64,000 nucleotides of DNA from Armatimonas rosea (GTDB lineage: Bacteria > Armatimonadota > Armatimonadia > Armatimonadales > Armatimonadaceae), in NCBI RefSeq assembly GCF_014202505.1, contig NZ_JACHGW010000003.1, positions 867,998-931,997 on the forward strand. The letters run 5' to 3'. Each line of letters starts with the position of its first letter. Within the stretch, counting starts at the first letter, position 1. Below, piece by piece: positions 1-64,000 of the stretch. The translations under genes and the position numbers were made by a program. Below the pieces are notes generated by a model, which saw only the letters and a list, made by a program, of their open reading frames with translations, made no database searches and was not told the origin of the DNA.

Positions 1-91
1 CGGTGAGATCCTTGGCCGCGTCAAGGCCGGCACCGATCCGCTGACCCCTGCCGTGGTCGCAGAGATCGAGAAAGCACTCGCCGCTAAGTAA
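1..91 (+). CDS. C-terminal end of an unidentified protein (partial)
   Basis: An open frame enters from the left edge (codons start at base 2) and ends at TAA 89-91. It gives 29 residues beginning GEILGRVKAG and ending EKALAAK. The tail looks like an amphipathic C-terminal helix. It is too short to assign a family, so no function is offered. A clear terminator follows 23 bases later, which supports this being a real gene end. Confidence 0.6.
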   Translation, partial: GEILGRVKAGTDPLTPAVVAEIEKALAAK

Positions 92-114
92 GCGCGTTTT
101 GCTCTAAACCTAAA

Positions 115-145
115 GCCGCCCCGCGCATGCGTGGGGCGGCTTTTT
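115..145 (+). terminator. Rho-independent terminator of the left-edge gene
   Basis: An 8-bp GC stem (115-122 with 133-140) encloses a 10-nt loop and is followed by TTTTTATTTT on the plus strand. The convergent minus-strand gene stops inside the T-run at 144-146. Confidence 0.85.
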
Positions 146-1508
146 ATTTTCCTGTCACGCGCCAGATGCGGCCTGCCCAGTCGTCGGCGATGAGCAGGGA
201 GCCGTCGCGGTCCCACGCGAGCCCGGCGGGGCGGCCATTGACGGCGTTGTGGTTGGGATCGACAAGCCAGCCGGTGACAAAGTCCTGCGGTTTTTTACGT
301 CCCGCGGGAATCTTGACGATCTTATAGCCCGTGAAGCGGCTACGGTTCTGGGAGCCGTGGAGCGCGACATAGGCATTTCCCGCGCGATCAAAGACCAGTC
401 CCAGCGGGGCGGAGTGGGCGGGGAAGAGAACATCGGGGACTAGTGTCTTCTTTTTGAGGTCGGGGCGCTCGGGGAGGCGGGGATCGTGGTGCGGGCCGAG
501 GTAGTAGTAGGGCCAGCCGTAGAAACCGTTTTCTTTAATCTCCGTGAGAAAGTCCGGGACAAGCTCATCGCCGAGGTAGTCCCGCTCGCTCACCACCGCC
601 CAGAGCGCGCCGGTCTTGGGGTGAAAGGCCATGCCGATGGGGTTGCGTAGCCCCGATGCGAAGACCGCGAGCTTTCCAATGGGCTTGCCTGTAGGATCGA
701 GGGCGTAGCGGACAATGCTGGCTCGGGGCGACTCCTCGATATCGGCGTTCTCCTTGCTCCCAATCGTCACATAGAGCCACTTGCCGTCGGGGGAGAAGGC
801 GAGGTTGCGGGTCCAGTGTTGCCGCATTCCCGTCTCGGGGATATCGGAGATCACGGTCTCTGCTGGCTGGGGCGCGACCAGCGCACCGGGTTTGTAGGGC
901 CAGCGTACCACGGAGCCAGTATTGGCGACATAGAGAAAGCCGCGATGAAACGCGATCCCAAAGGGCAGGTAGAGGTTGTCGGCCCAGACACTGCGCTGGT
1001 CCGCCTTGCCATCGCCGTCGGTATCGCGCAGGACGGTCACGCGGTTGGGCTGCTTCTGCTTCTTGATCTCTAGGCGGGACTCCACCACGAAGATATCCCC
1101 ATTCTCTGCCACGGTCAGCCAGCGCGGGTTCTCCAGTCCCTCCGCCACCAGCGTGATCTTGGTGCCCCCCTTGAGAAAGCTTGTCGGTGGGTTTTCGACT
1201 TGCCGTGGGAGCCGGATGACACTCTTGCCACGGGCGGGTGGGGAGTAGCTCGCGCCCTCTTTCCCATTCTTCAGCACCCCGGGATCGTCGCTGGGGCCGC
1301 GGCTCAGGCGCAGGTCGACAGGTGCATTCCACGGCACCCGCACGCCTGCGGCGGGCACCTGCTCGCAGACCAGCCCCTTGGCGAGCGTGCTACTGCCCTC
1401 GGCCAGCGCTCCGACACGGAGGTGGGCTTGCTTTAGGAGGGCAAGGGCCTCTTGCTTGGTCTTGCCGCGTAGGTCAGGGACGAGGGTCTGTTGCTTTGGG
1501 GAGAGCAT
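144..1508 (-). CDS. PASTA domain fused to an L-sorbosone/glucose dehydrogenase-type beta-propeller
   Basis: This 454-residue protein has two parts. Residues about 8-73 form a PASTA-like module (LVPDLRGKTKQEALALL, ending VDLRLSRGP). Residues about 115-454 match the glucose/sorbosone dehydrogenase beta-propeller family: VTVLRDTDGDGKAD, GIAFHRGFLYVANT, RNPIGMAFHP, then ERDYLGDELVPDFL. Such propellers oxidise sugars with PQQ and usually act outside the cytoplasm, but no signal peptide is visible at the predicted start. PASTA modules normally bind peptidoglycan or mediate contacts, so a cell-wall-associated sugar oxidoreductase is possible; that is inference. The start overlaps the upstream gene by 35 bases, so the two are probably cotranscribed. 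Confidence 0.8.
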   Translation of the reverse strand: MLSPKQQTLVPDLRGKTKQEALALLKQAHLRVGALAEGSSTLAKGLVCEQVPAAGVRVPWNAPVDLRLSRGPSDDPGVLKNGKEGASYSPPARGKSVIRLPRQVENPPTSFLKGGTKITLVAEGLENPRWLTVAENGDIFVVESRLEIKKQKQPNRVTVLRDTDGDGKADQRSVWADNLYLPFGIAFHRGFLYVANTGSVVRWPYKPGALVAPQPAETVISDIPETGMRQHWTRNLAFSPDGKWLYVTIGSKENADIEESPRASIVRYALDPTGKPIGKLAVFASGLRNPIGMAFHPKTGALWAVVSERDYLGDELVPDFLTEIKENGFYGWPYYYLGPHHDPRLPERPDLKKKTLVPDVLFPAHSAPLGLVFDRAGNAYVALHGSQNRSRFTGYKIVKIPAGRKKPQDFVTGWLVDPNHNAVNGRPAGLAWDRDGSLLIADDWAGRIWRVTGK

Positions 1509-2235
1509 GCCCTATGATACGGGATTCCAGGGTCTCCAGGCACTCTTGTTTCGCCTCACGCACCCGCAGGCTCAGGCCGCTGGCGGTGAAGCGGATGGGA
1601 TCGGCATCACGCGGGTCCCCGAGGGTGCCCAGCGCGAGCAGGGTGACCAGGAGCAGCTCCTCATCGGCGGTGGGCAGGAGGCGTAGGAGAAACCTGTGCT
1701 GGGAGGGGGTCAGGGCCGCTGCGGTGGACTCGCTGAAGTAGGGCAGAAGCCGGATGAGAGTGGCCTTGAGCGGGGGATGGGCCTCGGGTGAGCCGAGCCG
1801 GGCTCCGATCTCCAGCACCGCCGGGAGGTCGGAGGGCGTGGCCGTGGGAAGATAGTACTCTAGGAGAACCTCCGCGATCTGCGCCTGGAGCGTCCCCTTC
1901 TCGGAGGCGGTCGCGCGGTGGGCGCAGTAGAGAAACAGGGGGACGATACCGCTGAAAAGCAAGACTACAGGCCCGCTCTCAAAGCCCCAGAGAAGAAAGC
2001 TTGCCAGGGACGTGAGGGCGTAGGCAATGAGGTACTGCCGGTAGTTGGCGCGTGCTCTGGGGGCAAAGCGCTCCGCCTCGGGGTGGAGCTCCAGGAGGGT
2101 GGTAAGGGCGGTGTCGCGGTCCCAGCCCTCCAGGAGCTTCAGGCTGGTGTCTAGGCGCGTGGTGGCAACAAGCTGCGCGGCGAGCTTGCGCTTACCGTCG
2201 TGGCTGAGCTGAGCGTGCTGCTGCTGTTGCGTCAT
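1474..2235 (-). CDS. Membrane protein with a HEAT-like helical C-terminus, function unknown
   Basis: This 253-residue protein has a hydrophilic N-terminus of about 65 residues. A hydrophobic hairpin follows at about 70-108 (YLIAYALTSLASFLLWG, then VVLLFSGIVPLFLYCA). A long Leu/Ala-rich helical region (about 120-240) resembles HEAT-type repeats, for example LPAVLEIGARLGSPEAHPPL and LLLVTLLALGTLGDPRD. It is divergent from the heavy-metal ATPase gene, and its promoter is a mirror copy of that gene's promoter, so the two may share a regulator. No family is recognised with confidence. Confidence 0.65.
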   Translation of the reverse strand: MTQQQQHAQLSHDGKRKLAAQLVATTRLDTSLKLLEGWDRDTALTTLLELHPEAERFAPRARANYRQYLIAYALTSLASFLLWGFESGPVVLLFSGIVPLFLYCAHRATASEKGTLQAQIAEVLLEYYLPTATPSDLPAVLEIGARLGSPEAHPPLKATLIRLLPYFSESTAAALTPSQHRFLLRLLPTADEELLLVTLLALGTLGDPRDADPIRFTASGLSLRVREAKQECLETLESRIIGHALPKATDPRP

Positions 2236-2245
2236 GGCCTGCTGC

Positions 2246-2297
2246 CTCTAGGATACCCGACAGGGAACCGGAGAGAGGGGAAGCGGGTATCCTAGAG
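2246..2297. promoter_or_regulatory. Symmetric divergent promoter with a 14-bp inverted repeat
   Basis: CTCTAGGATACCCG at 2246-2259 is repeated perfectly inverted at 2284-2297, with 24 bases between. Each arm contains TATCCT, which reads as a -10 for the gene it faces: the ATPase (ATG at 2302, 8 nt after the hexamer) and the minus-strand membrane protein. Such symmetry suggests an operator shared by both genes. Confidence 0.6.
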
Positions 2298-2301
2298 TGT
2301 A

Positions 2302-4464
2302 ATGGCTATCTCCCGCTACTTTATCGCCGCGATGGACTGTCCTACCGAAGAGCAGCTGATCCGCAACCGCCTGAAGACCGTCACGGGGATCGAGGCGCTC
2401 CAGTTCGACCTGATCGAGCGCATCTTGACTGTCACGCACACCGACGACGCCAAGTCCACGGCGGAGAGTGCGCTGGCGGAGCTTGGCATGCACGCCAAGC
2501 CGCTCACGGCGGAGAACGAGGGGACGCTCCAGGTGGCTCCCGCGCTCCCTCGGGCCAAGCTGATCCGACTCGTGGCGGCGGGCGTGCTGGCGGCGAGCGC
2601 GGAGGGGCTGGCATGGGCGCTGGAGGGGAGTGGGCAGGCACACGCCGATAATGCGCTTCCTGTGGTCGTGCTGGCGGTGGGCTCGCTCTTGCTCTCCGGG
2701 GCGGAGACCGCGCGCAAGGCCTGGATGGCGCTTCGGACACGAACACTCAATATTAACTTTCTGATGGGACTGGCGATTGTGGGGGCCGTGGTGATCCGGC
2801 AGTGGCCCGAGGCGGCGATGGCCTCGGTGCTCTTCACGGTCGCGGAGGTGATCGAGGGGCTCTCACTGGAGCGGGCACGCAAGGCTGTCCAGGGGCTGAT
2901 GGAGGCCGCGCCCGAGACCGTGGAGGTGCTCTCAGACTGCGGGAGCTTTCACGAGAGCAAGCTGGCGCTCGTGCGGGTGGGCGACCGGGTACGGGTGCGG
3001 CCGGGGCAGAGCATTCCCCTCGATGGGACTGTCACCGAGGGGCTCTCGGCGGTGAATCAGGCGGCGATCACGGGGGAGAGCCTGCCGATGGAGAAGAAGC
3101 CGGGCGATGCGATCTTTGCGGGGACGCGCAACACGACCGGGACCTTTATCTTTGAGGTGACAGCGGCGCGTGGCGACACCACAATGGATCGGATTGTCGC
3201 CGCGGTGAAAGAAGCGCAGCAAGAGCGCGCCCCGACTCAGCGGTTTATCGACAAGTTCGCCCAGGTCTACACACCCACCGTGGTGATGCTGGCGCTCCTC
3301 TATGCCGTGCTCCCCCCGCTCTTTCTCGGGGCGGGCTGGGCGGAGCAGCTACACCGTGCGCTGGTGATGCTGGTGATCGCCTGCCCCTGCGCCCTGGTGA
3401 TCTCGACCCCCGTGACCATCGTGAGCGGCTTGACTGCCGCGGCGCGGCTGGGCCTGCTGGTGCGGGGCGGGGCGTATCTGGAGGAGGGGCGCAATCTTCG
3501 CACGATCGCCTTTGATAAGACCGGCACCCTGACCAAGGGACAGCCCGCAGTGACCGATATTCTCCCCCTCACGGACCGTGCGCCCGCGGAGCTGCTTCAT
3601 CTAGCGGCGAGCCTGGATGCGGCGTCGGAGCACCCCGTGGCGGAGGCGATTGTCACGCACTGTGCCCAGACCCACGACTGCCAGCATCTCCCTGTCGAGG
3701 CTTTTGAGGCCGTGGTGGGGCGCGGCGTGGCGGGGACCCTGGGCGGGCGTCGCCACTATGTCGGCAACCACCGCCTGACCGAGGAGAACCAGGTCTGCGG
3801 GCCGCATGTCGAGGCGCTCTTGGCGCGGCTGGAAGGCGAGGGAAAGACCACGGTCGTGCTCACCGATGCCCAGCAGGCACTGGCGGTGATCGGGGTGGCG
3901 GACACGGTGCGCTCCACGGCAATCGAGGCGGTGGCGCAGCTCAAGGCACTCGGGGTTGCGGTGGTGATGCTGACGGGAGATAGCCACGCGGCGGCAGCGG
4001 AGATCGCGCGGCAGGCAGGGATCACCGACGTGCGTGCGGAGCTACTCCCCGAGGACAAGCTCTCGGCGGTCACGGCGCTTGCCCAGCAGGGTGGTGGCGT
4101 GGGGATGGTGGGCGATGGGATCAACGATGGTCCGGCGCTGGCGCGTGCTCAGGTGGGATTTGCGATGGGACGTACAGGAACCGGGGTGGCGCTGGAGATC
4201 GCCGATGTCGCGCTGCTTCGCGAGGACCTGCGCCTGATCCCCGCCTTTATCCGCCTCTCCCGCATGGTCTCCCAGACCCTTACCCAGAACATCACGGTGG
4301 CACTGGGGCTGAAGTTGGTCTTCTTCATTCTCGCCTTGCTAGGAAAAGCGACCCTTCCGATGGCCGTCTTTGCCGATGTGGGCGGGAGCTTGCTCGTCAC
4401 GCTCAACGGACTGCGTGTCTTGCGGATGGGAAAGCTGCCCCCCTCCTCCATCTCGGGGGGCTAG
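2302..4464 (+). CDS. zntA: Heavy-metal translocating P1B-type ATPase (Zn/Cd/Pb exporter type)
   Basis: This 720-residue P-type ATPase has an N-terminal heavy-metal-associated domain (about 5-70) with the MDCPTEE signature (Cys13) seen in Zn/Cd exporters, in place of the GMTCxxC of copper pumps. The CPC transport motif is at 361-363. The phosphorylated Asp lies in DKTGTLT (D405). An SEHPVAEA motif marks the N-domain, and GDGINDGP is at 604-610. It should pump divalent soft metals out of the cytoplasm using ATP. The start follows a TATCCT -10 by 8 nt with no Shine-Dalgarno sequence. It converges with the helicase gene, ending 12 bp from it. The choice of Zn/Cd over other metals rests on motifs only. 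Confidence 0.9.
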   Translation: MAISRYFIAAMDCPTEEQLIRNRLKTVTGIEALQFDLIERILTVTHTDDAKSTAESALAELGMHAKPLTAENEGTLQVAPALPRAKLIRLVAAGVLAASAEGLAWALEGSGQAHADNALPVVVLAVGSLLLSGAETARKAWMALRTRTLNINFLMGLAIVGAVVIRQWPEAAMASVLFTVAEVIEGLSLERARKAVQGLMEAAPETVEVLSDCGSFHESKLALVRVGDRVRVRPGQSIPLDGTVTEGLSAVNQAAITGESLPMEKKPGDAIFAGTRNTTGTFIFEVTAARGDTTMDRIVAAVKEAQQERAPTQRFIDKFAQVYTPTVVMLALLYAVLPPLFLGAGWAEQLHRALVMLVIACPCALVISTPVTIVSGLTAAARLGLLVRGGAYLEEGRNLRTIAFDKTGTLTKGQPAVTDILPLTDRAPAELLHLAASLDAASEHPVAEAIVTHCAQTHDCQHLPVEAFEAVVGRGVAGTLGGRRHYVGNHRLTEENQVCGPHVEALLARLEGEGKTTVVLTDAQQALAVIGVADTVRSTAIEAVAQLKALGVAVVMLTGDSHAAAAEIARQAGITDVRAELLPEDKLSAVTALAQQGGGVGMVGDGINDGPALARAQVGFAMGRTGTGVALEIADVALLREDLRLIPAFIRLSRMVSQTLTQNITVALGLKLVFFILALLGKATLPMAVFADVGGSLLVTLNGLRVLRMGKLPPSSISGG

Positions 4465-4476
4465 GGGGCCGACAGA

Positions 4477-7400
4477 TCAAGAAAAGAGGGCCGCGATATC
4501 GTCGCGGGTGAGCGACTTGAAGAGGCTTGTCTCGGTTTGGATTAGCGAATCGACCAATGCCTTCTTCTTTTCCTGGAGCAGCACGATCTTTTCCTCGACC
4601 GTGTCCCGTGCTAGGAACTTGTAGACAAACACCGGGCGCGTCTGCCCGATCCGGTGCGTGCGGTCCGATGCCTGCTGCTCCACGGCGGGGTTCCACCACG
4701 GGTCGATATGGATCACGTAGTCGGCTGCCGTGAGATTGAGCCCGACTCCCCCTGCCTTGAGGGAGATGAGGAAGAACGGAATGCTCTCGTCGCTCTGGAA
4801 CGTGTCCACGCGGCCCTGGCGGTCTTTCGTCCGGCCGTCCAGGTAGAGATAGGGGATCTGGCGCGCGTCGAGCTCGTTGCGCAAGAGCCCCAGCATCTGG
4901 GTGAACTGGGAGAAGATCAGCGCCTTGTGCCCCTCGGCACGGAGTGTCTCCATGGTCTCGAGGAGCGCTTCCAGCTTTGCCGAGCCCACCTTCGATGTCG
5001 GGTCCATCAGGCGCGGGTCGCAGCAGACCTGACGGAGGCGCAAGAGGCCCTCCAGCACCCGGAGCTGGGCATTGGAGCTCCCCTCGGCGTCTAAGATTCC
5101 CAGGATCTGTGCCCGGTACTTGTCGCGTGTCTGCTCGTAGAGCTTGCGCTGGGCCTTCTCCAGCTCCACCGTGATGATGCGCTCCGTCCGGGGTGGCAGG
5201 TCGCTCGCCACCTGCGCCTTGGTGCGCCTGAGGAGAAATGGACGGGTAAGTGCACGGAGAGCCGCCGCCGCGTCTTCGTCCTTGCCCCGCTCGATCGGCC
5301 CCAAGAAGCTCTCTTTGAAGAGCTCGAGCCCTCCTAGCAGGCCTGGATTGAGAAAGGCGAACTGGCTCCAGAGCTCTGCGGTTCCATTTTCAATTGGGGT
5401 GCCTGTCAGGGTTAGCTTGTGCTGCGCCTTGAGCAAGCGTGCCGCGCGGCTGGTCTGTGAGAGCGGGTTCTTGATCGCCTGCGCCTCGTCCAGGATCGCG
5501 TAGAAGAAGGGGTACTTGCTCAGCTTCTCGATATCGCGCAGCAGGATGCCATAGGTGGTGATGATCAGGTCGTGGCCATCGAACTCCTTGGTGTCCACGG
5601 CGCGTGCGCTGTCGTCGTAGCGGAGGAGCTTGAGCTGCGGGGCGAACTTCTCCGCCTCCCGCTCCCAGTTGAAGACCAGAGAGCGCGGCACCACCAGCAG
5701 GCTCGCCTTCTTGCTCTTGCCCTGGAGGGAGAGCAGCAACGCCAGGGTCTGGGCGGTCTTGCCTGTTCCCATGTCGTCGGCGAGGCAGCCACCAAAGCCG
5801 CTCGTACGGAGAAAGTGCAGCCAGTCGTAGCCGGCCTTTTGGTACGGACGAAGGACACTGGCGAGCGACTCCGGCAGCGGGGTCTCGTCCACTTTTTCGA
5901 AGCGGCGGAGCGCCTGCTTCTTCTTCTCAAACTCCGCATCCGCCACCGAGTCGCCGTCGCTGTCGGTGATTGCTTGCTCAAAGAGTAGTGCATGGAGGGG
6001 GGAGAGGCGCAGGGCATCCGTGTCCTTTGTCTCGCCCGCCAGCGCAAAGACATGCCGGAACTTCTCGATCCACTCGTTGGGGATCATCCCGATAGAGCCA
6101 TCGGCGAGCTTGACATAGCGCTCTTTCTTGCGGATCGCGCGGCGCAGCTCCTTGAGGGTGGCGTGGGTGTCACCAAACTCCACCATGCCCTCGACATCGA
6201 ACCAGTCGATCCCGCTGGTGACATTGAACGAGAGGTTCGGGCGGGCACGGTTGACCTTGACACTCTGGAGCGCCTCTTCCCCATAGACCGCAAAGCCCTC
6301 CTCGACCAGGCGTGGCAGGTGGTGGAGCAGAAAGTCCACGGGGGTCAGGCGTGCGCGAAGGGTGAACTCGCCCGCCTCGCCGCCCCGCTTGAGGCCGTGG
6401 GAGAGGAGGGCATCGTAGGCCGCTAGCTCGGTCGTGGTGTCGCGGTGGATTCGGTCTAGGAGGCCGGTCTGCGGGTTGAACTCCAGCAGGACCGAGACTG
6501 CATCCTTGCGCCAGGCCAGCTCGGTGCCGCCGTAGCCAAAGCGAAGCTGTGCCACGAGCTCTTTTTCTTGCTCGCTCAGGTAGAGGCGCTTCTCGGGGGT
6601 CTGCTCGCGGATATCCTCGCCAAAGAGCCCCTCCCCGGTGAGCGGCAGGCGCTCCGCGGCGCGGGGCAGGTACTCGCTCCGAAAGAACGGGACCTCTTCG
6701 GCGGGAACCACCACCGGCTCGCTCTCCAGAAGCGTGATGACAGACTTGGGAACACTACCAAAGCTGACCAGGCTATCGGGGAGCTTGAGCCAGAGGGGGT
6801 CTTTGATCAGGATCTCTGGGCGCTTGACCGTGATGGGCTCCCCGGCGATTAGCAGGCGCGGGGCGAGGGTCATGCTACCGTCGGTGCTGGTGGTCAGGTG
6901 GAGCGCGACACTACCGGCATCGGGGCGGACTCGGATTCTGCTCTGGAACGGCGCTCCCTCGGTTCCCGTGAAGACCAGCGCCTCGGGCAGGAGGGAGAGC
7001 AGGGAGTGGAGCTGGGAGGTCTCGTTGCCATAGTAGCTGTAGTACGAGAGCTGGGCGGCGGTCAGGCGCGCCGCGAGCTTGAGCTCCTGGGTGGCGTTCT
7101 CAAAGGTCTCGGCATCGGGGTTGCGGACGCGCCAGCTCCGCCCGATCTCGTCTTTGAGAACCCGCGCGATACTGTCGAAGTCTGTCAGATCGGTCACCCC
7201 GGTCAGGGCGGTCTGAGGGACGGCGTAGGCGATCAGCTGCCAGTTGCGGTACGACGGCTGCAGGGAGAAGGCTAAGATGCGTGCGCTTCGCCGGGACTTG
7301 GTTGCGGTGGTCTCGCTCCCGAGGATTGCCTGAAGGCGGCTCTCCCAGGTTTGGGGAGGATGCGAGTGGAGGTGCTGCTCTAGGCCCATCGCGGCGGTGG

Positions 7401-7668
7401 CGATATGGACACAGGGGCGATCTCCCGTGAAGAAGGGGCAGTTGCAGTCGCAGGAGATGCTTCCCTCTTCGAGGATCTCCACCCGGACACGGGCGCGGTC
7501 GTGTGGCCCCGCCTCGACAATCATGGTGGCGCTAGTGGGGGTACTTTCCTCAATCTGACACCGACCACGCCAGAGTAGGTTTCGTGCTTTCTCCAGGGTA
7601 ATTCTGTCGGTTGCTTCCGCGATCTTGGCGCGGCGCAAAAGAGGCGCAGTCAGAAGGGGGCGACGCAT
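4477..7668 (-). CDS. SWIM zinc-finger SNF2-family helicase
   Basis: This 1063-residue protein begins with a SWIM zinc finger (CDCNC at 73-77, then C86 and H88). A long SNF2-associated region follows. The two RecA lobes come next: Walker A LADDMGTGKTAQT near 630, DEAQAIKN near 727, TGTPIENGTAELWSQF, and the C-terminal lobe ending ASDRTHRIGQTRPVFVYKF near 1005. It is an ATP-driven double-stranded DNA translocase of the RapA/SNF2 group. Bacterial relatives act in transcription recycling or DNA repair; the exact role here is unknown. It is monocistronic, with a TATAAT -10 8 nt before the ATG. Confidence 0.9.
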   Translation of the reverse strand: MRRPLLTAPLLRRAKIAEATDRITLEKARNLLWRGRCQIEESTPTSATMIVEAGPHDRARVRVEILEEGSISCDCNCPFFTGDRPCVHIATAAMGLEQHLHSHPPQTWESRLQAILGSETTATKSRRSARILAFSLQPSYRNWQLIAYAVPQTALTGVTDLTDFDSIARVLKDEIGRSWRVRNPDAETFENATQELKLAARLTAAQLSYYSYYGNETSQLHSLLSLLPEALVFTGTEGAPFQSRIRVRPDAGSVALHLTTSTDGSMTLAPRLLIAGEPITVKRPEILIKDPLWLKLPDSLVSFGSVPKSVITLLESEPVVVPAEEVPFFRSEYLPRAAERLPLTGEGLFGEDIREQTPEKRLYLSEQEKELVAQLRFGYGGTELAWRKDAVSVLLEFNPQTGLLDRIHRDTTTELAAYDALLSHGLKRGGEAGEFTLRARLTPVDFLLHHLPRLVEEGFAVYGEEALQSVKVNRARPNLSFNVTSGIDWFDVEGMVEFGDTHATLKELRRAIRKKERYVKLADGSIGMIPNEWIEKFRHVFALAGETKDTDALRLSPLHALLFEQAITDSDGDSVADAEFEKKKQALRRFEKVDETPLPESLASVLRPYQKAGYDWLHFLRTSGFGGCLADDMGTGKTAQTLALLLSLQGKSKKASLLVVPRSLVFNWEREAEKFAPQLKLLRYDDSARAVDTKEFDGHDLIITTYGILLRDIEKLSKYPFFYAILDEAQAIKNPLSQTSRAARLLKAQHKLTLTGTPIENGTAELWSQFAFLNPGLLGGLELFKESFLGPIERGKDEDAAAALRALTRPFLLRRTKAQVASDLPPRTERIITVELEKAQRKLYEQTRDKYRAQILGILDAEGSSNAQLRVLEGLLRLRQVCCDPRLMDPTSKVGSAKLEALLETMETLRAEGHKALIFSQFTQMLGLLRNELDARQIPYLYLDGRTKDRQGRVDTFQSDESIPFFLISLKAGGVGLNLTAADYVIHIDPWWNPAVEQQASDRTHRIGQTRPVFVYKFLARDTVEEKIVLLQEKKKALVDSLIQTETSLFKSLTRDDIAALFS

Positions 7669-7676
7669 GCAGGGAG

Positions 7677-7682
7677 ATTATA
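7677..7682 (-). promoter_or_regulatory. -10 element of the SNF2 gene (predicted leaderless)
   Basis: TATAAT on the minus strand ends 8 nt before the ATG at 7668, so transcription should start at or next to the start codon. Confidence 0.55.
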
Positions 7683-7802
7683 TCGCATATCCCCGAAGAG
7701 AGCGGGGGGAGTGGGAAGCGTCGAGTCCCCCCCGATCAGAACGGGGGGGCTTGAGAGCCTACGGCTGCGAAGGCCGTTCCGGCCATACCGAGTTTACTCG
7801 GG

Positions 7803-7908
7803 ATTATGGGCGCAGCCCTTTGTGTCCGAGGCACGAGGACAGATAGACGCTCCCGTTCATGGGAGCGAGACGCCCCCCTCTAACGGGGGCGATACAGAAT
7901 CGGGGGCG
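7803..7908 (+). repeat. Dispersed intergenic repeat, copy A
   Basis: This copy shares a 22-nt block (7821-7842, core TCCGAGGCACGAGGACAG) and a 23-nt block (7868-7890, core AGACGCCCCCCTCTAAC) with copy B at 9818-9903. Related arms occur at 54721-54847. It also holds a small hairpin CGCTCCC/GGGAGCG at 7848-7867. The rest of the 7669-7910 gap is GC-rich sequence without a supported gene. Confidence 0.75.
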
Positions 7909-7910
7909 GT

Positions 7911-8609
7911 CTAAAAATACGTCCGGGCCATCTGCTGCCACCAGGGCCAGTCGTGGCCCGTGCCGTTGTCCCAGATGTCCAATCGGTGGGGGATGGAGCG
8001 GCGGGAGAGCACCTCGCTGAGGCGCTCGTTGTCGCGGCGGCAGATATCGTTCTCCCCGGTTGCCAAGATCAGAGTCAGCTCGCGGTAGCGCTCCCAGTAC
8101 CAGCCGTCGTCGTCTTGGGGCAGGTACATCAGGGGCTGGTGGAAGTAGAAGTCCTCACCGCGGTAGTCGCCCAGGAAGCTAGTGAGATCGTAGGCACCGC
8201 CCATGCTGACGCAGTGGCTCACCACATCCGGGTGGCGCAGGGCGAAGTTGACCGCGTGGTAGCCCCCAAACGAGCAGCCCGTCACCCCGATCCGTCCTCC
8301 CCCCATCAAGGGAAGCACCTCGTGGAGTAAGTAGGCCTCGTACTCATTGTGACGGCGAATCTTATCCCAAGGCGCTGCCTGCTTGTTGTACCAGCTCTCC
8401 GCATCGACACTATCGACACAGTAGAGGTGCAGGTAGCCCGCCTCGATCTTGGCCGAGAGCGCGCTGACCATCCCGCGGTCCTCGTACTCGTAGAACTTGC
8501 CCAGGGAGGTCGGGAAGACCAAGACAGGCATTCCTGCGTGCCCAAACTCCAAGAGCTCCATCGTCCGGTTCAGACGAGGGCTGTGCCAGCTATGAAAAAC
8601 ACGGTTCAT
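7911..8609 (-). CDS. Alpha/beta-hydrolase esterase (esterase D/PHB-depolymerase-like)
   Basis: This 232-residue serine hydrolase has a nucleophile elbow GCSFGG (Ser113), a likely acid in TGENDICRRD (about 194) and a catalytic His in GTGHDW (about 222). The family hydrolyses carboxylic esters, and its members are often cytoplasmic. A longer frame runs upstream, but that part is antisense-like GC sequence over the ATP-grasp gene. The ATG at 8609, 2 bp after the upstream stop, is the sensible start. The tight spacing implies coexpression with the ATP-grasp enzyme, and the two may work on the same metabolite. Confidence 0.8.
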   Translation of the reverse strand: MNRVFHSWHSPRLNRTMELLEFGHAGMPVLVFPTSLGKFYEYEDRGMVSALSAKIEAGYLHLYCVDSVDAESWYNKQAAPWDKIRRHNEYEAYLLHEVLPLMGGGRIGVTGCSFGGYHAVNFALRHPDVVSHCVSMGGAYDLTSFLGDYRGEDFYFHQPLMYLPQDDDGWYWERYRELTLILATGENDICRRDNERLSEVLSRRSIPHRLDIWDNGTGHDWPWWQQMARTYF

Positions 8610-8611
8610 GA

Positions 8612-9802
8612 CTAATCGGTTGCTTTCTCTTTGGGCGGAAGGCGCTGGAAGAAGTCCTGGTAGAAGCGCTCGGTGTAGGAGGTGAGTAGCTCGGAGATGC
8701 GGGCATGGCTCTCGGAGGCGAGGACAACTCCCGCGTGGTGTTTCTTCTTGAGCTGCCACCAGATCTCGGGAGCGTCGTAGCCGGATAGATCGGGCTCCTC
8801 TTGCTTGGCCAGCGAGACCAGCAGGCCGGCGTAGCGCTTGTAGGGCGGCTCCGGGGTGTAGCTCTCCCGCACCTCTAGCTTGGCCCACTCCGCCCAGAGG
8901 TTTAAGCCCGAGGCCGCCTCGATCATCTCCGCAATATGGGCACCGCCGACACGGGCGCTCGTCTCTAAGAAGTAGAACCGGCCGTCGGCGGCGCTCTGGA
9001 TGTACTCCGTGTGCGAGACCCCGCGCACCAGCCCTAGGGTCTTGAGAACGGTGGCGTTGAGCTTCTTGAGCGCTTTTTCCTCCACCGAGCCGTAGGGGAC
9101 ATTCTGGGTGCAAAAGACACGCCCCTCGTGGCTCACTTCAAGTGGCGGGCGGGCGTAGCGGCTCACCAGCGCCCAGACCACTCTCTTGTCATCGACAATG
9201 GAGTCTACGTGCCAGATCGTGCCGGGAAGAAACTCCTCCAAGAGGTAGTAGGACTGCCGGTCGCCCAAGGCTTCGAGAAGCGGCCAGAGCTCTGCCTCAC
9301 TCTCGACCTTCTTGATCCCAATTGCCCCCGCCTGGGTTCGCGGCTTGAGGACATAGGGCGGCGGGACCTCCGCCATAAAGGCCCGGATATCGTCGTAGTT
9401 GAGAACCCCCACGAAGCGCGGGATGGGCAGGCCACCATCACGGGCCTTGGCGCGCATTGCCAGCTTATCGCGGAAGTAGCGTGCGGTGGTGTCGCCCATC
9501 CCTCCGAGCCGCAGGTGCTCGCGCAGCAGGGCCGCTTTCTCGACATCGAAGTCGTCGAGGGGGACGATCTTATCGATCTTGACCGTGCGGGCGAGGTAGC
9601 TGACAGCGTGGATCATGTCGGTCAGGTTCCACTCTTTGTCCACATCCGGCATGAAGTAGATATCGTCGAGGCACTCCCGCGGCCAGTCTCCGTTCTCCAG
9701 GCTCTGGGAGGTCAGCAGGAGGGTTCGGCAGCCCTCCGCCTTGCACTGGCGCAGAAAGGCCTGGCCTTTTTCAAAGCTCGCAATCGCAAGAACGGTCTTC
9801 AT
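8612..9802 (-). CDS. ATP-grasp domain ligase (carboxylate-amine ligase type)
   Basis: This 396-residue protein has an N-terminal pre-ATP-grasp fold (MKTVLAIASFEKGQAFL) and a central ATP-binding region with PPYVLKPRTQAGAIGIKKVES. The metal-binding end is YFLETSARVGGAHIAEMIE, as in carbamoyl-phosphate-synthase-like and BtrJ/CarB-like ATP-grasp ligases. The family joins a carboxylate, activated as acyl phosphate, to an amine or thiol. The substrate cannot be read from sequence. It starts 6 nt after a TAAAAT hexamer (leaderless type) and is followed by an esterase gene 2 bp away. The pairing suggests a small peptide or ester product pathway. Confidence 0.8.
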   Translation of the reverse strand: MKTVLAIASFEKGQAFLRQCKAEGCRTLLLTSQSLENGDWPRECLDDIYFMPDVDKEWNLTDMIHAVSYLARTVKIDKIVPLDDFDVEKAALLREHLRLGGMGDTTARYFRDKLAMRAKARDGGLPIPRFVGVLNYDDIRAFMAEVPPPYVLKPRTQAGAIGIKKVESEAELWPLLEALGDRQSYYLLEEFLPGTIWHVDSIVDDKRVVWALVSRYARPPLEVSHEGRVFCTQNVPYGSVEEKALKKLNATVLKTLGLVRGVSHTEYIQSAADGRFYFLETSARVGGAHIAEMIEAASGLNLWAEWAKLEVRESYTPEPPYKRYAGLLVSLAKQEEPDLSGYDAPEIWWQLKKKHHAGVVLASESHARISELLTSYTERFYQDFFQRLPPKEKATD

Positions 9803-9808
9803 GGCCGC

Positions 9809-9814
9809 ATTTTA
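9809..9814 (-). promoter_or_regulatory. -10 element of the ATP-grasp gene (predicted leaderless)
   Basis: TAAAAT on the minus strand lies 6 nt before the ATG at 9802. No Shine-Dalgarno sequence lies between. Confidence 0.5.
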
Positions 9815-9817
9815 CCT

Positions 9818-9903
9818 GATTATGGCCGAAGGCCTTTGTGTCCGAGGCACGAGGACAGCAAGACGCCCCCCTCTAACGGGGGCGATACAAATAACGGGGG
9901 CGA
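9818..9903 (+). repeat. Dispersed intergenic repeat, copy B
   Basis: Copy B matches copy A through GATTATGG, the 22-nt block at 9837-9858 and the 23-nt block at 9861-9883. It lies between the rpmB terminator and the ATP-grasp promoter. It also has a local palindrome GGCCGAAGGCC. Confidence 0.75.
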
Positions 9904-9940
9904 CAAAAAAACAGCCCTCTCCGAAGCGAGGGCTGTCTTT
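9904..9940 (-). terminator. Terminator of the rpmG-rpmB operon
   Basis: A 9-bp stem ACAGCCCTC (9911-9919) pairs with 9928-9936. On the minus strand it is followed by seven T. On the plus strand CTTTTAA follows, so it may work both ways. Confidence 0.85.
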
Positions 9941-9956
9941 TAATAAATTGCCTGTC

Positions 9957-10205
9957 TTAGAAGCTCTTAGGCAGGGGAGCCTGGCCCGCCAGGATCGCCT
10001 TGAACTTGCGGCTGGTGAGCATGCGAGCTGCCACTTTGATCTTCTGGGTGCCGCCGCCGGGAGCCGGGACGGAGACCGTCTGAAGGTTCACATTGAAGAC
10101 ACGGCAGGTCTTGGGGGCGCGGTGCGCCCACTGACCAGAGTGGACGTGGCGGGTGTTACGCCCGGCCTGGGCCTTGCGGCCGCTGACGGCGCAGACTTTA
10201 GACAT
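9957..10205 (-). CDS. rpmB: Large ribosomal subunit protein L28
   Basis: This 82-residue basic protein begins [25 protein letters not shown]. Its middle, KTCRVFNVNLQTVSV, followed by IKVAARMLTSRKFKAI, matches bacterial L28 in order and length. The family often carries a CxxxG zinc-ribbon-like start, and Cys5 with the VSG turn fits. It is translated from an ATG that overlaps the L33 stop by one base (TAATG), so the two ribosomal proteins are coupled. A strong terminator follows. Confidence 0.95.
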   Translation of the reverse strand: MSKVCAVSGRKAQAGRNTRHVHSGQWAHRAPKTCRVFNVNLQTVSVPAPGGGTQKIKVAARMLTSRKFKAILAGQAPLPKSF

Positions 10206-10372
10206 TACTTTGTCTCCTTGAAGGTCACGTGCTTGCGCAGGACAGGATCATACTTCTTCAGCTCAATCCGGCTGGGGTCGTTGCGCTTGTTTTTGATTGT
10301 CGTGTAGGTTGCACCGCTCTCCGAAGAACGGAGGGTAATGATGATGCGGTTCTCTGAACTTTTCTTTGCCAT
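10205..10372 (-). CDS. rpmG: Large ribosomal subunit protein L33
   Basis: This 55-residue protein, [25 protein letters not shown] and onward to [19 protein letters not shown], has the usual L33 length and ends. It lacks the CxxC pairs of zinc-binding L33, so it is the zinc-free form. A longer frame runs upstream, but the ATG at 10372 is the family start. The leader is about 29 nt with an AGGAGC-type ribosome binding site. It is the first gene of the rpmG-rpmB operon. Confidence 0.95.
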
Positions 10373-10407
10373 GGGAATACGATTCGCTCCTGAAATGCCA
10401 AGGGAGA

Positions 10408-10436
10408 AGTATACCGGGTAAATTCGATTTTCGCAA
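10408..10436 (-). promoter_or_regulatory. Promoter of rpmG-rpmB
   Basis: On the minus strand a TTGCGA -35 (10431-10436), a 17-bp spacer and a TATACT -10 (10408-10413) form a near-consensus housekeeping promoter. Confidence 0.7.
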
Positions 10437-10441
10437 GGAGG

Positions 10442-10447
10442 TACACT
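10442..10447 (+). promoter_or_regulatory. -10 element of the nitronate monooxygenase gene (predicted leaderless)
   Basis: TACACT ends 7 nt before the ATG at 10455. An AGGAGG lies just upstream of this hexamer, 13 nt from the ATG, which is too far to serve as a good ribosome binding site. Confidence 0.5.
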
Positions 10448-10454
10448 CTGCGAT

Positions 10455-11420
10455 ATGAAAAATCGTTTCTGTGAGGCTTGGGGCATGAGCGTGCCCGTGG
10501 TGCAAGCGCCCGTCGGAAGTGCCTCCTGCCCGGAGCTGGTCGCGGCGGTCAGTAATGCGGGGGGGCTGGGGATGCTCTCCGGGACCTGGCGCGAGCCCGA
10601 GGCGCTCCGCTTGCTCATCCGTCAGACACAGGAGCGGACCCGGAGGCCCTTTGGCGTGAACCTGGTCTTGGCGTGGGACATGACCGAGCGGCTGGAGATC
10701 TGCTTGGAAGAAGGGGTGCGCCTGCTCTCGTTCTTCTGGGGCGACCCGACACGCTCCCTTGAGACCGTGCACCGGGCGGGTGCGACGGCTCTGGTCACAG
10801 TGGGGAGCGCCGACGAGGCGCGGCAGGCGGCGGATGCAGGCGCGGATGGCATTGTCGCGCAGGGCTGGGAGGCGGGCGGACATGTCTGGGGCCAGGTGAC
10901 CACGCTGGCGCTGGTGCCACGGGTGGTCGATGCGGTTCCTGAGCTACCCGTGCTCGCCGCGGGAGGGATCGCCGATGGGCGGGGGATCGCGGCCGCGCTG
11001 GCTCTGGGAGCGGAGGCGGCGTGGATGGGGACACGCTTCTTGCTCACCGACGAGGCACGGGTGCATCCGCACTACCAGCGACGGCTACAAGAGGCCACGG
11101 AGGCAGATACCCTCCACACCGAGCGGTTCTCGGGCGGCTGGCCGAACGCGCCGCACCGGGTCCTCAACCTCCCCGAGCACTGGGAGCGCGCGGGGGAGAT
11201 TATCGCGCACTACGAAGATGGCGAGGCGATCCCGCGGCTCTCATCGAACCTGCCCGCGCCCGGCGTTGTCGGGGATATCGATGCCATGTGCCTCTACGCC
11301 GGGCAGAGTGTCGGGCTGACAGCCGAGCGCCTTCCCGCGGCGGCTCTCGTGGCGCAGCTAGGGGCAGAAACGCGCGCCGCGGCCCGCAACCTTTGGGAGT
11401 TGCAGGGTACAATACGGTAA
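10455..11420 (+). CDS. Nitronate monooxygenase (2-nitropropane dioxygenase family)
   Basis: This 321-residue FMN-dependent TIM-barrel protein has the family pattern. It starts with P-V-V-Q-A-P-V near the N-terminus and continues with [14 protein letters not shown] and [18 protein letters not shown] (the His region). Then come [32 protein letters not shown] and the FMN phosphate loop. Members oxidise nitronates to carbonyl compounds and so detoxify propionate-3-nitronate-like compounds; some reduce enoyl thioesters. The gene faces away from rpmG. The next gene has its own -10 within the final codons of this one. Confidence 0.85.
11408..11413 (+). promoter_or_regulatory. -10 element inside the end of the monooxygenase gene
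   Basis: TACAAT overlaps the last codons (TIR then TAA). It lies 20 nt before the ATG at 11434, which has a TAAGGAG ribosome binding site. Confidence 0.4.
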
Positions 11421-11433
11421 GGAGAACGACAAA

Positions 11434-11901
11434 ATGGCGCGAATGTCCCCGTGGATCATTGCAGGTGTGGGCTGTCTTGGAGTCGCGGCACTCGGGGTGG
11501 TGGGGATCGGTGGGCTTGGCCTGCTGGTCTCGAAGTCGGTGTCGGAGGAGATGAGCAAGCCGCTCGACAAAGAGGCTGTCCTGGCAAAACTAAAGCTTCC
11601 CATCCATCCTAAGGCACAGTGGGACGAAGACCTGACCAAGAGCATACGGGCGGGTTCTGTTGTGGCGTCAAAGTTCGCAAAACTGGAGATGGCGACAGCG
11701 AGCTTTCGGCTGTCGGCTCCCCAAGCAGAGGTGAAGGACTGGTACAAGAAGACCCTCACCGAAAAAGGTTATGTGTTTCAGGGGGAGACCCAGGAGAAGG
11801 CAACCACGCTTAAGTTCTCCGACAAGGACGACATAATTACCGTGAGCCTCGCAGAGCCTGCCGTGCTGATGCTCTCCCGAATGAAGGTGTCTGGGCGGTA
11901 A
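11434..11901 (+). CDS. Membrane-anchored protein of unknown function, paralogue 1
   Basis: This 155-residue protein has a short cytoplasmic start (MARMSP), one transmembrane helix (about 7-34) and an extracytoplasmic domain of about 120 residues. The domain shows the pattern SEEMSKPLDKEAVLAKL, HPKAQWDEDLT and VKDWYKKTLTEKGYVFQG. The gene 49 bp downstream encodes a clear paralogue. The WYKKTLTEKGY segment resembles a small alpha/beta domain also seen in lipoproteins that handle repetitive ligands, but no family is claimed. A ribosome binding site (AAGGAG) precedes the ATG. Confidence 0.75.
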   Translation: MARMSPWIIAGVGCLGVAALGVVGIGGLGLLVSKSVSEEMSKPLDKEAVLAKLKLPIHPKAQWDEDLTKSIRAGSVVASKFAKLEMATASFRLSAPQAEVKDWYKKTLTEKGYVFQGETQEKATTLKFSDKDDIITVSLAEPAVLMLSRMKVSGR

Positions 11902-11950
11902 CATTTCGCCAACAAGTGCTGTTTTAGACGTATGTAAAGGAGTAGAGACC

Positions 11951-12484
11951 GTGAGTTTTGATATAGGAAAAGATGCCTTTAATCCCCCCCCGCCTCCCAG
12001 GAAGCGCATGTCGCCTTGGGCGGTGACCGGGATTGGGTGCGCGGTGCTGCTGGTGGGGAGCATTGTGGGAATAGGGGCCTGCGGCGTCCAGATGTCCAAT
12101 GCCATGAAAGAGGAGCTCAAGAAGCCCATCGACAAGGAGCAGGTCCTGGCAGAGCTGGGCGATACCCCCCTCTATCCCAAGATTCAGTTTGACGAGAACT
12201 CCACCAAGATCGGCCGAGCGGGCATGAAGATTGGTGGGCGCTTTGTCCCGGCACAGCGCACTGCCATTGCGGGGTTTCGCACCGAGGATGCGCCTGCACT
12301 GGTCTATGGCTGGTACGACGAGCAGCTCCTCAAGGCGGGCTATCGGCTGGAGGATGGGCGTGACAACAAGCGTGGGGGGCACTCCTACCGCAAGGACCAC
12401 GACATGGTGGTGGTACGGGTGAACCCGGACAAAGGCGAGGCCAATAGCCTGATGGTGATGCGCTTCTACAACATCAAGAAGTAG
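11951..12484 (+). CDS. Membrane-anchored protein of unknown function, paralogue 2
   Basis: This 177-residue protein starts at GTG after an AAGGAG site. It has a cytoplasmic Pro-run start (NPPPPPRKR), a transmembrane helix (about 23-45) and a domain matching the upstream paralogue: MKEELKKPIDKEQVLAEL against MSKPLDKEAVLAKL, YPKIQFDENSTKIGRAG against HPKAQWDEDLTKSIRAG, and YGWYDEQLLKAGY against KDWYKKTLTEKGY. The two probably arose by local duplication and may form a pair at the membrane. A terminator follows. Confidence 0.75.
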   Translation: MSFDIGKDAFNPPPPPRKRMSPWAVTGIGCAVLLVGSIVGIGACGVQMSNAMKEELKKPIDKEQVLAELGDTPLYPKIQFDENSTKIGRAGMKIGGRFVPAQRTAIAGFRTEDAPALVYGWYDEQLLKAGYRLEDGRDNKRGGHSYRKDHDMVVVRVNPDKGEANSLMVMRFYNIKK

Positions 12485-12506
12485 AGCGACAGCCCACTAA
12501 GTACCT

Positions 12507-12541
12507 GAGAGCGTCCCGGCACAGGGGCGCTCTCTTGCGTT
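12507..12541 (+). terminator. Terminator after the paralogue pair
   Basis: An 11-bp stem (12507-12517 with 12524-12534, one G-T pair) and a 6-nt loop are followed by a short T-poor tail (TTGCGTT). It may also serve the convergent regulator gene. Confidence 0.6.
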
Positions 12542-12839
12542 AGCGGCGAACCATCTCCTCCAGCGCGGCGACATAGGCCTCAAAGGCGCGGCGGCCCGAG
12601 TCGGTGGGGGCGTAGGTGGTGCGGGGCTTCTTTCCGTGAAACTCCTTGGTCACCCGGACATAGCCGCTCTCCTCCAGCACGGTGAGGTGGGTGGAGAGGT
12701 TCCCGTCGGAGACACCCAGGGCGGCCTTGAGGAAGTTGAAGTCGCACTCCCCAGACGCCATCAAGCTGGACATCACCCCCAGCCGAACCTTCTGGTGGAT
12801 CACATCATCGATTGCATCAAGTTTCCGAACCGCTGCCAT
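12540..12839 (-). CDS. Winged-helix transcriptional regulator (ArsR/MarR-like)
   Basis: This 99-residue winged-helix protein runs IHQKVRLGVMSSLMASGECDFNFLKAALGVSDGNLSTHLTVLEESGYVRV and then the wing GKKPRTTYAPTDSGRRAFEAYV. This is the one-domain regulator family related to PadR/ArsR (winged helix DNA-binding, HTH_34 type). No metal-binding Cys pair is present; only one Cys occurs. Genes of this type often regulate the membrane protein encoded beside them. Here the membrane gene lies just upstream with an 9-bp gap in the same direction, so the pair probably forms one autoregulated unit. Confidence 0.85.
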   Translation of the reverse strand: MAAVRKLDAIDDVIHQKVRLGVMSSLMASGECDFNFLKAALGVSDGNLSTHLTVLEESGYVRVTKEFHGKKPRTTYAPTDSGRRAFEAYVAALEEMVRR

Positions 12840-12848
12840 TTTCTTCTC

Positions 12849-13502
12849 TCACCATCCGTATTTCAGGCCCATCCAGGCCCCGTAGACTATATGAAAGCCC
12901 CCAAAGGTCAGCGCCATGAGCGCCCGCGGGCCGATAATAAAGTTATCCGGGAGGAGCAGGGCGATGATCCCCGCCCCCAGAAACGCCCAGCCCATGATCG
13001 AGACCTCGCGCCGGCTGAACATCGCAATGGCCAGCAGTGCGACTGCGTAGCACAGGATCCAAAGGCCGTAGAGATAGGTCCCTAGCGCCTCCGGGTGGAG
13101 CAGGTGGAACAGGGTGATCCCTGCGCCCGCCAGCAAGCCCGGTGCCACGGCCCGTGCCAGGTGGACACCCAGCGCGGAGAAGGCCGTCTTGCCCACCTTG
13201 GCCGCGCGCCGCTTGGTTAGGAGCACGTCGGTGACCAAGGCGAGGACAAGGGTCGCCCCCCAGAGTGCCACAAACAGCAGCTTATCGGTGAGAGTCCCCA
13301 GCTTCGTGGGGGCGAACACCGCCGCTGCGAGGGCGTAGCACCCTGCCAGCACCCCCGAGAGCCCCGAGAGGGTGGAGTGCTTGGTGGAGCGCTCCATCGC
13401 CTGCCGGATGACCCGTAGGTGCTCTTCTGCCTCCCCCGCACTGGTGACAATCCGAAAGATCGGGGTGCCGTCGGGGTGGAATTTTGTTTCTTTGCCTGGC
13501 AA
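12849..13502 (-). CDS. Six-helix membrane protein partnered with a winged-helix regulator
   Basis: This 217-residue protein has a soluble N-terminus of about 45 residues (HLRVIRQAMERSTKHSTLSG). About six transmembrane segments follow, including LLFVALWGATLVLALVTDVLL, LGTYLYGLWILCYAVALLAIAMF and IMGWAFLGAGIIALLLPDNFII. Translation probably starts at TTG 13502 behind a GGAGAG site. It lies between rnc and the regulator gene in the same direction. The family is unrecognised; regulator-plus-membrane pairs of this shape are common in Bacteroidota and Acidobacteriota-like genomes, but their substrate is unknown. Confidence 0.75.
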   Translation of the reverse strand: MPGKETKFHPDGTPIFRIVTSAGEAEEHLRVIRQAMERSTKHSTLSGLSGVLAGCYALAAAVFAPTKLGTLTDKLLFVALWGATLVLALVTDVLLTKRRAAKVGKTAFSALGVHLARAVAPGLLAGAGITLFHLLHPEALGTYLYGLWILCYAVALLAIAMFSRREVSIMGWAFLGAGIIALLLPDNFIIGPRALMALTFGGFHIVYGAWMGLKYGW

Positions 13503-13513
13503 AGCTCTCTCTC

Positions 13514-14191
13514 CTACAGCATACGTCCTGGTGGCGTGTCTGTCAAGTGCGCAAGGGCATCCAGCGCAGCGGCTCGCTCTGCCGCACGCAGAGCGCGGCC
13601 CGTCCCTGTGCCTAGCAGGGTACCCTCACAGAGCACCTCGACTGTCACGGGCTCCTGTTGTGGCCCGGAGTCTAGCGCACGGTACTCGGGCTTCTTGCGG
13701 CCTTGGGCCTGGAGCGCCTCTTGCAGGCGGCTCTTGGGGTGCTTGGTAGCGGGGTTCTGGATCACGGCCTGGAGCGGCTCGGCGAGGGTGGCCTCGACAA
13801 AGGCGAGCGCCACGGCCTCGCCCGCCTCCTGGTAGAGCGCCCCGACCAGCGCCTCGTAGGCTCCCGAGAGCAGGCGTGTCTGCTGCGCAAGGCCCATCTT
13901 CTGCCCACCCGGATCGAGCCGGAGCAGCTCGGGGACTCCCAGCACCTGGGCAGCATCGGCTTGGGTCTCGCGGTCCACCACACTCGCGCGGGCCAGGGTG
14001 AGCGTCCCCTCGGCGGCGTCGGGGAGGGCGTCCATGAGCAGTCGGGCCACATAGACATTGAGCAGCGCATCGCCCAGGAACTCCAGGCGCTCGTTGGAGT
14101 GGGGGTGAGGAGCCGCCGAGCGGTGGGTGAGTGCCTGCTCCAGGAGAGCACTCCCGGGCGCAAACCCCCAGCGCTTCGCGAACGCTGGCAC
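13514..14191 (-). CDS. rnc: Ribonuclease III
   Basis: The endonuclease domain carries the signature NERLEFLGDALLN and the second metal-ligand stretch GAYEALVGALY. The C-terminal double-stranded RNA binding domain is SRLQEALQAQGRKKPEYRALD and onward to the Ala-rich end. The enzyme cuts double-stranded RNA in rRNA and mRNA processing. The frame stays open to an ATG at 14296, but those extra 35 residues come from repeat sequence and do not look like RNase III. GTG at 14191 gives 225 residues, the usual family length. Another GTG lies five codons upstream. The start is therefore uncertain; the function is not. Confidence 0.9.
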   Translation of the reverse strand: MPAFAKRWGFAPGSALLEQALTHRSAAPHPHSNERLEFLGDALLNVYVARLLMDALPDAAEGTLTLARASVVDRETQADAAQVLGVPELLRLDPGGQKMGLAQQTRLLSGAYEALVGALYQEAGEAVALAFVEATLAEPLQAVIQNPATKHPKSRLQEALQAQGRKKPEYRALDSGPQQEPVTVEVLCEGTLLGTGTGRALRAAERAAALDALAHLTDTPPGRML

Positions 14192-14405
14192 TCCCCCCGC
14201 GGACACTCCCCCCGCGCTCTGTTCGTTCCTCACGACGCGCGACCCCCTCTCGCTCTGTTTCCTCCTTCGTTGGGACGAGAGGGGGTGCCGAGGCACGAGG
14301 CAGGGGAGTGCTCGGGGGAGAGCCCCCCCTCCTTTCCCGCCGACGAAGGAGGAAACACGGGGAAGGGAGGGGGCAGGGGGGAGAGATGCCTGGGGGAGGG
14401 ATGCC
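14192..14405. repeat. Palindrome-rich intergenic repeat, copy D
   Basis: It contains two nested inverted repeats: ACCCCCTCTCG 14242-14252 with 14276-14286, and TTTCCTCCTTCGT 14258-14270 with 14343-14355. It also carries the GCCGAGGCACGAGG core shared with copies A and B, followed by GGGGAGTG as in copy E at 17016-17087. The strongly purine-skewed right end (14330-14400) holds no credible gene. Confidence 0.65.
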
Positions 14406-15605
14406 TCACTTCAGTGCCGCCACGGCCTCGGCGATCCGTGCGACACCCTTCTCGATAGTCGCGCGGCTGGTGGCATAGCTCAGGCGCACATAGTCATCGG
14501 CACCAAAGCCCGAGCCCGGTACCACCGCGACTTTCTGGGTCGCGAGCAGGTAGTCGGCGACGTCATCGCCGCTCTGCAGGGTCTTGCCCTCAGGCGTGGT
14601 CTTGCCGTAGAGTGCGCTGACCTTGGGGAAGACATAGAACGCTCCCTCGGGCATCAGGCAGCTCAGGCCGTCGATTCCATTGAGCCCGGCGACAATTAGC
14701 TTGCGGCGGGCATCGAACTCCGTGCACCACTCGGCGAGGAAGCTCTGGTCGCCCGTGAGCGCGGCCAGACCCGCCCACTGCGCGATACTGGTCGGGTTGC
14801 TCGTGCTCTGGTCTTGCAGCCGGTTCATCGCCCCGACATACTCCGCCTCCGCCGCGACATAGCCCAGGCGCCAGCCAGTCATGGAGTAGGCCTTGGACAT
14901 GCCATTGACCGTAAAGGTGCGTTTCTTGATCTCCGGTCCGAGTGCTGCAATCGAGATAAACTCATTGGCATCGTAGACAATTTTTTCGTAGATCTCGTCG
15001 GAGATGACGTAGAAATCGTGCTGGATGGCGAGCTCCGCCAGGGCCTCGATCGTGGCGCGGGGCCACATCGCGCCGGTGGGGTTGCTCGGGGAGTTCAGCA
15101 CGACAATCTTGGTCTTGGGCGTGATCGCGGCCTTGAGCTGGTCGATTGTCGGGGCGAAGTTGGTCTCGTCGGTGGTCTGGAGAATGACCGGGGTGCCGTC
15201 GGCGAGCTTGACCTGCTCGGGGTAGCTGACCCAGTAGGGCGCGGGAATCACGACCTCATCGCCCTCGCTGACCATGGCCTGGAAGATGTTGTAGAGTGTG
15301 TGCTTGCCGCCGCAGGAGACAATGACGTTGCCGGGGGCGTAGTCGAGGCCGTTGTCGGTCTTGAGTTTTTCACAGATGGCTTTTCGCAGCTCGGGGATGC
15401 CTGCCGAGGGCGTGTACTTGGTCTTGCCTTTAGCCAGCGCATCGATAGCCGCATCTTTGATGTGCTGCGGGGTATCGAAGTCCGGCTCCCCGGCACCGAA
15501 GCCGAGGACATCGTGACCGTCCGCCTTGAGCTGGTTGGCCTTGGCGGTGATGGCGAGCGTGGGGGAGGGGGCGCAGTTGAGCGCACGGGGGGAAAGACGA
15601 CTCAT
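14406..15605 (-). CDS. aspC: Aspartate aminotransferase-type PLP enzyme (class I)
   Basis: This 399-residue fold-type I aminotransferase has GAGEPDFDTPQHIKDAA and then the Asp/Asn region LNSPSNPTGAMWPRATIE. The PLP lysine lies in NGMSKAYSMTGWRLGY (K238), and the end is RLSYATSRATIEKGVARI. It fits the subgroup Ib enzymes of Bacillus and Thermus, which transfer amino groups between aspartate and 2-oxoglutarate; some of these also accept prephenate. A TATACT -10 lies 10 nt before the ATG with GGAGG in between. The next gene upstream (MFS) is 145 bp away across a REP-like repeat. Confidence 0.92.
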   Translation of the reverse strand: MSRLSPRALNCAPSPTLAITAKANQLKADGHDVLGFGAGEPDFDTPQHIKDAAIDALAKGKTKYTPSAGIPELRKAICEKLKTDNGLDYAPGNVIVSCGGKHTLYNIFQAMVSEGDEVVIPAPYWVSYPEQVKLADGTPVILQTTDETNFAPTIDQLKAAITPKTKIVVLNSPSNPTGAMWPRATIEALAELAIQHDFYVISDEIYEKIVYDANEFISIAALGPEIKKRTFTVNGMSKAYSMTGWRLGYVAAEAEYVGAMNRLQDQSTSNPTSIAQWAGLAALTGDQSFLAEWCTEFDARRKLIVAGLNGIDGLSCLMPEGAFYVFPKVSALYGKTTPEGKTLQSGDDVADYLLATQKVAVVPGSGFGADDYVRLSYATSRATIEKGVARIAEAVAALK

Positions 15606-15615
15606 TTCACCCTCC

Positions 15616-15621
15616 AGTATA
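15616..15621 (-). promoter_or_regulatory. -10 element of the aminotransferase gene
   Basis: TATACT on the minus strand lies 10 nt before the ATG at 15605. The GGAGG between them would be only partly transcribed if initiation is 6-7 nt after the hexamer. Confidence 0.4.
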
Positions 15622-15644
15622 GCGCATGCGCTGGCGATGGGATA

Positions 15645-15764
15645 GAGCCGGGGATTGAAAGCCCCGGCAGAGGGAAGGGAGCGCCCCGTGGGCGCGGAAA
15701 GCGCTTATTTCTGCGCGTCCTCGGGACGCTGTCTCCGAGAGACGGGGCTTTTAATCCCCGGCTC
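15645..15764. repeat. REP/BIME-like palindromic element overlapping the MFS stop codon
   Basis: Two 21-nt arms (15645-15665 and 15744-15764) are inverted copies with one mismatch. Each arm is itself a hairpin (CCGGGG...CCCCGG). The right arm supplies the last codons and the TAA (15751-15753) of the MFS gene. Confidence 0.75.
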
Positions 15765-16986
15765 CCTCCCCGGACTTGCCGCGCCGGAGCCCCGGGACGC
15801 ATAGCGCGACTGCGCCCGTCAGGACACAGGCGAGGGCGGCTCCGAGGATCACGTTCTGGGCACTGGTGACGCGAAGGAGTGCCCCTCCCACTGCCGCACC
15901 GAGGGGCATCATCGGGGCTAAGAGCGCGGCGTGCGCCCCAAAGACCGTCCCTTGCTGGTCCGCGGGGGTGTTGCGCTGGAGGAAGCTGGCCTCTACCGCC
16001 ATGTAGGGGCCCCAAACAATGCCACCGAGGAAGAAGCAGGCGAGCGCATGCCAGAGCGTTGGGGAGAAGGCAAGCGCAACCTCACAGAGGCCCCAGATCA
16101 GACAGTTCAGGGACATGGCGAGCCCTGCGGGGACGCGACGGATGAGCCAGCCCGTGGCGAGGCTTCCCACGGCTGCACCAACCCCGACAGCGGACCAGAG
16201 CCAGCCCAGCCCGCTCGCGCCCTGATGGAGCTGGTTCTTCACAAAGAGCGGAAGCGCCGCCTCCGTGGGGCCGTAGGCAAAGGTCGCGGCCGCGCTCATG
16301 AGAGTCACAAAGAGTAGCAGGGGGAAGCGTAGGAGCACCTGCGGCCCAAAGCCTCTTTTCGAGTCGGGCTTGGCTTCGGTGCGGAGGATATCGGGCATCG
16401 TGGCGGCGGCTCCCACAAAGACCAGGAAACTCGCCGCATCGAGTAGGAGGGCGCGTGGTGCCCCCCACTGTGCAATGACAAAACCGGCTAGCGCAGGTCC
16501 GACAATCACGGGGAGATGCTCCGTGAGGGCAAGGGCACCATTGGCGACCTCCAGCTCCTCGTCGGGGATCAGGTGTGGTGTGAGCAAGCGCGTTCCCACT
16601 CTCGTGGCGGGCTCAAGGGCACCCATCAGCGTGGAGATCACGTAGACGGACACGAGGGGAAGCCAGCCGAGGAGGTCGAAGAGGGGAATCAGGGCGATCA
16701 GCACGGCCCGTGCCAGGTTATCCAGGATAAGGACAGGGCGGGGCTGCACGCGGTCCAGGAGCTTGCCGATCAGCCCGCCGGTCAGTACTGCGGGCAGGGA
16801 GATACAGAGGAGCATGAGCCCAATCGCGGCTCCCGCTTCCGCATCGGAGTGGGTGCGCTCGACAAGAAACCAGGTAAGCGCGATCCAGGTGAACGTGCCC
16901 CCCAGCGACGAGACCAGCGCCCCCAGCCAGAGCCGCCGAAAGGGCGCGCGTGTCCGAAGAACCGACCAGGGAGTGGGAGTGCTCAT
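15751..16986 (-). CDS. MFS transporter (EntS/MFS_3-like exporter)
   Basis: This 411-residue protein has about 12 transmembrane helices. It starts TPWSVLRTRAPFRRLWLGALVSSLGGTFTWIALTWFLVER, the typical N-terminus of the MFS_3 (enterobactin exporter-like) subfamily. The loop 2-3 motif is GKLLDRVQPRPVLI, and EPATRVGTRLLTPHLIPDEEL follows. The substrate is not predictable. The ATG follows a TAAAAT hexamer by 6 nt with no ribosome binding site. Its last residues (GAGD) come from a REP-like repeat. It is probably monocistronic. Confidence 0.85.
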   Translation of the reverse strand: MSTPTPWSVLRTRAPFRRLWLGALVSSLGGTFTWIALTWFLVERTHSDAEAGAAIGLMLLCISLPAVLTGGLIGKLLDRVQPRPVLILDNLARAVLIALIPLFDLLGWLPLVSVYVISTLMGALEPATRVGTRLLTPHLIPDEELEVANGALALTEHLPVIVGPALAGFVIAQWGAPRALLLDAASFLVFVGAAATMPDILRTEAKPDSKRGFGPQVLLRFPLLLFVTLMSAAATFAYGPTEAALPLFVKNQLHQGASGLGWLWSAVGVGAAVGSLATGWLIRRVPAGLAMSLNCLIWGLCEVALAFSPTLWHALACFFLGGIVWGPYMAVEASFLQRNTPADQQGTVFGAHAALLAPMMPLGAAVGGALLRVTSAQNVILGAALACVLTGAVALCVPGLRRGKSGEGAGD

Positions 16987-16992
16987 ACCAAA

Positions 16993-16998
16993 ATTTTA
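16993..16998 (-). promoter_or_regulatory. -10 element of the MFS gene (predicted leaderless)
   Basis: TAAAAT on the minus strand ends 6 nt before the ATG at 16986. Confidence 0.5.
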
Positions 16999-17015
16999 CC
17001 CCCTCCCAAAATTTC

Positions 17016-17087
17016 ACCCCCTCTCCTCCCACGGAACGTGGATCCAGAGGGAGAGGGGGTGGCGAGGAACGAGCCGGGGGAGTGCCC
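17016..17087. repeat. Intergenic palindromic repeat, copy E
   Basis: ACCCCCTCTCC at 17016-17026 is inverted at 17050-17060. The right flank GGGGGTGGCGAGGAACGAG is a diverged form of the core in copy D. It ends at the cysK stop codon. Confidence 0.6.
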
Positions 17088-18049
17088 TACCCGCGCAGGT
17101 CCTCAAAGAGAATCGTGGAGAGGTAGCGCTCGGCGTTGCTGGGGACGATCACGACGATCCGCTTGCCGGCGTTCTCGGGGCGCTTGGCGACCTCGATGGC
17201 GGCGTAGATCGCGGCCCCCGACGAAATCCCCACGGCCAGTCCTTCTTCGCGCATCACGCGGCGGGCCATCGCGACCGCGTCCTCGTTGCTCACGGGGAAG
17301 GTCTCATCGACCGCATCGGTGTTGAGGTTCTTGGGCACAAAGCCCGCCCCGATTCCCTGGATCTTGTGGGGCGCAGGGGCCAGGGCATCGCCCGCCTTGG
17401 TCTGGGCGATCACCTGAGAGGCGACGGGCTCGACCGCGATCGCCGTAAAGCTAGGCTTGCGCGCCTTGATCACCTCGGCGACTCCTGTGATGGTTCCGCC
17501 GGTGCCGACCCCGGCGACCAGAATGTCCACGGTGCCGTCGGTGTCGTTCCAGATCTCCTCCGCCGTGGTGTTGCGGTGAATCTCCGGGTTGGCCGGGTTC
17601 TCAAACTGCTGGGGGATAAAGTACTTCTCGGGATCCTCGGCCGCGATCTCATTGGCCTTCTTGATCGCGCCCGTCATGCCGATCCCGTAGCTCGGGGGAA
17701 CCAGCTCCAGGGTCGCGCCGTAGCCCTTGAGGAGCAAGCGGCGCTCGATCGACATGGTCTCCGGCATGACCAGGATGATCTCGTAGCCCTTGGCGGCGGC
17801 CACAAACGCCAGCGCGATCCCGGTGTTGCCGCTCGTGGGCTCGACAATGACATTGCGTCCCGGGGCGATCCGGCCCGCTTTCTCGGCGGCCTCGATCATG
17901 TTGACACCGATGCGGTCCTTCACGGAGAGGCCCGGGTTGAAGTACTCCAGCTTGGCGAGAATCTCGGCCCCCGCGCCCTCGGTGACTCGGTTGAGACGCA
18001 CGAGGGGGGTATTGCCAATCAGCTCGGTGGGGTTGTTGTAGATTTTCAT
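17087..18049 (-). CDS. cysK: Cysteine synthase (O-acetylserine sulfhydrylase)
   Basis: This 320-residue fold-type II PLP enzyme has Lys44 in [12 protein letters not shown], the substrate loop [10 protein letters not shown] (71-80), the phosphate-binding [10 protein letters not shown], and a C-terminal end like that of CysK. It makes cysteine from O-acetylserine and sulfide in the cytoplasm. It lies 9 bp downstream of an Rrf2-family regulator in the same direction. In Bacillus and Staphylococcus, CysK binds the Rrf2 regulator CymR to form the repressor complex; the pairing here suggests the same control. Confidence 0.95.
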
Positions 18050-18058
18050 AGTGGTTCC

Positions 18059-18514
18059 TTAGATATGCATGGCGAGGAATCCCTCGCGGGTGGCGATGCG
18101 GCGCTCTAGGAGCTCCGCGACCGTAACGGTCTCGACGACAGAGAGGAGGGCGGCACGGAGCTCGTGCCAGACACCGCGGACAACTTGCACCTCAGGGATC
18201 GCGCCCAGAGACTCGGGCTCCTCGGGGGTGCCTTGGATCAGCTCATGGGGAATCAGCGGCCCCGAGAGCGCCCGTAGGATCGCCCCCACCGTGACCCGCT
18301 CGGGGGTGTCAGCCAGCACATAGCCGCCGCCGGCTCCACGGATCGAGCGCACGACCTCGGCTCGCCGGAGCGATGCCAGAAGCTGCTCGAGAAAGGGCTC
18401 GGGGATCTGCTGTCGCGCCGCGATCTCACGCGCCTGCACGGGCGCACTGCCCCCCTGCGCGGCAAGATCCAGTACCGCACGGAGGCCATAGTCTTCTTTT
18501 GTCGTGAATGTCAT
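18059..18514 (-). CDS. cymR: Rrf2-family regulator without Fe-S cysteines (CymR-like)
   Basis: This 151-residue protein has the Rrf2 winged-helix start (TTKEDYGLRAVLDLAAQ, IPEPFLEQLLASLRRAEVVRSIRGAGGGYVLA). It has no cysteine at all, so it cannot carry the Fe-S cluster of IscR, NsrR or RsrR. That points to the CymR type, which senses the cysteine precursor O-acetylserine through CysK. It is the first gene of a two-gene unit with cysK. A strong promoter lies 61-89 bp upstream and overlaps that of the divergent gene. Autoregulation is likely but unproven; the symbol is assigned by context. Confidence 0.85.
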   Translation of the reverse strand: MTFTTKEDYGLRAVLDLAAQGGSAPVQAREIAARQQIPEPFLEQLLASLRRAEVVRSIRGAGGGYVLADTPERVTVGAILRALSGPLIPHELIQGTPEEPESLGAIPEVQVVRGVWHELRAALLSVVETVTVAELLERRIATREGFLAMHI

Positions 18515-18574
18515 AGGCGATTGACGTCTTTCTCACTCTCGCCCTTGTTAAGGTGAGTAAATTGATCGGAATTA

Positions 18575-18611
18575 AGTATACAGTTTCGGGGACGAAATGG
18601 CAAGGTACAAT
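18575..18611. promoter_or_regulatory. Overlapping divergent promoters of cymR-cysK and the GNAT-like operon
   Basis: On the minus strand TTGCCA (18598-18603), a 17-bp spacer and TATACT (18575-18580) form a near-consensus promoter for cymR. On the plus strand TACAAT (18606-18611) lies 7 nt before GTG 18619. RNA polymerase at one would block the other, and a CymR site here could switch both. Confidence 0.65.
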
Positions 18612-18618
18612 AGCCCTC

Positions 18619-19695
18619 GTGCTCAAGATTCACTGTATCTCCGACCTTGCGGCGCTGGAGAGCTCCTGGAAAGCGCTCGCGGCGGCATCCCCGAGCGCGA
18701 CCGTCTTCCAGACCTGGGAGTGGAGTGCGGCGTGGTGGGCACACAACAAAGCCGGCAAGCGCCTCTTTGCCCTGCTGGTCGAGGACGAGCAGGTAGAGGT
18801 CGTCGGCCTCGCCCCCTTCTTCTCTGCTGCGGGGACGCTTCGGCTGGTCGGGACGGGGGGCTCGGACTACCTGGATCTGCTGGCACTCCCTGGGCAAGAA
18901 GACGCTGTTGTTCAGGCGGTAGGGCAGTGGCTCGCACAGAACTCGCTGCGCTGGCTCTGGGCCGACTGTCAGCAAGTGCCGCCCGGTGGGATAGCGACGA
19001 CGCTACCCACTGCCCAGGTCTGGCAGGGGGAGACCTGCCCGTACCTGCCGCTGCCCGAGAGCTACGATGCGTTCCTGAAGACCCTGAGCAAGAAGCACCG
19101 CCAGAACATCGGCTACTACGAGCGCTCGATGGCAAAGACCCACGCGCTGGAGCTGCGCCTCGCCACGGCCCCAACCCTCACCGAGGACATGGAGGCGTTT
19201 TTCTCGCTACATCAGCTCCGCTGGCGGGGGCGCTGGATGCCCGGTGCGTTCGCTTCTCAGGCCGCCCGCGCCTTCCACACCGAGGCGGCCACGCGCCTGC
19301 TGGAGTCCGGGAACCTGCGCCTCCACACGCTCTGGCTCGATGGGCGGGCCGTGGCGGCGATCTACTGCTTTCACAAGGGACACACAACCTACTACTACTT
19401 GGGAGGCTTCGACCCAACCCTCTCCAAGCTCTCGCCGGGGACGGTACTCACGGCCAAGGCGATCCAATACGCGATCGATCACGATGGTGCTACTACCTTT
19501 GACTTTCTGCGCGGCGACGAGGGCTACAAGTACCGCTGGGGCGCACAAGATCGGTACAATCAGCGTGTCTCGTTGACCACCACGGGAGCGGGCCGGCCAC
19601 TAGGGGCGCTCCTCGCAACGTCGGGGCGGCTTGCGCTGTCTCTAGAGCTACGGCTGAAGCACGCGATGCACGCAAAACAAGGGGGAGTGAAATGA
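18619..19695 (+). CDS. GNAT/FemAB-like acyltransferase (BioF2/CelD-like)
   Basis: This protein of 358 residues from GTG 18619 has two GNAT-like halves: FQTWEWSAAWWAH with an AP-FF strand, then ALSKKHRQNIGYYERSM, MEAFFSLHQLRWRGR and LYCFHKG..YYYLGGFDP. The last block is typical of the BioF2-like (CelD) acetyltransferase family, which is often linked to envelope polysaccharide work. An in-frame start exists at 18553, but it lies upstream of the TACAAT hexamer. It overlaps the next gene by 4 bases (ATGA) and heads an operon of four coupled genes. The acyl donor and substrate are unknown. Confidence 0.8.
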   Translation: MLKIHCISDLAALESSWKALAAASPSATVFQTWEWSAAWWAHNKAGKRLFALLVEDEQVEVVGLAPFFSAAGTLRLVGTGGSDYLDLLALPGQEDAVVQAVGQWLAQNSLRWLWADCQQVPPGGIATTLPTAQVWQGETCPYLPLPESYDAFLKTLSKKHRQNIGYYERSMAKTHALELRLATAPTLTEDMEAFFSLHQLRWRGRWMPGAFASQAARAFHTEAATRLLESGNLRLHTLWLDGRAVAAIYCFHKGHTTYYYLGGFDPTLSKLSPGTVLTAKAIQYAIDHDGATTFDFLRGDEGYKYRWGAQDRYNQRVSLTTTGAGRPLGALLATSGRLALSLELRLKHAMHAKQGGVK

Positions 19696-20102
19696 AGTTC
19701 TTTGGCGCGATTCTGCGCGGGCTCTTTTTTGTCGCACTGACCGCGGCGCTGGCCTGGAACATCTGGCAGGTTCAGAAGCTCAAGACCGAGGTCGCACAGC
19801 TGCGTGCCGCCACGGGGAAGCATCGCGCGGTGCCAGGGGACAAGCCGACTCTCACCCGCTCGCTGGCACTCCTCCGTGAGTCTAAGTCCCACGCGGAGAG
19901 AGCCCAGACTCTCCTGAAGGCCAAGCGCCTCGACGAAGCGGCCAAGGAGACCAAGCTCGCGGCGGAGACAGCGCAAAAAGCCTATGCCGGGGCACAAGGC
20001 GCCGACCCGGTCGGGGAGCTACAAAGTACGGTACAATCCCTATCAAAACAAGTGGGCTCTCTCTGGGAGACCGAGAAGAAGAAAGAACCAAAGAAGCCAT
20101 GA
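19692..20102 (+). CDS. Small membrane-anchored coiled-coil protein, unknown
   Basis: This 136-residue protein has one N-terminal transmembrane helix (about 8-24, ILRGLFFVALTAALAWNIW) and a long Ala/Lys/Glu-rich helical tail. The tail is likely a coiled coil (VQKLKTEVAQLRAATG, SLALLRESKSHAERAQTLLKAKRLDEAAKETKLA). Start and stop overlap both neighbours by 4 bases, so its level is coupled to the acyltransferase and the M48 protease. It could be an assembly scaffold for the periplasmic protease. No family is recognised. Confidence 0.75.
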   Translation: MKFFGAILRGLFFVALTAALAWNIWQVQKLKTEVAQLRAATGKHRAVPGDKPTLTRSLALLRESKSHAERAQTLLKAKRLDEAAKETKLAAETAQKAYAGAQGADPVGELQSTVQSLSKQVGSLWETEKKKEPKKP

Positions 20103-20845
20103 GACGGTTCTGGTGCGCCTCGCTGGCGGTAGTTGCCCTGGTCAGTGTCGGTTGCAAGGGGGGCTTGCCCTCCAAAGATAAAGAGATAGAGATGGGGCAA
20201 GATGTCGCACGTGAGTACGAGCAAAAGCTCCCGGATGGTCCCATCATCACGCGCGGCCCCGAGGTAGAGCGCGTCCAGCGCGTCGCCGCCAAGCTGCTCC
20301 CGCTGGCACGCAAAGACTGGGACGTCCCCTACAGCGTGAAGGTGGTCCAGTCGGACCAGATCAATGCCTTTGCGATCCCCGGAGGACCGATCTACTTCTA
20401 CACGGGCCTGATCAAGCTGGCCGAGTCCGATGACGAGCTCGCGTCGGTGCTGGGCCACGAGATCACCCACATCACCAAGCGCCACTCGGTAAAGCAGCTC
20501 AAGAAGAACCGGGATCTCATGGTGGGTCTGGCTACTCTGGATGTCCTCCTCAAGGGGGGGAACTCTATCAAGAGCGCCGCAGAGGTCTATGCCAACTTCA
20601 AGTCGATGGCCTTCTCCCGGAGTGATGAAAACCAGGCCGATGAGTTTGGCTTTAAGTACCTGGTCTCCATGGGCTATAAACCCGAGGCGATGGCGGGCTT
20701 CTTCACCAAGATGGGCGCAAAGACAGGAGGCGGGGGCGGCAAACTCGCGGAGTTCTTCTCGACCCACCCCATGACAAGTGAGCGAGTGAAGGCCGCCACC
20801 GAGCGAGCGGAGAAGTTTCGGAAGGGAACCTACAAAGCCCCGTGA
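20099..20845 (+). CDS. M48-family metalloprotease lipoprotein (BepA/LoiP-like)
   Basis: This 248-residue protein has a lipoprotein signal (MRRFWCASLAVVALVSVGC, lipobox VSVGC). It then carries the M48 fold with INAFAIPGGPIYFYTGLI, the zinc motif HEITH (about 120-124) and the third-ligand helix DENQADEFGFKYL. It ends with MTSERVKAATERAEK. Relatives such as BepA and LoiP degrade or fold outer-membrane proteins. The operon with an acyltransferase, a coiled-coil protein and a glycosyltransferase suggests envelope quality control. The start overlaps the previous stop by 4 bases. Confidence 0.9.
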   Translation: MRRFWCASLAVVALVSVGCKGGLPSKDKEIEMGQDVAREYEQKLPDGPIITRGPEVERVQRVAAKLLPLARKDWDVPYSVKVVQSDQINAFAIPGGPIYFYTGLIKLAESDDELASVLGHEITHITKRHSVKQLKKNRDLMVGLATLDVLLKGGNSIKSAAEVYANFKSMAFSRSDENQADEFGFKYLVSMGYKPEAMAGFFTKMGAKTGGGGGKLAEFFSTHPMTSERVKAATERAEKFRKGTYKAP

Positions 20846-21513
20846 GGGTTGTCGCGATTGTTCCCGCCTACAACGAAGGTCGCCGTATCGTGCCCGTTCT
20901 CGACGTGCTCGCGGCAGCGCCCTCGGTGGATGGCATCATTGCGGTCGATGATGGCTCTATCGACGATACCTTCCAGGTCGCTAGCCAGCATGCGGCCGCA
21001 CAAGGAAAGCTAAGAGTCGTCCAGCAGGCCAAGAACCAGGGCAAGGGCGCGGCGATGCAGCGGGGTGCCGACGAGGCCGAGGACGCTGATATCCTGCTCT
21101 TTTTGGATGCGGACTTGATTGGGCTTACCGTCGCGCATGTCGAAAGCCTGCTCGCTCCGGTGAAGAGTGGGGAGAAAGTGATGGCGCTCGGGGTCTTTCG
21201 CGGTGGAAACTTCTGGACCACCCTCGCCCAGATCCTCGCCCCCAATATCTCCGGCCAGCGTGCGATCCGCCGGGAAGTGTTTCTGAGTGTCCCCTGCCTC
21301 GCCGATGCCCGCTATGGGGTCGAGCTGGCGATTACGAGCTTTGTGATGGGGGAGGGCCTCCCCATGACCGATGTGGTGCTAAAGGATGTCTCCCATCCCA
21401 CCAAAGAGCGCAAGCTCGGCCTCTGGCGCGGCGCAGTCGCCCGGGGCAGGATGTACCAGCAGATGCTGCCGTTTCTCTTGCGCCGCTACCATCCGACAAA
21501 ACGAAAACGCTGA
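20842..21513 (+). CDS. Family 2 glycosyltransferase
   Basis: This 223-residue GT-A fold enzyme starts at GTG 20842, overlapping the protease stop. Motifs: VVAIVPAYNEGRRI, the nucleotide-binding IAVDDGSIDDTF, GKGAAMQRGAD and the metal-binding LFLDADLIGL. It is a cytoplasmic, soluble type without membrane helices, similar to the polyprenyl-phosphate or glucosyl-3-phosphoglycerate group. The donor and acceptor are not predictable. It is the last gene of the operon that starts at 18619. Confidence 0.85.
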   Translation: MRVVAIVPAYNEGRRIVPVLDVLAAAPSVDGIIAVDDGSIDDTFQVASQHAAAQGKLRVVQQAKNQGKGAAMQRGADEAEDADILLFLDADLIGLTVAHVESLLAPVKSGEKVMALGVFRGGNFWTTLAQILAPNISGQRAIRREVFLSVPCLADARYGVELAITSFVMGEGLPMTDVVLKDVSHPTKERKLGLWRGAVARGRMYQQMLPFLLRRYHPTKRKR

Positions 21514-21537
21514 GCGATTCAGCAAGAAGCGAGAACC

Positions 21538-22263
21538 ATGAGCAAGTCTCTTCGTGAGAACCTTCTGAGCCTCCTGGCCCTCCAGGCCATCGACTCCCTG
21601 ATCGAGAAGGCCAAGGCGACCCTGGCCGCCACCGACAATGGCGCGGCGGCGCTCGGGCTCTACAACACCAAGAAGAAAGAGGCCGAGGCACTCCGCGCAC
21701 TCGCCACCAAGGCGCAGTCGGAGCAAAAAGACGCCGAGCTGAAGCTGGAGACGATCGAGACCAAGCGCAAGCACGAGGAGAAGCGGCTCTACGGTGGCAG
21801 TGTGACCGGCTCCCGTGACCTGGAGAACCTCCAGAAAGAGCTGGACATGCTCGGGCGGCAGAAAGACAGCGCGGAGGAGGTTGTGCTCCTGGCAATGGAC
21901 GCCGCCGCCGAGGCCGTCGCCCTCGCGGAAGAGGCCGAGCGGGAGCAGCTCCAGCAGGCAAGCCGCTTTAAGAAAGTGCGTGCCCACTTTGAGGCGCGGC
22001 AAAAAGAGCTCATGGCGGAGCTCGCCAGCCTGCAGGCTCCACGTGAGGCGGCAGCCAAGGAGGTGACCGACGCCAGCCTGCTCGCCCGCTACGATGCGCT
22101 CCGCGGGAAGAAACAAGGGGTCGGCTGCGCACCGGTCGGCGAGGACGACTCTTGTGGGGCCTGCCACACGCGGGTCAACTCCCAGTCCGGCGAGGCGGCG
22201 CGCCGCGGGGAGGTGCTGGTTTTCTGTGAGCACTGCGCCCGCATTCTGACCCCGCTCCGCTAG
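21538..22263 (+). CDS. C4-type zinc-ribbon coiled-coil protein (COG1579-like)
   Basis: This 241-residue protein has a long coiled-coil hairpin (about 5-185: LLALQAIDSLIEKAKATLA, KLYGGSVTGSRDLENLQKELDML, REAAAKEVTDASLLARYDALR). A C-terminal zinc ribbon (CGACH near 207 and CEHC near 231) follows. This architecture is conserved across bacteria (CdsZ/CT398 type) and binds secretion or RNA-associated partners in some species. The gene follows the GT2 stop by 24 bp. Confidence 0.85.
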   Translation: MSKSLRENLLSLLALQAIDSLIEKAKATLAATDNGAAALGLYNTKKKEAEALRALATKAQSEQKDAELKLETIETKRKHEEKRLYGGSVTGSRDLENLQKELDMLGRQKDSAEEVVLLAMDAAAEAVALAEEAEREQLQQASRFKKVRAHFEARQKELMAELASLQAPREAAAKEVTDASLLARYDALRGKKQGVGCAPVGEDDSCGACHTRVNSQSGEAARRGEVLVFCEHCARILTPLR

Positions 22264-22314
22264 ACTCGCAAGGATGCGGTAGAGGATTTTACTCCCCGCT
22301 CCGATCTTACAGGT

Positions 22315-23016
22315 GTGAAAACAAAACGCTCACTTCGTCCTTTGTGTCTCGTTTTTGGCCTCGTCAGCGCTCTTTCGGGATGTGCCGGGGCCGGGGCTGG
22401 CCCTGCGTCGACGCTGGGAGCGACCCCGGCCCCGGCACCTGCCGTACCTGGCCGCTACGAGCCTAACTACCGGGCGACGCTGGGGGCGGGGCGCCAGTGG
22501 AGCCTCACCAACCTGACCTACGCCATCGCACCCGCTGAGGGGAAGGACATGCCGGCGCTCTTTCAGCAGGCACTGGAGACCTGGGCCCCCTACACCAAGA
22601 ATATCGTCACGCTCGCACCCGCCACCGCCTCCGAGGCGGTTCTCACGGTTGAGGTGGTTCCTACAGGCTCCCTGGGCGGGGATACCGTCGGCACGACCAC
22701 TGTCACCTACCGGCTCAGCGACACGCGCATTATTCGGGCCCACATCAAGGTGGATGCGAGCCTCGGAAACGACCTGATGCCCCAAGTCCTCGCCCATGAG
22801 CTGGGGCACGCTCTGGGGCTCGATGGACATAGCCCCGAGCCAAAAGACCTGATGTTTGCCCGCGCCCACCTTCCGCTTGCACTGACGGAGCGTGATCGCA
22901 ATACGCTCTTCACGGTCTACGCCGATGCGCTTGCGGCGCAGGGGCGGGCGGCAAAAAAAGACGCTGACAGTGAGCTGGTCACTGTCAGCGTCTGTGCGCT
23001 TCCGAAGGGCGGCTAG
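22315..23016 (+). CDS. Matrixin-type zinc metalloprotease lipoprotein
   Basis: This 233-residue protein starts at GTG, with a lipoprotein signal (LCLVFGLVSALSGC). The catalytic motif HELGHALGLDGH (about 161-172) is the extended HExxHxxGxxH site of matrixins/M10, and the Met-turn-like LMFARAH follows. It likely acts at the cell surface or in the periplasm on proteins or matrix. The last 20 codons contain a perfect hairpin that forms the terminator of the opposite gene. The stop overlaps the stop of the Gly-rich gene by 4 bases. Confidence 0.85.
   Translation: MKTKRSLRPLCLVFGLVSALSGCAGAGAGPASTLGATPAPAPAVPGRYEPNYRATLGAGRQWSLTNLTYAIAPAEGKDMPALFQQALETWAPYTKNIVTLAPATASEAVLTVEVVPTGSLGGDTVGTTTVTYRLSDTRIIRAHIKVDASLGNDLMPQVLAHELGHALGLDGHSPEPKDLMFARAHLPLALTERDRNTLFTVYADALAAQGRAAKKDADSELVTVSVCALPKGG
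22953..22992 (-). terminator. Terminator of the Gly-rich gene, embedded in the matrixin coding sequence
   Basis: A perfect 14-bp stem (22960-22973 with 22979-22992) and a 5-nt loop are followed on the minus strand by seven T. In the plus frame the same bases encode the last part of the matrixin (KKDADSELVTVSV). Confidence 0.85.
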
Positions 23017-23519
23017 TTGCCGCCCGGTCCACCAGGCCCACCCGGACCGCCGGGTCCACCTTCAGGCCGGGGTAGGGTCGCCTTCGCCGTGAGCTTGAGC
23101 CCATCGACCGAGTACTGGAGAAGCTGGTCGCCGCGGAGGACGTAGACATACTTCTCCGTGGCGGTGATGCTCGCGCCGCCGCCCATGGGCATGCCCATCA
23201 TTCCCATCCCACGGCCGCCGCCGGGACCGCCTTGGCCCCCGAAGCCACCACCAGGTCCACCAAAGCCGCCTCCCGGGCCACCCTGGCCTCCGAAACCGCC
23301 TTGACCACCGCCGGGAGGGCCCCCGAAGCCACCACCGCCCTGGCCGCCAAAGCCGCCCTGACCACGCTGTGGGGGGGAGGGAAGCTCCTGCTCGACCGCA
23401 TCCTTGGTGCTACTGGACGACTTTTGCGCATTTGCATGCTGCATCGTCGCCGCAAACCCGAGGGTCAGTACCGCGCCCAGTGCCATACCGCCCATCACTT
23501 GCCATCTTGCTGTTGTCAT
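23013..23519 (-). CDS. Secreted Gly/Pro-rich low-complexity protein
   Basis: This 168-residue protein has a signal peptide ending AHANAQ-like (FAATMQHANAQ). A Gly/Gln/Phe/Pro-rich zone (about 45-110, repeats of GFGGQGG and GGFGGPGG) follows. The C-terminal part is VYVLRGDQLLQYSVDGLKLTAKATLPRPEGG, which looks like one beta-propeller-like or lipoprotein segment. Part of this shape is common in planctomycete- and armatimonad-like genomes. ATG 23519 has an AGGAGG site 6 nt upstream; the longer TTG start does not. The function is unknown. It was probably placed here by its own promoter (TAGACT 23542-23547). Confidence 0.75.
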   Translation of the reverse strand: MTTARWQVMGGMALGAVLTLGFAATMQHANAQKSSSSTKDAVEQELPSPPQRGQGGFGGQGGGGFGGPPGGGQGGFGGQGGPGGGFGGPGGGFGGQGGPGGGRGMGMMGMPMGGGASITATEKYVYVLRGDQLLQYSVDGLKLTAKATLPRPEGGPGGPGGPGGPGGN

Positions 23520-23591
23520 ATCCAACCTCCTGTGTTCTGATAGTCTACGCGTGAATCGTGAAGAAGTCCTGAAGGTCGCTCAGGTCGCTCA

Positions 23592-25532
23592 CTAGCGCTT
23601 GGTGAGGGGGTAGCTCAGGCCCACGCCGCCATAGAAGTTGCCTGTCTGAAGGAACGTCCGGCGTCCGTTGCCCACAAAGGCCCGCAGGCTGCCACCACCG
23701 CTGAGCTCACGGCTGGCGGTCAGCGTGGTGCTGGAGCCGAGGTCCTGGTGGCTGGAGTACTCCAGGTAGATGTCGAGGTCGTTGGCCTGGTAGAGCCACG
23801 GGAAGTAGAGGCCCACGGTCGCAATTCCCGCCTTGTCCGGAGCAACTCCCAGCTCGGCGTAGCCGTCGATCTGGTCCATGCCCTTGGCGAGCGGGAGGGA
23901 GCCACTGACACTATAGCCCGTCCCCGAGCTCAGGCTGCCCACACGCAGGAACTGTCCCCCGACCGTTCCGCCACCCACCTGCCGGACCGCCGAGGCGAGA
24001 AAACCGGTCTGAGCGCCACGGACATCGGGGTTGGAGTCGTAGAGCCAGGCTGCCTCCGCACGGACTCCGTTGCGGTTGAGGGTCCCGCCAAACGCACTGT
24101 AGCGCTCCCCGAGGAGCTGGGAGCGGTTGAGGGCGAGCAGCGCAGGCCCACTGTAGAAGCGCCGGCGGCCCACAAACGCGGTAAGGCCATTGCCCATGTC
24201 GCGGTCTAGCGAGGCCACCGAGAGGGCATCGTAGCTGGTCGGGTTGGAGCCGGAGAGAAGACGGAGGACGTTGCCCTCAAACTGGAAGTGGGTCTTGCCC
24301 AGGCTCCCAAAGAGCCGCCCACGTCCGCCAATGCCCTGCGGGTCCGATGTAAAGCCAAAGGCCTCCGCATCGCCGAGGATATCGGTGGTCTTGGACTTGC
24401 CATCGAGGAGCGCTGCCGCCGCGACCCCGAGGAAAAACAGGCTGTTGGAGCGCTTGGCACCATCGAAGAAGGGCGTCCGTACATTGCTGGCACCCTGCCA
24501 CGCCGACGGCCGGTAGACCGAGCGTGAGGTGGGGCGGGAGCGCAGGTCTAGCCCAAAGCTCGCCCCGGAGGCATTGAGGGCATCGAAGAGGTTCCCCACA
24601 CTGGCGATCCCATTGGTGCGCAGGAAGCTCAGGTCGCTGCCGGAGAGCGTGTACTGCGACGTGAGATCCTCGGCACCAAACTTCTGGCGGTAGCCGCTCA
24701 GGGTCAGCGACGTATCCGAGGCAAGCGTGCGCTCGATGGCGGGGACGACCGAGGCCTGCGCGATGGAGAGCAGGCGGGCCTTGTCGGCGGGGTTGTTGAT
24801 GATCTCGCCGGGACGAGGGGGAAGGTTGAGCGAGGCCTGGATCGCCTCGGTGAGGGCGGAGGAGCGGATGGCCATACCAGCGCTACTGCCAGGCAAGGTA
24901 AGCAGTCCCCGCTCCCGCTCGACGGTCACCCACCACGCATCGCGTGGGCCACCGAGGTCGCTGGTGCGCTGGTCGCCCGGAATCTCCTCGACCGTCTCCA
25001 CCGCGACAACATTGCCGCTCACATTCAGCCCCGAGAGCTCACCGGCCTTCACAGGCACGGTGCGGGACTCCCGGCTCAGCTTTAGGCTACCGTCGTAGCA
25101 GTACACCCGCACGCCGCCGGGCTTGACAATGACTTCAAACGTCGCATTGGTCGCGGTGATCGTCCCGGAGGGCGTGTCCACCCGTACGGAGTTCTTGCCG
25201 GTGCGCACCCACGCGGTGCCCTCGGTGACAAAGAACGAGTCGGCGCGGACAATCACCTCGGAGCGGTCTTTCAGGCGAAGCACTGTCCCATTCTTCAGGG
25301 CCACCTCCGCCATCGAGCGCTTGAGCGTGTGGATCAGCTGCTCGGCAAAGACACTCTCTCCCTGGGAGGCGATCTCACGCGAGACATTGGCCCGAATCTC
25401 CGGGGTGGCGCGGGTGCGGGTAACCTCCACCTGACGCACAATCGAGAGCGTCCCCACGGTCGTTCCCTGCGCCGAGGCAGAGGCCGCCAGAGCAGAGAGG
25501 GCTAGCAACGAGACAATCACAGGACGCGTCAA
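23592..25532 (-). CDS. FecR-domain protein with a C-terminal beta-barrel-like region
   Basis: This 646-residue protein starts at TTG 25532 (AAGGAG site) and has a cleavable signal (LLALSALAASASAQ). The FecR-like domain at about 55-165 runs AEQLIHTLKRSMAEVALKNGTVLRLKDRSEVIVRA, SVRVDTPSGTITATNATFEVIV and YCYDGSLKLS. A middle helical zone precedes a C-terminal region rich in alternating strands (about 390-646, ending YGGVGLSYPLTKR), which looks like an outer-membrane barrel. FecR domains normally relay signals to ECF sigma factors; here it may be a surface anchor. The combination is unusual. Confidence 0.7.
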   Translation of the reverse strand: MTRPVIVSLLALSALAASASAQGTTVGTLSIVRQVEVTRTRATPEIRANVSREIASQGESVFAEQLIHTLKRSMAEVALKNGTVLRLKDRSEVIVRADSFFVTEGTAWVRTGKNSVRVDTPSGTITATNATFEVIVKPGGVRVYCYDGSLKLSRESRTVPVKAGELSGLNVSGNVVAVETVEEIPGDQRTSDLGGPRDAWWVTVERERGLLTLPGSSAGMAIRSSALTEAIQASLNLPPRPGEIINNPADKARLLSIAQASVVPAIERTLASDTSLTLSGYRQKFGAEDLTSQYTLSGSDLSFLRTNGIASVGNLFDALNASGASFGLDLRSRPTSRSVYRPSAWQGASNVRTPFFDGAKRSNSLFFLGVAAAALLDGKSKTTDILGDAEAFGFTSDPQGIGGRGRLFGSLGKTHFQFEGNVLRLLSGSNPTSYDALSVASLDRDMGNGLTAFVGRRRFYSGPALLALNRSQLLGERYSAFGGTLNRNGVRAEAAWLYDSNPDVRGAQTGFLASAVRQVGGGTVGGQFLRVGSLSSGTGYSVSGSLPLAKGMDQIDGYAELGVAPDKAGIATVGLYFPWLYQANDLDIYLEYSSHQDLGSSTTLTASRELSGGGSLRAFVGNGRRTFLQTGNFYGGVGLSYPLTKR

Positions 25533-25607
25533 AACAAGACTCCTTTTTCCATAAACCTAACAGGCTTTCCTTTCGGCACAGACCCCGGTGATTCCTGCCC
25601 AATCACG

Positions 25608-25648
25608 AAAAAGGCCCCCAGGCTCCCGCAAAGGGGTGCCTGAGGGCC
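25608..25648 (-). terminator. Terminator after pilT
   Basis: The stem GGCCCTCAGGCACCCC on the minus strand pairs with 25613-25627 around a short loop, and five T follow. It separates pilT from the FecR gene. Confidence 0.8.
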
Positions 25649-25668
25649 GTGTACGGGGCCTTGGGAGC

Positions 25669-26739
25669 CTATCCGCCGGGGCGGCGGATCATCTGACGTA
25701 GCTCGGTGAGGTTTCCGGCGGCGGCGAGCGCGTCGTCCTCCGAGATAATCCCGGCCTTGAAGTAGCGGGTGAGACACTGGTTCATGGTCTGCATGCCCCA
25801 GAACCCGCCCTCTTGGATCGCGGTGTAGATATTGCCCGTCTTGCCCTCTTCGATCAGCTTCGCGACCGTGGGGGTGGCGATCATGATCTCGACCGCCGCG
25901 ACACGTCCGACCGTGTCCACGCGGGGCAGGAGCTTCTGGGCGATAAAGCCGCGCACCGACTGGCTCATACGCATACAGAGCAGCATCTTGTCTTCTGGGG
26001 GGAAGAGGTTGACGATACGCTCTAGGGTCTCGGCGGCGCTCGCGGTGTGGAGCGTTCCAAAGACAAGGTGGCCCGTTTCCGCCGCTTGTAGCGCCACGGA
26101 GACCGACTCGACATCACGCATCTCACCGATCAGGATGATGTCCGGGTTCTGGCGCAGGACGTACTTAAGGGCATCGTTGAACGAGTCCGTGTCGATCCCC
26201 ACCTCGCGCTGGGAGATAATACACTTCTTGTCCGGGTGAACAAACTCGATCGGGTCCTCAATCGTGACGATATTCTTGGACTGCTCTTCGTTGATCTTGT
26301 TGATCATGCCCGCAAGGGTCGTGGACTTGCCCGATCCGGTCGGCCCGGTGACCAGCAGGAGGCCCTGACGGCTCTTGGTCAGCTCGCCGACAGCCGGGGG
26401 CATCCCAAGCTGCTCGAGGGTGTAGAGCTTGAGGGGAACGAGGCGGCTCACCACTCCAATCGTGCCACGCTGCTGGTAGACATTGGTTCGGACACGGGTG
26501 AGGCCATCGAGCTCCCAGCCGATATCAAGCTCGTGGCGGTGCTCAAAGCGCCCAATCTGCTCATGGGTCATGATCGAGTAGGCCATGCGCCGTGTATCGT
26601 CCCCCGAGAGCTTTTCTGTCCCTTCCACCGCCGCAATGCGCCCGTGGAGACGGAGCATGGGTGGGGAGTTAGCCTTGATGAACAGGTCCGACGCCTTCAG
26701 CTCGTAAGCCTGTCGGATCAGGTCGCGAATGTCATACAT
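25669..26739 (-). CDS. pilT: Twitching motility ATPase PilT
   Basis: This 356-residue hexameric ATPase has the N-terminal domain ASDLFIKANSPPMLRLHG. The Walker A is GPTGSGKSTTLAGMINKINE. The Asp and His boxes are TIEDPIEFVHPDKKCIISQREVG and GEMRDVESVSVALQAAETGHLVFGTLHTASA. It powers type IV pilus retraction and so twitching and DNA uptake. The other pil genes are not in this window. The gene begins 28 bp after the gene for a membrane protein (26768-27487) and probably belongs to its operon. Confidence 0.95.
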   Translation of the reverse strand: MYDIRDLIRQAYELKASDLFIKANSPPMLRLHGRIAAVEGTEKLSGDDTRRMAYSIMTHEQIGRFEHRHELDIGWELDGLTRVRTNVYQQRGTIGVVSRLVPLKLYTLEQLGMPPAVGELTKSRQGLLLVTGPTGSGKSTTLAGMINKINEEQSKNIVTIEDPIEFVHPDKKCIISQREVGIDTDSFNDALKYVLRQNPDIILIGEMRDVESVSVALQAAETGHLVFGTLHTASAAETLERIVNLFPPEDKMLLCMRMSQSVRGFIAQKLLPRVDTVGRVAAVEIMIATPTVAKLIEEGKTGNIYTAIQEGGFWGMQTMNQCLTRYFKAGIISEDDALAAAGNLTELRQMIRRPGG

Positions 26740-26767
26740 CGTCTTTTCGGATGTCCTCGTCTAATAA

Positions 26768-27487
26768 TTATCTGTGGAGAAAGCGCTGGGCGAGGGCGTA
26801 GGCAATGCCTGCGATTCCAAGCGCGAGCAACGCTACCAGGCCTGTCCCCAACAGGAGCTTGCGACCCGGCGCGGTAGTATTCTCCGCTGCCCGGTAACTT
26901 TCCTGCCGCGCGACTTCTTTTGTCGGCAAGTTCAATACGTCGAACTTATGGTCCTTGAGCAGGGCTTGGTAGGTATAGGCTCCCTCCTGGGCAGAGAGCG
27001 CGATCTCGACCTTGGTGTCGTTAAACTGACGCGGCCCTCGGTAGGTGAACTGACCGGGAATGAGGTAGGTGACATTGACCTTATTCATGTCCCGAAACGC
27101 CCGCAAGAACGGCTCCAGCGCCAGCGTGCCCTGCGTGTAGTCTACCAGGTTCGCACTGGTCTGGAAGGAGACACTACTCATCACGGGAGCCGGCCCGACT
27201 TCCTGGGAGCCCTTGCGGATATTGGGGTCCTTGGAGCTGACCGAGTCGCGGTCCAGGCGCTTGTCTTCGTACTCGGGCTTCTCCAGCTTCCAGCCGGTGA
27301 TCGTCCCCAGCCGCTTGATCCGGGCCTCGGTGTCGGCGTGTCCCACTTGTTTTGGGTAGACCACCGCAACACTCCAGTTGCCCAGGCCCGGCGCGACCAG
27401 GATCTGGACATCGGGCATGCTCACTTGCGCCCGGCCCACTCCGGCCAGGAGGAGCACGGTAAGAACTGCCAGAAGTTGTCGTCTCAT
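26768..27487 (-). CDS. Exported single-pass membrane protein, unknown
   Basis: This 239-residue protein has a signal peptide (LLAVLTVLLLAGVGRAQ). A beta-rich extracytoplasmic domain follows (MPDVQILVAPGLGNWSVAVVYPKQVGHAD, FQTSANLVDYTQGTLALEPFLRAFRDMNKVNVTYLI), and the protein ends with a transmembrane helix (about 207-230, LLLGTGLVALLALGIAGIAYAL). It overlaps the photolyase gene by 4 bases and precedes pilT by 28 bp. The placement suggests a pilus or envelope role, but no family is recognised. Confidence 0.75.
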   Translation of the reverse strand: MRRQLLAVLTVLLLAGVGRAQVSMPDVQILVAPGLGNWSVAVVYPKQVGHADTEARIKRLGTITGWKLEKPEYEDKRLDRDSVSSKDPNIRKGSQEVGPAPVMSSVSFQTSANLVDYTQGTLALEPFLRAFRDMNKVNVTYLIPGQFTYRGPRQFNDTKVEIALSAQEGAYTYQALLKDHKFDVLNLPTKEVARQESYRAAENTTAPGRKLLLGTGLVALLALGIAGIAYALAQRFLHR

Positions 27488-28890
27488 TCTTCGTCTTCTT
27501 TCGCCACCATTTTATAGAGAGCTAGGGCACGCGCGCGCTGCTCGCTGTGCTCCACAATCCGCTGGGGGTAGTCCTTCCCCAAGACACAGTTTACCGCCGC
27601 TTGCTCATTTCTGGAAAGCTCCCATGGTTTATGAGCCCACTTTGCGGGCACACGCTTCAATTCCGGGCACCAGAGTTTTACGTACTGGGCATCAGGGTCG
27701 AACTTCTCTCCCTGGCTGACCGGGTTGAAGATGCGAAAGTAGGGCTGCGCATCGGTGCCCGTGCCGGCGGCCCACTGCCAGCCGCCGTTGTTTGCCGCTT
27801 GGTCACCATCGAGGAGCTGCTGCATGAAGTAGCGCTCTCCCAGCCGCCAGTCGCAGAGCAGGTCCTTGGTGAGAAAAGAGGCGACTATCATCCGCACCCG
27901 GTTGTGGAGTGTCCCGGTCTGGGCGAGCTGGCGCATTCCCGCATCCACAATCGGGTAGCCGGTCTCGCCGCGCTCCCAGGCGGCGTAGAGAGTCGGGTCG
28001 TTGGGCCAGGCCAGGGCATCGAACTTGGGCTTGAAGCTACCCGTTGCCACATGGGGAAAGTGCACGAGAATCTGGTAGTAGAAGTCTCGCCACGCCAGCT
28101 GGCGCACCCAGGCATCGACCCCGGCCCGTCGGTCCACGGGGAGCTGCTCTCGGCACTGCCGCGCCGCCCCTAAGGCCTGCCTTGGCGAGAGCATCCCGAG
28201 CTTCAGGTAGGCGGAGAGCTGGCTCGTGCCCGGGAGCGCAGGAAAGTCACGCTCGGTGTCGTAGGCACGGAGCGCCGCACGAGCGAAGCCTTGGAGCTGC
28301 TCCTGCGCCGCTCGCTCGCCCGCGGGCAGCACCGAGACGCTCTCGGGGAGTGGCTCCGACGCGATCCCTTGCGGCGTCGGGATGCGCTCGGGAGCCGCGA
28401 CCGGCGCGAGAAATGCCTGCTCCTGCCAGAGGCGAAAGTAGGGGGTAAAGACCGTGTAGGGGGTACCCGCCTTGGTCGCCAGGCTCTCGGGCTCCGCCAG
28501 CAGGTGGTCCCGGCAGGCGACACTCTCTAGGTTGCGGAGCGCCTCCACGACACGCTGGTCGCGCGCCTTGCCTGCAGGCTCGTACTCCTGGCCGTAGTAG
28601 AGCGCGGTCGCCCCTGTCTCCTCCGCGAGCCGCGCGAGCTCCTGGGCGGGCTCTCCACAACGGACGATCAGGGCGCTGCCGCGCTGGCGAAGCTCCGTGT
28701 CGAGTGCCCGTAGGCCCGCCCACAGAAACGCGACCCGTCGCTCTCCCGTGTCCGGGCGCTTGAGGATCGCCGGGTCGATCACAAACACAGGGACGACAGA
28801 CTCCGAGGCGGCGAGGGCAGTGCGGAGGGCACGGTTGTCCGTAACACGGAGGGCACGGCGGAACCAGACGAGAGAGGTCTTGTGGGGCAT
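27484..28890 (-). CDS. phrB: Deoxyribodipyrimidine photolyase (cryptochrome/photolyase family)
   Basis: This class I photolyase of 468 residues has the N-terminal antenna domain SLVWFRRALRVTDNRALRTAL and onward. Its FAD-binding domain includes TSQLSAYLKLGMLSPRQ, WVRQLAWRDFYYQIL, YPIVDAGMRQLAQTGTLHNRVRM and NNGGWQWAAGTGTDAQPYFRIFNP. It repairs cyclobutane pyrimidine dimers using blue light. An in-frame extension reaches back through the tRNA-Ala gene, but the ATG at 28890 is the real family start. It lies 9 bp after the tRNA terminator, so its promoter is unclear; readthrough is possible. Confidence 0.92.
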   Translation of the reverse strand: MPHKTSLVWFRRALRVTDNRALRTALAASESVVPVFVIDPAILKRPDTGERRVAFLWAGLRALDTELRQRGSALIVRCGEPAQELARLAEETGATALYYGQEYEPAGKARDQRVVEALRNLESVACRDHLLAEPESLATKAGTPYTVFTPYFRLWQEQAFLAPVAAPERIPTPQGIASEPLPESVSVLPAGERAAQEQLQGFARAALRAYDTERDFPALPGTSQLSAYLKLGMLSPRQALGAARQCREQLPVDRRAGVDAWVRQLAWRDFYYQILVHFPHVATGSFKPKFDALAWPNDPTLYAAWERGETGYPIVDAGMRQLAQTGTLHNRVRMIVASFLTKDLLCDWRLGERYFMQQLLDGDQAANNGGWQWAAGTGTDAQPYFRIFNPVSQGEKFDPDAQYVKLWCPELKRVPAKWAHKPWELSRNEQAAVNCVLGKDYPQRIVEHSEQRARALALYKMVAKEDEE

Positions 28891-28899
28891 GGCACCAAA

Positions 28900-28935
28900 A
28901 ACAAGATCGGCGAGGGAGAAGTTCCCTCGCCGATC
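28900..28935 (-). terminator. Terminator of tRNA-Ala
   Basis: A 13-bp GC stem (28905-28917 with 28923-28935) has a short loop and is followed on the minus strand by TTGTTTTT. It lies just after the tRNA and just before the photolyase start codon. Confidence 0.8.
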
Positions 28936-28944
28936 TCTCTGGAG

Positions 28945-29017
28945 TGGAGGATAGCGGGATCGAACCGCTGACCTCTTCAATGCCATTGAAGCGCTCTCCC
29001 AGCTGAGCTAATCCCCC
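28945..29017 (-). tRNA. tRNA-Ala (anticodon GGC)
   Basis: A 73-nt cloverleaf is read on the minus strand: acceptor GGGGGAT with ATCCTCC (one G-T pair), D-loop GCTCAGCTGGGAGAGC, anticodon stem CTTCA/TGAAG with loop ATGGCAT, T-arm AGCGGTTCGATCCCGCT. The discriminator is A and CCA is not encoded. GGC reads GCC and GCU alanine codons. Confidence 0.95.
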
Positions 29018-29132
29018 AGAGTTGGCCACAAGTGGCGCGAGGGAAATTCTATCGCACAAAAAAAAACTCCGCAAGTGGCAAACGAAAATTTGCGTTTTTG
29101 GGTAGAATCTCTCCCGGAGGTTTTTGATAGAC

Positions 29133-29564
29133 ATGAGTACTTTACAAGCACTGCGCCAGTCGGCGGAGTCCCTGGCAAAGCTGATCACTGACATGGGAGA
29201 CAAGGCGGCGTGGTCGCCGCTGGACAAGGGACGAACCGCGCTCAACCAGGTGGCGGAGTGTGCGCTGATGACCGGAGCGTGTATCGGGATTATCCAGGCC
29301 AAGGCCGTCCCCGCCTTCGACTGGGAGGCATTTGGCAAGGCACAGGCGGAGCTCGAGGCCAACCCCGAGGCGCTGCTCGCCGCTCTGGCCACCAACACCG
29401 ACGGTCTGATTGCCGCGATTGAGGGCCTCTCCGCGGAGGATGCCGCCACCGAGATCACCATGCCCTGGGGCGCGACCTACACGCTCGCAGGCCTCGCCGA
29501 CGTGAACTACTGGAACAACACCTACCACGAAGGGCAGATAAACTACATCCAGACGCTGATCTAA
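29133..29564 (+). CDS. DinB-like four-helix protein
   Basis: This 143-residue helical protein ends in the DinB/YfiT-type block TYTLAGLADVNYWNNTYHEGQINYIQTLI, where the HxxQ end marks a metal-binding bundle. Another His expected at the first helix is absent (LNQVAECALM), so metal binding may be incomplete. DinB-like proteins act as thiol-transferases or in stress responses. A TAGAAT -10 lies at 29103-29108. GGAGG (29116-29120) is 12 nt from this ATG but 3 nt from an in-frame TTG at 29124, so the start could be either. Confidence 0.7.
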   Translation: MSTLQALRQSAESLAKLITDMGDKAAWSPLDKGRTALNQVAECALMTGACIGIIQAKAVPAFDWEAFGKAQAELEANPEALLAALATNTDGLIAAIEGLSAEDAATEITMPWGATYTLAGLADVNYWNNTYHEGQINYIQTLI

Positions 29565-29567
29565 GCG

Positions 29568-30251
29568 CTAGTTCTTCCACCAGGGAGAGTCGGGTTTGGT
29601 ACGGACACCCACTTCTTGCTTTGTCGCAGGGGTGGGTGTCGCTGTCTCACCGGGGAGCTTGCGCCAGACGATCTCGGGAGCTTGTGTCTGGACGGCGCTG
29701 GGGGCGGGGATGTGGGCGTGGCGGAGCGCATTGACACTCTGCTCGAAGTGCTGGGGGTCGGCGGGGGGGAAGAAGAAGAAGCCTTTTTTGTGCCGCACCT
29801 TGTAGTGGCCCTGCGCCGTCATGGAGAAGGTCTGCTCCTTGGGGGGCCAGCAGGCCCAGCCCTCCATCACCAGCTCTTTGCGTCCCACGGGGCGAATCTC
29901 CTCGATCTCGCTCCAGGGAATGGTCTCGGTGGGAGCGAGGAGGCGCTTGATGTGGACCCCGTGCGAGTCGAGCTCAAGCCGGAGGACACTGATCTTACGG
30001 AGCAAGAAGAGAAAGACAAGCGGCCCGAGGAGGGCCAGCCAAGCACCGTTGAGCGCCCCGAAGGCCAGGGTTCCCAGCCAGCCCGTGAGTGCGATCAGCG
30101 CGATCATGGAGAGCAGGAGCAGGGGGAAGGTAATGGCCGCATAGGTCCACCCAATCTTCACATCGGCATCGTCACGCGGCGGCAGGTGCGGCTGAACGAC
30201 AACGCGTTGCTGCGCGGATTTGGCGGTAGGGCGGGGCTTCTGACGGATCAT
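29568..30251 (-). CDS. Two-helix membrane protein with a PH-like domain, unknown
   Basis: This protein has 227 residues from ATG 30251. Two transmembrane segments (about 37-57 and 60-84: [35 protein letters not shown]) precede a beta-rich region, [51 protein letters not shown], that looks like a bacterial PH domain. The C-terminus is Thr/Pro-rich. The longer frame upstream runs antisense over the HAD gene and is not used. It is divergent from the HAD gene, with starts 18 bp apart. Confidence 0.75.
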
Positions 30252-30256
30252 CGGGG

Positions 30257-30262
30257 TACACT
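30257..30262 (+). promoter_or_regulatory. -10 element of the HAD gene (predicted leaderless)
   Basis: TACACT ends 7 nt before the ATG at 30270. Confidence 0.5.
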
Positions 30263-30269
30263 CGGAGAC

Positions 30270-30920
30270 ATGCGTGCGCTGATTTTTGACTTTGATGGAA
30301 CTATACTGGATACAGAGACCCCGGAGTTCCTGGCCTGGGAGAAGATTTACCACCAGCACGACCAAATCCTGCCTCGTGAGCTCTGGCTCTCGGCGATCGG
30401 GGTGGCGCCAGAGGAGGCGACATTCAATCCCTATACGCACCTAGAGCTACTTGTGGGGACACCGCTGGACCGGGAGCGGCTCCGACAGAGGCGACGTAAG
30501 ATCTTCTACACCGCGCTCGACACCGAGCCCATCCGTCCTGGTGTGGCGGACTGGCTTGCTCAGGCGGGGCAGCAAGGACTCGCAATCGGGCTTGCGTCGT
30601 CGTCGCCGTCGGTGTGGGTCGAGAGCCACTTGGAGCGCCTGGGGCTGCGGGGGCACTTCTCCGCGATCTACACCAGCGACCACGTGGCGCGTGCCAAGCC
30701 CCACCCGGAGCTGTATCTCAAGACCGCCGCGCACTTTGGCCTCGCACCAAGTGAGTGTATCGCGATCGAGGACTCGTACAACGGGGTCACGGCGGCCAAG
30801 GCGGCGGGGTGCTACTGTATCGCGACTCCCAACCCCATGACCGCGGCGATGGACCTCTCTGCGGCGGATCGGGTTGTCGGCTCGCTGGCGGAGCTTTCGT
30901 TGGAGAGCGTGCTATACTGA
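30270..30920 (+). CDS. HAD-superfamily hydrolase (beta-phosphoglucomutase-like)
   Basis: This 216-residue protein has motif [11 protein letters not shown], motif [12 protein letters not shown], the Lys region [12 protein letters not shown] and motif [20 protein letters not shown], with a C1 helical cap. The family dephosphorylates sugar phosphates or acts as phosphoglucomutase; the substrate is not assigned. A 434-residue frame extends upstream, but that part is antisense GC sequence. The ATG at 30270 is supported by [10 protein letters not shown] and by the -10 hexamer. Confidence 0.88.
30913..30918 (+). promoter_or_regulatory. -10 element overlapping the HAD stop codon
   Basis: TATACT occurs in the codons LY-stop (CTATACTGA) of the HAD gene, 12 nt before the ATG at 30931. 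Confidence 0.45.
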
Positions 30921-30930
30921 GCCCACAGCG

Positions 30931-31587
30931 ATGTGGTGGACTCTCGACCTGCTCTTCCCCCTCTGCCCCTGGGCCTGGCTCGCCCAGCGCCGCGCTCGCG
31001 CGAGCCTGTCTCCCGCCTACACCGCCACCCTGACCCGCACCGAGCGCTTCCGCTGGGGCTGGGTCTTTACCTACACCCTGACCCACCCTGAGGACGGAAC
31101 CTTTGCGACGCCGCGGGTCGTGCTCCAGGGGACGGGGGTGGTCTACCGAGCCGTGGGGGGCTATCCGGGGCGCAAGGGCACGGAGCGCTACTTCCGCCGC
31201 CACCAAGCCGCGCTTCCCGCAAATCTCTGGGGTGGCAGGCGGGTGTGGTGCCTGACGATCCCCTGTAGCCGGAGCGAGTGCGGCACGATTGCCCGTACCC
31301 TCAACGACATCTTTGAGACCCCCGAGCTTCCGGGGGAGGCAGAGAACTGGCCCGCGCTCCCTAGCCCGCTCTTCTACGGCTCCCGCACCGCCATGCAGTG
31401 GCTCTCCGACCGCCTCGCCGAGCAGGGGCTCCCAAGTCGTGTCCAATGTGTCCTGCGCTCGCAAGCACGCAAAGCAAGGCTCTTTCGTGTCACGCACTTT
31501 GCTATGTCCCTCCCCGATGCCCTCCGCGATAACGGCGATTCGTGGCACGGCAACGCGCCCTTCAACCGCTTCGAGGAGACACGGTAA
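30931..31587 (+). CDS. Unknown protein, first of a tandem paralogous pair
   Basis: This 218-residue protein has a Trp/Pro-rich hydrophobic start (MWWTLDLLFPLCPWAWLAQ, likely one membrane segment). A C-terminal domain follows with CLTIPCSRSECGTIARTLND, PSPLFYGSRTAMQWLSDRLAEQGLPSRVQCVLRSQARK and ARLFRV. The downstream gene has the same block. TAATG couples the two genes. No known family is recognised; the conserved FYGxRxxMxWLxDxL signature is the most useful handle. The sequence does not show an enzyme motif. Confidence 0.75.
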   Translation: MWWTLDLLFPLCPWAWLAQRRARASLSPAYTATLTRTERFRWGWVFTYTLTHPEDGTFATPRVVLQGTGVVYRAVGGYPGRKGTERYFRRHQAALPANLWGGRRVWCLTIPCSRSECGTIARTLNDIFETPELPGEAENWPALPSPLFYGSRTAMQWLSDRLAEQGLPSRVQCVLRSQARKARLFRVTHFAMSLPDALRDNGDSWHGNAPFNRFEETR

Positions 31588-32354
31588 TGGCTCTACGGAT
31601 CAACCTGATTCCCGAAAGACAGCGGCCCGGTTTTGTGATTCGTCAGAGAAAACTGAGCGAGGTGAAGCACTGTGTCTGCGCTCCCGCGATCCGTCCCTTC
31701 ATCTGGCTTGCGACACTTGTGGCAATCTTGGCTCAGGGGATTTTTGTCTTGCTGGTTGCCATTCTCGCTGTCCCTCTCGGAGCTATCGCGGGGGTATTGC
31801 TCACTCCTCTGTGGCTCTGGTTTGCGTTCCACTGGCTTCGCGACATCTACCGAGATGGCGGCGCGCCGTTCTTTCGCTGGTGCATCGTCGTGGAGTGTGC
31901 CCCCGAAGAAGTTGCCGCTCTCGCTCAGACTCTTGATGACCAAGTTGACCGTCAGGAAAGCCCGTCATGGTTGGTGGCAAGGAGCTGGGAGTTGCTTGAC
32001 ATGGAATCGCGTCGTAACACTCGATCTGCAACGGATGGAATTGTCTTAAGGAACGGGTTTTACGCCGGCCGGAAGTACCCCCAACAGATGTGCTACCCAA
32101 CCCAACCAGGCGCAGTGTTCTACGGAGGGCGCTTGACGATGCACTGGCTAGCCGACAAGCTCCGTGCGGCGCAAATCCCTTGCCATGTCGTGTGGCGGCA
32201 CCGACGCTTTTGTGGCCCTGCGCTTCGTGTCCAGCCTGAAACCCTCCACGACGACTGGGTGAGCTTAATTGCGCAGTGGACATGGGCAAGTCAATCACCG
32301 GAGCCAGAGAATAGAACTGCTGGTGTTCTTAAGAACGGTTCTTGGCTCGGGTGA
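31587..32354 (+). CDS. Unknown membrane protein, second of the tandem pair
   Basis: This protein has 255 residues from ATG 31587, which overlaps the previous stop (TAATG). A hydrophobic hairpin (about 35-80, IWLATLVAILAQGIFVLLVAILAVPLGAIAGVLLTPLWLWFAF) precedes CIVVECAPEEVAALAQTLDD and PGAVFYGGRLTMHWLADKLRAAQIPCHVV, matching the upstream paralogue. A longer start exists, but the ribosome binding site (GAGGAG) and the coupling favour this one. The end overlaps the ankyrin gene by 26 bp on the opposite strand. Confidence 0.75.
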   Translation: MALRINLIPERQRPGFVIRQRKLSEVKHCVCAPAIRPFIWLATLVAILAQGIFVLLVAILAVPLGAIAGVLLTPLWLWFAFHWLRDIYRDGGAPFFRWCIVVECAPEEVAALAQTLDDQVDRQESPSWLVARSWELLDMESRRNTRSATDGIVLRNGFYAGRKYPQQMCYPTQPGAVFYGGRLTMHWLADKLRAAQIPCHVVWRHRRFCGPALRVQPETLHDDWVSLIAQWTWASQSPEPENRTAGVLKNGSWLG

Positions 32355-32916
32355 GTAGCGTGACCATCTCGGTGTAGCCGCGCTGCTGGGCGTGCTCTAG
32401 GGCCGTGACACCGTCGAGGTCGGGGATTTGGGGGTTGGCACCGGCGGCGAGGAGCTGCTGGAGGATGTCCTGGTGGACGGGGCCACCGTCGGAGAGGAGC
32501 ACGGTCTCCAGGAACGCGGTCCAGCCAAGGCGGTTGACGTGATCGATGGCGATCTCGGTCTTGAGGAGCACGGCGACCGTCTCCGGGTGGCCGTGGTGGC
32601 AGGCGGGGATGAGAGCGGTGCCGCCGTAGCGGTTGGTGTCCTTGAGGTTCGCGCCTGCGGCGAGGCAGAGGCGCAGGATCTCCAGGCGACCCTCGGCGCC
32701 GGCGTAGAGGTAGGGCGTGTCGTGGATCGCGTCTTTGGCATTGACATCCGCCCCCGCCTCGATCAAGAGCCGCGCTGCCTCGACCGCATTGGCCCGCGTG
32801 GCAAGCAGAAGCGGTGTGCGACCGTCGCCGTCCCGCGCCTCGGTAGCCGCGCCCTGAGCGAGCAGGGCTTGGAGCGTCTCCGTGTCGTTGGTGGTAGCGG
32901 CGGTGAAGATATCCAT
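32329..32916 (-). CDS. Ankyrin-repeat protein
   Basis: This 195-residue protein consists of about five ankyrin repeats: DIFTAATTNDTETLQALLAQGA, GRTPLLLATRANAVEAARLLIEAGADVNAKD, TPYLYAGAEGRLEILRLCLAAGANLKDTN, GGTALIPACHHGHPETVAVLL and DLDGVTALEHAQQRGYTEMVTLL. It is a protein-binding scaffold with no catalytic motif and no signal peptide. The longer frame upstream is repeat sequence; MDIFTAA is the natural start. It converges with and overlaps the tandem pair. Confidence 0.8.
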   Translation of the reverse strand: MDIFTAATTNDTETLQALLAQGAATEARDGDGRTPLLLATRANAVEAARLLIEAGADVNAKDAIHDTPYLYAGAEGRLEILRLCLAAGANLKDTNRYGGTALIPACHHGHPETVAVLLKTEIAIDHVNRLGWTAFLETVLLSDGGPVHQDILQQLLAAGANPQIPDLDGVTALEHAQQRGYTEMVTLLTRAKNRS

Positions 32917-32927
32917 GAGCTTGATCA

Positions 32928-32968
32928 CCCCCTTCGCCCCGCGGAACGCGGGTTTCAGGCGAAGGGGG
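32928..32968. repeat. Inverted repeat between ilvE and the ankyrin gene
   Basis: CCCCCTTCGCC (32928-32938) is inverted at 32958-32968 around a CCGCG/CGCGG inner hairpin. It lacks a T-run, so it is a palindromic repeat or structured RNA, not a standard terminator. Confidence 0.55.
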
Positions 32969-33002
32969 GCGCGAGCAGTGCGAGCGGGGGGATGCCCGGA
33001 TC

Positions 33003-33884
33003 CTAGAACGCCGTTCCGGTGGTCTTTGTGTAGGCGCGGAAGGCCTCGACCAGCTTGGCGGTGATCGGGCCAGGCTTTCCCGTGCCGATCTTGCGCTCGT
33101 CGAGCGAGACAGCCGGGATGATCTCGGCGGCGGTTCCCGTGAGGAAGCACTCGTCGGCGGAGTAGAGGTCAAAGAGAGTCAGGTTCTCCTCCACCACCCG
33201 CAGGCCGAGCTGCTCGGTGGCGAGCTTGATGGCGACCCCGCGCGTGATGCCCTTGAGGCAGCCCGCCGACGGATGCGGGGTGGAGACGACATCGCCGCGC
33301 AGGATAAAGACATTGTCCCCGGTGGCCTCGGCGACATAGCCTTGCTGGTTGAGCATGATGCCCTCGCCCGCCCCGACCCGGTTGGCCTCCATCTTGGCGA
33401 GGATATTGTTGATGTACTTGCCCGTGCACTTGATGCGCGCGTCGATGGCATCGGGCGAGGGGATACGGGTGGAGCAGGTGATCATGTCCAGCCCCTTCTC
33501 GTAGAGCTCCGGCGGGTAGAGCGCGAGCTGGCGGGTGGCGACCATGAAGTTCACCTTGGGCTCGATGTGCTTGGGGTCGAGGCCCAGACCCGTGCCGCGC
33601 GTGAGATTGACCCGGATGTAGCCGTTCTGGTGGTCGTTCTTGCGGCAGGTGGCGAGGATCGCCTCGGTGGCAGCGGCTTCGTCGAGCTCCCCGAGGGGGA
33701 AGTGCAGCGCACGGGCTCCCGCAAGGAGGCGCGAGACATGGGGCTCCAGCTCAAAGACACGTCCCCCGTAGACACGAATCCCCTCAAAGATTCCGTCGCC
33801 GTAGAGAAAACCATGATCGTAGAGCGGGATCGTCGCCTGCTCCTTGGGGAGAAACTCCCCGTTGAAGTACACAAACTCGGCCAT
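33003..33884 (-). CDS. ilvE: Branched-chain amino acid aminotransferase
   Basis: This 293-residue fold-type IV aminotransferase has YDHGFLYGDGIFEGIRVY, the PLP lysine in ARIKCTGKYINNILAK (K152), EATGDNVFILRGDVVSTPH and GITRGVAIKLA. FLTGTAAEIIPAVSLDERKIG lies near the end. It makes or degrades leucine, isoleucine and valine. An in-frame extension to 34034 exists; MAEFVYFNGEF is the family start, with TACAAT 6 nt upstream and no ribosome binding site. It is probably monocistronic. Confidence 0.93.
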   Translation of the reverse strand: MAEFVYFNGEFLPKEQATIPLYDHGFLYGDGIFEGIRVYGGRVFELEPHVSRLLAGARALHFPLGELDEAAATEAILATCRKNDHQNGYIRVNLTRGTGLGLDPKHIEPKVNFMVATRQLALYPPELYEKGLDMITCSTRIPSPDAIDARIKCTGKYINNILAKMEANRVGAGEGIMLNQQGYVAEATGDNVFILRGDVVSTPHPSAGCLKGITRGVAIKLATEQLGLRVVEENLTLFDLYSADECFLTGTAAEIIPAVSLDERKIGTGKPGPITAKLVEAFRAYTKTTGTAF

Positions 33885-33890
33885 GGAGCT

Positions 33891-33896
33891 ATTGTA
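33891..33896 (-). promoter_or_regulatory. -10 element of ilvE (predicted leaderless)
   Basis: TACAAT on the minus strand ends 6 nt before the ATG at 33884. Confidence 0.55.
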
Positions 33897-33959
33897 CCCT
33901 GCGCGAAACGCATCGACGCTACTCCGTAACCCGTGGGGGCGGTGTTGCGTTAGAGGGCT

Positions 33960-34610
33960 GTGATCTCTGCGATTTTTTTGATGATTGTCTTGGTCTGGTG
34001 GGGCGTGGAGCGCCTTCAGCTCCACCAGGAGCACGCACTGGAGGCGCGTCGGCGTGAGCGCGTACTGACCCTACGACAGCGCTACGTGGGGCTACGGCCC
34101 GACGATCCCGTGGCACAGGAGCGGCTGGGGGATGCGCTTCGGGAGGCGGGCTACCCTGCGGAGGCGATCCAGGCCTTCGCGACTGCGGAGCGCCTTCACT
34201 CGGGGAGCCCGGCGGGGGCGGATCTGGCAAGCAAGATTCGTCTGACACGGCTGGAGCTGACCGAGCGCACGCGGCCCGAGCAGCTCGGCCAGACCCTCCA
34301 GACACGCGAGTCGGTGTGTCGGCGCTGTGGCACCCTCAACCTGCCCCACAACGAGGCCTGCTCGCACTGCGGGGCCGCGCTCCTGGTGAGTGGGTTCTGG
34401 GAGACCGCTACGAAGGGAGGGAAGATGCGCGGCGAGCTTATGCGGGAGGTCTGGCCCTTGCTGGCAAAGGCGGCCTTGGTCGTGGCCGCGATTGCCTGCG
34501 CGAGCTTCCTGCGCTATGAGGTCCGGATGGCGGTCCTGATCGCGGCGGTGATCGTGGTTCCCTTTGCGGTGCTACGACAGCTGGGAAATCCGACGATCGA
34601 CGAGGGCTAG
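33960..34610 (+). CDS. Membrane protein with TPR-like helices and a zinc ribbon
   Basis: This 216-residue protein starts at GTG 33960. One N-terminal transmembrane helix (about 2-16) is followed by TPR-like helices (DDPVAQERLGDALREAGYPAEAIQAFATAERL). A CxxC zinc ribbon comes next (CRRCGTLNLPHNEACSHCG, about 119-137), then two C-terminal transmembrane segments. Proteins with this combination often serve as membrane adaptors; the exact role is unknown. Confidence 0.75.
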   Translation: MISAIFLMIVLVWWGVERLQLHQEHALEARRRERVLTLRQRYVGLRPDDPVAQERLGDALREAGYPAEAIQAFATAERLHSGSPAGADLASKIRLTRLELTERTRPEQLGQTLQTRESVCRRCGTLNLPHNEACSHCGAALLVSGFWETATKGGKMRGELMREVWPLLAKAALVVAAIACASFLRYEVRMAVLIAAVIVVPFAVLRQLGNPTIDEG

Positions 34611-34646
34611 AGAGGGAGAACTCGGTTAGGATGGGCAATTCCAGGG

Positions 34647-34683
34647 TAAAATACCAGCAGGGAGAAATACGTGTTTCGCCCTG
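34647..34683 (+). promoter_or_regulatory. -10 and leader hairpin of the PEP-CTERM gene
   Basis: TAAAAT (34647-34652) could be the -10 of a leader of about 90 nt. A 10-position hairpin with one mismatch (34658-34667 with 34674-34683) begins just at the expected transcript start and could stabilise the 5' end. The rest of the 34611-34748 gap holds nothing else recognised. Confidence 0.45.
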
Positions 34684-34748
34684 CCAGAAGTGTTCGATAA
34701 ACAGGCAGTGGGGCCGTAAGCACACAGCGACCTGTGGTAGGAGAGTAG

Positions 34749-35507
34749 ATGAAAAACCTGAAGTACCTTGCCCTTGCCCTTGTCTTGGCAGGGGGAGCAC
34801 ACGCCCAATCTTATACCACCGTCCCAAATCTCTTCGGTGGGGTTGAGGGAGCCAATGCCTTAAGCACGATGGTTCGCTCGCAGCCACGAACCTTGCAGAT
34901 GGTCATCTCTGCATCGGAGCTGGTTCCGGTTGCGCACGGGGATATCACGGGACTGACCTTTCGCTTGGATGGGCTTGAGGCCGCCGGAAAGCCCGACTTC
35001 AATATTAGCTTTACCAACTACGATATCTACTTAGGCCAGGCGGCGGTGACCCCGTCCACGATCAGTACGGACTTTGCGAGCAACTATGTCGCCGGGACCA
35101 AGACCCAGATGCGCTCGGGGGCGCTCAACCTGGCCGCGGGCTACTTCACGCAGACTACTGCGGGCGGCCCCAATGCCTTTCCGGTGGTGACGATCGCCTT
35201 CAACAGTGGCAGTGGGAGCTACCACTACACCGGTGGGGACTTGGTGGTGGAGCTTACCCATACCGGAAACTCCGCGACAGACTTTCGGCTCGATGCCACT
35301 CCGGTGACGAGTACCTACAGTGCGATTGCCGCGGCGGGCTACAACGCCACCACCGACGATGGCACGAACCTCTCGCCGCTTTTGGTACGCCTGATGCCGG
35401 TGACACAGTTTCAGTTTACGTCGGCGTTTATCCCGGAGCCGGGGACGCTGGCGCTCTTTGGGGTTGGGCTTTTCGGGCTAGCGCTTCGCCGCCGGCGCAC
35501 TGCCTAG
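34749..35507 (+). CDS. PEP-CTERM surface protein
   Basis: This 252-residue protein has a signal peptide (KYLALALVLAGGAHAQ), a beta-rich body with Gly/Thr/Ser-rich strands, and the C-terminal sorting signal FIPEPGTLALFGVGLFGLALRRRRTA: a PEP motif, a helix and a basic tail. An exosortase would cut at PEP and attach or release the protein; no exosortase gene is in this window. A GGAG site precedes the ATG. The 3' end overlaps the next gene by 30 bp on the opposite strand. Confidence 0.9.
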   Translation: MKNLKYLALALVLAGGAHAQSYTTVPNLFGGVEGANALSTMVRSQPRTLQMVISASELVPVAHGDITGLTFRLDGLEAAGKPDFNISFTNYDIYLGQAAVTPSTISTDFASNYVAGTKTQMRSGALNLAAGYFTQTTAGGPNAFPVVTIAFNSGSGSYHYTGGDLVVELTHTGNSATDFRLDATPVTSTYSAIAAAGYNATTDDGTNLSPLLVRLMPVTQFQFTSAFIPEPGTLALFGVGLFGLALRRRRTA

Positions 35508-36194
35508 GCGAAGGCGCCAGACCATCCCTACGGCCTCAAAGACAATCCGCTTGCTCATCTTCGACACGCCATCGACCCGGTCGGTGAAGAGGATGGGCAC
35601 CTCGGTTGCACGGAAGCCTGCCTGAAGCGCCCGCCAGGTCATCTCGATCTGGAAGGAGTAGCCGTTGGAGCGAATCTCAGGCAGGTTGACAGCCTCCAGC
35701 GCCGCGCGACGCCAGCACTTGAACCCCCCGGTGAGGTCCTGAAGGGGGAGCCCCAGGATCGTCCGGGCGTAGAGACAGCCGCCGCGGGAGAGGAGGCGGC
35801 GCCCCAAGCCCCAGTTGGCCGTCCCGCCCCCCGCAACATAGCGCGAGCCGATCACCAGATCCGCGTCGGCGGCCAGGAGCCGGGGCACATCACAGGGGTT
35901 GTGCGAGAGGTCCGCGTCCATCTGAACCAGGCGCGTGTAGCCCTTCTCCAGCCCCCAGGTAAAGCCGGCGACATAGGCGCGCCCCAGCCCGTCTTTGGTC
36001 GTGCGGTGCAGGACATGGACCTGAGAGTCGGTAGCGGCGTAGCTATCCGCCATGCTGCCGGTTCCATCGGGAGAGCCATCGTCGACAATGAGGAGATGGG
36101 CGGTGGGGACTTGCTCACGGAGCTGGGTCACCAGGGTGGGGAGGTTCTCTTTTTCGTTATAGGTCGGGATGACAATCAGGGTGGACTCGGGCAT
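35478..36194 (-). CDS. Dolichol-phosphate mannosyltransferase-like GT2
   Basis: This 238-residue protein has the polyprenol-phosphate mannosyltransferase pattern: IVIPTYNEKENLPTLV, LIVDDGSPDGTG, GRAYVAGFTWGLEKGY, the metal motif QMDADLSHNP, LVIGSRYVAGGG and FKCWRRAALEAVNL. It has no C-terminal membrane helices, so it is the soluble Dpm1 type. It transfers a sugar from a GDP-sugar to a polyprenyl phosphate, probably for envelope glycosylation. ATG 36194 is chosen over an earlier in-frame start; TATACT lies 12 nt upstream. It is divergent from metF. Confidence 0.88.
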   Translation of the reverse strand: MPESTLIVIPTYNEKENLPTLVTQLREQVPTAHLLIVDDGSPDGTGSMADSYAATDSQVHVLHRTTKDGLGRAYVAGFTWGLEKGYTRLVQMDADLSHNPCDVPRLLAADADLVIGSRYVAGGGTANWGLGRRLLSRGGCLYARTILGLPLQDLTGGFKCWRRAALEAVNLPEIRSNGYSFQIEMTWRALQAGFRATEVPILFTDRVDGVSKMSKRIVFEAVGMVWRLRLGSAPAAKR

Positions 36195-36206
36195 AGGGTT
36201 CCCAGC

Positions 36207-36229
36207 AGTATACCGCCTTGCGATACAAT
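36207..36229. promoter_or_regulatory. Divergent -10 elements of the GT2 gene and metF
   Basis: TATACT reads on the minus strand at 36207-36212 (12 nt before ATG 36194). TACAAT reads on the plus strand at 36224-36229 (8 nt before ATG 36238, with GGGAGG in the gap). Confidence 0.5.
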
Positions 36230-36237
36230 GGGAGGCT

Positions 36238-37083
36238 ATGCGGATCGATGCACTCTTTGGGGGCGAGCGCCCCACCCTCTCGTTTGAGTTCTTTCCTCCC
36301 CAGAAGACGGCGGGTGCCGAGGCGCTCTTTCAGACCATCCACCAGCTCCAGGCGCTCCAGCCCGACTTTATCTCGATCACTCGCACCGGGGGCGGCACCG
36401 AGCCCACTCTGGAGCTCACCCTGCGGATCCAGCAAGAGCTTGGCATCCGTGCCATGTCCCACCTGACCTGCCTGCACCACTCCCAGCCCGAGATGGAGGC
36501 CCACCTAGAGACCCTGTGGCAAGGCGGGGTCCGCAATGTCTTGGCGCTACGTGGCGATCCCGAGAACGGCCAGCTTGTCTTTAAAGCGCCCAAGAACGGG
36601 TTCGCCTACGCCAACGAGCTCACCGCGTTTGTCGCGCAGCGCCACGACTTCTGCATTGGGGTAGCGGGCTACCCCGAGGGCCATCCGCAGTGCCTGAACC
36701 TGACCCGCGATATCGAGACCCTCAAGGCCAAGCTCGATGCGGGGGGACGCTTTATCATCACGCAGCTCTTCTTCGACAACGCGGACTTTCTCCGCTGGCG
36801 GGAGCGCTGCCGTGCGTCGGGGATCACCGTGCCGATTGTCGCAGGGATCATGCCCATTGAGAACGTGGCGCAGATCAAGCGCTTTGTTACCCGGTGCGGT
36901 GCCAAGATCCCTCAGGAGCTCCTCCTAAAGCTCGAGGCAGTGGAGGGCAACCCGGACGAGGTCTATAATGTCGGGATTGGACATGCGATCGCCCAGTGTC
37001 AGGAGCTGCTCCGCGAAGGGGTCGATTACACGCTCAACAAGAGCAAGGCGACCGCCCAGATCGGTGAGGCGCTCACCCGCTAG
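36238..37083 (+). CDS. metF: Methylenetetrahydrofolate reductase
   Basis: This 281-residue FAD-dependent TIM barrel has SFEFFPPQKTAGAEALF, DFISITRTGGGTEP, HLTCLHHS, NVLALRGDPENG and FCIGVAGYPEGHPQC. It ends with RFIITQLFFDNADFLRW and VPIVAGIMPIENVAQIKRF. It reduces methylene-THF to methyl-THF for methionine synthesis. A longer frame is open upstream, but ATG 36238 matches the family and the -10. The stop overlaps the convergent gene by 4 bases. Confidence 0.95.
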   Translation: MRIDALFGGERPTLSFEFFPPQKTAGAEALFQTIHQLQALQPDFISITRTGGGTEPTLELTLRIQQELGIRAMSHLTCLHHSQPEMEAHLETLWQGGVRNVLALRGDPENGQLVFKAPKNGFAYANELTAFVAQRHDFCIGVAGYPEGHPQCLNLTRDIETLKAKLDAGGRFIITQLFFDNADFLRWRERCRASGITVPIVAGIMPIENVAQIKRFVTRCGAKIPQELLLKLEAVEGNPDEVYNVGIGHAIAQCQELLREGVDYTLNKSKATAQIGEALTR

Positions 37084-37556
37084 CGACGAAGCTGGCGTGC
37101 GGCTTGGAGGGCGAGCTTAGCAAACTTGCCAAGGGGCGCGAGGCGGGTGAGCGCGGGCGGCACCAGACCAAGCTTGACCGCAAGGGACTTCTTGCGGCGT
37201 GGCTTTTGTGCGGGGGCCTTCCCGCGGAGCCGAAGTGCCTGGACAAGGCTGAGTGCCTGGCGGACATGGCGTGGCTCGATCCACATGCCTTCGGGAGCTT
37301 CCGTAACATTGAAGTGACCACGAATGGCGCGGGTTCGGGTCAGAACGGCGAGCGTTCGTCCCTTCAAGCGCTGGGCGAGAGTGGCTCCGGAGCGGGCTAG
37401 CTGCTGACCTTGCTTGGCCAGAGGAAGCGTCCGCGTTTGCAGGCGAGTCACTGGGCCGGCCTTGATCTTCCAGAGTGCTGCTCCTACCGCGCACCAGCCC
37501 ACGAGCTGGGCGAAAAAGACCAGGGCCACGACAATATCCAGAGCGCTCCATGTCAT
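37080..37556 (-). CDS. Small membrane-anchored basic protein, unknown
   Basis: This protein has 158 residues from ATG 37556. One N-terminal transmembrane helix (about 5-27, LDIVVALVFFAQLVGWCAVGAAL) is followed by a basic helical tail with many Arg and Lys (TRTLPLAKQGQQLARSGATLAQRLKGR, RRKKSLAVKLG, RQLRR at the end). The tail could bind nucleic acid or anionic polymer. The ATG follows TACACT by 6 nt. It converges with metF and is divergent from mreB. A longer frame to 37661 is not supported. Confidence 0.7.
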   Translation of the reverse strand: MTWSALDIVVALVFFAQLVGWCAVGAALWKIKAGPVTRLQTRTLPLAKQGQQLARSGATLAQRLKGRTLAVLTRTRAIRGHFNVTEAPEGMWIEPRHVRQALSLVQALRLRGKAPAQKPRRKKSLAVKLGLVPPALTRLAPLGKFAKLALQAARQLRR

Positions 37557-37562
37557 GGTTTT

Positions 37563-37568
37563 AGTGTA
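37563..37568 (-). promoter_or_regulatory. -10 element of the small basic membrane protein (predicted leaderless)
   Basis: TACACT on the minus strand ends 6 nt before ATG 37556. Confidence 0.55.
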
Positions 37569-37647
37569 CACGCCCCATGGAGAGTTGGCGATAGTTGTTG
37601 TGAATTTTTTACTATTTGACACAAGTCCGTGATATACTTTTCGATAG

Positions 37648-38790
<1,143 letters not shown>

Positions 38791-38813
38791 GAACTCGCAA
38801 AGGGGGAGGGGCG

Positions 38814-39752
38814 ATGCGGCGAAGACGACTGGGGGGGGGATGGAACCCGGGTGTGGAGCGGCGCGGATTTCGGATTGCGCGCGGGACGGTTGTCGGGGGG
38901 CTGATCGTCGTGGGGATCGGTGTCGGGGTGGTTCACAACCGCCTCCAAGCCTCGGGTAAGGCCGATCCGGTGCTCTCGACGGCGCAGGCGGTCTCGGTGC
39001 CGGCCCAGGTGGTCGCTGCACGGGCGACACAGGGCGTGAGCTCTCGCTGGCAGGGGCTCTTTCGAGGCCAGGAGCTTGAGAATGAGAACGAGCGGCTCAA
39101 GGCGGAGCTTGCCACCCTAAAGCTTGAGGTCGAGCGTCGCGCTGCGGTGGATGCGGAGAACCAGCGCCTTCGCGAGGCTCTCGACTTTACCGCCTCGAAG
39201 AACCCTCGCCCGCAGGTTGCCGAGGTAATCGCCTGGCTGCCAACCTCATTGGAGCAGACCCTCACGCTAGCTGTCGGGGCCCGGCACGGGGTGCGCCGCG
39301 ATCAGGTCGTGCGAACTCCCGATGGCCTCTTGGGAAAGATCGTCGACTCTGGCCCCTTTAGCGCCAAGGTCCGCCTCCTCACCGACCCCGACTGTAGTGT
39401 CGGGGTGACCGTGGCGGGAGGGAAGGCCTTTGGCATCCTGCGCGGGGTGGAAGAGGGGCGCGAGCGTCTCAACCGGCGCTATGCCCTAGAGCTGATCCAT
39501 CTGGAGATAGATGCGCCGGTTAAAGTCGGAGACCGAGTGGACACGTCGGGGCAGGGAGGGGTCTTTCCACCGGGGATTCCGGTCGGGACGATCGAGAGTG
39601 TTCATGAGGACACGACCCACCTGTTGAAAGTGGCCCGTGTCAAGCCCTTTGCCCCCATGCCGGGGATGGTGCGTGAGGTGCTCGTGCTTCCCCCAAGCCC
39701 GAGCCTCGCCAGCTCCGACACCCCTGACTCCGCCGAGAGCCGCCGACCATGA
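38814..39752 (+). CDS. mreC: Rod-shape determining protein MreC
   Basis: This 312-residue protein has an N-terminal basic region, one transmembrane helix (about 23-43, GGLIVVGIGVGVVHNRLQ), a coiled coil (about 88-125, ELENENERLKAELATLKLEVERRAAVDAENQRL) and the C-terminal beta-barrel pair typical of MreC (VIAWLPTSLEQTLTLAVG, ARHGVRRDQVVRTPDGLLGKI). It links MreB to periplasmic peptidoglycan synthesis. It begins 23 bp after mreB and overlaps mreD by 4 bases. Confidence 0.92.
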   Translation: MRRRRLGGGWNPGVERRGFRIARGTVVGGLIVVGIGVGVVHNRLQASGKADPVLSTAQAVSVPAQVVAARATQGVSSRWQGLFRGQELENENERLKAELATLKLEVERRAAVDAENQRLREALDFTASKNPRPQVAEVIAWLPTSLEQTLTLAVGARHGVRRDQVVRTPDGLLGKIVDSGPFSAKVRLLTDPDCSVGVTVAGGKAFGILRGVEEGRERLNRRYALELIHLEIDAPVKVGDRVDTSGQGGVFPPGIPVGTIESVHEDTTHLLKVARVKPFAPMPGMVREVLVLPPSPSLASSDTPDSAESRRP

Positions 39753-40261
39753 GCCGGGGGAGCCTGATGGCCGCGTCTACGGGACCGGAGCTGTCCCCAA
39801 GGGCACTGGGAGGCTACGTGGTTTTCTTATTTCTGGGCCTTGGGCTCCAAGCGGTCTTTGCGGGGCGTATTACCCTCTTAGGGGGCCAGCCCGACTTTCT
39901 CCTCGCCCTCGCCCTCTGTGTCGCCCTCTTCACCGATGCTCCCACGGGCGCTGCCGCGGGCTTTGTCTCGGGCTTGATGACCGCCGCCGTGACCGGGCAG
40001 ACCATGGGGACCTATCTGGTCACGCGAACAATCGCGGCGGCACTGGTCGGCTGGCTCCGCAAGCGCTTTGTCCGGGCGGGGGTCTTGATCACCTTGCTGG
40101 GAGTGGGAGCGGGCAGCATCGTGGCGGGCACTCTCTATGGCCTCTCCAACCCACGAATCGGGCTCGCCCACTGGGCATCCCTTACCTTCGTGGGCGCCTT
40201 GTTCAACATGCTCGTTGCCGTACCGGTCGCCGTGGTCCTGCGCTTGCAGACACGCTCCTAA
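39749..40261 (+). CDS. mreD: Rod-shape determining protein MreD
   Basis: This 170-residue protein with about five hydrophobic helices (GYVVFLFLGLGLQAVFAG, PDFLLALALCVALFTD, AAAGFVSGLMTAAVTG) has the length and position of MreD, the membrane partner of the elongation machinery. It overlaps mreC by 4 bases (ATGA). No PBP2 or RodA gene follows in this window. The gene ends 102 bp before sdhC. Confidence 0.85.
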   Translation: MSRGSLMAASTGPELSPRALGGYVVFLFLGLGLQAVFAGRITLLGGQPDFLLALALCVALFTDAPTGAAAGFVSGLMTAAVTGQTMGTYLVTRTIAAALVGWLRKRFVRAGVLITLLGVGAGSIVAGTLYGLSNPRIGLAHWASLTFVGALFNMLVAVPVAVVLRLQTRS

Positions 40262-40272
40262 GTACCCCCAAA

Positions 40273-40286
40273 TTGAACAGGTTCAA
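40273..40286. promoter_or_regulatory. Palindromic operator-like site upstream of sdhC
   Basis: TTGAACAGGTTCAA is a perfect 6-2-6 palindrome, 66 bp upstream of the sdhC -10. It may be the site of a dimeric regulator of sdhCAB. No regulator gene lies nearby. Confidence 0.4.
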
Positions 40287-40351
40287 ATTTTGAAGCAAAA
40301 CGCATAACTGTTATCGGAAAAATTCGCTTTACTTCTTACTGGCCTCTCGAC

Positions 40352-40357
40352 TATAAT
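40352..40357 (+). promoter_or_regulatory. -10 element of sdhCAB (predicted leaderless)
   Basis: TATAAT ends 6 nt before ATG 40364. TTACTT at 40329-40334 is 17 bp upstream and could be the -35. Confidence 0.6.
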
Positions 40358-40363
40358 TCGTTC

Positions 40364-41149
40364 ATGGCAACAACAACGATTGAACGGGGACAGCCAGGAA
40401 GTAAGGCCTTTTTCAAGGACAGCTACCTGCTTCACAAGCTGCACTCCCTCTCGGGCGTCATTCCTATCGGGGCGTTCCTGATCTTCCATCTGACGATCAA
40501 CTCCTACAGCCTCGGGCTCAGTGGCAATGGAGAGACAGCCTTCAACACCGCGGTAAAGGCAATCAGCTTCGCTCCGTTTGTCGTCCTGCTGGAGCTCGGA
40601 GCGATCATGCTGCCGATCTTCTTCCACGCCATCTACGGCCTAATGATTGTCGCGGAGCTTCCTGGGCCCGGTGGAAACACGGCCCACTACGGCTACGGTC
40701 GCAACAAGCTGTATGTCTTCCAGCGCTGGTCTGGGGTGATCGCGATTGCCTATATCTGCTTCCATATCTACGACACCACGGTGCTTAAGTATGTCTGGGA
40801 GCTGACGGCGGGTGAGGCGGGCAAGGAACTTGGCTTCCAGTCGATTAGCTACCGCGCGATGGCCTGGCGCTTCGCCGATCCGATCTATCTTGGGCTCTAC
40901 CTCATCGGGATTGCCTCGGCGTGTCTGCACCTGGGAAATGGAATCCTGAACTTCTGTATCCGCTGGGGGCTGACAATCGGTAAAGAGGCGCAGAAGATCG
41001 CGGCCTTGGTGGGCTGGGGACTGGGCATTGCCCTGACACTACTGGGCTATGTCGTGGCGATCAACTTTGGCATCAAGGGGCAAGAAGACCACAGGGCCCA
41101 CCCCAACCGTGATGCTTTTGTGAAGGTACTTGTCGAGGAGGCAAAGTAA
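40364..41149 (+). CDS. sdhC: Succinate dehydrogenase cytochrome b subunit (b558 type)
   Basis: This 261-residue protein has about five transmembrane helices and His residues at helix ends (HKLHSLSG, FHAIYG, AYICFHIYDT, CLHLGNG). This is the single-subunit, di-heme SdhC type of Bacillus and Bacteroidota; no SdhD follows. It anchors the enzyme and passes electrons to quinone. It starts the sdhCAB operon with a probable leaderless mRNA. Confidence 0.93.
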   Translation: MATTTIERGQPGSKAFFKDSYLLHKLHSLSGVIPIGAFLIFHLTINSYSLGLSGNGETAFNTAVKAISFAPFVVLLELGAIMLPIFFHAIYGLMIVAELPGPGGNTAHYGYGRNKLYVFQRWSGVIAIAYICFHIYDTTVLKYVWELTAGEAGKELGFQSISYRAMAWRFADPIYLGLYLIGIASACLHLGNGILNFCIRWGLTIGKEAQKIAALVGWGLGIALTLLGYVVAINFGIKGQEDHRAHPNRDAFVKVLVEEAK

Positions 41150-41150
41150 C

Positions 41151-42965
41151 ATGGCAGGACCTAGAGTAATCGTCGTGGGGGGCGGGCTCGCCGGGCTCAT
41201 GACCACCGTCAAGATCGCCGAGGCAGGCGGCAGTGTCGATCTCTTCTCCCTTGTCCCGGTGAAGCGCAGCCATAGTGTCTGTGCCCAAGGCGGGATCAAT
41301 GGTGCCGTCAATACCAAGGGCGAGGACGACAGTCCCAGCCTCCATATCGACGATACCTGTCTGGGGGGGGACTTTCTGGCCAACCAGACCCTCGTCAAGA
41401 ACATGTGCGAGGCGGCTCCGGGGATCATCTACCTGCTGGACCGCATGGGGGTGATGTTCAACCGAACCCCCGAGGGCCTGCTAGACTTCCGCCGCTTTGG
41501 AGGAACCCTCAAGCACCGCACCGCCTACGCCGGAGCGACCACGGGGCAGCAGCTTCTCTACGCGCTGGATGAGCAGACTCGCCGCGCCGAGGTCGAGGGC
41601 AAGGTCAAGAAGTTTGAGTTCTGGGAGTTCCTGGGGATTGTCCGCGACCAAGGGGGCACGGGCAAGTGCATTGGTATTGTCGCGCAGGATCTTCGGACCA
41701 TGGAGATCAAGGCGTTCCATGCCGATGCCGTGGTGCTGGCAACGGGCGGCCCTGGCATGGTCTTTGGAAAGTCTACCAACTCGACCATCAACACCGGAAC
41801 CGCCGCGGGAGCGATCTTCCACCAGGGAGTGCGCTACGCCAACGGGGAGTTTGTCCAGGTCCACCCGACCGCCGTGCCCGGTGAGGACAAGCTTCGCCTG
41901 ATCTCCGAGTCGGTGCGCGGGGAAGGGGGACGGGTCTGGGTACCCAAGACTCCCGGCGATCCTCGCCCCGGACAGAGCATCCCCGAGGGCGAGCGCGACT
42001 ACTTCCTGGAGGTCAAGTACCCCAAGTACGGCAACCTCGTGCCGCGCGATATCGCCACCCGCGAGATCTTTGCCAAGTGTGTCGATGAGAAGATGGGGGT
42101 CTATGGCGAGAACCAGGTCTACCTCGATGTGACCCATATCGACCGCAAGAAGCTCGATGAGAAGCTACGCGGCGTGCTGGAGATCTACGAGAAGTTCGTG
42201 GGCGACGATCCCCGGGACGTGCCGATGCGTATCTTCCCGGCGGTGCACTACTCCATGGGCGGAATCTGGGTCAACGACGGAACCAACCCTGGCTCGACTC
42301 CCTACCACCAGACCAATGTGGACGGCCTCTTTGCCGTGGGCGAGTGCGACTACCAGTACCATGGTGCCAACCGCCTCGGGGCCAACTCGCTGCTGTCGTG
42401 TCTGACCAGTGGCCAGATCTGCGGCCCCGCCGTGGTGAACTACATCAAGGGGCTGAGCAAGCACACCGATGGCACCGAGCCGGAGCTGGGAGCCCAGGAG
42501 CGCGACCGGATCGCACAGTACGAGAAGCTCAAGGCCATGAACGGCACCGAGAACCCGTTCTTGATCTGGCGTGAGCTGGGCAACATCATGACCGAGAACG
42601 TGACGGTGGTGCGCTACAACGACCGCCTCCGCCACACACTGGAGAAGCTAGACGAGCTCGAGGACCGCTACGAGAAGATCGGTATCAGCGATGCGGGGAG
42701 CTGGTCCAACCAGACCATTCCCTTCACCCGGCAGCTCAAGAATATGCTGATCCTAGGCAAGATCATCACCAAGGGGGCACTCCAGCGCGACGAGAGCCGC
42801 GGCGCACACTACAAGCCGGACTTCAAGGAGCGCGACGATGCCAACTGGCAGAAGACGACGATCGCGGAGTTCGATCCCGCCAACCCGCGCGATCCCAAGA
42901 TCAGCTACGAGCCGATCGATCTGAGCCAGGTCAAGCCCCGTCCCCGTGTCTACACGAGCAACTAA
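41151..42965 (+). CDS. sdhA: Succinate dehydrogenase flavoprotein subunit
   Basis: This protein has 604 residues from ATG 41151 (GAGGAG site in the end of sdhC). It has an FAD-binding N-terminus (VIVVGGGLAGLMTTVKIAEAGG), the covalent FAD His in KRSHSVCAQGG (His41) and QVHPTAVPGEDKLRLISESVRGEGGRVW at the active site. The end is RDESRGAHYKPDFKERDD. It oxidises succinate to fumarate in the citric acid cycle. An earlier in-frame start at 41130 is within sdhC and is not used. Confidence 0.95.
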   Translation: MAGPRVIVVGGGLAGLMTTVKIAEAGGSVDLFSLVPVKRSHSVCAQGGINGAVNTKGEDDSPSLHIDDTCLGGDFLANQTLVKNMCEAAPGIIYLLDRMGVMFNRTPEGLLDFRRFGGTLKHRTAYAGATTGQQLLYALDEQTRRAEVEGKVKKFEFWEFLGIVRDQGGTGKCIGIVAQDLRTMEIKAFHADAVVLATGGPGMVFGKSTNSTINTGTAAGAIFHQGVRYANGEFVQVHPTAVPGEDKLRLISESVRGEGGRVWVPKTPGDPRPGQSIPEGERDYFLEVKYPKYGNLVPRDIATREIFAKCVDEKMGVYGENQVYLDVTHIDRKKLDEKLRGVLEIYEKFVGDDPRDVPMRIFPAVHYSMGGIWVNDGTNPGSTPYHQTNVDGLFAVGECDYQYHGANRLGANSLLSCLTSGQICGPAVVNYIKGLSKHTDGTEPELGAQERDRIAQYEKLKAMNGTENPFLIWRELGNIMTENVTVVRYNDRLRHTLEKLDELEDRYEKIGISDAGSWSNQTIPFTRQLKNMLILGKIITKGALQRDESRGAHYKPDFKERDDANWQKTTIAEFDPANPRDPKISYEPIDLSQVKPRPRVYTSN

Positions 42966-42978
42966 TCAGGAGAAAACG

Positions 42979-43746
42979 ATGTCTGAAGTTACCATCCAAG
43001 TCACTGTACTGCGGCAGAAGGACCCGGACTCCGCTCCCTACGAGGAGGTGTTCGACGTTCCCTACAAGCCGCGCATGAACGTCATCTCCGTCCTCATGGA
43101 GATCCAGGCCCACCCGGTCAACACCAAAGGCGAGCGTGTCGCCCCCGTGGCATGGGACCAAGCCTGCCTCGAAGAGGTCTGTGGCTCGTGCACGGTTCGG
43201 GTCAATGGCAAGGTCAAGCAGGCCTGCTCCGCACTCATCGACACGGTCGCGCCGCTGACGGGCAATATCCGCCGCCTGCACCTGGCTCCTATGAGCAAGT
43301 TCCCCACGGTGCGCGATCTGGTGGTGGACCGCTCCCGAATGTTTGAGAACCTGAAAAAGGTCCAGGCATGGATCCCCATCGACGGCACCTACGACCTGGG
43401 GCCGGGGCAGCGCATGTCCCAGAAAGACCAGCAGCTGGCCTACCACTTCTCCCAGTGCATGACCTGTGGCTGCTGTGTGGAGGCCTGTCCGCAGGTGAGC
43501 GAGAAGTCCAACTTTATCGGTCCTGCGGCGATTGGTCAGGTGCGGCTCTTCAACTCCCACCCGACCGGCAAGCTCAACGCCGACGATCGCTTGGAGGCGG
43601 TCTCGGGTGATGATGGAATCGCGAGCTGTGGCAACGCCCAGAACTGTGTTCAGGTCTGCCCCAAGGAGATTCCTCTGACCCGCGCGATCGCGGAGATCAA
43701 CCGAGATACGACGATCTACCGCATCAAGAAGTGGCTCGGTAAGTAG
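42979..43746 (+). CDS. sdhB: Succinate dehydrogenase iron-sulfur subunit
   Basis: This 255-residue protein has the [2Fe-2S] region CLEEVCGSCTVRVNGKVKQAC, the [4Fe-4S] motif CMTCGCCVEACP and the [3Fe-4S] region CGNAQNCVQVCPKEIPL. It relays electrons from SdhA to SdhC. The ATG at 42979 follows CAGGAG by 7 nt; a GTG at 42946 lies inside sdhA. A strong two-way terminator follows. Confidence 0.95.
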   Translation: MSEVTIQVTVLRQKDPDSAPYEEVFDVPYKPRMNVISVLMEIQAHPVNTKGERVAPVAWDQACLEEVCGSCTVRVNGKVKQACSALIDTVAPLTGNIRRLHLAPMSKFPTVRDLVVDRSRMFENLKKVQAWIPIDGTYDLGPGQRMSQKDQQLAYHFSQCMTCGCCVEACPQVSEKSNFIGPAAIGQVRLFNSHPTGKLNADDRLEAVSGDDGIASCGNAQNCVQVCPKEIPLTRAIAEINRDTTIYRIKKWLGK

Positions 43747-43754
43747 CCAAAATC

Positions 43755-43797
43755 AAAACGCCCCCCGCCAAGCATGGCGGGGGGCGTTTTGTTTTTT
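43755..43797. terminator. Bidirectional terminator between sdhB and the TPR gene
   Basis: A perfect 15-bp stem (43755-43769 with 43776-43790) has a 6-nt loop. TTTTGTTTTTT lies on the plus side and an AAAA run lies on the other side. It serves both convergent operons. Confidence 0.95.
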
Positions 43798-45394
43798 ACG
43801 GGCCGTCCTGTCCCCGAGGGAGGTTGGCCAGCTTGCGCACTCGGTCCAGAGAGAGGTCCTGGATCGCGCGGGGGAGATCGCCCTTTCTCACAGCCTGCCC
43901 ATAGCTCGCCCGTGCATCGGGGTACTCGCCGAGCCGCTCCTGCGCCTGGGCGAGCAAGAAGTAGTCCGCGCCCGAGCCACGTAGCCGCACCAGCTCACGC
44001 CGCATACTGACCTCTTCACGGACACTGCTCGTGAAGCGTAGCAGGTGCGCCAGCCCGGAGAGAGCGACAATCTCTCCCTCTTTCGAGATCGGCATGGAGC
44101 TAATCACGACTCCCGCTTGCCCCGCACTGGTGCTGCGAACGCCGGTACGGGCACCTTGGAGGTCGGCGCGGAAGCTGGCGATAAACTTCTCCGTCCAGCC
44201 CTCTGCGGCGATCAGCTCAAGGGTGTCTTTGGGGTAGAGCACGCGCTCGTTGAGCAGGGCGCGCTTGAGCTCCTGCTCCGCATTGGGCCGGTCGTTCTGC
44301 TCGATCAGGCTCTTGGCGAGGAGCCGCCGCCAGAGCGCCTCGTTCTCGGGGTCGGCGACGAGGGCTTTTTGGAGGGTCTGCTGTGCATCTCCGGGACGCT
44401 TGGCGGCGAGCTGTGCCTCGGCGAGTGCGCGCTGTAGGCTGGAGCGTGCCGAGAAGAGGCCGCCTTCCTCGGAGAGCTTGAGGGCCGAGGCATACGACTC
44501 GGTTGCTTCCGCGTAGTTACCGGTCTTCATCTGAATATCGCCGAGCGCTGCAGCGGGGGCGGGGTCGCGCGGGGCACGCTGACGGGCGCTCTTCAGGCTA
44601 CTCACGGCCACGCTCGCCTGCCCAAGCGCCATGCTCGCCCGTGCGACTCCGGTGGCTGCAGGAACCGCGACCGAGTCGATGTTGGTGAGCTTGTTGTAGA
44701 CCTTGAGTGCTCCCGCATTGTTTCCTGCCTGGAGCTGCGCATCCCCCAGGGCGAGCAGGGCCCGGGGATTGGCGGGCTCGAACTTGAGAGCGTTGTCCAG
44801 TGCCTCGACCGCCTGACTCGCCTTGCCTTGTGCCAGGTAGGAGAGCCCTAAGTTGATCTGGGGCTTGGGCCAGCTGGGAGCCAGTGCCGAGGCGCGGCGG
44901 TAGGCGCGACCCGCATCTTCAAAACGAAGGCTAACCTGGTAGGCATCGCCGAGCAGAAGAGTGAGGATCGGCGACTCGGGGAGCTTCTGGAGCGCCTCCT
45001 GAAGTCGCTGGATCGAGCCGGACGCATCGAGCCCAGGCTTGCCCTTTAGCGAGAAGCGCCGGACACTATCCAGATAGACTTGCTGCGCCGCGCCGGGCTC
45101 CTCGTTCTCTTGGAGCGCCCCTTGGAGCAGAAGCGCCGTGATCAGGTCGTCCTCCGCGATACGGGTGGCCTCGCGGTACTCCTTGATCGCCAGGCTTGCT
45201 CTGCGCTGCGCGGAGAGGGTCACTCCCAGGCACCAGTGGGCCATGAGCGAGCCCGGATCGGCCTCCTTGGCGTAGAAGTAGTGGGTGAGTGCCTGGTCTA
45301 GCCGCCCCTCCCGCAGGCTCTTGTCTCCCTGCCGGATGCGCTCAAGGCTCGCCATGCGTGGCTCCGCTGTTTTTTGAGGAACCTGCCAGCTCAT
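43796..45394 (-). CDS. TPR-repeat protein of the ECF-sigma operon
   Basis: This 532-residue protein has about ten TPR-like repeats, for example LREGRLDQALTHYFYAKEADPGS, AGRAYRRASALAPSWPKPQINLGLSYLAQGKASQAVEALDNALKFEPANPRALLALGDAQLQAGN and GEYPDARASYGQAVRKGD. There is no signal peptide or membrane helix. It overlaps the anti-sigma gene by 4 bases and is the third gene of the operon. The repeats suggest a protein-interaction platform for stress signalling. Confidence 0.85.
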   Translation of the reverse strand: MSWQVPQKTAEPRMASLERIRQGDKSLREGRLDQALTHYFYAKEADPGSLMAHWCLGVTLSAQRRASLAIKEYREATRIAEDDLITALLLQGALQENEEPGAAQQVYLDSVRRFSLKGKPGLDASGSIQRLQEALQKLPESPILTLLLGDAYQVSLRFEDAGRAYRRASALAPSWPKPQINLGLSYLAQGKASQAVEALDNALKFEPANPRALLALGDAQLQAGNNAGALKVYNKLTNIDSVAVPAATGVARASMALGQASVAVSSLKSARQRAPRDPAPAAALGDIQMKTGNYAEATESYASALKLSEEGGLFSARSSLQRALAEAQLAAKRPGDAQQTLQKALVADPENEALWRRLLAKSLIEQNDRPNAEQELKRALLNERVLYPKDTLELIAAEGWTEKFIASFRADLQGARTGVRSTSAGQAGVVISSMPISKEGEIVALSGLAHLLRFTSSVREEVSMRRELVRLRGSGADYFLLAQAQERLGEYPDARASYGQAVRKGDLPRAIQDLSLDRVRKLANLPRGQDGP

Positions 45395-46218
45395 TGGAAG
45401 AGGCTCCCCTGTGTGTGCTGGGCGTTGACCGTTGCGTCCGTGGCAGGGCAGCTAGCGCGCTGAGATGCCCCGGGCTCGTGGCGCTCGGCCTCCGCGACCA
45501 GGCGATTGAGCTCCTCGGTCTGGCTCTCCTCGACCACGCGGTGCATTCCTACTTCAAGGAGCGCGACCGCGTTCTTCTGGGCGCGCGACGGAAGGTTGGG
45601 CTCCGGGAGGGGAAGGGCCTTGAGTGTCCGTGGTTGCGGGCGGCTCAGGCGCACGCGGCGCACCACCTCCGCACCCAAGTCCGGGGCAGTATCGTCAGGT
45701 TGCTTACTCGCAAAGGGATCCTTGGCGGGTTTGTTGGTCGCCACAAGCCGTTCCGACTGCTGCGCCAGCTCCAGCGCCGAGGAGACCTTGGGAGCAGGCG
45801 ACGGCGAGGGCTTGGGAGCGAGCGCAACCTGAGGGGCAAGACTTGGAAGGGCGCTCGCCGCGGGGGCCATGACGCGTACTTGAGGACGTGCGATAAAGAG
45901 TGCGGCAGCGGCGGCACCAGCAAGGGCCAGCCCTCCCAGAGGCGCGAGCCGTCGCGGTGTGAAGCGTGCCGGGGCAGGGGGTGCTGTCTCCGCCTCGATC
46001 GCTGCCTCAAGCCGCTCCCAGAGGTTGGGAGAGGGGAGCATGGCAGTGGGAGTGGCCTGACGGAGCGCGGCGGCCATGCGCTGCTGCGCTGCCCACTCAC
46101 TCAGGCAGTCCGGGCAGACACGCAGGTGCCGCTCCACACGAGCGGCGAGCGCCTCTGGCAGGGCATTCGAGGTGAGTGCCGCCAGCTTATTTCGATAGAG
46201 AAGGCAAGAGATGCCCAT
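45391..46218 (-). CDS. Zinc-dependent anti-sigma factor (membrane-anchored)
   Basis: This protein has 275 residues from ATG 46218. Its N-terminal ZAS-like domain has Cys5 and HLRVCPDC (H31, C35, C38), the pattern for a zinc-bound sigma sequestrator. A transmembrane helix (about 103-120, LGGLALAGAAAAALFIA) and a Pro/Ala-rich extracytoplasmic part follow. It lies 1 bp after the ECF sigma gene. It should hold the sigma factor at the membrane until a redox or envelope signal; this is the established logic of the family. Confidence 0.85.
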   Translation of the reverse strand: MGISCLLYRNKLAALTSNALPEALAARVERHLRVCPDCLSEWAAQQRMAAALRQATPTAMLPSPNLWERLEAAIEAETAPPAPARFTPRRLAPLGGLALAGAAAAALFIARPQVRVMAPAASALPSLAPQVALAPKPSPSPAPKVSSALELAQQSERLVATNKPAKDPFASKQPDDTAPDLGAEVVRRVRLSRPQPRTLKALPLPEPNLPSRAQKNAVALLEVGMHRVVEESQTEELNRLVAEAERHEPGASQRASCPATDATVNAQHTQGSLFQ

Positions 46219-46219
46219 T

Positions 46220-46852
46220 TTAAAATGATTCCCCCAGTACCGACCGCAGGCGCTTACAGGCGTAGTGCAGCCGGGACCAGACTGTACCGACGGAGCAGCC
46301 GATGATCTGGCTGATCTCCTCACAGGATTTACCCTCAAAATAATGCAGTTGAACCACGACACGCTGCTTCTCGGGCAGGCGCATCACGGCGTCGCGCAGG
46401 AGACGCTCGCGCTCCCCGCGCTGTGCCTGAGTGACCGGATCGGTCTCCTCCGACGCCTTGAGCTGCTCTAGGCCACCGCCGGTCTCCTCGGTCGGGAGTG
46501 CCTGAAGGAGCTCCGATTTCGATTTTTGTTTGTGCTTGATGGCCGTATTGACCGCGATCCGGTAGAGCCACGTGGAGAACTGACTCTCGCCACGGAAGCG
46601 CGGCAGACCCCGCCAAGCCCGTAAGAAAAGCTCCTGAACGATATCGTCCACGTCGTCCGAGCGCCGCGTCATGCGCGAGATGAGCGCCGCCATGGGGCGC
46701 TGGTAGCGGGCTACCAGCAGACCAAAGGCTCCCGTATCGCCCTCCGCAGCCCGGCGTGCCAGCTCCGCGTCGCCATGGAAGCTTACATGGCGAGAGGACT
46801 CTGCCTCAGGGGTGCCTGCGGTTTTGGTAGTGCCAGTCATTGAGTAGGCCAT
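46220..46852 (-). CDS. ECF RNA polymerase sigma factor (RpoE-like)
   Basis: This 210-residue protein has sigma region 2 (GAFGLLVARYQRPMAALISRMTRRSDDVDDIVQELFLRAWRGLPRFRGESQFSTWLYRIAVNTAIKH) and region 4 (MRLPEKQRVVVQLHYFEGKSCEEISQIIGCSVGTVWSRLHYACKRLRS). It has no region 3, the mark of ECF sigma factors. An anti-sigma gene and a TPR gene follow with almost no gap. A CATAAT hexamer on the minus strand at 46888-46893 could be its -10. Confidence 0.92.
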   Translation of the reverse strand: MAYSMTGTTKTAGTPEAESSRHVSFHGDAELARRAAEGDTGAFGLLVARYQRPMAALISRMTRRSDDVDDIVQELFLRAWRGLPRFRGESQFSTWLYRIAVNTAIKHKQKSKSELLQALPTEETGGGLEQLKASEETDPVTQAQRGERERLLRDAVMRLPEKQRVVVQLHYFEGKSCEEISQIIGCSVGTVWSRLHYACKRLRSVLGESF

Positions 46853-46937
46853 CTCGTACTATCCGTGAGAACGGGCATCGTTCAGCTATTATGAGCCCTG
46901 CTCTGGAGAAAACCTTCAAAAACAGTCGATTTTTTTC

Positions 46938-46966
46938 TTGAACCTTGGGCAGGAGGCCGGTATAAT
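46938..46966 (+). promoter_or_regulatory. Strong promoter of the SigH-like gene
   Basis: TTGAAC (46938-46943), a 17-bp spacer and TATAAT (46961-46966) match the housekeeping consensus. The leader to GTG 47092 is about 120 nt, long enough for RNA-level control. It contains the tiny frame ATGCCAGGCGAGGAGTGA. The rest of the 46853-47091 gap shows no other signal. Confidence 0.7.
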
Positions 46967-47091
46967 GCCAGGCGAGGAGTGAAGAGCCAACAGCAGGGAA
47001 GCGGGCAAGTGACCTCAGAGGGGAAAGTGCCCCACCTCACCCAGCTGTTTCATCTTCACCAACCCACCAAAATGAGTGAGGACAGCGTCGC

Positions 47092-47772
47092 GTGACCACC
47101 ACGACGAAACCCGGTATGGATCTACCTCGCGTTAGTTTGCTTCGATACGCCGAACTTTCCGATCGCGAGATTGTCACTCGAGCCCAAGGGGGCGAGGCAG
47201 AGGCGGCGGAGTATCTGCTCTACAAGTACCGCAATCTGGTAAAGACAAAAGTAAAGTCCTACTTCCTGGTAGGGGCGGAGAAAGACGATTTATTGCAGGT
47301 GGGGATGATTGGGCTCTGGCAAGCGGTCGTGGACTTCCGCTGCGACAAGGCCATCTCTTTTCCTGCCTTCGCAAAGGTGTGTATCCAGCGACACATCATC
47401 ACCGCAATCAAGACAGCCACACGCCAGAAACAGCAGCCGCTCAACACCTCCCTCTCTCTGGAGAGTCCTTCGGAAGACCCCCTCGCGGACTGGAACCTCT
47501 CCGAGGTCCTGACCGGGGAGAACGCCATGGACCCCGAAGAGGTCGTCCTGCGCTGCGAAGACACGCGTGAGCTCCGGGACAACCTCCAGCGCCTGCTCTC
47601 CGACTTCGAGTGGCTGGTTCTCTCGGGCTACCAGCTGGGCAAGTCCTACCGCGAGATCGCCGACGAGCTCCGCTGCAAGACCAAGTCGGTCGACAATGCA
47701 CTGGCGCGCATCAAGCGGAAGGTCGCCTGTGTGGTCGTGGGGGATGCCGATCTCTCTGAGCTGCGCTTCTAA
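47092..47772 (+). CDS. sigH: SigH-like alternative sigma factor
   Basis: This 226-residue protein is close in layout to the Firmicutes SigH: LSDREIVTRAQGGEAEAAEYLLYKYRNLVKTKVKSYFLVGAEKDDLLQVGMIGLWQAVVDFRCDKAISFPAFAKVCIQRHIITAIKTATR. Region 4 is LLSDFEWLVLSGYQLGKSYREIADELRCKTKSVDNALARIKRKV. SigH in Bacillus acts in stationary phase and sporulation onset; here it is more likely a stationary-phase or competence factor. It starts at GTG after a long leader. The symbol is by similarity. Confidence 0.85.
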   Translation: MTTTTKPGMDLPRVSLLRYAELSDREIVTRAQGGEAEAAEYLLYKYRNLVKTKVKSYFLVGAEKDDLLQVGMIGLWQAVVDFRCDKAISFPAFAKVCIQRHIITAIKTATRQKQQPLNTSLSLESPSEDPLADWNLSEVLTGENAMDPEEVVLRCEDTRELRDNLQRLLSDFEWLVLSGYQLGKSYREIADELRCKTKSVDNALARIKRKVACVVVGDADLSELRF

Positions 47773-47778
47773 TTCATC

Positions 47779-47807
47779 TTGCCGTGAGAACGCGAAACAG
47801 GTATACT
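47779..47807 (+). promoter_or_regulatory. Promoter of the TPR gene at 47864
   Basis: TTGCCG (47779-47784), a 17-bp spacer and TATACT (47802-47807). A second hexamer TACAAT follows at 47813-47818. Confidence 0.6.
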
Positions 47808-47863
47808 CTGCGTACAATTTCACCCCTCCCCAACTAGGGGCGCAGTGATGGAAGGAACAGTGC

Positions 47864-48220
47864 ATGGCGGATGACGTGGCAACACGGTTTCAAGAGGCAA
47901 TTCAGTATCGAATCAACGGCAACTACGATGCCGCGGTACCCCTCTTTAAGTCCGTGATCGCGGAACAGCCGAATAACGCAGATGCCTACCACGAGCTCGG
48001 GCTGGTCTTTAGTTTTCTGGTTACCGATGATTGTTTGCCGACGCTGGAGTACGCGTGTAAGCTGGCTCCCCACAATCTGGTCTATATCATGAGCTACGGC
48101 AAGGCACTGGCCATGTTTGGTGAGTTTGAGCGGGCAAAACAGATGTTTCAGTGGGTACTCAAGGCAGATCCGTTCAACGATGATGCCCAGACCCAGCTTG
48201 ATTTCCTAAAAGACTTCTAG
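47864..48220 (+). CDS. Small TPR protein
   Basis: This 118-residue protein has about three TPR-like units: AIQYRINGNYDAAVPLFKSVIAEQPNNADAYHELGLVFSF, CLPTLEYACKLAPHNLVYIMSYGKALAMFGEFERAKQMFQWVLKADPFNDDAQ. It is soluble, with no signal peptide. It ends 2 bp before the start of the YfhO-like gene and is probably cotranscribed with it. It could be an adaptor for that membrane protein. The function is unknown. Confidence 0.8.
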   Translation: MADDVATRFQEAIQYRINGNYDAAVPLFKSVIAEQPNNADAYHELGLVFSFLVTDDCLPTLEYACKLAPHNLVYIMSYGKALAMFGEFERAKQMFQWVLKADPFNDDAQTQLDFLKDF

Positions 48221-48222
48221 CA

Positions 48223-50268
48223 GTGAGAGCACGTGGTCTGGTAGCGGCGTTTCTCCTCTTCCTCACGCTACTTCTGTTCCACCGCCCTCTCTTTCTTGGG
48301 GAGGCGTTCCTTCCCGCGGACCAGCTGACCCACCTCGCGCCCTGGAAGGGGACACAACGTCCTCCCGTTGCCTGGAATGTCCTGCGCTTCGACGGGATCA
48401 CGCAGTTCTATCCGTGGCGCTTGCAGGTGGCACGCTCTTGGCGCCAAGGGCAGCTCCCGCTCACCAATCCCTACGCGTTCTCGTCTGAGGGGGGCACGCC
48501 GCTCCTAGCAAACTCCCAGTCCGCGCCACTCTATCCGCCCAATCTGATCTTTACTCTACTTGGCGAGACCAATCTCTGGTATGGCTTTGGGCTCTCCGCG
48601 GCGCTACATCTTCTCCTTGCCGCTGCGGGAATCTACCGGCTGGCGCGGGCACTCGGGGTCTCGCGGACGGGAGCGCTGCTCGCCTGCACGACGTTCTCCC
48701 TCTCCGCCCCCGTGATCTGCTGGCTCTCGCTTCCCACCTTTCTCTGTGCCGCCGCGTGGCTGCCCTGGCTCTTGCTGGCGATCCACCGGCGCTCGGCCCT
48801 CTCAGCGGGGTTGCTCGGTGGGCTGGTTCTCCTCTCGGGGCATCTTCAGGTGGCGCTCTTTGTCCTCCTGAGCGCCGGAGCCTACGCCATTGTCCTGTAC
48901 GGGCGTAGCGCCAAGGCGTGGGGAGGGATCGCGGTGGCGGGGGCACTGGCGCTCTGCCTCGCCGCCCCGCAGGTGCTGCCGTCGCTGGAGCTCTCGAAGC
49001 AGTCCCACCGCGCCGCTACCGGCCGTCCTGACCTGGAACTCTTCCGCACCAAGAGTGCGCTCGGGCTCCCGCCGCAGAGCCTGCTGACCTTCACGGCCCC
49101 GAACTTTTTTGGGAACCCGACGCAGGGGAGTGGCGTGTACTGGAACGCGAATCGCTTCCCCGACGGTGGAATCGCCCCCAATAACTACGCGGAGTGGGCC
49201 AACTATATCGGTGTGGTGCCGTTGCTGCTGGCGCTGCTAGGGGCGATGGCGGCTCCGAAGGCACGGTTCTTTGCGGGGCTGGCGCTCTACACGCTGCTCA
49301 TGGCCTTTGGGACCTGGGCAAATCTACCGTTCTTCTTTCTCGTTCCTGGCTGGGCCCAGACCGACAACCCCGGACGTATCCTCGTGATCTCCGCCTTTGC
49401 CCTCGCGCTGCTGGCGGGCTTTGGGCTCGATGCGCTCCCCAAGGCATCGGTGCGGCTTCGGCTAGGGGTCTTGGTTGGAGTGGTGTTCTCCCTGGCAATC
49501 GGGCTGGCGCTGGCCATGAACCATGTGAGCTCTCTACCAAAGACCACAAACATCACCTGGGCCGATGTCTTGGCTATGGGCTTGCCGGGGCTGATGCTCG
49601 CGGTGGTCTGGCTGGTGCTGGGGGCGGCGGTGCTCTTGCTGGGGCCAAAACAGCCACTTGTGCGTCCCGTTGCTGTGGGACTTGCCGCGCTGGACCTGCT
49701 CTCCTGGGGCTGGGGCTACAACACGACCCTCCCGGCGAAGGCGGTCTATCCCGTGACTCCGGGGATCGCCTGGCTCCAGAGCCACGCCAAGGACGCCCTT
49801 ATCGCGCCGCTCAACGACCAGTGGAGCAATGGGATCGAGCCGCCCCTCAACGCCGTGCTGCCCCCCAACTCCCTGACGGTCTACGGCCTGCACGACCTGG
49901 CGGGCTACGACTCGCTGTTCTACAAGACCGCCAAGGACCGGATCCAAGCTGCCACCAGCGGGGACAACCCGTGCCCACAGCAGAACGGCAATATTGTCTT
50001 CATCAAGACGGTTGAGGCGGCGGTGGCGCTGGGGGCCAAGTACATTGTCGCCTCCCCCGACCGCCCACTCGTGCCCGCGTTTGAGGTGGTCTACTCCGGC
50101 CCCGACCTAGTGATCTACCACAACCCCGCTGGCACGGACGCCCCGCCGCCCAGCACGACCGTGCCAGGCTCGCTCAAGCTGGGGCTGGCCCTGTCGGGGC
50201 TGGCGCTCCTGGCCTACAGCTCGGCGAGCATCGCAAAGGCGCGCTCGAAGTCTTCCTCGGTGTTGTAG
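48223..50268 (+). CDS. YfhO-like multi-pass membrane protein
   Basis: This 681-residue protein has about 12-13 transmembrane helices and starts at GTG 48223. It has the YfhO pattern: an N-terminal helix, the loop with FLPADQLTHLAPWKG and RFDGITQFYPWRLQVARSWRQGQLPLTNPYAFSSEGGTPLLANSQSAPLYPPNLIF, and repeated hydrophobic segments. An extracytoplasmic C-terminal part ends in a final helix. YfhO proteins are thought to be GT-C-type glycosyltransferases that decorate teichoic acid or envelope polymers. The 3' end overlaps the convergent aminotransferase gene by 55 bp. Confidence 0.85.
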   Translation: MRARGLVAAFLLFLTLLLFHRPLFLGEAFLPADQLTHLAPWKGTQRPPVAWNVLRFDGITQFYPWRLQVARSWRQGQLPLTNPYAFSSEGGTPLLANSQSAPLYPPNLIFTLLGETNLWYGFGLSAALHLLLAAAGIYRLARALGVSRTGALLACTTFSLSAPVICWLSLPTFLCAAAWLPWLLLAIHRRSALSAGLLGGLVLLSGHLQVALFVLLSAGAYAIVLYGRSAKAWGGIAVAGALALCLAAPQVLPSLELSKQSHRAATGRPDLELFRTKSALGLPPQSLLTFTAPNFFGNPTQGSGVYWNANRFPDGGIAPNNYAEWANYIGVVPLLLALLGAMAAPKARFFAGLALYTLLMAFGTWANLPFFFLVPGWAQTDNPGRILVISAFALALLAGFGLDALPKASVRLRLGVLVGVVFSLAIGLALAMNHVSSLPKTTNITWADVLAMGLPGLMLAVVWLVLGAAVLLLGPKQPLVRPVAVGLAALDLLSWGWGYNTTLPAKAVYPVTPGIAWLQSHAKDALIAPLNDQWSNGIEPPLNAVLPPNSLTVYGLHDLAGYDSLFYKTAKDRIQAATSGDNPCPQQNGNIVFIKTVEAAVALGAKYIVASPDRPLVPAFEVVYSGPDLVIYHNPAGTDAPPPSTTVPGSLKLGLALSGLALLAYSSASIAKARSKSSSVL

Positions 50269-51371
50269 TAGGCCATCGAGAGGCGTAGGGCGTCGAACTC
50301 GGGCACGGGGCGCAGAAAAGCACGCTTCTCCTCGAGCATCTTGCCCGCAAACGCCCCGATCTGCTCGCCGGTCTTGCCCGCAATCTGGATACTGGTCAGC
50401 GCTGACGACTTCTCAAACTCCAGCGGCGTGAGCAGGGTGAAGCGCTCGGGCATCTCTAAGATGCGGCCCTTGACATGGTCGGTGAGCGCTTTTTGGCGTG
50501 CCCAGAGGTTCTCAAAGCCGAGCCCCTCTAGCCAGTCGAGGGCGGCGTGCATGGTGGCGAGCACCTGCGCGGGGCGGGTGGCGGCGAGGTCGAAGCGCTG
50601 CGCACCGGGTGCCCAGGAGCCGTGGTTGCTAAAGTCCATCGTCCCCATCCCGACCATCGTCGGGGTGAGCTCGTCCTCAAAGCCCGCCCGCACATAGAGC
50701 AGCCCGACCCCATTGGGGCCAAAGAGCCACTTGTGCCCATTGGTGATGTAGAGATCGCAGCCGAGCGCGTGGAGGTTGATGGGGAACTGCCCCGCGGCTT
50801 GGGCACCGTCGATGTAGCTCACGATCCCCCGCGCCCGCGCCCAGTCCGAGAGGGCCTTGGCATCGGTGCGGAGGCCGGTGTTGCAGCAGACATGCGAGCC
50901 CACCAGGAGCTTGGTACCTGCCGTGACCTGCGCCTCCAGCGACTCCTGCATGGTCTCAAAATCTTCGGAGAGGACAAAGCGGATCAGCCGCGCCTTGCCG
51001 ATCTTCTCCAGGTAGCCAAAGACCATGTTGGTGGTGGGGTACTCGTGGTCGGAGATGAGGACATCGACCGGGCCGCCTGCCCCCCAGTGCTCCCAGGGCA
51101 GGGCGAGGGCAACATTGAGACTGACCGTCGCATTTCCCGTAAACGCCAGCTCGCTATCGTCGCAGCCGAAGACCCCCGCCAGCCGTGCCCGCGCGGTCGC
51201 TGCCTTCTGCTGAATCTCGCAGTACCCCAGGTAGCCGCCCACCTCCACCCGCCGGGTGTTCTCCAGCAGCGCCTCCACCACGGGGGCCGCGCAGATACCC
51301 TTGGTCCCCGAGTTGACCTGAAGGATCTCCGTGAGCGCGGGCATCCCCGCACGAATCTGATCGATATTCAT
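50214..51371 (-). CDS. Class V aminotransferase (cysteine desulfurase/isopenicillin-N epimerase-like)
   Basis: This protein has 385 residues from ATG 51371. The PLP class V fold has LAFTGNATVSLNVAL, HEYPTTNMVFGYL, VGSHVCCNTGLRTDAKAL, IDGAQAAGQFPINLHALGCDLYITNGHKWLFGPNGVGLLYVR (Lys in NGHKW) and a C-terminal substrate domain. The active-site Cys loop of NifS/IscS is not evident, so an epimerase, lyase or aminotransferase of the CsdB-like group is more likely. TACAAT lies 7 nt before the start. Confidence 0.85.
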   Translation of the reverse strand: MNIDQIRAGMPALTEILQVNSGTKGICAAPVVEALLENTRRVEVGGYLGYCEIQQKAATARARLAGVFGCDDSELAFTGNATVSLNVALALPWEHWGAGGPVDVLISDHEYPTTNMVFGYLEKIGKARLIRFVLSEDFETMQESLEAQVTAGTKLLVGSHVCCNTGLRTDAKALSDWARARGIVSYIDGAQAAGQFPINLHALGCDLYITNGHKWLFGPNGVGLLYVRAGFEDELTPTMVGMGTMDFSNHGSWAPGAQRFDLAATRPAQVLATMHAALDWLEGLGFENLWARQKALTDHVKGRILEMPERFTLLTPLEFEKSSALTSIQIAGKTGEQIGAFAGKMLEEKRAFLRPVPEFDALRLSMAYYNTEEDFERAFAMLAEL

Positions 51372-51378
51372 GGGGGGG

Positions 51379-51384
51379 ATTGTA
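51379..51384 (-). promoter_or_regulatory. -10 element of the class V aminotransferase gene (predicted leaderless)
   Basis: TACAAT on the minus strand is separated from ATG 51371 by seven C. Confidence 0.55.
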
Positions 51385-51436
51385 CCAGAGATTGTGGCGT
51401 GGAAGCCTAGACGGGAAGCCAGGACGGTGAACGTCC

Positions 51437-51528
51437 GGCTATGGGGCCTTCGGCCGCCTCCTCGTGCCTCGTCGGTACGCGTTTGTTCCGAGCGGAGCGA
51501 GGCGGCGGAGGCACGACGCCCCATAGCC
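51437..51528. repeat. MITE-like palindromic repeat, copy F
   Basis: Perfect 11-bp terminal inverted repeats GGCTATGGGGC (51437-51447) and 51518-51528 flank an imperfect palindrome. The inside contains GAGGCACGAGG on the minus strand, the core shared with copies A, B and D. The flanks (51372-51592) have no gene. Confidence 0.7.
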
Positions 51529-51592
51529 TGACGATTTCCGTCAAGGTTTACCGTCGAGGGCAATCACACGAAGCCTTCACGGCAGGCAACGG

Positions 51593-52894
51593 CTACGCGG
51601 CTTGGAGCCCCGACGCATCCGCGGGAGGGCTGAGAAGAACGTCGCTGCCGGGGATTAGCTCGGTCTTGTAGCGGCAGGTGTAGGCGCCGGGGAGGGTGAG
51701 GGTTGCCTGCGCGGCATCGGGGTCCACGGCCACCTCCAGGGTGCCGGCGTGCTCGATGGTATCGAAGTCCTCGATCTCCGGGCGGCCCAGGGAGACCCCG
51801 AGCGTGTAGAGGCCCGGCTTGAGGAGCAGCTCACCGAGGGTGAAGCGGACACGGGCGGTCTCACCGGGCTCTAGGCGGACCAGCTTACCGTGCAGCGCCG
51901 ATGAGCAATCGATCAGGCGGTAGGTATTGGAGTCGGCGATCCAGAGGGTGACCGCGGCATCGGTGAGGACCTGCTCGGCCTGGACCGTCAGCTCAAACTG
52001 CACCGCATGGCCGTTGTAGACCAGGGGCTGGGGCGTGCCATCGGGGGCGAAGGGTTGGACCCCGAGCGAGAGAAAGCGCCCCGCACCACTGCCCGAGCGC
52101 TGGGCATGGGTCAGGTCGCCGCCGAGGTCCGCACCGGAGCGGGTCATGAGCTGGTAGGTCGCCGCCACCCGGGCCACGGGGCCGTCTTCGTGGAGCTGCC
52201 CGCCGTGCAGGAGCAGGGCACGGTTGCAGAGCGCGGTGACCGCGGCGAGGTTATGGCTCACAAAGAACACGGTTCGCCCACTGCCCGCCACCTCCTGCAT
52301 CTTGCCCAGGCACTTCTTCTGAAACTCCGCATCGCCCACGGCTAAGACTTCATCGACAATCAGAATCTCCGGGTTCAGGTTCGCCGCCACCGCGAAGCCC
52401 AGGCGCATGGTCATCCCCGACGAGTACCGCTTGACGGGGGAGTCTAGGTGCAGCGCGACCCGTGGGCCGGCAAAGTCGATGATCTCGTCGAAGCGGCTCT
52501 CGATCTCCTTGCGGCTCATCCCTAGGATCGCGCCGTTCATAAAGACATTCTCCCGGCCCGTCAGCTCCGGGTGAAAGCCCGTCCCTACTTCCAGAAGGCT
52601 CCCGACTCGTCCATAGAGCGCGATCTCCCCCTCAGTGGGCTCCGTGATGCGCGAGAGCAGCTTCAGCAGCGTGGACTTGCCCGCCCCATTGTGCCCGATC
52701 AGCCCGACCACCTCGCCTTGATGGACATCGAAGCTCAGGTTACGCACCGCCCAGAAGTCCTCTTTGGGGGGCTGCTTGCCACGGAGCGCCGATAGCAAGT
52801 TCTCGGTCAGGGTGCCAGGACGAGTCCCGCGGGGGGCGATTCGGTAAAGCTTTCCCAGGTTCTCGACCCGGAGCATGCGGGTGCTAGATGACAT
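51593..52894 (-). CDS. wzt: Polysaccharide ABC transporter ATPase with Wzt-type C-terminal domain
   Basis: This 433-residue protein has the N-terminal ATPase with Walker A GHNGAGKST (67-75), signature RYSSGMTMRLGFA, Walker B LIVDEVLAVGD and FFVSHNLAAV. A C-terminal Wzt domain (about 270-420, LSLGVQPFAPDGTPQPLVYNGHAVQFELTVQA and onward) recognises the capped end of the glycan. It drives export of a lipid-linked polymer across the inner membrane. It is the last gene of the cluster and overlaps the permease gene by 11 bp. An alternative start is M7. Confidence 0.93.
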   Translation of the reverse strand: MSSSTRMLRVENLGKLYRIAPRGTRPGTLTENLLSALRGKQPPKEDFWAVRNLSFDVHQGEVVGLIGHNGAGKSTLLKLLSRITEPTEGEIALYGRVGSLLEVGTGFHPELTGRENVFMNGAILGMSRKEIESRFDEIIDFAGPRVALHLDSPVKRYSSGMTMRLGFAVAANLNPEILIVDEVLAVGDAEFQKKCLGKMQEVAGSGRTVFFVSHNLAAVTALCNRALLLHGGQLHEDGPVARVAATYQLMTRSGADLGGDLTHAQRSGSGAGRFLSLGVQPFAPDGTPQPLVYNGHAVQFELTVQAEQVLTDAAVTLWIADSNTYRLIDCSSALHGKLVRLEPGETARVRFTLGELLLKPGLYTLGVSLGRPEIEDFDTIEHAGTLEVAVDPDAAQATLTLPGAYTCRYKTELIPGSDVLLSPPADASGLQAA

Positions 52895-53729
52895 CGGCGA
52901 ACCTCCGCTCCTGCATGCGGAAGATCAGCAGGCCGCCCAGGAGGATCACCACACTGGAGACCGCCGCGTAGCCCACCTGCCACGCCGCGATCCCCAGGCT
53001 CCCGCCCATCAGCGACCAGCGAAAGCCCTCGATCAGGATGGCGGCGGGGTTGAAGAGCAGGTAGAGCGCGCCTAGTGCCCCGAGCTTTCCCGCCATCTTC
53101 GCCAGCGGCCACTGCACCGGGGAGAAGACCATCAGGGAGTTCAGCCAGACCGGGAGGACAAACTGCACATCGCGGTAGGAGACCATCAGGGCCGCCATCA
53201 TCATCCCGACCCCCAGCGCCATCGTGGCAAGTGCGGCAAACCAGAGCGGCAGCGTGAGAATCGCCAGGGTCGGCATCACGTGGAAAAACGGCATCAGCAG
53301 CAGGAACGCCCCCAGCGCCACCAGCGTATCCACCTGCGCCGCGACAGTCGAGGCAACCGGGAGGGTCAGGCGGGGGAAGAACACCTTGGAGAGCATCGCA
53401 CTATTGCCGACCAGGCAGGTGCTGATCTTAAAGATCGAGAGCCCAAAGACCGTCCAGGCGATCTGCCCGGAGAAGGCACGCAGAAAGAACGCGGGGTCCC
53501 CCTGGGCGAAGCCTGCCACCTTTCCAAAGACAAAGCTCGCGATTCCGGCGGTAAGGAGCGGCTGGAGCACGACCCAGATCACCCCGAGGGCGGTCTGGCG
53601 GTAGCGCAGGAGGATCTCCCGCTGCGCAAAGGTGCGTACCAGCTCTCCGTACTGGGTTAGTTCGTGAAGGTTTAGTGCCGCCAGCCCTTGAGGCGGGCGA
53701 ACCAGAATCAGCGGCTTTGTCTCGGTCAC
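52884..53729 (-). CDS. ABC-2 polysaccharide export permease (second permease)
   Basis: This protein has 281 residues from GTG 53729, which overlaps the Rmd stop (GTGA). The N-terminal cytoplasmic part has LHELTQYGELVRTFAQREILLRYRQTALGVIWVVLQPLL, then six helices as in Wzm/TagG, ending ALYLLFNPAAILIEGFRWSLMGG. It is the Wzt partner. A second permease is encoded at 55856-56680. An in-frame extension to 53846 is inside rmd and is not used. Confidence 0.9.
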   Translation of the reverse strand: MTETKPLILVRPPQGLAALNLHELTQYGELVRTFAQREILLRYRQTALGVIWVVLQPLLTAGIASFVFGKVAGFAQGDPAFFLRAFSGQIAWTVFGLSIFKISTCLVGNSAMLSKVFFPRLTLPVASTVAAQVDTLVALGAFLLLMPFFHVMPTLAILTLPLWFAALATMALGVGMMMAALMVSYRDVQFVLPVWLNSLMVFSPVQWPLAKMAGKLGALGALYLLFNPAAILIEGFRWSLMGGSLGIAAWQVGYAAVSSVVILLGGLLIFRMQERRFADVI

Positions 53730-54679
53730 CAGATATCGACTCCTGTGGAGCGCCACCATGTGAGGGTCTCCAACAGAGTATCGGTAAGGGAGTGGGTCGT
53801 TCTCCAGCCCGTGAGCGAAGAAAGCAGCGCCGACGAGCCAATGCACTGGGGCATGTCCGACGGCCGCAGGCGCGCGGGATCGAGCTCAACGGAGACATCG
53901 ACTTTTGCAAAGCCAAGCAGCGTGTCCAAAATCGTCTGGATCGCGACCGCGTCTCCGCTGGCCACATTGACAACGCGCCACGGGGCGGGCTCTAGCTCAC
54001 AGAGCAGGAGACGATAGGCCCGGACAACATCGCGCACATCGAGGAAGTCCCGCTTGGCCTCTAGGTTGCCGACACGCACTACGGGCGTATCCAGCCCACG
54101 CTCGATCCGCGCGAGCTGCCGCGCAAAGCCGGGGGCGACAAACACGGGGGTCTGGCGCGGCCCGGTGTGGTTGAAGGCACGGGTCACCGTGATGGAGAGG
54201 CTCCCCGAGGCAAGCGGCGCGATCTCGGTCTCCATCTCGGCCTTGGACTGGGCATACGGACCCTCTGGGCGGAGCGTGTCGTCCTCGCGGGCGGGCTTGC
54301 CAGGCTCTGTGGTGCCGTAGACATAGCCCGTGCTGGCGAGGTGCAGGCGGCAGGGCTTGCCCCGCTCCGCCACGGCCTCGACCAGTAGCTTGGTGGCATC
54401 GACATTGGCGGCACGAATCACCGCCGCATCCGTGCCCGCCCCCGACGCAAAGCCCGCCAGATGAAAGATGAAATCGGGATCGCTTTGCTCTAGCGCCTGG
54501 CGAATCTTGGCAGGTTCGCGCAGGTCGGCCTCCAAGAGCGGCATGTTGTCCGGGAGCAGCGCCCCGGAGGTCTGCCCGTAGGTCGTGCCAAAGAGCTGTG
54601 CCTGCGGGTAGTGTGCCGCCAGCTCCGCCGCCAGATACCCCCCGACAAACCCGGTTGCACCGGTAATGAGAATACGCAT
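53726..54679 (-). CDS. rmd: GDP-4-keto-6-deoxy-D-mannose reductase
   Basis: This 317-residue short-chain dehydrogenase has the nucleotide motif ITGATGFVGGYLAAEL, an S-Y-K triad with YxxxK in GPYAQSKAEME, FHLAGFASGAGTDA and RAFNHTGPRQTPVFVAPGFARQLARIE. It reduces the product of Gmd to GDP-D-rhamnose (or a close deoxyhexose). It lies 186 bp downstream of gmd, across a palindromic repeat, and overlaps the permease gene start by 4 bases. Confidence 0.9.
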   Translation of the reverse strand: MRILITGATGFVGGYLAAELAAHYPQAQLFGTTYGQTSGALLPDNMPLLEADLREPAKIRQALEQSDPDFIFHLAGFASGAGTDAAVIRAANVDATKLLVEAVAERGKPCRLHLASTGYVYGTTEPGKPAREDDTLRPEGPYAQSKAEMETEIAPLASGSLSITVTRAFNHTGPRQTPVFVAPGFARQLARIERGLDTPVVRVGNLEAKRDFLDVRDVVRAYRLLLCELEPAPWRVVNVASGDAVAIQTILDTLLGFAKVDVSVELDPARLRPSDMPQCIGSSALLSSLTGWRTTHSLTDTLLETLTWWRSTGVDIW

Positions 54680-54720
54680 GGTTTTTAATTTTGACCGCCC
54701 CGGTTAGAGCGGGGCGTCTC

Positions 54721-54847
54721 GCCCCCGTTGGAGGGGGGCGTCTCGCTGTCCTCGTACCTCGGACACAAAGGGCGCTTCGCGCCCATGGCCGAAGGCCTTC
54801 GTGTCGGAGCCTGCGACGACAGATAGACGCCCCCCTCCAACGGGGGC
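54721..54847. repeat. Palindromic repeat with perfect 23-bp arms between gmd and rmd, copy C
   Basis: The arms at 54721-54743 and 54825-54847 are exact reverse complements (core GACGCCCCCCTCCAACGGGG). They match the 23-nt block of copies A and B with one base change. Inside, 54746-54767 is an inverted copy of the 22-nt block, with one mismatch. The transcript could fold into a very stable hairpin that attenuates or processes the mRNA between gmd and rmd. Confidence 0.85.
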
Positions 54848-54865
54848 GGTCACAACGGGAGTACC

Positions 54866-55855
<990 letters not shown>

Positions 55856-56680
55856 TTAGATGTACTCTGCAAAACGGGGTTCGTTGCGCTTGAACACAAC
55901 AAACCCCACCACGAGATAGACCAGCGCTGTTGCCAGCGCGGTGCCCACATAGGGCCACAGCGAGCCCAGGTTTCCCTGAGCCGGATCGATTGCACGTAGC
56001 CAGCCGGTCTGGGGGAAGGCCAGCCGACGACCCGCTTCGATAAGCGCCGCGATCGGATTCAGCAGGTAGACGCCCTGCCACTGGCGCGGTACCTGATGAA
56101 GCGGGTAGATATTGGGAACCAGAAATCCCCAAAGGCTCAAGACTATCCCCACCAGGTGCCTGATGTCGCGAAAATAGAGGTTCGCACAGGCCAGCAACAT
56201 TCCCCAACCAATCGCTAATAACACTATTATGCCTGCTATGGGGATGCTCAGTAGGATCCAAGGCCCTGGACGCACATGAAATAGTAGTAATAACGGGATC
56301 AGCCCCACCAGCCCAAACCCAAAATCTACGACTTTGGAGAGCACCGCCGCCACAGGAAAGACCTCGCGGGGGAAGTAAACCTTGGTAATGAGATTCAGGT
56401 GGCTCACCAAACTCTCGGTGGCGGCGGTGAGGGCCGACGAAAACAAGTTCCAGTAGAGCACCCCAAAATAGGCAAAGACCGGGTAGGGGAGCCCACCGGT
56501 GTTGGAGCGCATGATGATCTGCCCGACAATGCTAAAGATCAGCGCGGTCGCCAGCGGGTAGAGCATCGCCCAGGCGTAGCCCAGAACGGACTGTTTGTAG
56601 CGCGTCTTGACGTCCCGCCCGATCAGCCCAAGGATGAGCTCTCGGTAGGCAGGCGAGCGGAAGGGAAGAGGCGCAGACAC
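55856..56680 (-). CDS. wzm: ABC-2 polysaccharide export permease (first permease)
   Basis: This protein has 274 residues from GTG 56680. It has six helices: YRELILGLIGRDVKTRYKQSVLGYAWAMLYPLATALIFSIVG, then LPYPVFAYFGVLYWNLFSSALTAATESLVSHLNLITKVYFPREVFPV, and GFLVPNIYPLHQVPRQWQGVYLLNPIAALIEAGRRL. It is a Wzm/TagG-type permease. TACAAT lies 7 nt before GTG and overlaps the stop codon of the SUKH-ElaA gene, so the cluster has its own promoter. Two distinct permeases with one ATPase is unusual. Confidence 0.9.
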   Translation of the reverse strand: MSAPLPFRSPAYRELILGLIGRDVKTRYKQSVLGYAWAMLYPLATALIFSIVGQIIMRSNTGGLPYPVFAYFGVLYWNLFSSALTAATESLVSHLNLITKVYFPREVFPVAAVLSKVVDFGFGLVGLIPLLLLFHVRPGPWILLSIPIAGIIVLLAIGWGMLLACANLYFRDIRHLVGIVLSLWGFLVPNIYPLHQVPRQWQGVYLLNPIAALIEAGRRLAFPQTGWLRAIDPAQGNLGSLWPYVGTALATALVYLVVGFVVFKRNEPRFAEYI

Positions 56681-56685
56681 AGTGC

Positions 56686-57702
56686 CTATTGTACCGCACC
56701 CGTATTTTTACCAGGTCGCACCATCTCCACATGAGGAATCCCGTCCTCGTCGTAGGTTTCTGAGACCGCCACGAAGCCGAGCTTGCCGTAAAAATGGAGC
56801 AGATACGCCTGCGCCGAGATACGAATCCCCGTCTCCGGCCAGAGCCGCTCCGCCTCCGCGATCCCCCGCCGCATCAGCTCCTGCCCGAGCCCCGTCCCCC
56901 GCACCGAAGCCGCCGTACAGACCCGCCCAATGCTCGCCTCTGCATACTTCACTCCCGGCGCAAAGAGCCGCAGACACGCCACGAGTTGCCCGTCACCAGC
57001 GCGCCCCAGCAAGTGCCGCGCCTTCTGGTCGTAGCCATCCGCATCCAGATAGACACAGTCCTGCTCCACCACAAAGACCTCTTGGCGAAGCCGCATCAGG
57101 TCGTAGAGCTCCCAGGTATTGAGCTTACCGAACGTACGCCAGAACCAGCGTTCTTCGGGGCCGCTATGACCTGTCCAAATAATATTCTTTTGCTCTAGCG
57201 ACTCTGCCAGAGCGGACAGGCATTCCTTAAAATCGGTGGCACGAACGGGGCGTTTTTCCATATCATGCCAGTACTCGATAACCTGACCAAATCTTCCTCC
57301 TGTGGCTGGAGCATAGTCAAAGCAGTCATAGTCACCAACACAATCCATGGTGAAAGGAATCCAACGTGAGTGCCACCAAGCAGAGCGAACGCCTGGGTCG
57401 CTGATACACTTATGGTCGGACGCATAACCCCAGTCTTGGTAGCTCTCTTGGGCACTACGCCACTGCGTCAAAATCTCATTGACAGGGAGCAGGGCACCTC
57501 GTCCAACTAAAGTAATCTCGTCATTTTGCCCGTTGTGCCGTTTTAGAGACTCACGAAAATCATCCAGGAAATTCATGCCGAGAACCCTCTCTACGGCAAT
57601 AATTTCCTCGTCTGTCGCCCCCGGGTTAAGGCTCGCAAAGACCTGTGGAAACTGCGTTTCCAACTCGCGCTCGATCCGCTCCCAGAGTTCGGTGATTGTC
57701 AT
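56686..57702 (-). CDS. SUKH (SMI1/KNR4) domain fused to ElaA-type GNAT acetyltransferase
   Basis: This protein has 338 residues from ATG 57702. Residues about 1-180 form an SMI1/KNR4 (SUKH) domain: ITELWERIERELE, NPGATDEEIIAVERVLGMNFLDDFRESLKRHNGQ, WHSRWIPFTMDCVGDYDCFDYAPA and GRFGQVIEYWHDMEKRPVRATDFKECL. Residues about 195-338 match ElaA: LYDLMRLRQEVFVVEQDCVYLDADGYD, SIGRVCTAASVRGTGLGQELMRRGI and HFYGKLGFVAVSETYDEDGIPHVEM. SUKH domains bind protein partners and often act as immunity proteins. ElaA acetylates unknown targets. The single frame is continuous, so this is a true fusion. It overlaps the NUDIX gene by 4 bases. Confidence 0.85.
   Translation of the reverse strand: MTITELWERIERELETQFPQVFASLNPGATDEEIIAVERVLGMNFLDDFRESLKRHNGQNDEITLVGRGALLPVNEILTQWRSAQESYQDWGYASDHKCISDPGVRSAWWHSRWIPFTMDCVGDYDCFDYAPATGGRFGQVIEYWHDMEKRPVRATDFKECLSALAESLEQKNIIWTGHSGPEERWFWRTFGKLNTWELYDLMRLRQEVFVVEQDCVYLDADGYDQKARHLLGRAGDGQLVACLRLFAPGVKYAEASIGRVCTAASVRGTGLGQELMRRGIAEAERLWPETGIRISAQAYLLHFYGKLGFVAVSETYDEDGIPHVEMVRPGKNTGAVQ
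56688..56693 (-). promoter_or_regulatory. -10 element of the polysaccharide export cluster (predicted leaderless)
   Basis: TACAAT on the minus strand lies 7 nt before GTG 56680. It occupies the last codons (VQ-stop, GTACAATAG) of the SUKH-ElaA gene. Confidence 0.55.
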
Positions 57703-58205
57703 ACTGAGGCTTCTCCAGGGAGACGATTCAAAAGAACCTGCACGCCGTCGAGCTCTCTGTAGAACCAGAGTGTCCCCAGTGGGCACTCGCCACGAAGATA
57801 GGTGAGAAGGGGCTCACGGACGGCGATCCAGTGAATCTCAGCTAGAAGCGCAGGAGCTTCCGCGAGCGGCACCAGCGCTACTTGCAGAATCTCGTTGTCG
57901 GGATCGGCGCTCTTGAGCTCACCCGTCCAGTTCTCCACCTCAAAGATATGGGCTATGGTCTGCTCTCGCCGGTCAGGGTGATCAATCTGCATGGCGTAGG
58001 CCAGCCGCCCGACTTTCTCGACAGACGCCCCTGTCTCCTCGGCGATCTCCCGGACCAGCGCCTCCTGAAACAGCTCCCCCGGCTCGACCATCCCGCCGGG
58101 CAGGAGCCAGAGCGGCGGGCGGGTCGTAAACTCCTGCTGGATCAGCACGATACTCTCGCCCTGGCGGAGAATCCCCACCGCGACATGGTTGATCTTGTAG
58201 GTCAT
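57699..58205 (-). CDS. NUDIX hydrolase
   Basis: This protein has 168 residues from ATG 58205. The NUDIX box is GGMVEPGELFQEALVREIAEETGA (Gx5Ex7REUxEExGU fits). KINHVAVGILRQGESIVLIQQ precedes it, and an ENWTGEL...DPDNEI insertion follows. It hydrolyses a nucleoside diphosphate linked to another group; the substrate cannot be read. It overlaps the SUKH-ElaA gene by 4 bases, so the two are made together. A short in-frame extension to 58223 is possible. Confidence 0.88.
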   Translation of the reverse strand: MTYKINHVAVGILRQGESIVLIQQEFTTRPPLWLLPGGMVEPGELFQEALVREIAEETGASVEKVGRLAYAMQIDHPDRREQTIAHIFEVENWTGELKSADPDNEILQVALVPLAEAPALLAEIHWIAVREPLLTYLRGECPLGTLWFYRELDGVQVLLNRLPGEASV

Positions 58206-58252
58206 GCGCCGGTCACACGCCAAATGGACGGGTGGCGGATATCGGACGGGCG

Positions 58253-58357
58253 CATAAATGGGCCCGCTGTTGCGGCAAGGAGGCTAAAGCCCCCTCGAAT
58301 CGCATCTGGTATCCGTGACCGGGTAGGCCCATTTATGGGTCTTGCCGCACCAGCGGG
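58253..58357. repeat. Interlocked inverted repeats between accC and the NUDIX gene, copy G
   Basis: Arm a (58253-58264) pairs perfectly with a' (58326-58337). Arm b (58263-58279) pairs with b' (58341-58357) with one mismatch. The order a-b-a'-b' is a pseudoknot topology, not a simple hairpin. An inner GGAGGCTAAAGCCCCC hairpin sits between. The flanks (58206-58392) have no gene. Confidence 0.65.
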
Positions 58358-58392
58358 CTGGTTTACCCGCCCACTGGCACGCGCGCCGACGA

Positions 58393-59747
<1,355 letters not shown>

Positions 59748-59748
<1 letters not shown>

Positions 59749-60149
59749 TACTGTCCTTGTACGGAGTTAGGAAGGTTAAGGGCGTTGCCCACGCGGCCCG
59801 GAAGCGCGGTGGGGCTGGTCACTTCGCCCGTCTGAGGGTTGTACTGGAGCGGCTGCTTGCTCACCGAGTCGATCAGCATCTCGTCGGTGACCCCGTAGCG
59901 CTTGAGCTCCTGGAGGTTGGCGGGCAGGCGCTCCTCGTTGTCCATCTTGTACATCGTGATGGCCTGCTGGATCTGGGAGACATAGCTAATGGTCCCCACC
60001 TGCTGTGCCCGCTGTTTGGGGGCAAGAGTCGGCTTGCCCGAGGCATCTTTCCCGCCCCCGGTCAGGCGGGGGATCACGATGGCGGCGAGGATGCCGATGA
60101 TGACAATCACCACCAGGATCTCAACCAGCGAAAACGCGCGTCGTCTCAT
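59748..60149 (-). CDS. GspG-like type II secretion pseudopilin, inserted in the acc operon
   Basis: This 133-residue protein has a prepilin leader (MRRRA) and FSLVEILVVIVIIGILAAIVIPRLTGG, with Glu at position 5 of the mature protein. The residue before the cut is Ala where Gly is usual. The C-terminal part, SYVSQIQQAITMYKMDNEERLPANLQELKRYGVTDEMLIDSVSKQPLQYNPQTGEV, resembles GspG but lacks a clear calcium loop. It lies between accB-like and accC with 0-1 bp spacing, which is unexpected for a secretion gene. Confidence 0.88.
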
Positions 60150-60560
60150 CTAGCTAGCCTCCGGGGTGAGCTCGATCAGGGCCTGGCCGTACTCCACGGG
60201 CTGGCCCTCCTCGACAAGAAGCGCTGCGATTGTCCCCGCAATCGGGGCCTTGCAGTCGCTGAGAAGATGCATCGTGTCGATCTGCCCGAGGGGCTGCCCG
60301 GCCTTGACCTTCTCCCCAACAGCGACACGGGCAAGGTGAAAGACTCCCACGTGCTCGGCAGTCACAAAGCTCGGCTTGGGAGCCTGGGAGAGAGCGGTGC
60401 CTCCCTCGCTAGTGCTGGCGACCGCCGCAGGAGCGACAGTAAGGGCCGGCGGGTTGCGCCGCATCCGCAGGGTCGCGCCCTCGTGACGGACCTCGATCTC
60501 GGTGAGCTTTGGAACCGCTCCAAAGAGCGCTGCAAAGCCTTCGATCTGTTCGTGATTCAT
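60150..60560 (-). CDS. accB: AccB-like biotinyl/lipoyl-domain protein lacking the biotin-accepting lysine
   Basis: This 136-residue protein has the AccB layout: an N-terminal helical part (NHEQIEGFAALFGAVPKLTEIEVRHEGATLRMRR), an Ala/Pro linker and a C-terminal biotinyl domain VGEKVKAGQPLGQIDTMHLLSDCKAPIAGTIAALLVEEGQPVEYGQALIEL. The conserved AMKM/AMKL is TMHL here: His replaces the Lys that carries biotin (codon CAT against AAA/AAG, two changes). The protruding thumb of AccB is also missing. It therefore cannot be biotinylated there. It may be a regulator or scaffold like plant BADC proteins. It adjoins the pseudopilin gene and lies 9 bp after the 379-residue gene. Confidence 0.85.
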   Translation of the reverse strand: MNHEQIEGFAALFGAVPKLTEIEVRHEGATLRMRRNPPALTVAPAAVASTSEGGTALSQAPKPSFVTAEHVGVFHLARVAVGEKVKAGQPLGQIDTMHLLSDCKAPIAGTIAALLVEEGQPVEYGQALIELTPEAS

Positions 60561-60569
60561 GATAATGGT

Positions 60570-61709
60570 CTAAATTTTCTTCGTGAAGATACACCACTCG
60601 ACAACCTGGAGCGCCTTGGAGATGATCATCAGGGAGAACGCTCCCACCAGCGCCCACTGCACGGGATCGCTGGGGCGGGTGAGCTTCAGCCCGCTCTCCT
60701 GGCTACTGGCAAACGAGAGCTTAGCCGCAAGATGCTCAATCCCCGACATGCTCGCGGAGATCCCCATGCGCATCAGAGGAGCAAAGAGCACACACAGTGC
60801 CAGGGTCACCACGATGGTGATGGGCATGATTATCTTGTATTTCTCGGACTGGTGGTCGTTGTAGATCACGCAGTTTCGGCAGCGCTCGGCCTTCTGTGCA
60901 TCGGTGAGAAAGACCTTCGCGGCTGCCGAGGTCCCCGGTGCCGAGGGGTTGGCGTAGTTGTACTGCGACGCGGGAGCCATCTCAAGCTGGACGCCGCCCT
61001 GCTGGCTCTTGCCCGCGGCGGCATTGACGATATCCTGCTCGCAGTAGCACCCGCGGCGCTGGCGCCAGCAGGCATCCCGCTTTTGGTAGATAGGGCAGTG
61101 GGGGCGGACCCAGTCGCGACAGTAGTTGCCCTCCCAGCACTTTCCAATGAGTGAGGTGCGCAGAGGCTTTTGCTCACGCTTCGCCCCCGCCCCGAGCTGA
61201 AGCCCGGCGGTCTCGGTCTCGGCGCCGCGGCGCAGGACTGCCCCGGTGAACTTGGCGATAATATCGCGTACTACCAGGATAAACCCAATCGCCCCCGGAG
61301 CCATCGCCGCAAAGGGAAAGGCTTCGAGTGCCTTGGCAGTACCAATGGACGCCTTCTCTCCACCCAGCATGGGGAAGAGAAAGGGGAGCCCCAGCCCCAG
61401 TAGCGCTGCGGCGATCAGCAGGACATAGCCCGCGAGCTCCTCAAACCAGAAGAGAACCGCGACACAGACCGCGCCAACCCCCAGCCCGATTGTCATTGCC
61501 TTAGCAGCCAAGGCGATATTGCCCAGCATGATGTTTTGCTTGGCAACATCCCAACTTGCAAAGCCCCCCAAGCCCACAAAGACGCCGTAGAGCAGGTAGG
61601 CAAGCCCAAGCCCTGCGACGACAAATGCGATCGTCATTGCCAGGTTGATAAAGGCGTAGACAACAGGGGGAATATAGACGCCGCCCTCGTCGGACTCTTC
61701 TCTGCTCAT
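60570..61709 (-). CDS. Cys-rich multi-helix membrane protein, unknown
   Basis: This 379-residue protein has three or four N-terminal helices (YAFINLAMTIAFVVAGLGLAYLLYGVFVG, MTIGLGVGAVCVAVLFWFEELAGYVLLIAAALLGLGLPFLF). A cytoplasmic-like Cys cluster follows (KCWEGNYCRDWVRPHCPIYQKRDACWRQRRGCYCEQD, then ERCRNC). Two C-terminal helices end the protein. The Cys spacing could bind zinc or Fe-S. The family is unrecognised. It lies between efp and accB-like and is probably in the same operon. Confidence 0.75.
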   Translation of the reverse strand: MSREESDEGGVYIPPVVYAFINLAMTIAFVVAGLGLAYLLYGVFVGLGGFASWDVAKQNIMLGNIALAAKAMTIGLGVGAVCVAVLFWFEELAGYVLLIAAALLGLGLPFLFPMLGGEKASIGTAKALEAFPFAAMAPGAIGFILVVRDIIAKFTGAVLRRGAETETAGLQLGAGAKREQKPLRTSLIGKCWEGNYCRDWVRPHCPIYQKRDACWRQRRGCYCEQDIVNAAAGKSQQGGVQLEMAPASQYNYANPSAPGTSAAAKVFLTDAQKAERCRNCVIYNDHQSEKYKIIMPITIVVTLALCVLFAPLMRMGISASMSGIEHLAAKLSFASSQESGLKLTRPSDPVQWALVGAFSLMIISKALQVVEWCIFTKKI

Positions 61710-61749
61710 GAGGAACTCTCCTTGCTACCGTCTCTACCAGAATCTTAGA

Positions 61750-62310
61750 TCAGGACTTCACGCGCTCCAGGTAGCTATCGGTGCGTGTGTCGATCTTGAG
61801 CTTGTCGCCAACATTGATAAAGAAGGGGACCTGTACCACCACACCCCCCTCCACTGTCGCAGGCTTAGACCCACCCGAAGCAGTGTCGCCACGCACACCG
61901 GGATCGGTCTCAATGACCGCCAGCTCCATAAAATCCGGGACATTGACCTGAAGGATCTGCTCTTTATGCGAGACGGCCTGAACCTCCATGTTCTCCTTCA
62001 TGTACTTTGCCTGCGCGCCAATGACCGTGGCAGAGACACCGATCTGCTCAAAGGTATCCATGTCCATCAGGAAGTACTCACCGTCTTGCTCGTAGAGGTA
62101 CTGCATTGGCTTGCGCTCCAGGTAGGCAGCCTCCATCTTCTCACCGGCACGCCAGGTCTTGTCGAGGGTGCGTCCCGTACGCAGGTTCTTGAGGGTCGAG
62201 CGCACAAAGGCACCACCCTTACCTGGCTTGACATGCTGAAAATCCACAATGGTGTAGATATCGTTATCGTAGATGAGAGAGAGGCCGTTGCGGAAATCGC
62301 TGGTATCCAA
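61750..62310 (-). CDS. efp: Elongation factor P
   Basis: This 186-residue protein has the three EF-P domains: SDFRNGLSLIYDNDIYTIVDFQHVKPGKGGAFVRSTLKNLRTGRTLDKTWRAGEKME, EYFLMDMDTFEQIG and GDTASGGSKPATVEGGVVVQVPFFINVGDKLKIDTRTDSYLERVKS. The modifiable lysine is K31 in PGKGGAF (E. coli K34). It helps ribosomes through polyproline. The start is TTG 62310 with AAGGAG 8-10 nt upstream. A TATAAT -10 lies at 62340-62345. Confidence 0.96.
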   Translation of the reverse strand: MDTSDFRNGLSLIYDNDIYTIVDFQHVKPGKGGAFVRSTLKNLRTGRTLDKTWRAGEKMEAAYLERKPMQYLYEQDGEYFLMDMDTFEQIGVSATVIGAQAKYMKENMEVQAVSHKEQILQVNVPDFMELAVIETDPGVRGDTASGGSKPATVEGGVVVQVPFFINVGDKLKIDTRTDSYLERVKS

Positions 62311-62339
62311 TCGAAAACACTCCTTAAAAAACTGACGCT

Positions 62340-62345
62340 ATTATA
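62340..62345 (-). promoter_or_regulatory. -10 element of efp
   Basis: TATAAT on the minus strand, 29 nt before TTG 62310, with an AAGGAG site in the leader. It lies 5 bp from the porin terminator T-run. Confidence 0.6.
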
Positions 62346-62350
62346 GCATG

Positions 62351-62379
62351 AAAAAGGCCCCCGGCTTTCGCCGGGGGCC
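62351..62379 (-). terminator. Terminator of the porin gene
   Basis: The perfect 10-bp stem GGCCCCCGGC (62356-62365) and 62370-62379 has a TTTC loop, followed on the minus strand by five T. Confidence 0.9.
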
Positions 62380-62398
62380 CTCTGTGGGATTACCCTAC

Positions 62399-64000
62399 TT
62401 AGAACTTAACCGAGAACTGCCCGGCCACGACTCCACCCTTCTGGATGTTGTCGGTTGCTGCTGCAGAGCCGTTGAACGCGGCGTTGGAGCGGCCGTTGTA
62501 GTCGGCGATCTGGTAGAGAAGGCGGAACGCGGTCGCCGGGTTGAAGTCAAACCGGTAGCCAATGTTCGTGAACATCTCACGGGGCTTGGTGGCTGCACCC
62601 GCACGGGTGTAGTCGGTGGCCTCGGTGGAGACTTCCAGCGAGGAAGGACCGGTGACCTGCCACTTCAGACCGTAGCCCAGGTTCTGGATCTTGTCATTGG
62701 TGGTAAGACCGCCCAGACCCGTCGCCTTGCCCGTACCCTGGTAGTCCTGAGCGGACGCCATCAGCTCGATGCGGTTGCTGAGGTTGTAGGAAACCTTACC
62801 GTAGGCACCCTTGATGTCGGTGGGGTTCTGGAAGGAGCCCACACGAGCCCAGGCACCCGGAGCGCCGAAGTAAGGTCCGATGTTGCGGTAGCCACCGGCG
62901 AGCATGAAGTTGCCCTTACCGATCTGCGCGTTCACATCAAGAGCCTCGTTCTGCTTGGTGGTAACCTTCTTGCTACCGATCTGGGTGTCGGCCTTGGCGT
63001 ACTTACCAACAACCGTCAGGCCCAGCAGGCGGGTGGAGAGATCCGCACCATAGACATTGACGGTGTCGAAGTTCGCAGCACCCGCTGCGGCCTGCGAACC
63101 ACCACCAAAGCTAAGGTAGGTTGCATTCACATTGAACTTGGTCAGGAAGTTGACATTGACATTGGCGGTACCACCAGCGAACTGGTTGACAGCCATGCCG
63201 CCAATGCGACCTGCAGTTCCGAAGACACCAATGGTGTTGGCGCGGGTCAGACCACCCACGTAGCCACCGCGGAAGGCACCGGCCATCACACCAGGAGTCA
63301 GGTTGCCCGAGCCAAATCCGTAGTTAACGGGGTTGACCTTACCAGCCTGAGTCGTGAAGTTGATGCCCTGAATGCGGAAGTTCGCACGCAGACCGTCGGT
63401 GGGGATGGTACCGGCATCGGTCTTCTGGTTGGTGAAGTAGGAGTCCTGATCAGGTGTCTTGAAGGTGTAGTCCCCAAACTTGGTGGGGATACGACCAACG
63501 GTCACACCGGTGCTACCAAGGACAGGCAGGCTGGTTCCGGTGCTCAGGTGGGCAGACCAAAGGGTGGTTGCCTGATCCTGGTTGACCTTTGCGCCACCAC
63601 GATCGGAGCGAGGGCCCGCGCCACCACCAAGGTAGGGCAGGTAGTTACCGACCGTCAGGTTGGCCTCGAAGGTCACGTTGTCGTTGGGGGTGGACTTGAG
63701 GTTCAGGTCCAGGTCGTGCAGAGCACGGGTGTCGGCCAGGATGCCACCGCTGGTGCCAGGACCACCGGTAACCACAAAGCCGTCCTTGTCACGGAAGCCG
63801 GTGACAGGAATGCCTGCCGCCGCATCGCCGTCGCGGAAGTTGCCACGAACATAGGTGTTGAAGCCACCCGTGATCTTAAGGCGCTTCTTCCACTCTGCCT
63901 CAAGGGCATCGACGCGCCCTTCCAGGCTCTTCAGACGCTTCTTCACCGCATCGACATCCACGCCGAGGGTGGTGAGCTCCGTCTGGAACTCCGCAACCAT
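62399..64000 (-). CDS. Coiled-coil-headed outer-membrane porin (5' end outside the window)
   Basis: At least 533 residues are visible. The visible start, VAEFQTELTTLGVDVDAVKKRLKSLEGRVDALEAEWKKRLKITGGF, is a coiled coil of the kind that links an SLH domain to a barrel in OmpM-type porins. The rest alternates short strands and turns and ends in KGGVVAGQFSVKF, a barrel-closing strand with terminal Phe. The ATG at 64000 is at the window edge and may be internal; an upstream SLH domain and signal peptide are expected but not visible. Confidence 0.8.
   Translation of the reverse strand: MVAEFQTELTTLGVDVDAVKKRLKSLEGRVDALEAEWKKRLKITGGFNTYVRGNFRDGDAAAGIPVTGFRDKDGFVVTGGPGTSGGILADTRALHDLDLNLKSTPNDNVTFEANLTVGNYLPYLGGGAGPRSDRGGAKVNQDQATTLWSAHLSTGTSLPVLGSTGVTVGRIPTKFGDYTFKTPDQDSYFTNQKTDAGTIPTDGLRANFRIQGINFTTQAGKVNPVNYGFGSGNLTPGVMAGAFRGGYVGGLTRANTIGVFGTAGRIGGMAVNQFAGGTANVNVNFLTKFNVNATYLSFGGGSQAAAGAANFDTVNVYGADLSTRLLGLTVVGKYAKADTQIGSKKVTTKQNEALDVNAQIGKGNFMLAGGYRNIGPYFGAPGAWARVGSFQNPTDIKGAYGKVSYNLSNRIELMASAQDYQGTGKATGLGGLTTNDKIQNLGYGLKWQVTGPSSLEVSTEATDYTRAGAATKPREMFTNIGYRFDFNPATAFRLLYQIADYNGRSNAAFNGSAAATDNIQKGGVVAGQFSVKF

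Follow-up and report, generated by a model that had tools for sequence, protein, structure and literature searches.

Acetyl-CoA carboxylase (ACC) is the enzyme that commits carbon to fatty acids, and little is understood of how its heteromeric form assembles and is regulated. The 64,000-nucleotide stretch of the Armatimonas rosea genome analyzed here (the window) raises the question of why an operon that encodes the biotin carboxylase AccC would also encode an AccB homologue lacking the lysine that accepts biotin. Our analysis indicates that this protein, hereafter AccB', probably belongs to ACC as a non-catalytic subunit with a structural or regulatory role, of a kind so far described only in plant plastids.

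The open reading frame of AccB' lies exactly where an earlier, sequence-only reading of the window had placed it (Table 1), and the losses described there, of the biotin-accepting lysine and of the thumb, are both real. The biotin site reads GQIDTMHLLSDCK, with DTMHLL where E-A-M-K is expected, and the histidine at the position of the lysine is encoded by a minus-strand CAT codon that is, as that reading had stated, two base changes away from the lysine codons AAA and AAG. The EEGQPVEYGQALIEL end is present. Four residues (HLAR) replace the thumb, which in the genome's canonical AccB comprises eleven (YRSPAPGAPSF).

Table 1. Positions of AccB', its parts and the neighboring genes in the window
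Feature	Position	Strand	Evidence
accC, acetyl-CoA carboxylase biotin carboxylase, 451 aa	58393..59748	(-)	passes ACC models TIGR00514 and NF006367
Prepilin-like (GspG-like) protein, 133 aa, between AccB' and accC	59748..60149	(-)	profile matches; operon-conserved
AccB' (Lys-less AccB-like protein), 136 aa	60150..60560	(-)	ORF list, profile matches, AF2 model
Barrel-sandwich (biotinyl-type) domain of AccB', residues 64-133, thumb deleted	60162..60371	(-)	AF2 model, superposition, alignment
EEGQPVEYGQAL segment of AccB', residues 117-128, contains VEYGQ	60177..60212	(-)	alignment
CAT codon, His98 of AccB', at position of biotinylated Lys (E. coli AccB K122)	60267..60269	(-)	
N-terminal helix (residues 3-15) and beta-hairpin (21-26, 29-34) of AccB'	60459..60554	(-)	AF2 model; aligns with E. 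coli AccB N-terminus
Cys-rich membrane protein, 379 aa, next gene upstream of AccB'	60570..61709	(-)	operon-conserved
efp (elongation factor P), conserved upstream neighbor	61750..62310	(-)	sequence and conserved neighborhood

AccB' is homologous to AccB, beyond chance. A profile of its relatives matched the E. coli BCCP (4hr7_B) over its full length (E = 8.7e-39), and AccB' itself matched Pfam Biotin_lipoyl at 3.5e-11 and the BCCP model TIGR00531 at 6.6e-14 with 52.7 bits, under the curated cut-off of 115.2 bits, which many Lys-bearing AccBs of the same survey also miss. The AlphaFold2 model (mean pLDDT 89) shows the hairpin region (3-34) and the barrel (64-133) joined by a low-confidence linker, and its barrel superposes on 1bdo with a TMt of 0.83 and an rmsd of 1.2 A. 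Measured against a BCCP, AccB' has the full-length AccB homology and the fold, and lacks the thumb, a score above the TIGR00531 cut-off, and, as the feature by which a BCCP is defined, the biotin-accepting lysine.

The gene is retained in the acc operon, as had been claimed, within a tightly packed minus-strand block (58393-62310) in the order efp, membrane protein, AccB', prepilin-like gene, accC. AccB' had also been described as lying beside accC; the two share the operon, but they are not adjacent, since the prepilin-like gene intervenes. This gene order is conserved over Armatimonadota.

The A. rosea genome (6.3 Mb, 98% complete), searched by family, contains, about 258 kb away from AccB' (C3:669724-670158), a canonical AccB with IEAMKVFSE and a full thumb. 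This is the second accB with AMK for which the sequence-only reading had proposed a genome search, and its presence rules out that AccB' is the sole AccB. An accA is present, as is another biotin carboxylase, which differs in type and has a separate BCCP next to it. The operon accC is the only ACC-type one of the two biotin carboxylases found, which makes its product the expected partner of the canonical AccB as well as of AccB'.

Operon and canonical copies of AccB were gathered from about 65 Armatimonadota genomes. In a tree of 146 rows, built on a short alignment, the two kinds of copy formed separate groups with small exceptions, and both groups followed species relationships; they are two old paralogues. 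Every canonical copy has the lysine (63/63). The operon copies (n=66) carry at the biotin site K in 26, R in 17, G in 13, H in 3, S, N, and T in 2 each, and D in 1, so that 40/66 are Lys-less. When the operon-copy tree was built with the biotin-site columns left out, Lys status needed at least 11 changes (bootstrap range 11-11; shuffled mean 20.7), at least 6 of them forced by starred branches; the short-domain tree has no readable root or loss order. The lysine has been lost repeatedly in the operon copies. A Lys-bearing AccB was found elsewhere in the genome for 36 of the 40 Lys-less rows, the other 4 being incomplete assemblies or not searched, and for 26/26 rows with a Lys-bearing operon copy.

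Lysine-bearing copies in sister species had been named as a sign of local error or decay. In the window's own family, every readable operon copy is Lys-less, with Arg or Gly at the site and His only in A. rosea; the other species of the genus has Arg, and other families of Armatimonadota retain the lysine. Sequencing error or local decay as the cause of the loss is ruled out by the Lys-less state of the whole family together with the selection described below. A special role of the histidine is not supported: R, G, N, S, T, and D occupy the same site elsewhere, which excludes His as a functional residue, and with Arg in the sister species and no conservation at the site, no conserved role can be assigned to His as such.

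Lys-bearing operon copies, too, have a short or missing thumb, which makes thumb loss a more general trait than Lys loss. In the 26 Lys-bearing operon copies, the lysine forms part of a conserved motif, ESMKLMN, where biotin may still be attached; the operon copy of such species could then be a second BCCP, possibly giving two biotinylated BCCPs in one cell. Thumbless Lys-bearing copies with ESMKLMN (L017, L020, L163, L155, and others) are found in genomes that encode a canonical AccB at another locus.

The Lys-less operon copies are under purifying selection. In the pair G012/G013, both Lys-less and unsaturated at a pS of 0.14, pN/pS was 0.13 for AccB', 0.33 for the canonical copy, and 0.03 for accC; in the window pair (G000/G008), AccB' had a pN/pS of 0.46 at near-saturated pS, and identity was 56% for AccB', 76% for the canonical copy, and 95% for accC. 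These pN/pS values and identities describe a protein that is constrained yet fast-evolving. The conserved positions of the two paralogues also differ. Lys-less operon copies retain the N-terminal helix-hairpin, and their C-terminal barrel is conserved as well, including VEYGQ..L (V98, E85, Y75, G90, Q82, and L90%), the counterpart of VEFDE-L at 146-152 in E. coli; canonical copies have lost this motif, with V97, Q52, A29, G81, D35, and L97% at the same positions, and instead conserve Tyr92, Pro97, and Lys122. Such complementary conservation is, we infer from the alignments, what splitting the ancestral AccB duties between two subunits would leave.

Lys-less copies also occurred in two further phyla of our survey, Chloroflexota and Spirochaetota. 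In Chloroflexota related to Thermogemmatispora, the copies are mostly efp-linked and have N or R at the biotin site; the Spirochaetota copies are linked to efp, accC, or both and show G, H, N, or Q. These copies may be orthologues of the armatimonadote copies or may represent separate losses. A Lys-bearing AccB was found elsewhere in 31 of the 35 Chloroflexota and Spirochaetota genomes followed up, counting a contig-edge fragment in G460, and was not found for G546, G491, G473, and G462. The operon copies examined in the three phyla all have an open frame. The Spirochaetota arrangement is efp-AccB'-accC, without matches to the membrane-protein or pilin-like genes. No accC was seen in the fetched flank of the Chloroflexota efp-linked copies, so the link with accC does not extend to all groups. 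At the Chloroflexota loci L044, L047, and L217-L220, the gene after efp encodes a Lys-less AccB in which Asn occupies the site.

Among known systems, the formal analogy to plant BADC drawn in the sequence-only reading is sound: a Lys-less AccB homologue accompanies a Lys-bearing BCCP that belongs to the same ACC. BADC, a protein of the plastid heteromeric ACC, likewise lacks AMKL and coexists with a functional BCCP; it binds BC and BCCP, has been argued to be an assembly "glue" joining BC to BCCP, and has been called unique to the plant enzyme (PMC11926652). AccB' is likened to BADC by the latter's description, no plant BADC being named among the PDB matches of the profile; unlike BADC, it is bacterial, is encoded in an efp-accC operon, and belongs to an orthologue group within which the lysine was lost several times. 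With bacterial AccB/BCCP (TIGR00531, 4hr7_B) it shares the N-terminal helix-hairpin, linker, barrel, and an efp-accB-accC type of order, but not the biotin-accepting lysine, the thumb, or a score above the curated TIGR00531 cut-off. Like BC1 of Chloroflexus aurantiacus with its fused BCCP (8HZ4), it has the N-terminal BCCP beta-hairpin, which in BC1 bridges BC dimers into a more active tetramer even in the absence of the biotin core and is thus separable from it (PMC11077971); unlike AccB', that BCCP is fused to BC and biotinylated. AccE-type subunits of acyl-CoA carboxylases, with a proposed non-catalytic assembly role (cited in PMC3199775; similar subunits in PMC11926652), are comparable by description only and, unlike AccB', are not described there as AccB-like. 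No report of a bacterial Lys-less AccB was found in the searched literature, which covers few subscription papers; a gap of this kind is plausible, since BCCP phylogeny was expressly outside the analysis of PMC3199775.

We therefore consider it fairly likely that AccB' is a full-length AccB paralogue, unable to carry biotin, that serves as a non-catalytic, AccC-organizing subunit of ACC, a reading favored by the Chloroflexus hairpin tetramer (PMC11077971) and the glue argument for BADC (PMC11926652). AccB' would be made together with AccC, would bind it through the N-terminal helix-hairpin and the conserved C-terminal barrel face, and would help to organize or tune the AccC-AccB complex, with the canonical AccB, encoded elsewhere, performing the biotin chemistry. 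If this AccC binding holds, AccB' would work like BADC. Counting against a subunit are the evolutionary rate of AccB', faster than that of its neighbors and above expectation for a tightly packed core subunit, the 26 Lys-bearing operon copies, and the Chloroflexota copies near which accC was not seen.

Under the classical view of BADC as an inhibitor, which is also the model of the sequence-only reading, AccB' would take the AccB sites on AccC and lower activity when abundant. The shared fold, the location in accC's operon, and the missing lysine agree with this alternative, as does the competition model stated for BADC (PMC7712654), but the opposite conservation of the two paralogues is not called for by pure competition, and NMR data of BADC have been argued not to fit inhibition (PMC11926652); we regard it as unlikely. 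The complementary conservation fits a scaffold at least as well as competition, and we consider a scaffold more likely than a competitive inhibitor, as a preference and not a result.

Somewhat less probable again is a transcriptional autoregulator, in which the N-terminal part of AccB' would repress or tune its operon (efp to accC), as accBC of E. coli is autoregulated by the AccB N-terminal domain (reviewed in PMC3896788). The retained helix-hairpin would suit such a role, but an N-terminal regulator would not need the barrel, which is also conserved in Lys-less copies. A role unrelated to ACC, with AccB' as a barrel-sandwich adaptor for the neighboring membrane and pilin-like proteins, draws on the gene order kept over the phylum and on weak matches of HlyD and RnfC barrel models to AccB'; the Spirochaetota operons without matches to those two neighbors, and the retention of the full AccB architecture including the N-terminus, make it more doubtful still. 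That AccB' is a decaying leftover of a replaced accB would explain the variable site residue and fast evolution, but it is already largely refuted by the open frames in three phyla, pN/pS values well below 1, and the roughly 75-98% conservation of VEYGQ in Lys-less copies, and is very improbable. Biotin ligases are specific for the lysine of the beta-hairpin, and the idea that AccB' is a cryptic carrier biotinylated on another lysine is the least credible of all: Lys84, Lys86, and Lys104 lie within the domain, but none of them is conserved. In Chloroflexus, moreover, K553A abolishes biotinylation (PMC11077971).

Beyond A. rosea, we incline slightly towards the broader view that ACC in at least three bacterial phyla pairs a catalytic AccB with a non-biotinylated paralogue and splits their duties between the thumb and biotin on one side and AccC-organizing surfaces on the other, that is, a BADC-type subunit encoded in acc operons. 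If true, non-catalytic BCCPs would not be a plant invention, and a BCCP would have been retained for something besides carrying biotin. The role of BADC as glue or inhibitor is disputed, and a bacterial counterpart encoded with accC would make the question testable in simple systems, with the many natural variants with or without the lysine helping such tests.

Some features of the surrounding genes deserve mention in their own right. The canonical accB is located apart from the other acc genes, with hom and a threonine-synthase-like gene immediately downstream (L208 4429-6198). In most Armatimonadota operons a prepilin-like gene separates AccB' from accC; why an acc operon should include a pilin is not obvious. 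The 379-aa membrane protein gave no Pfam or NCBIfam match; across 10 aligned sequences, C191, C197, C205, C214, C221, C223, C277, and C280 are invariant together with a histidine, and these eight cysteines and the histidine suggest a metal site.
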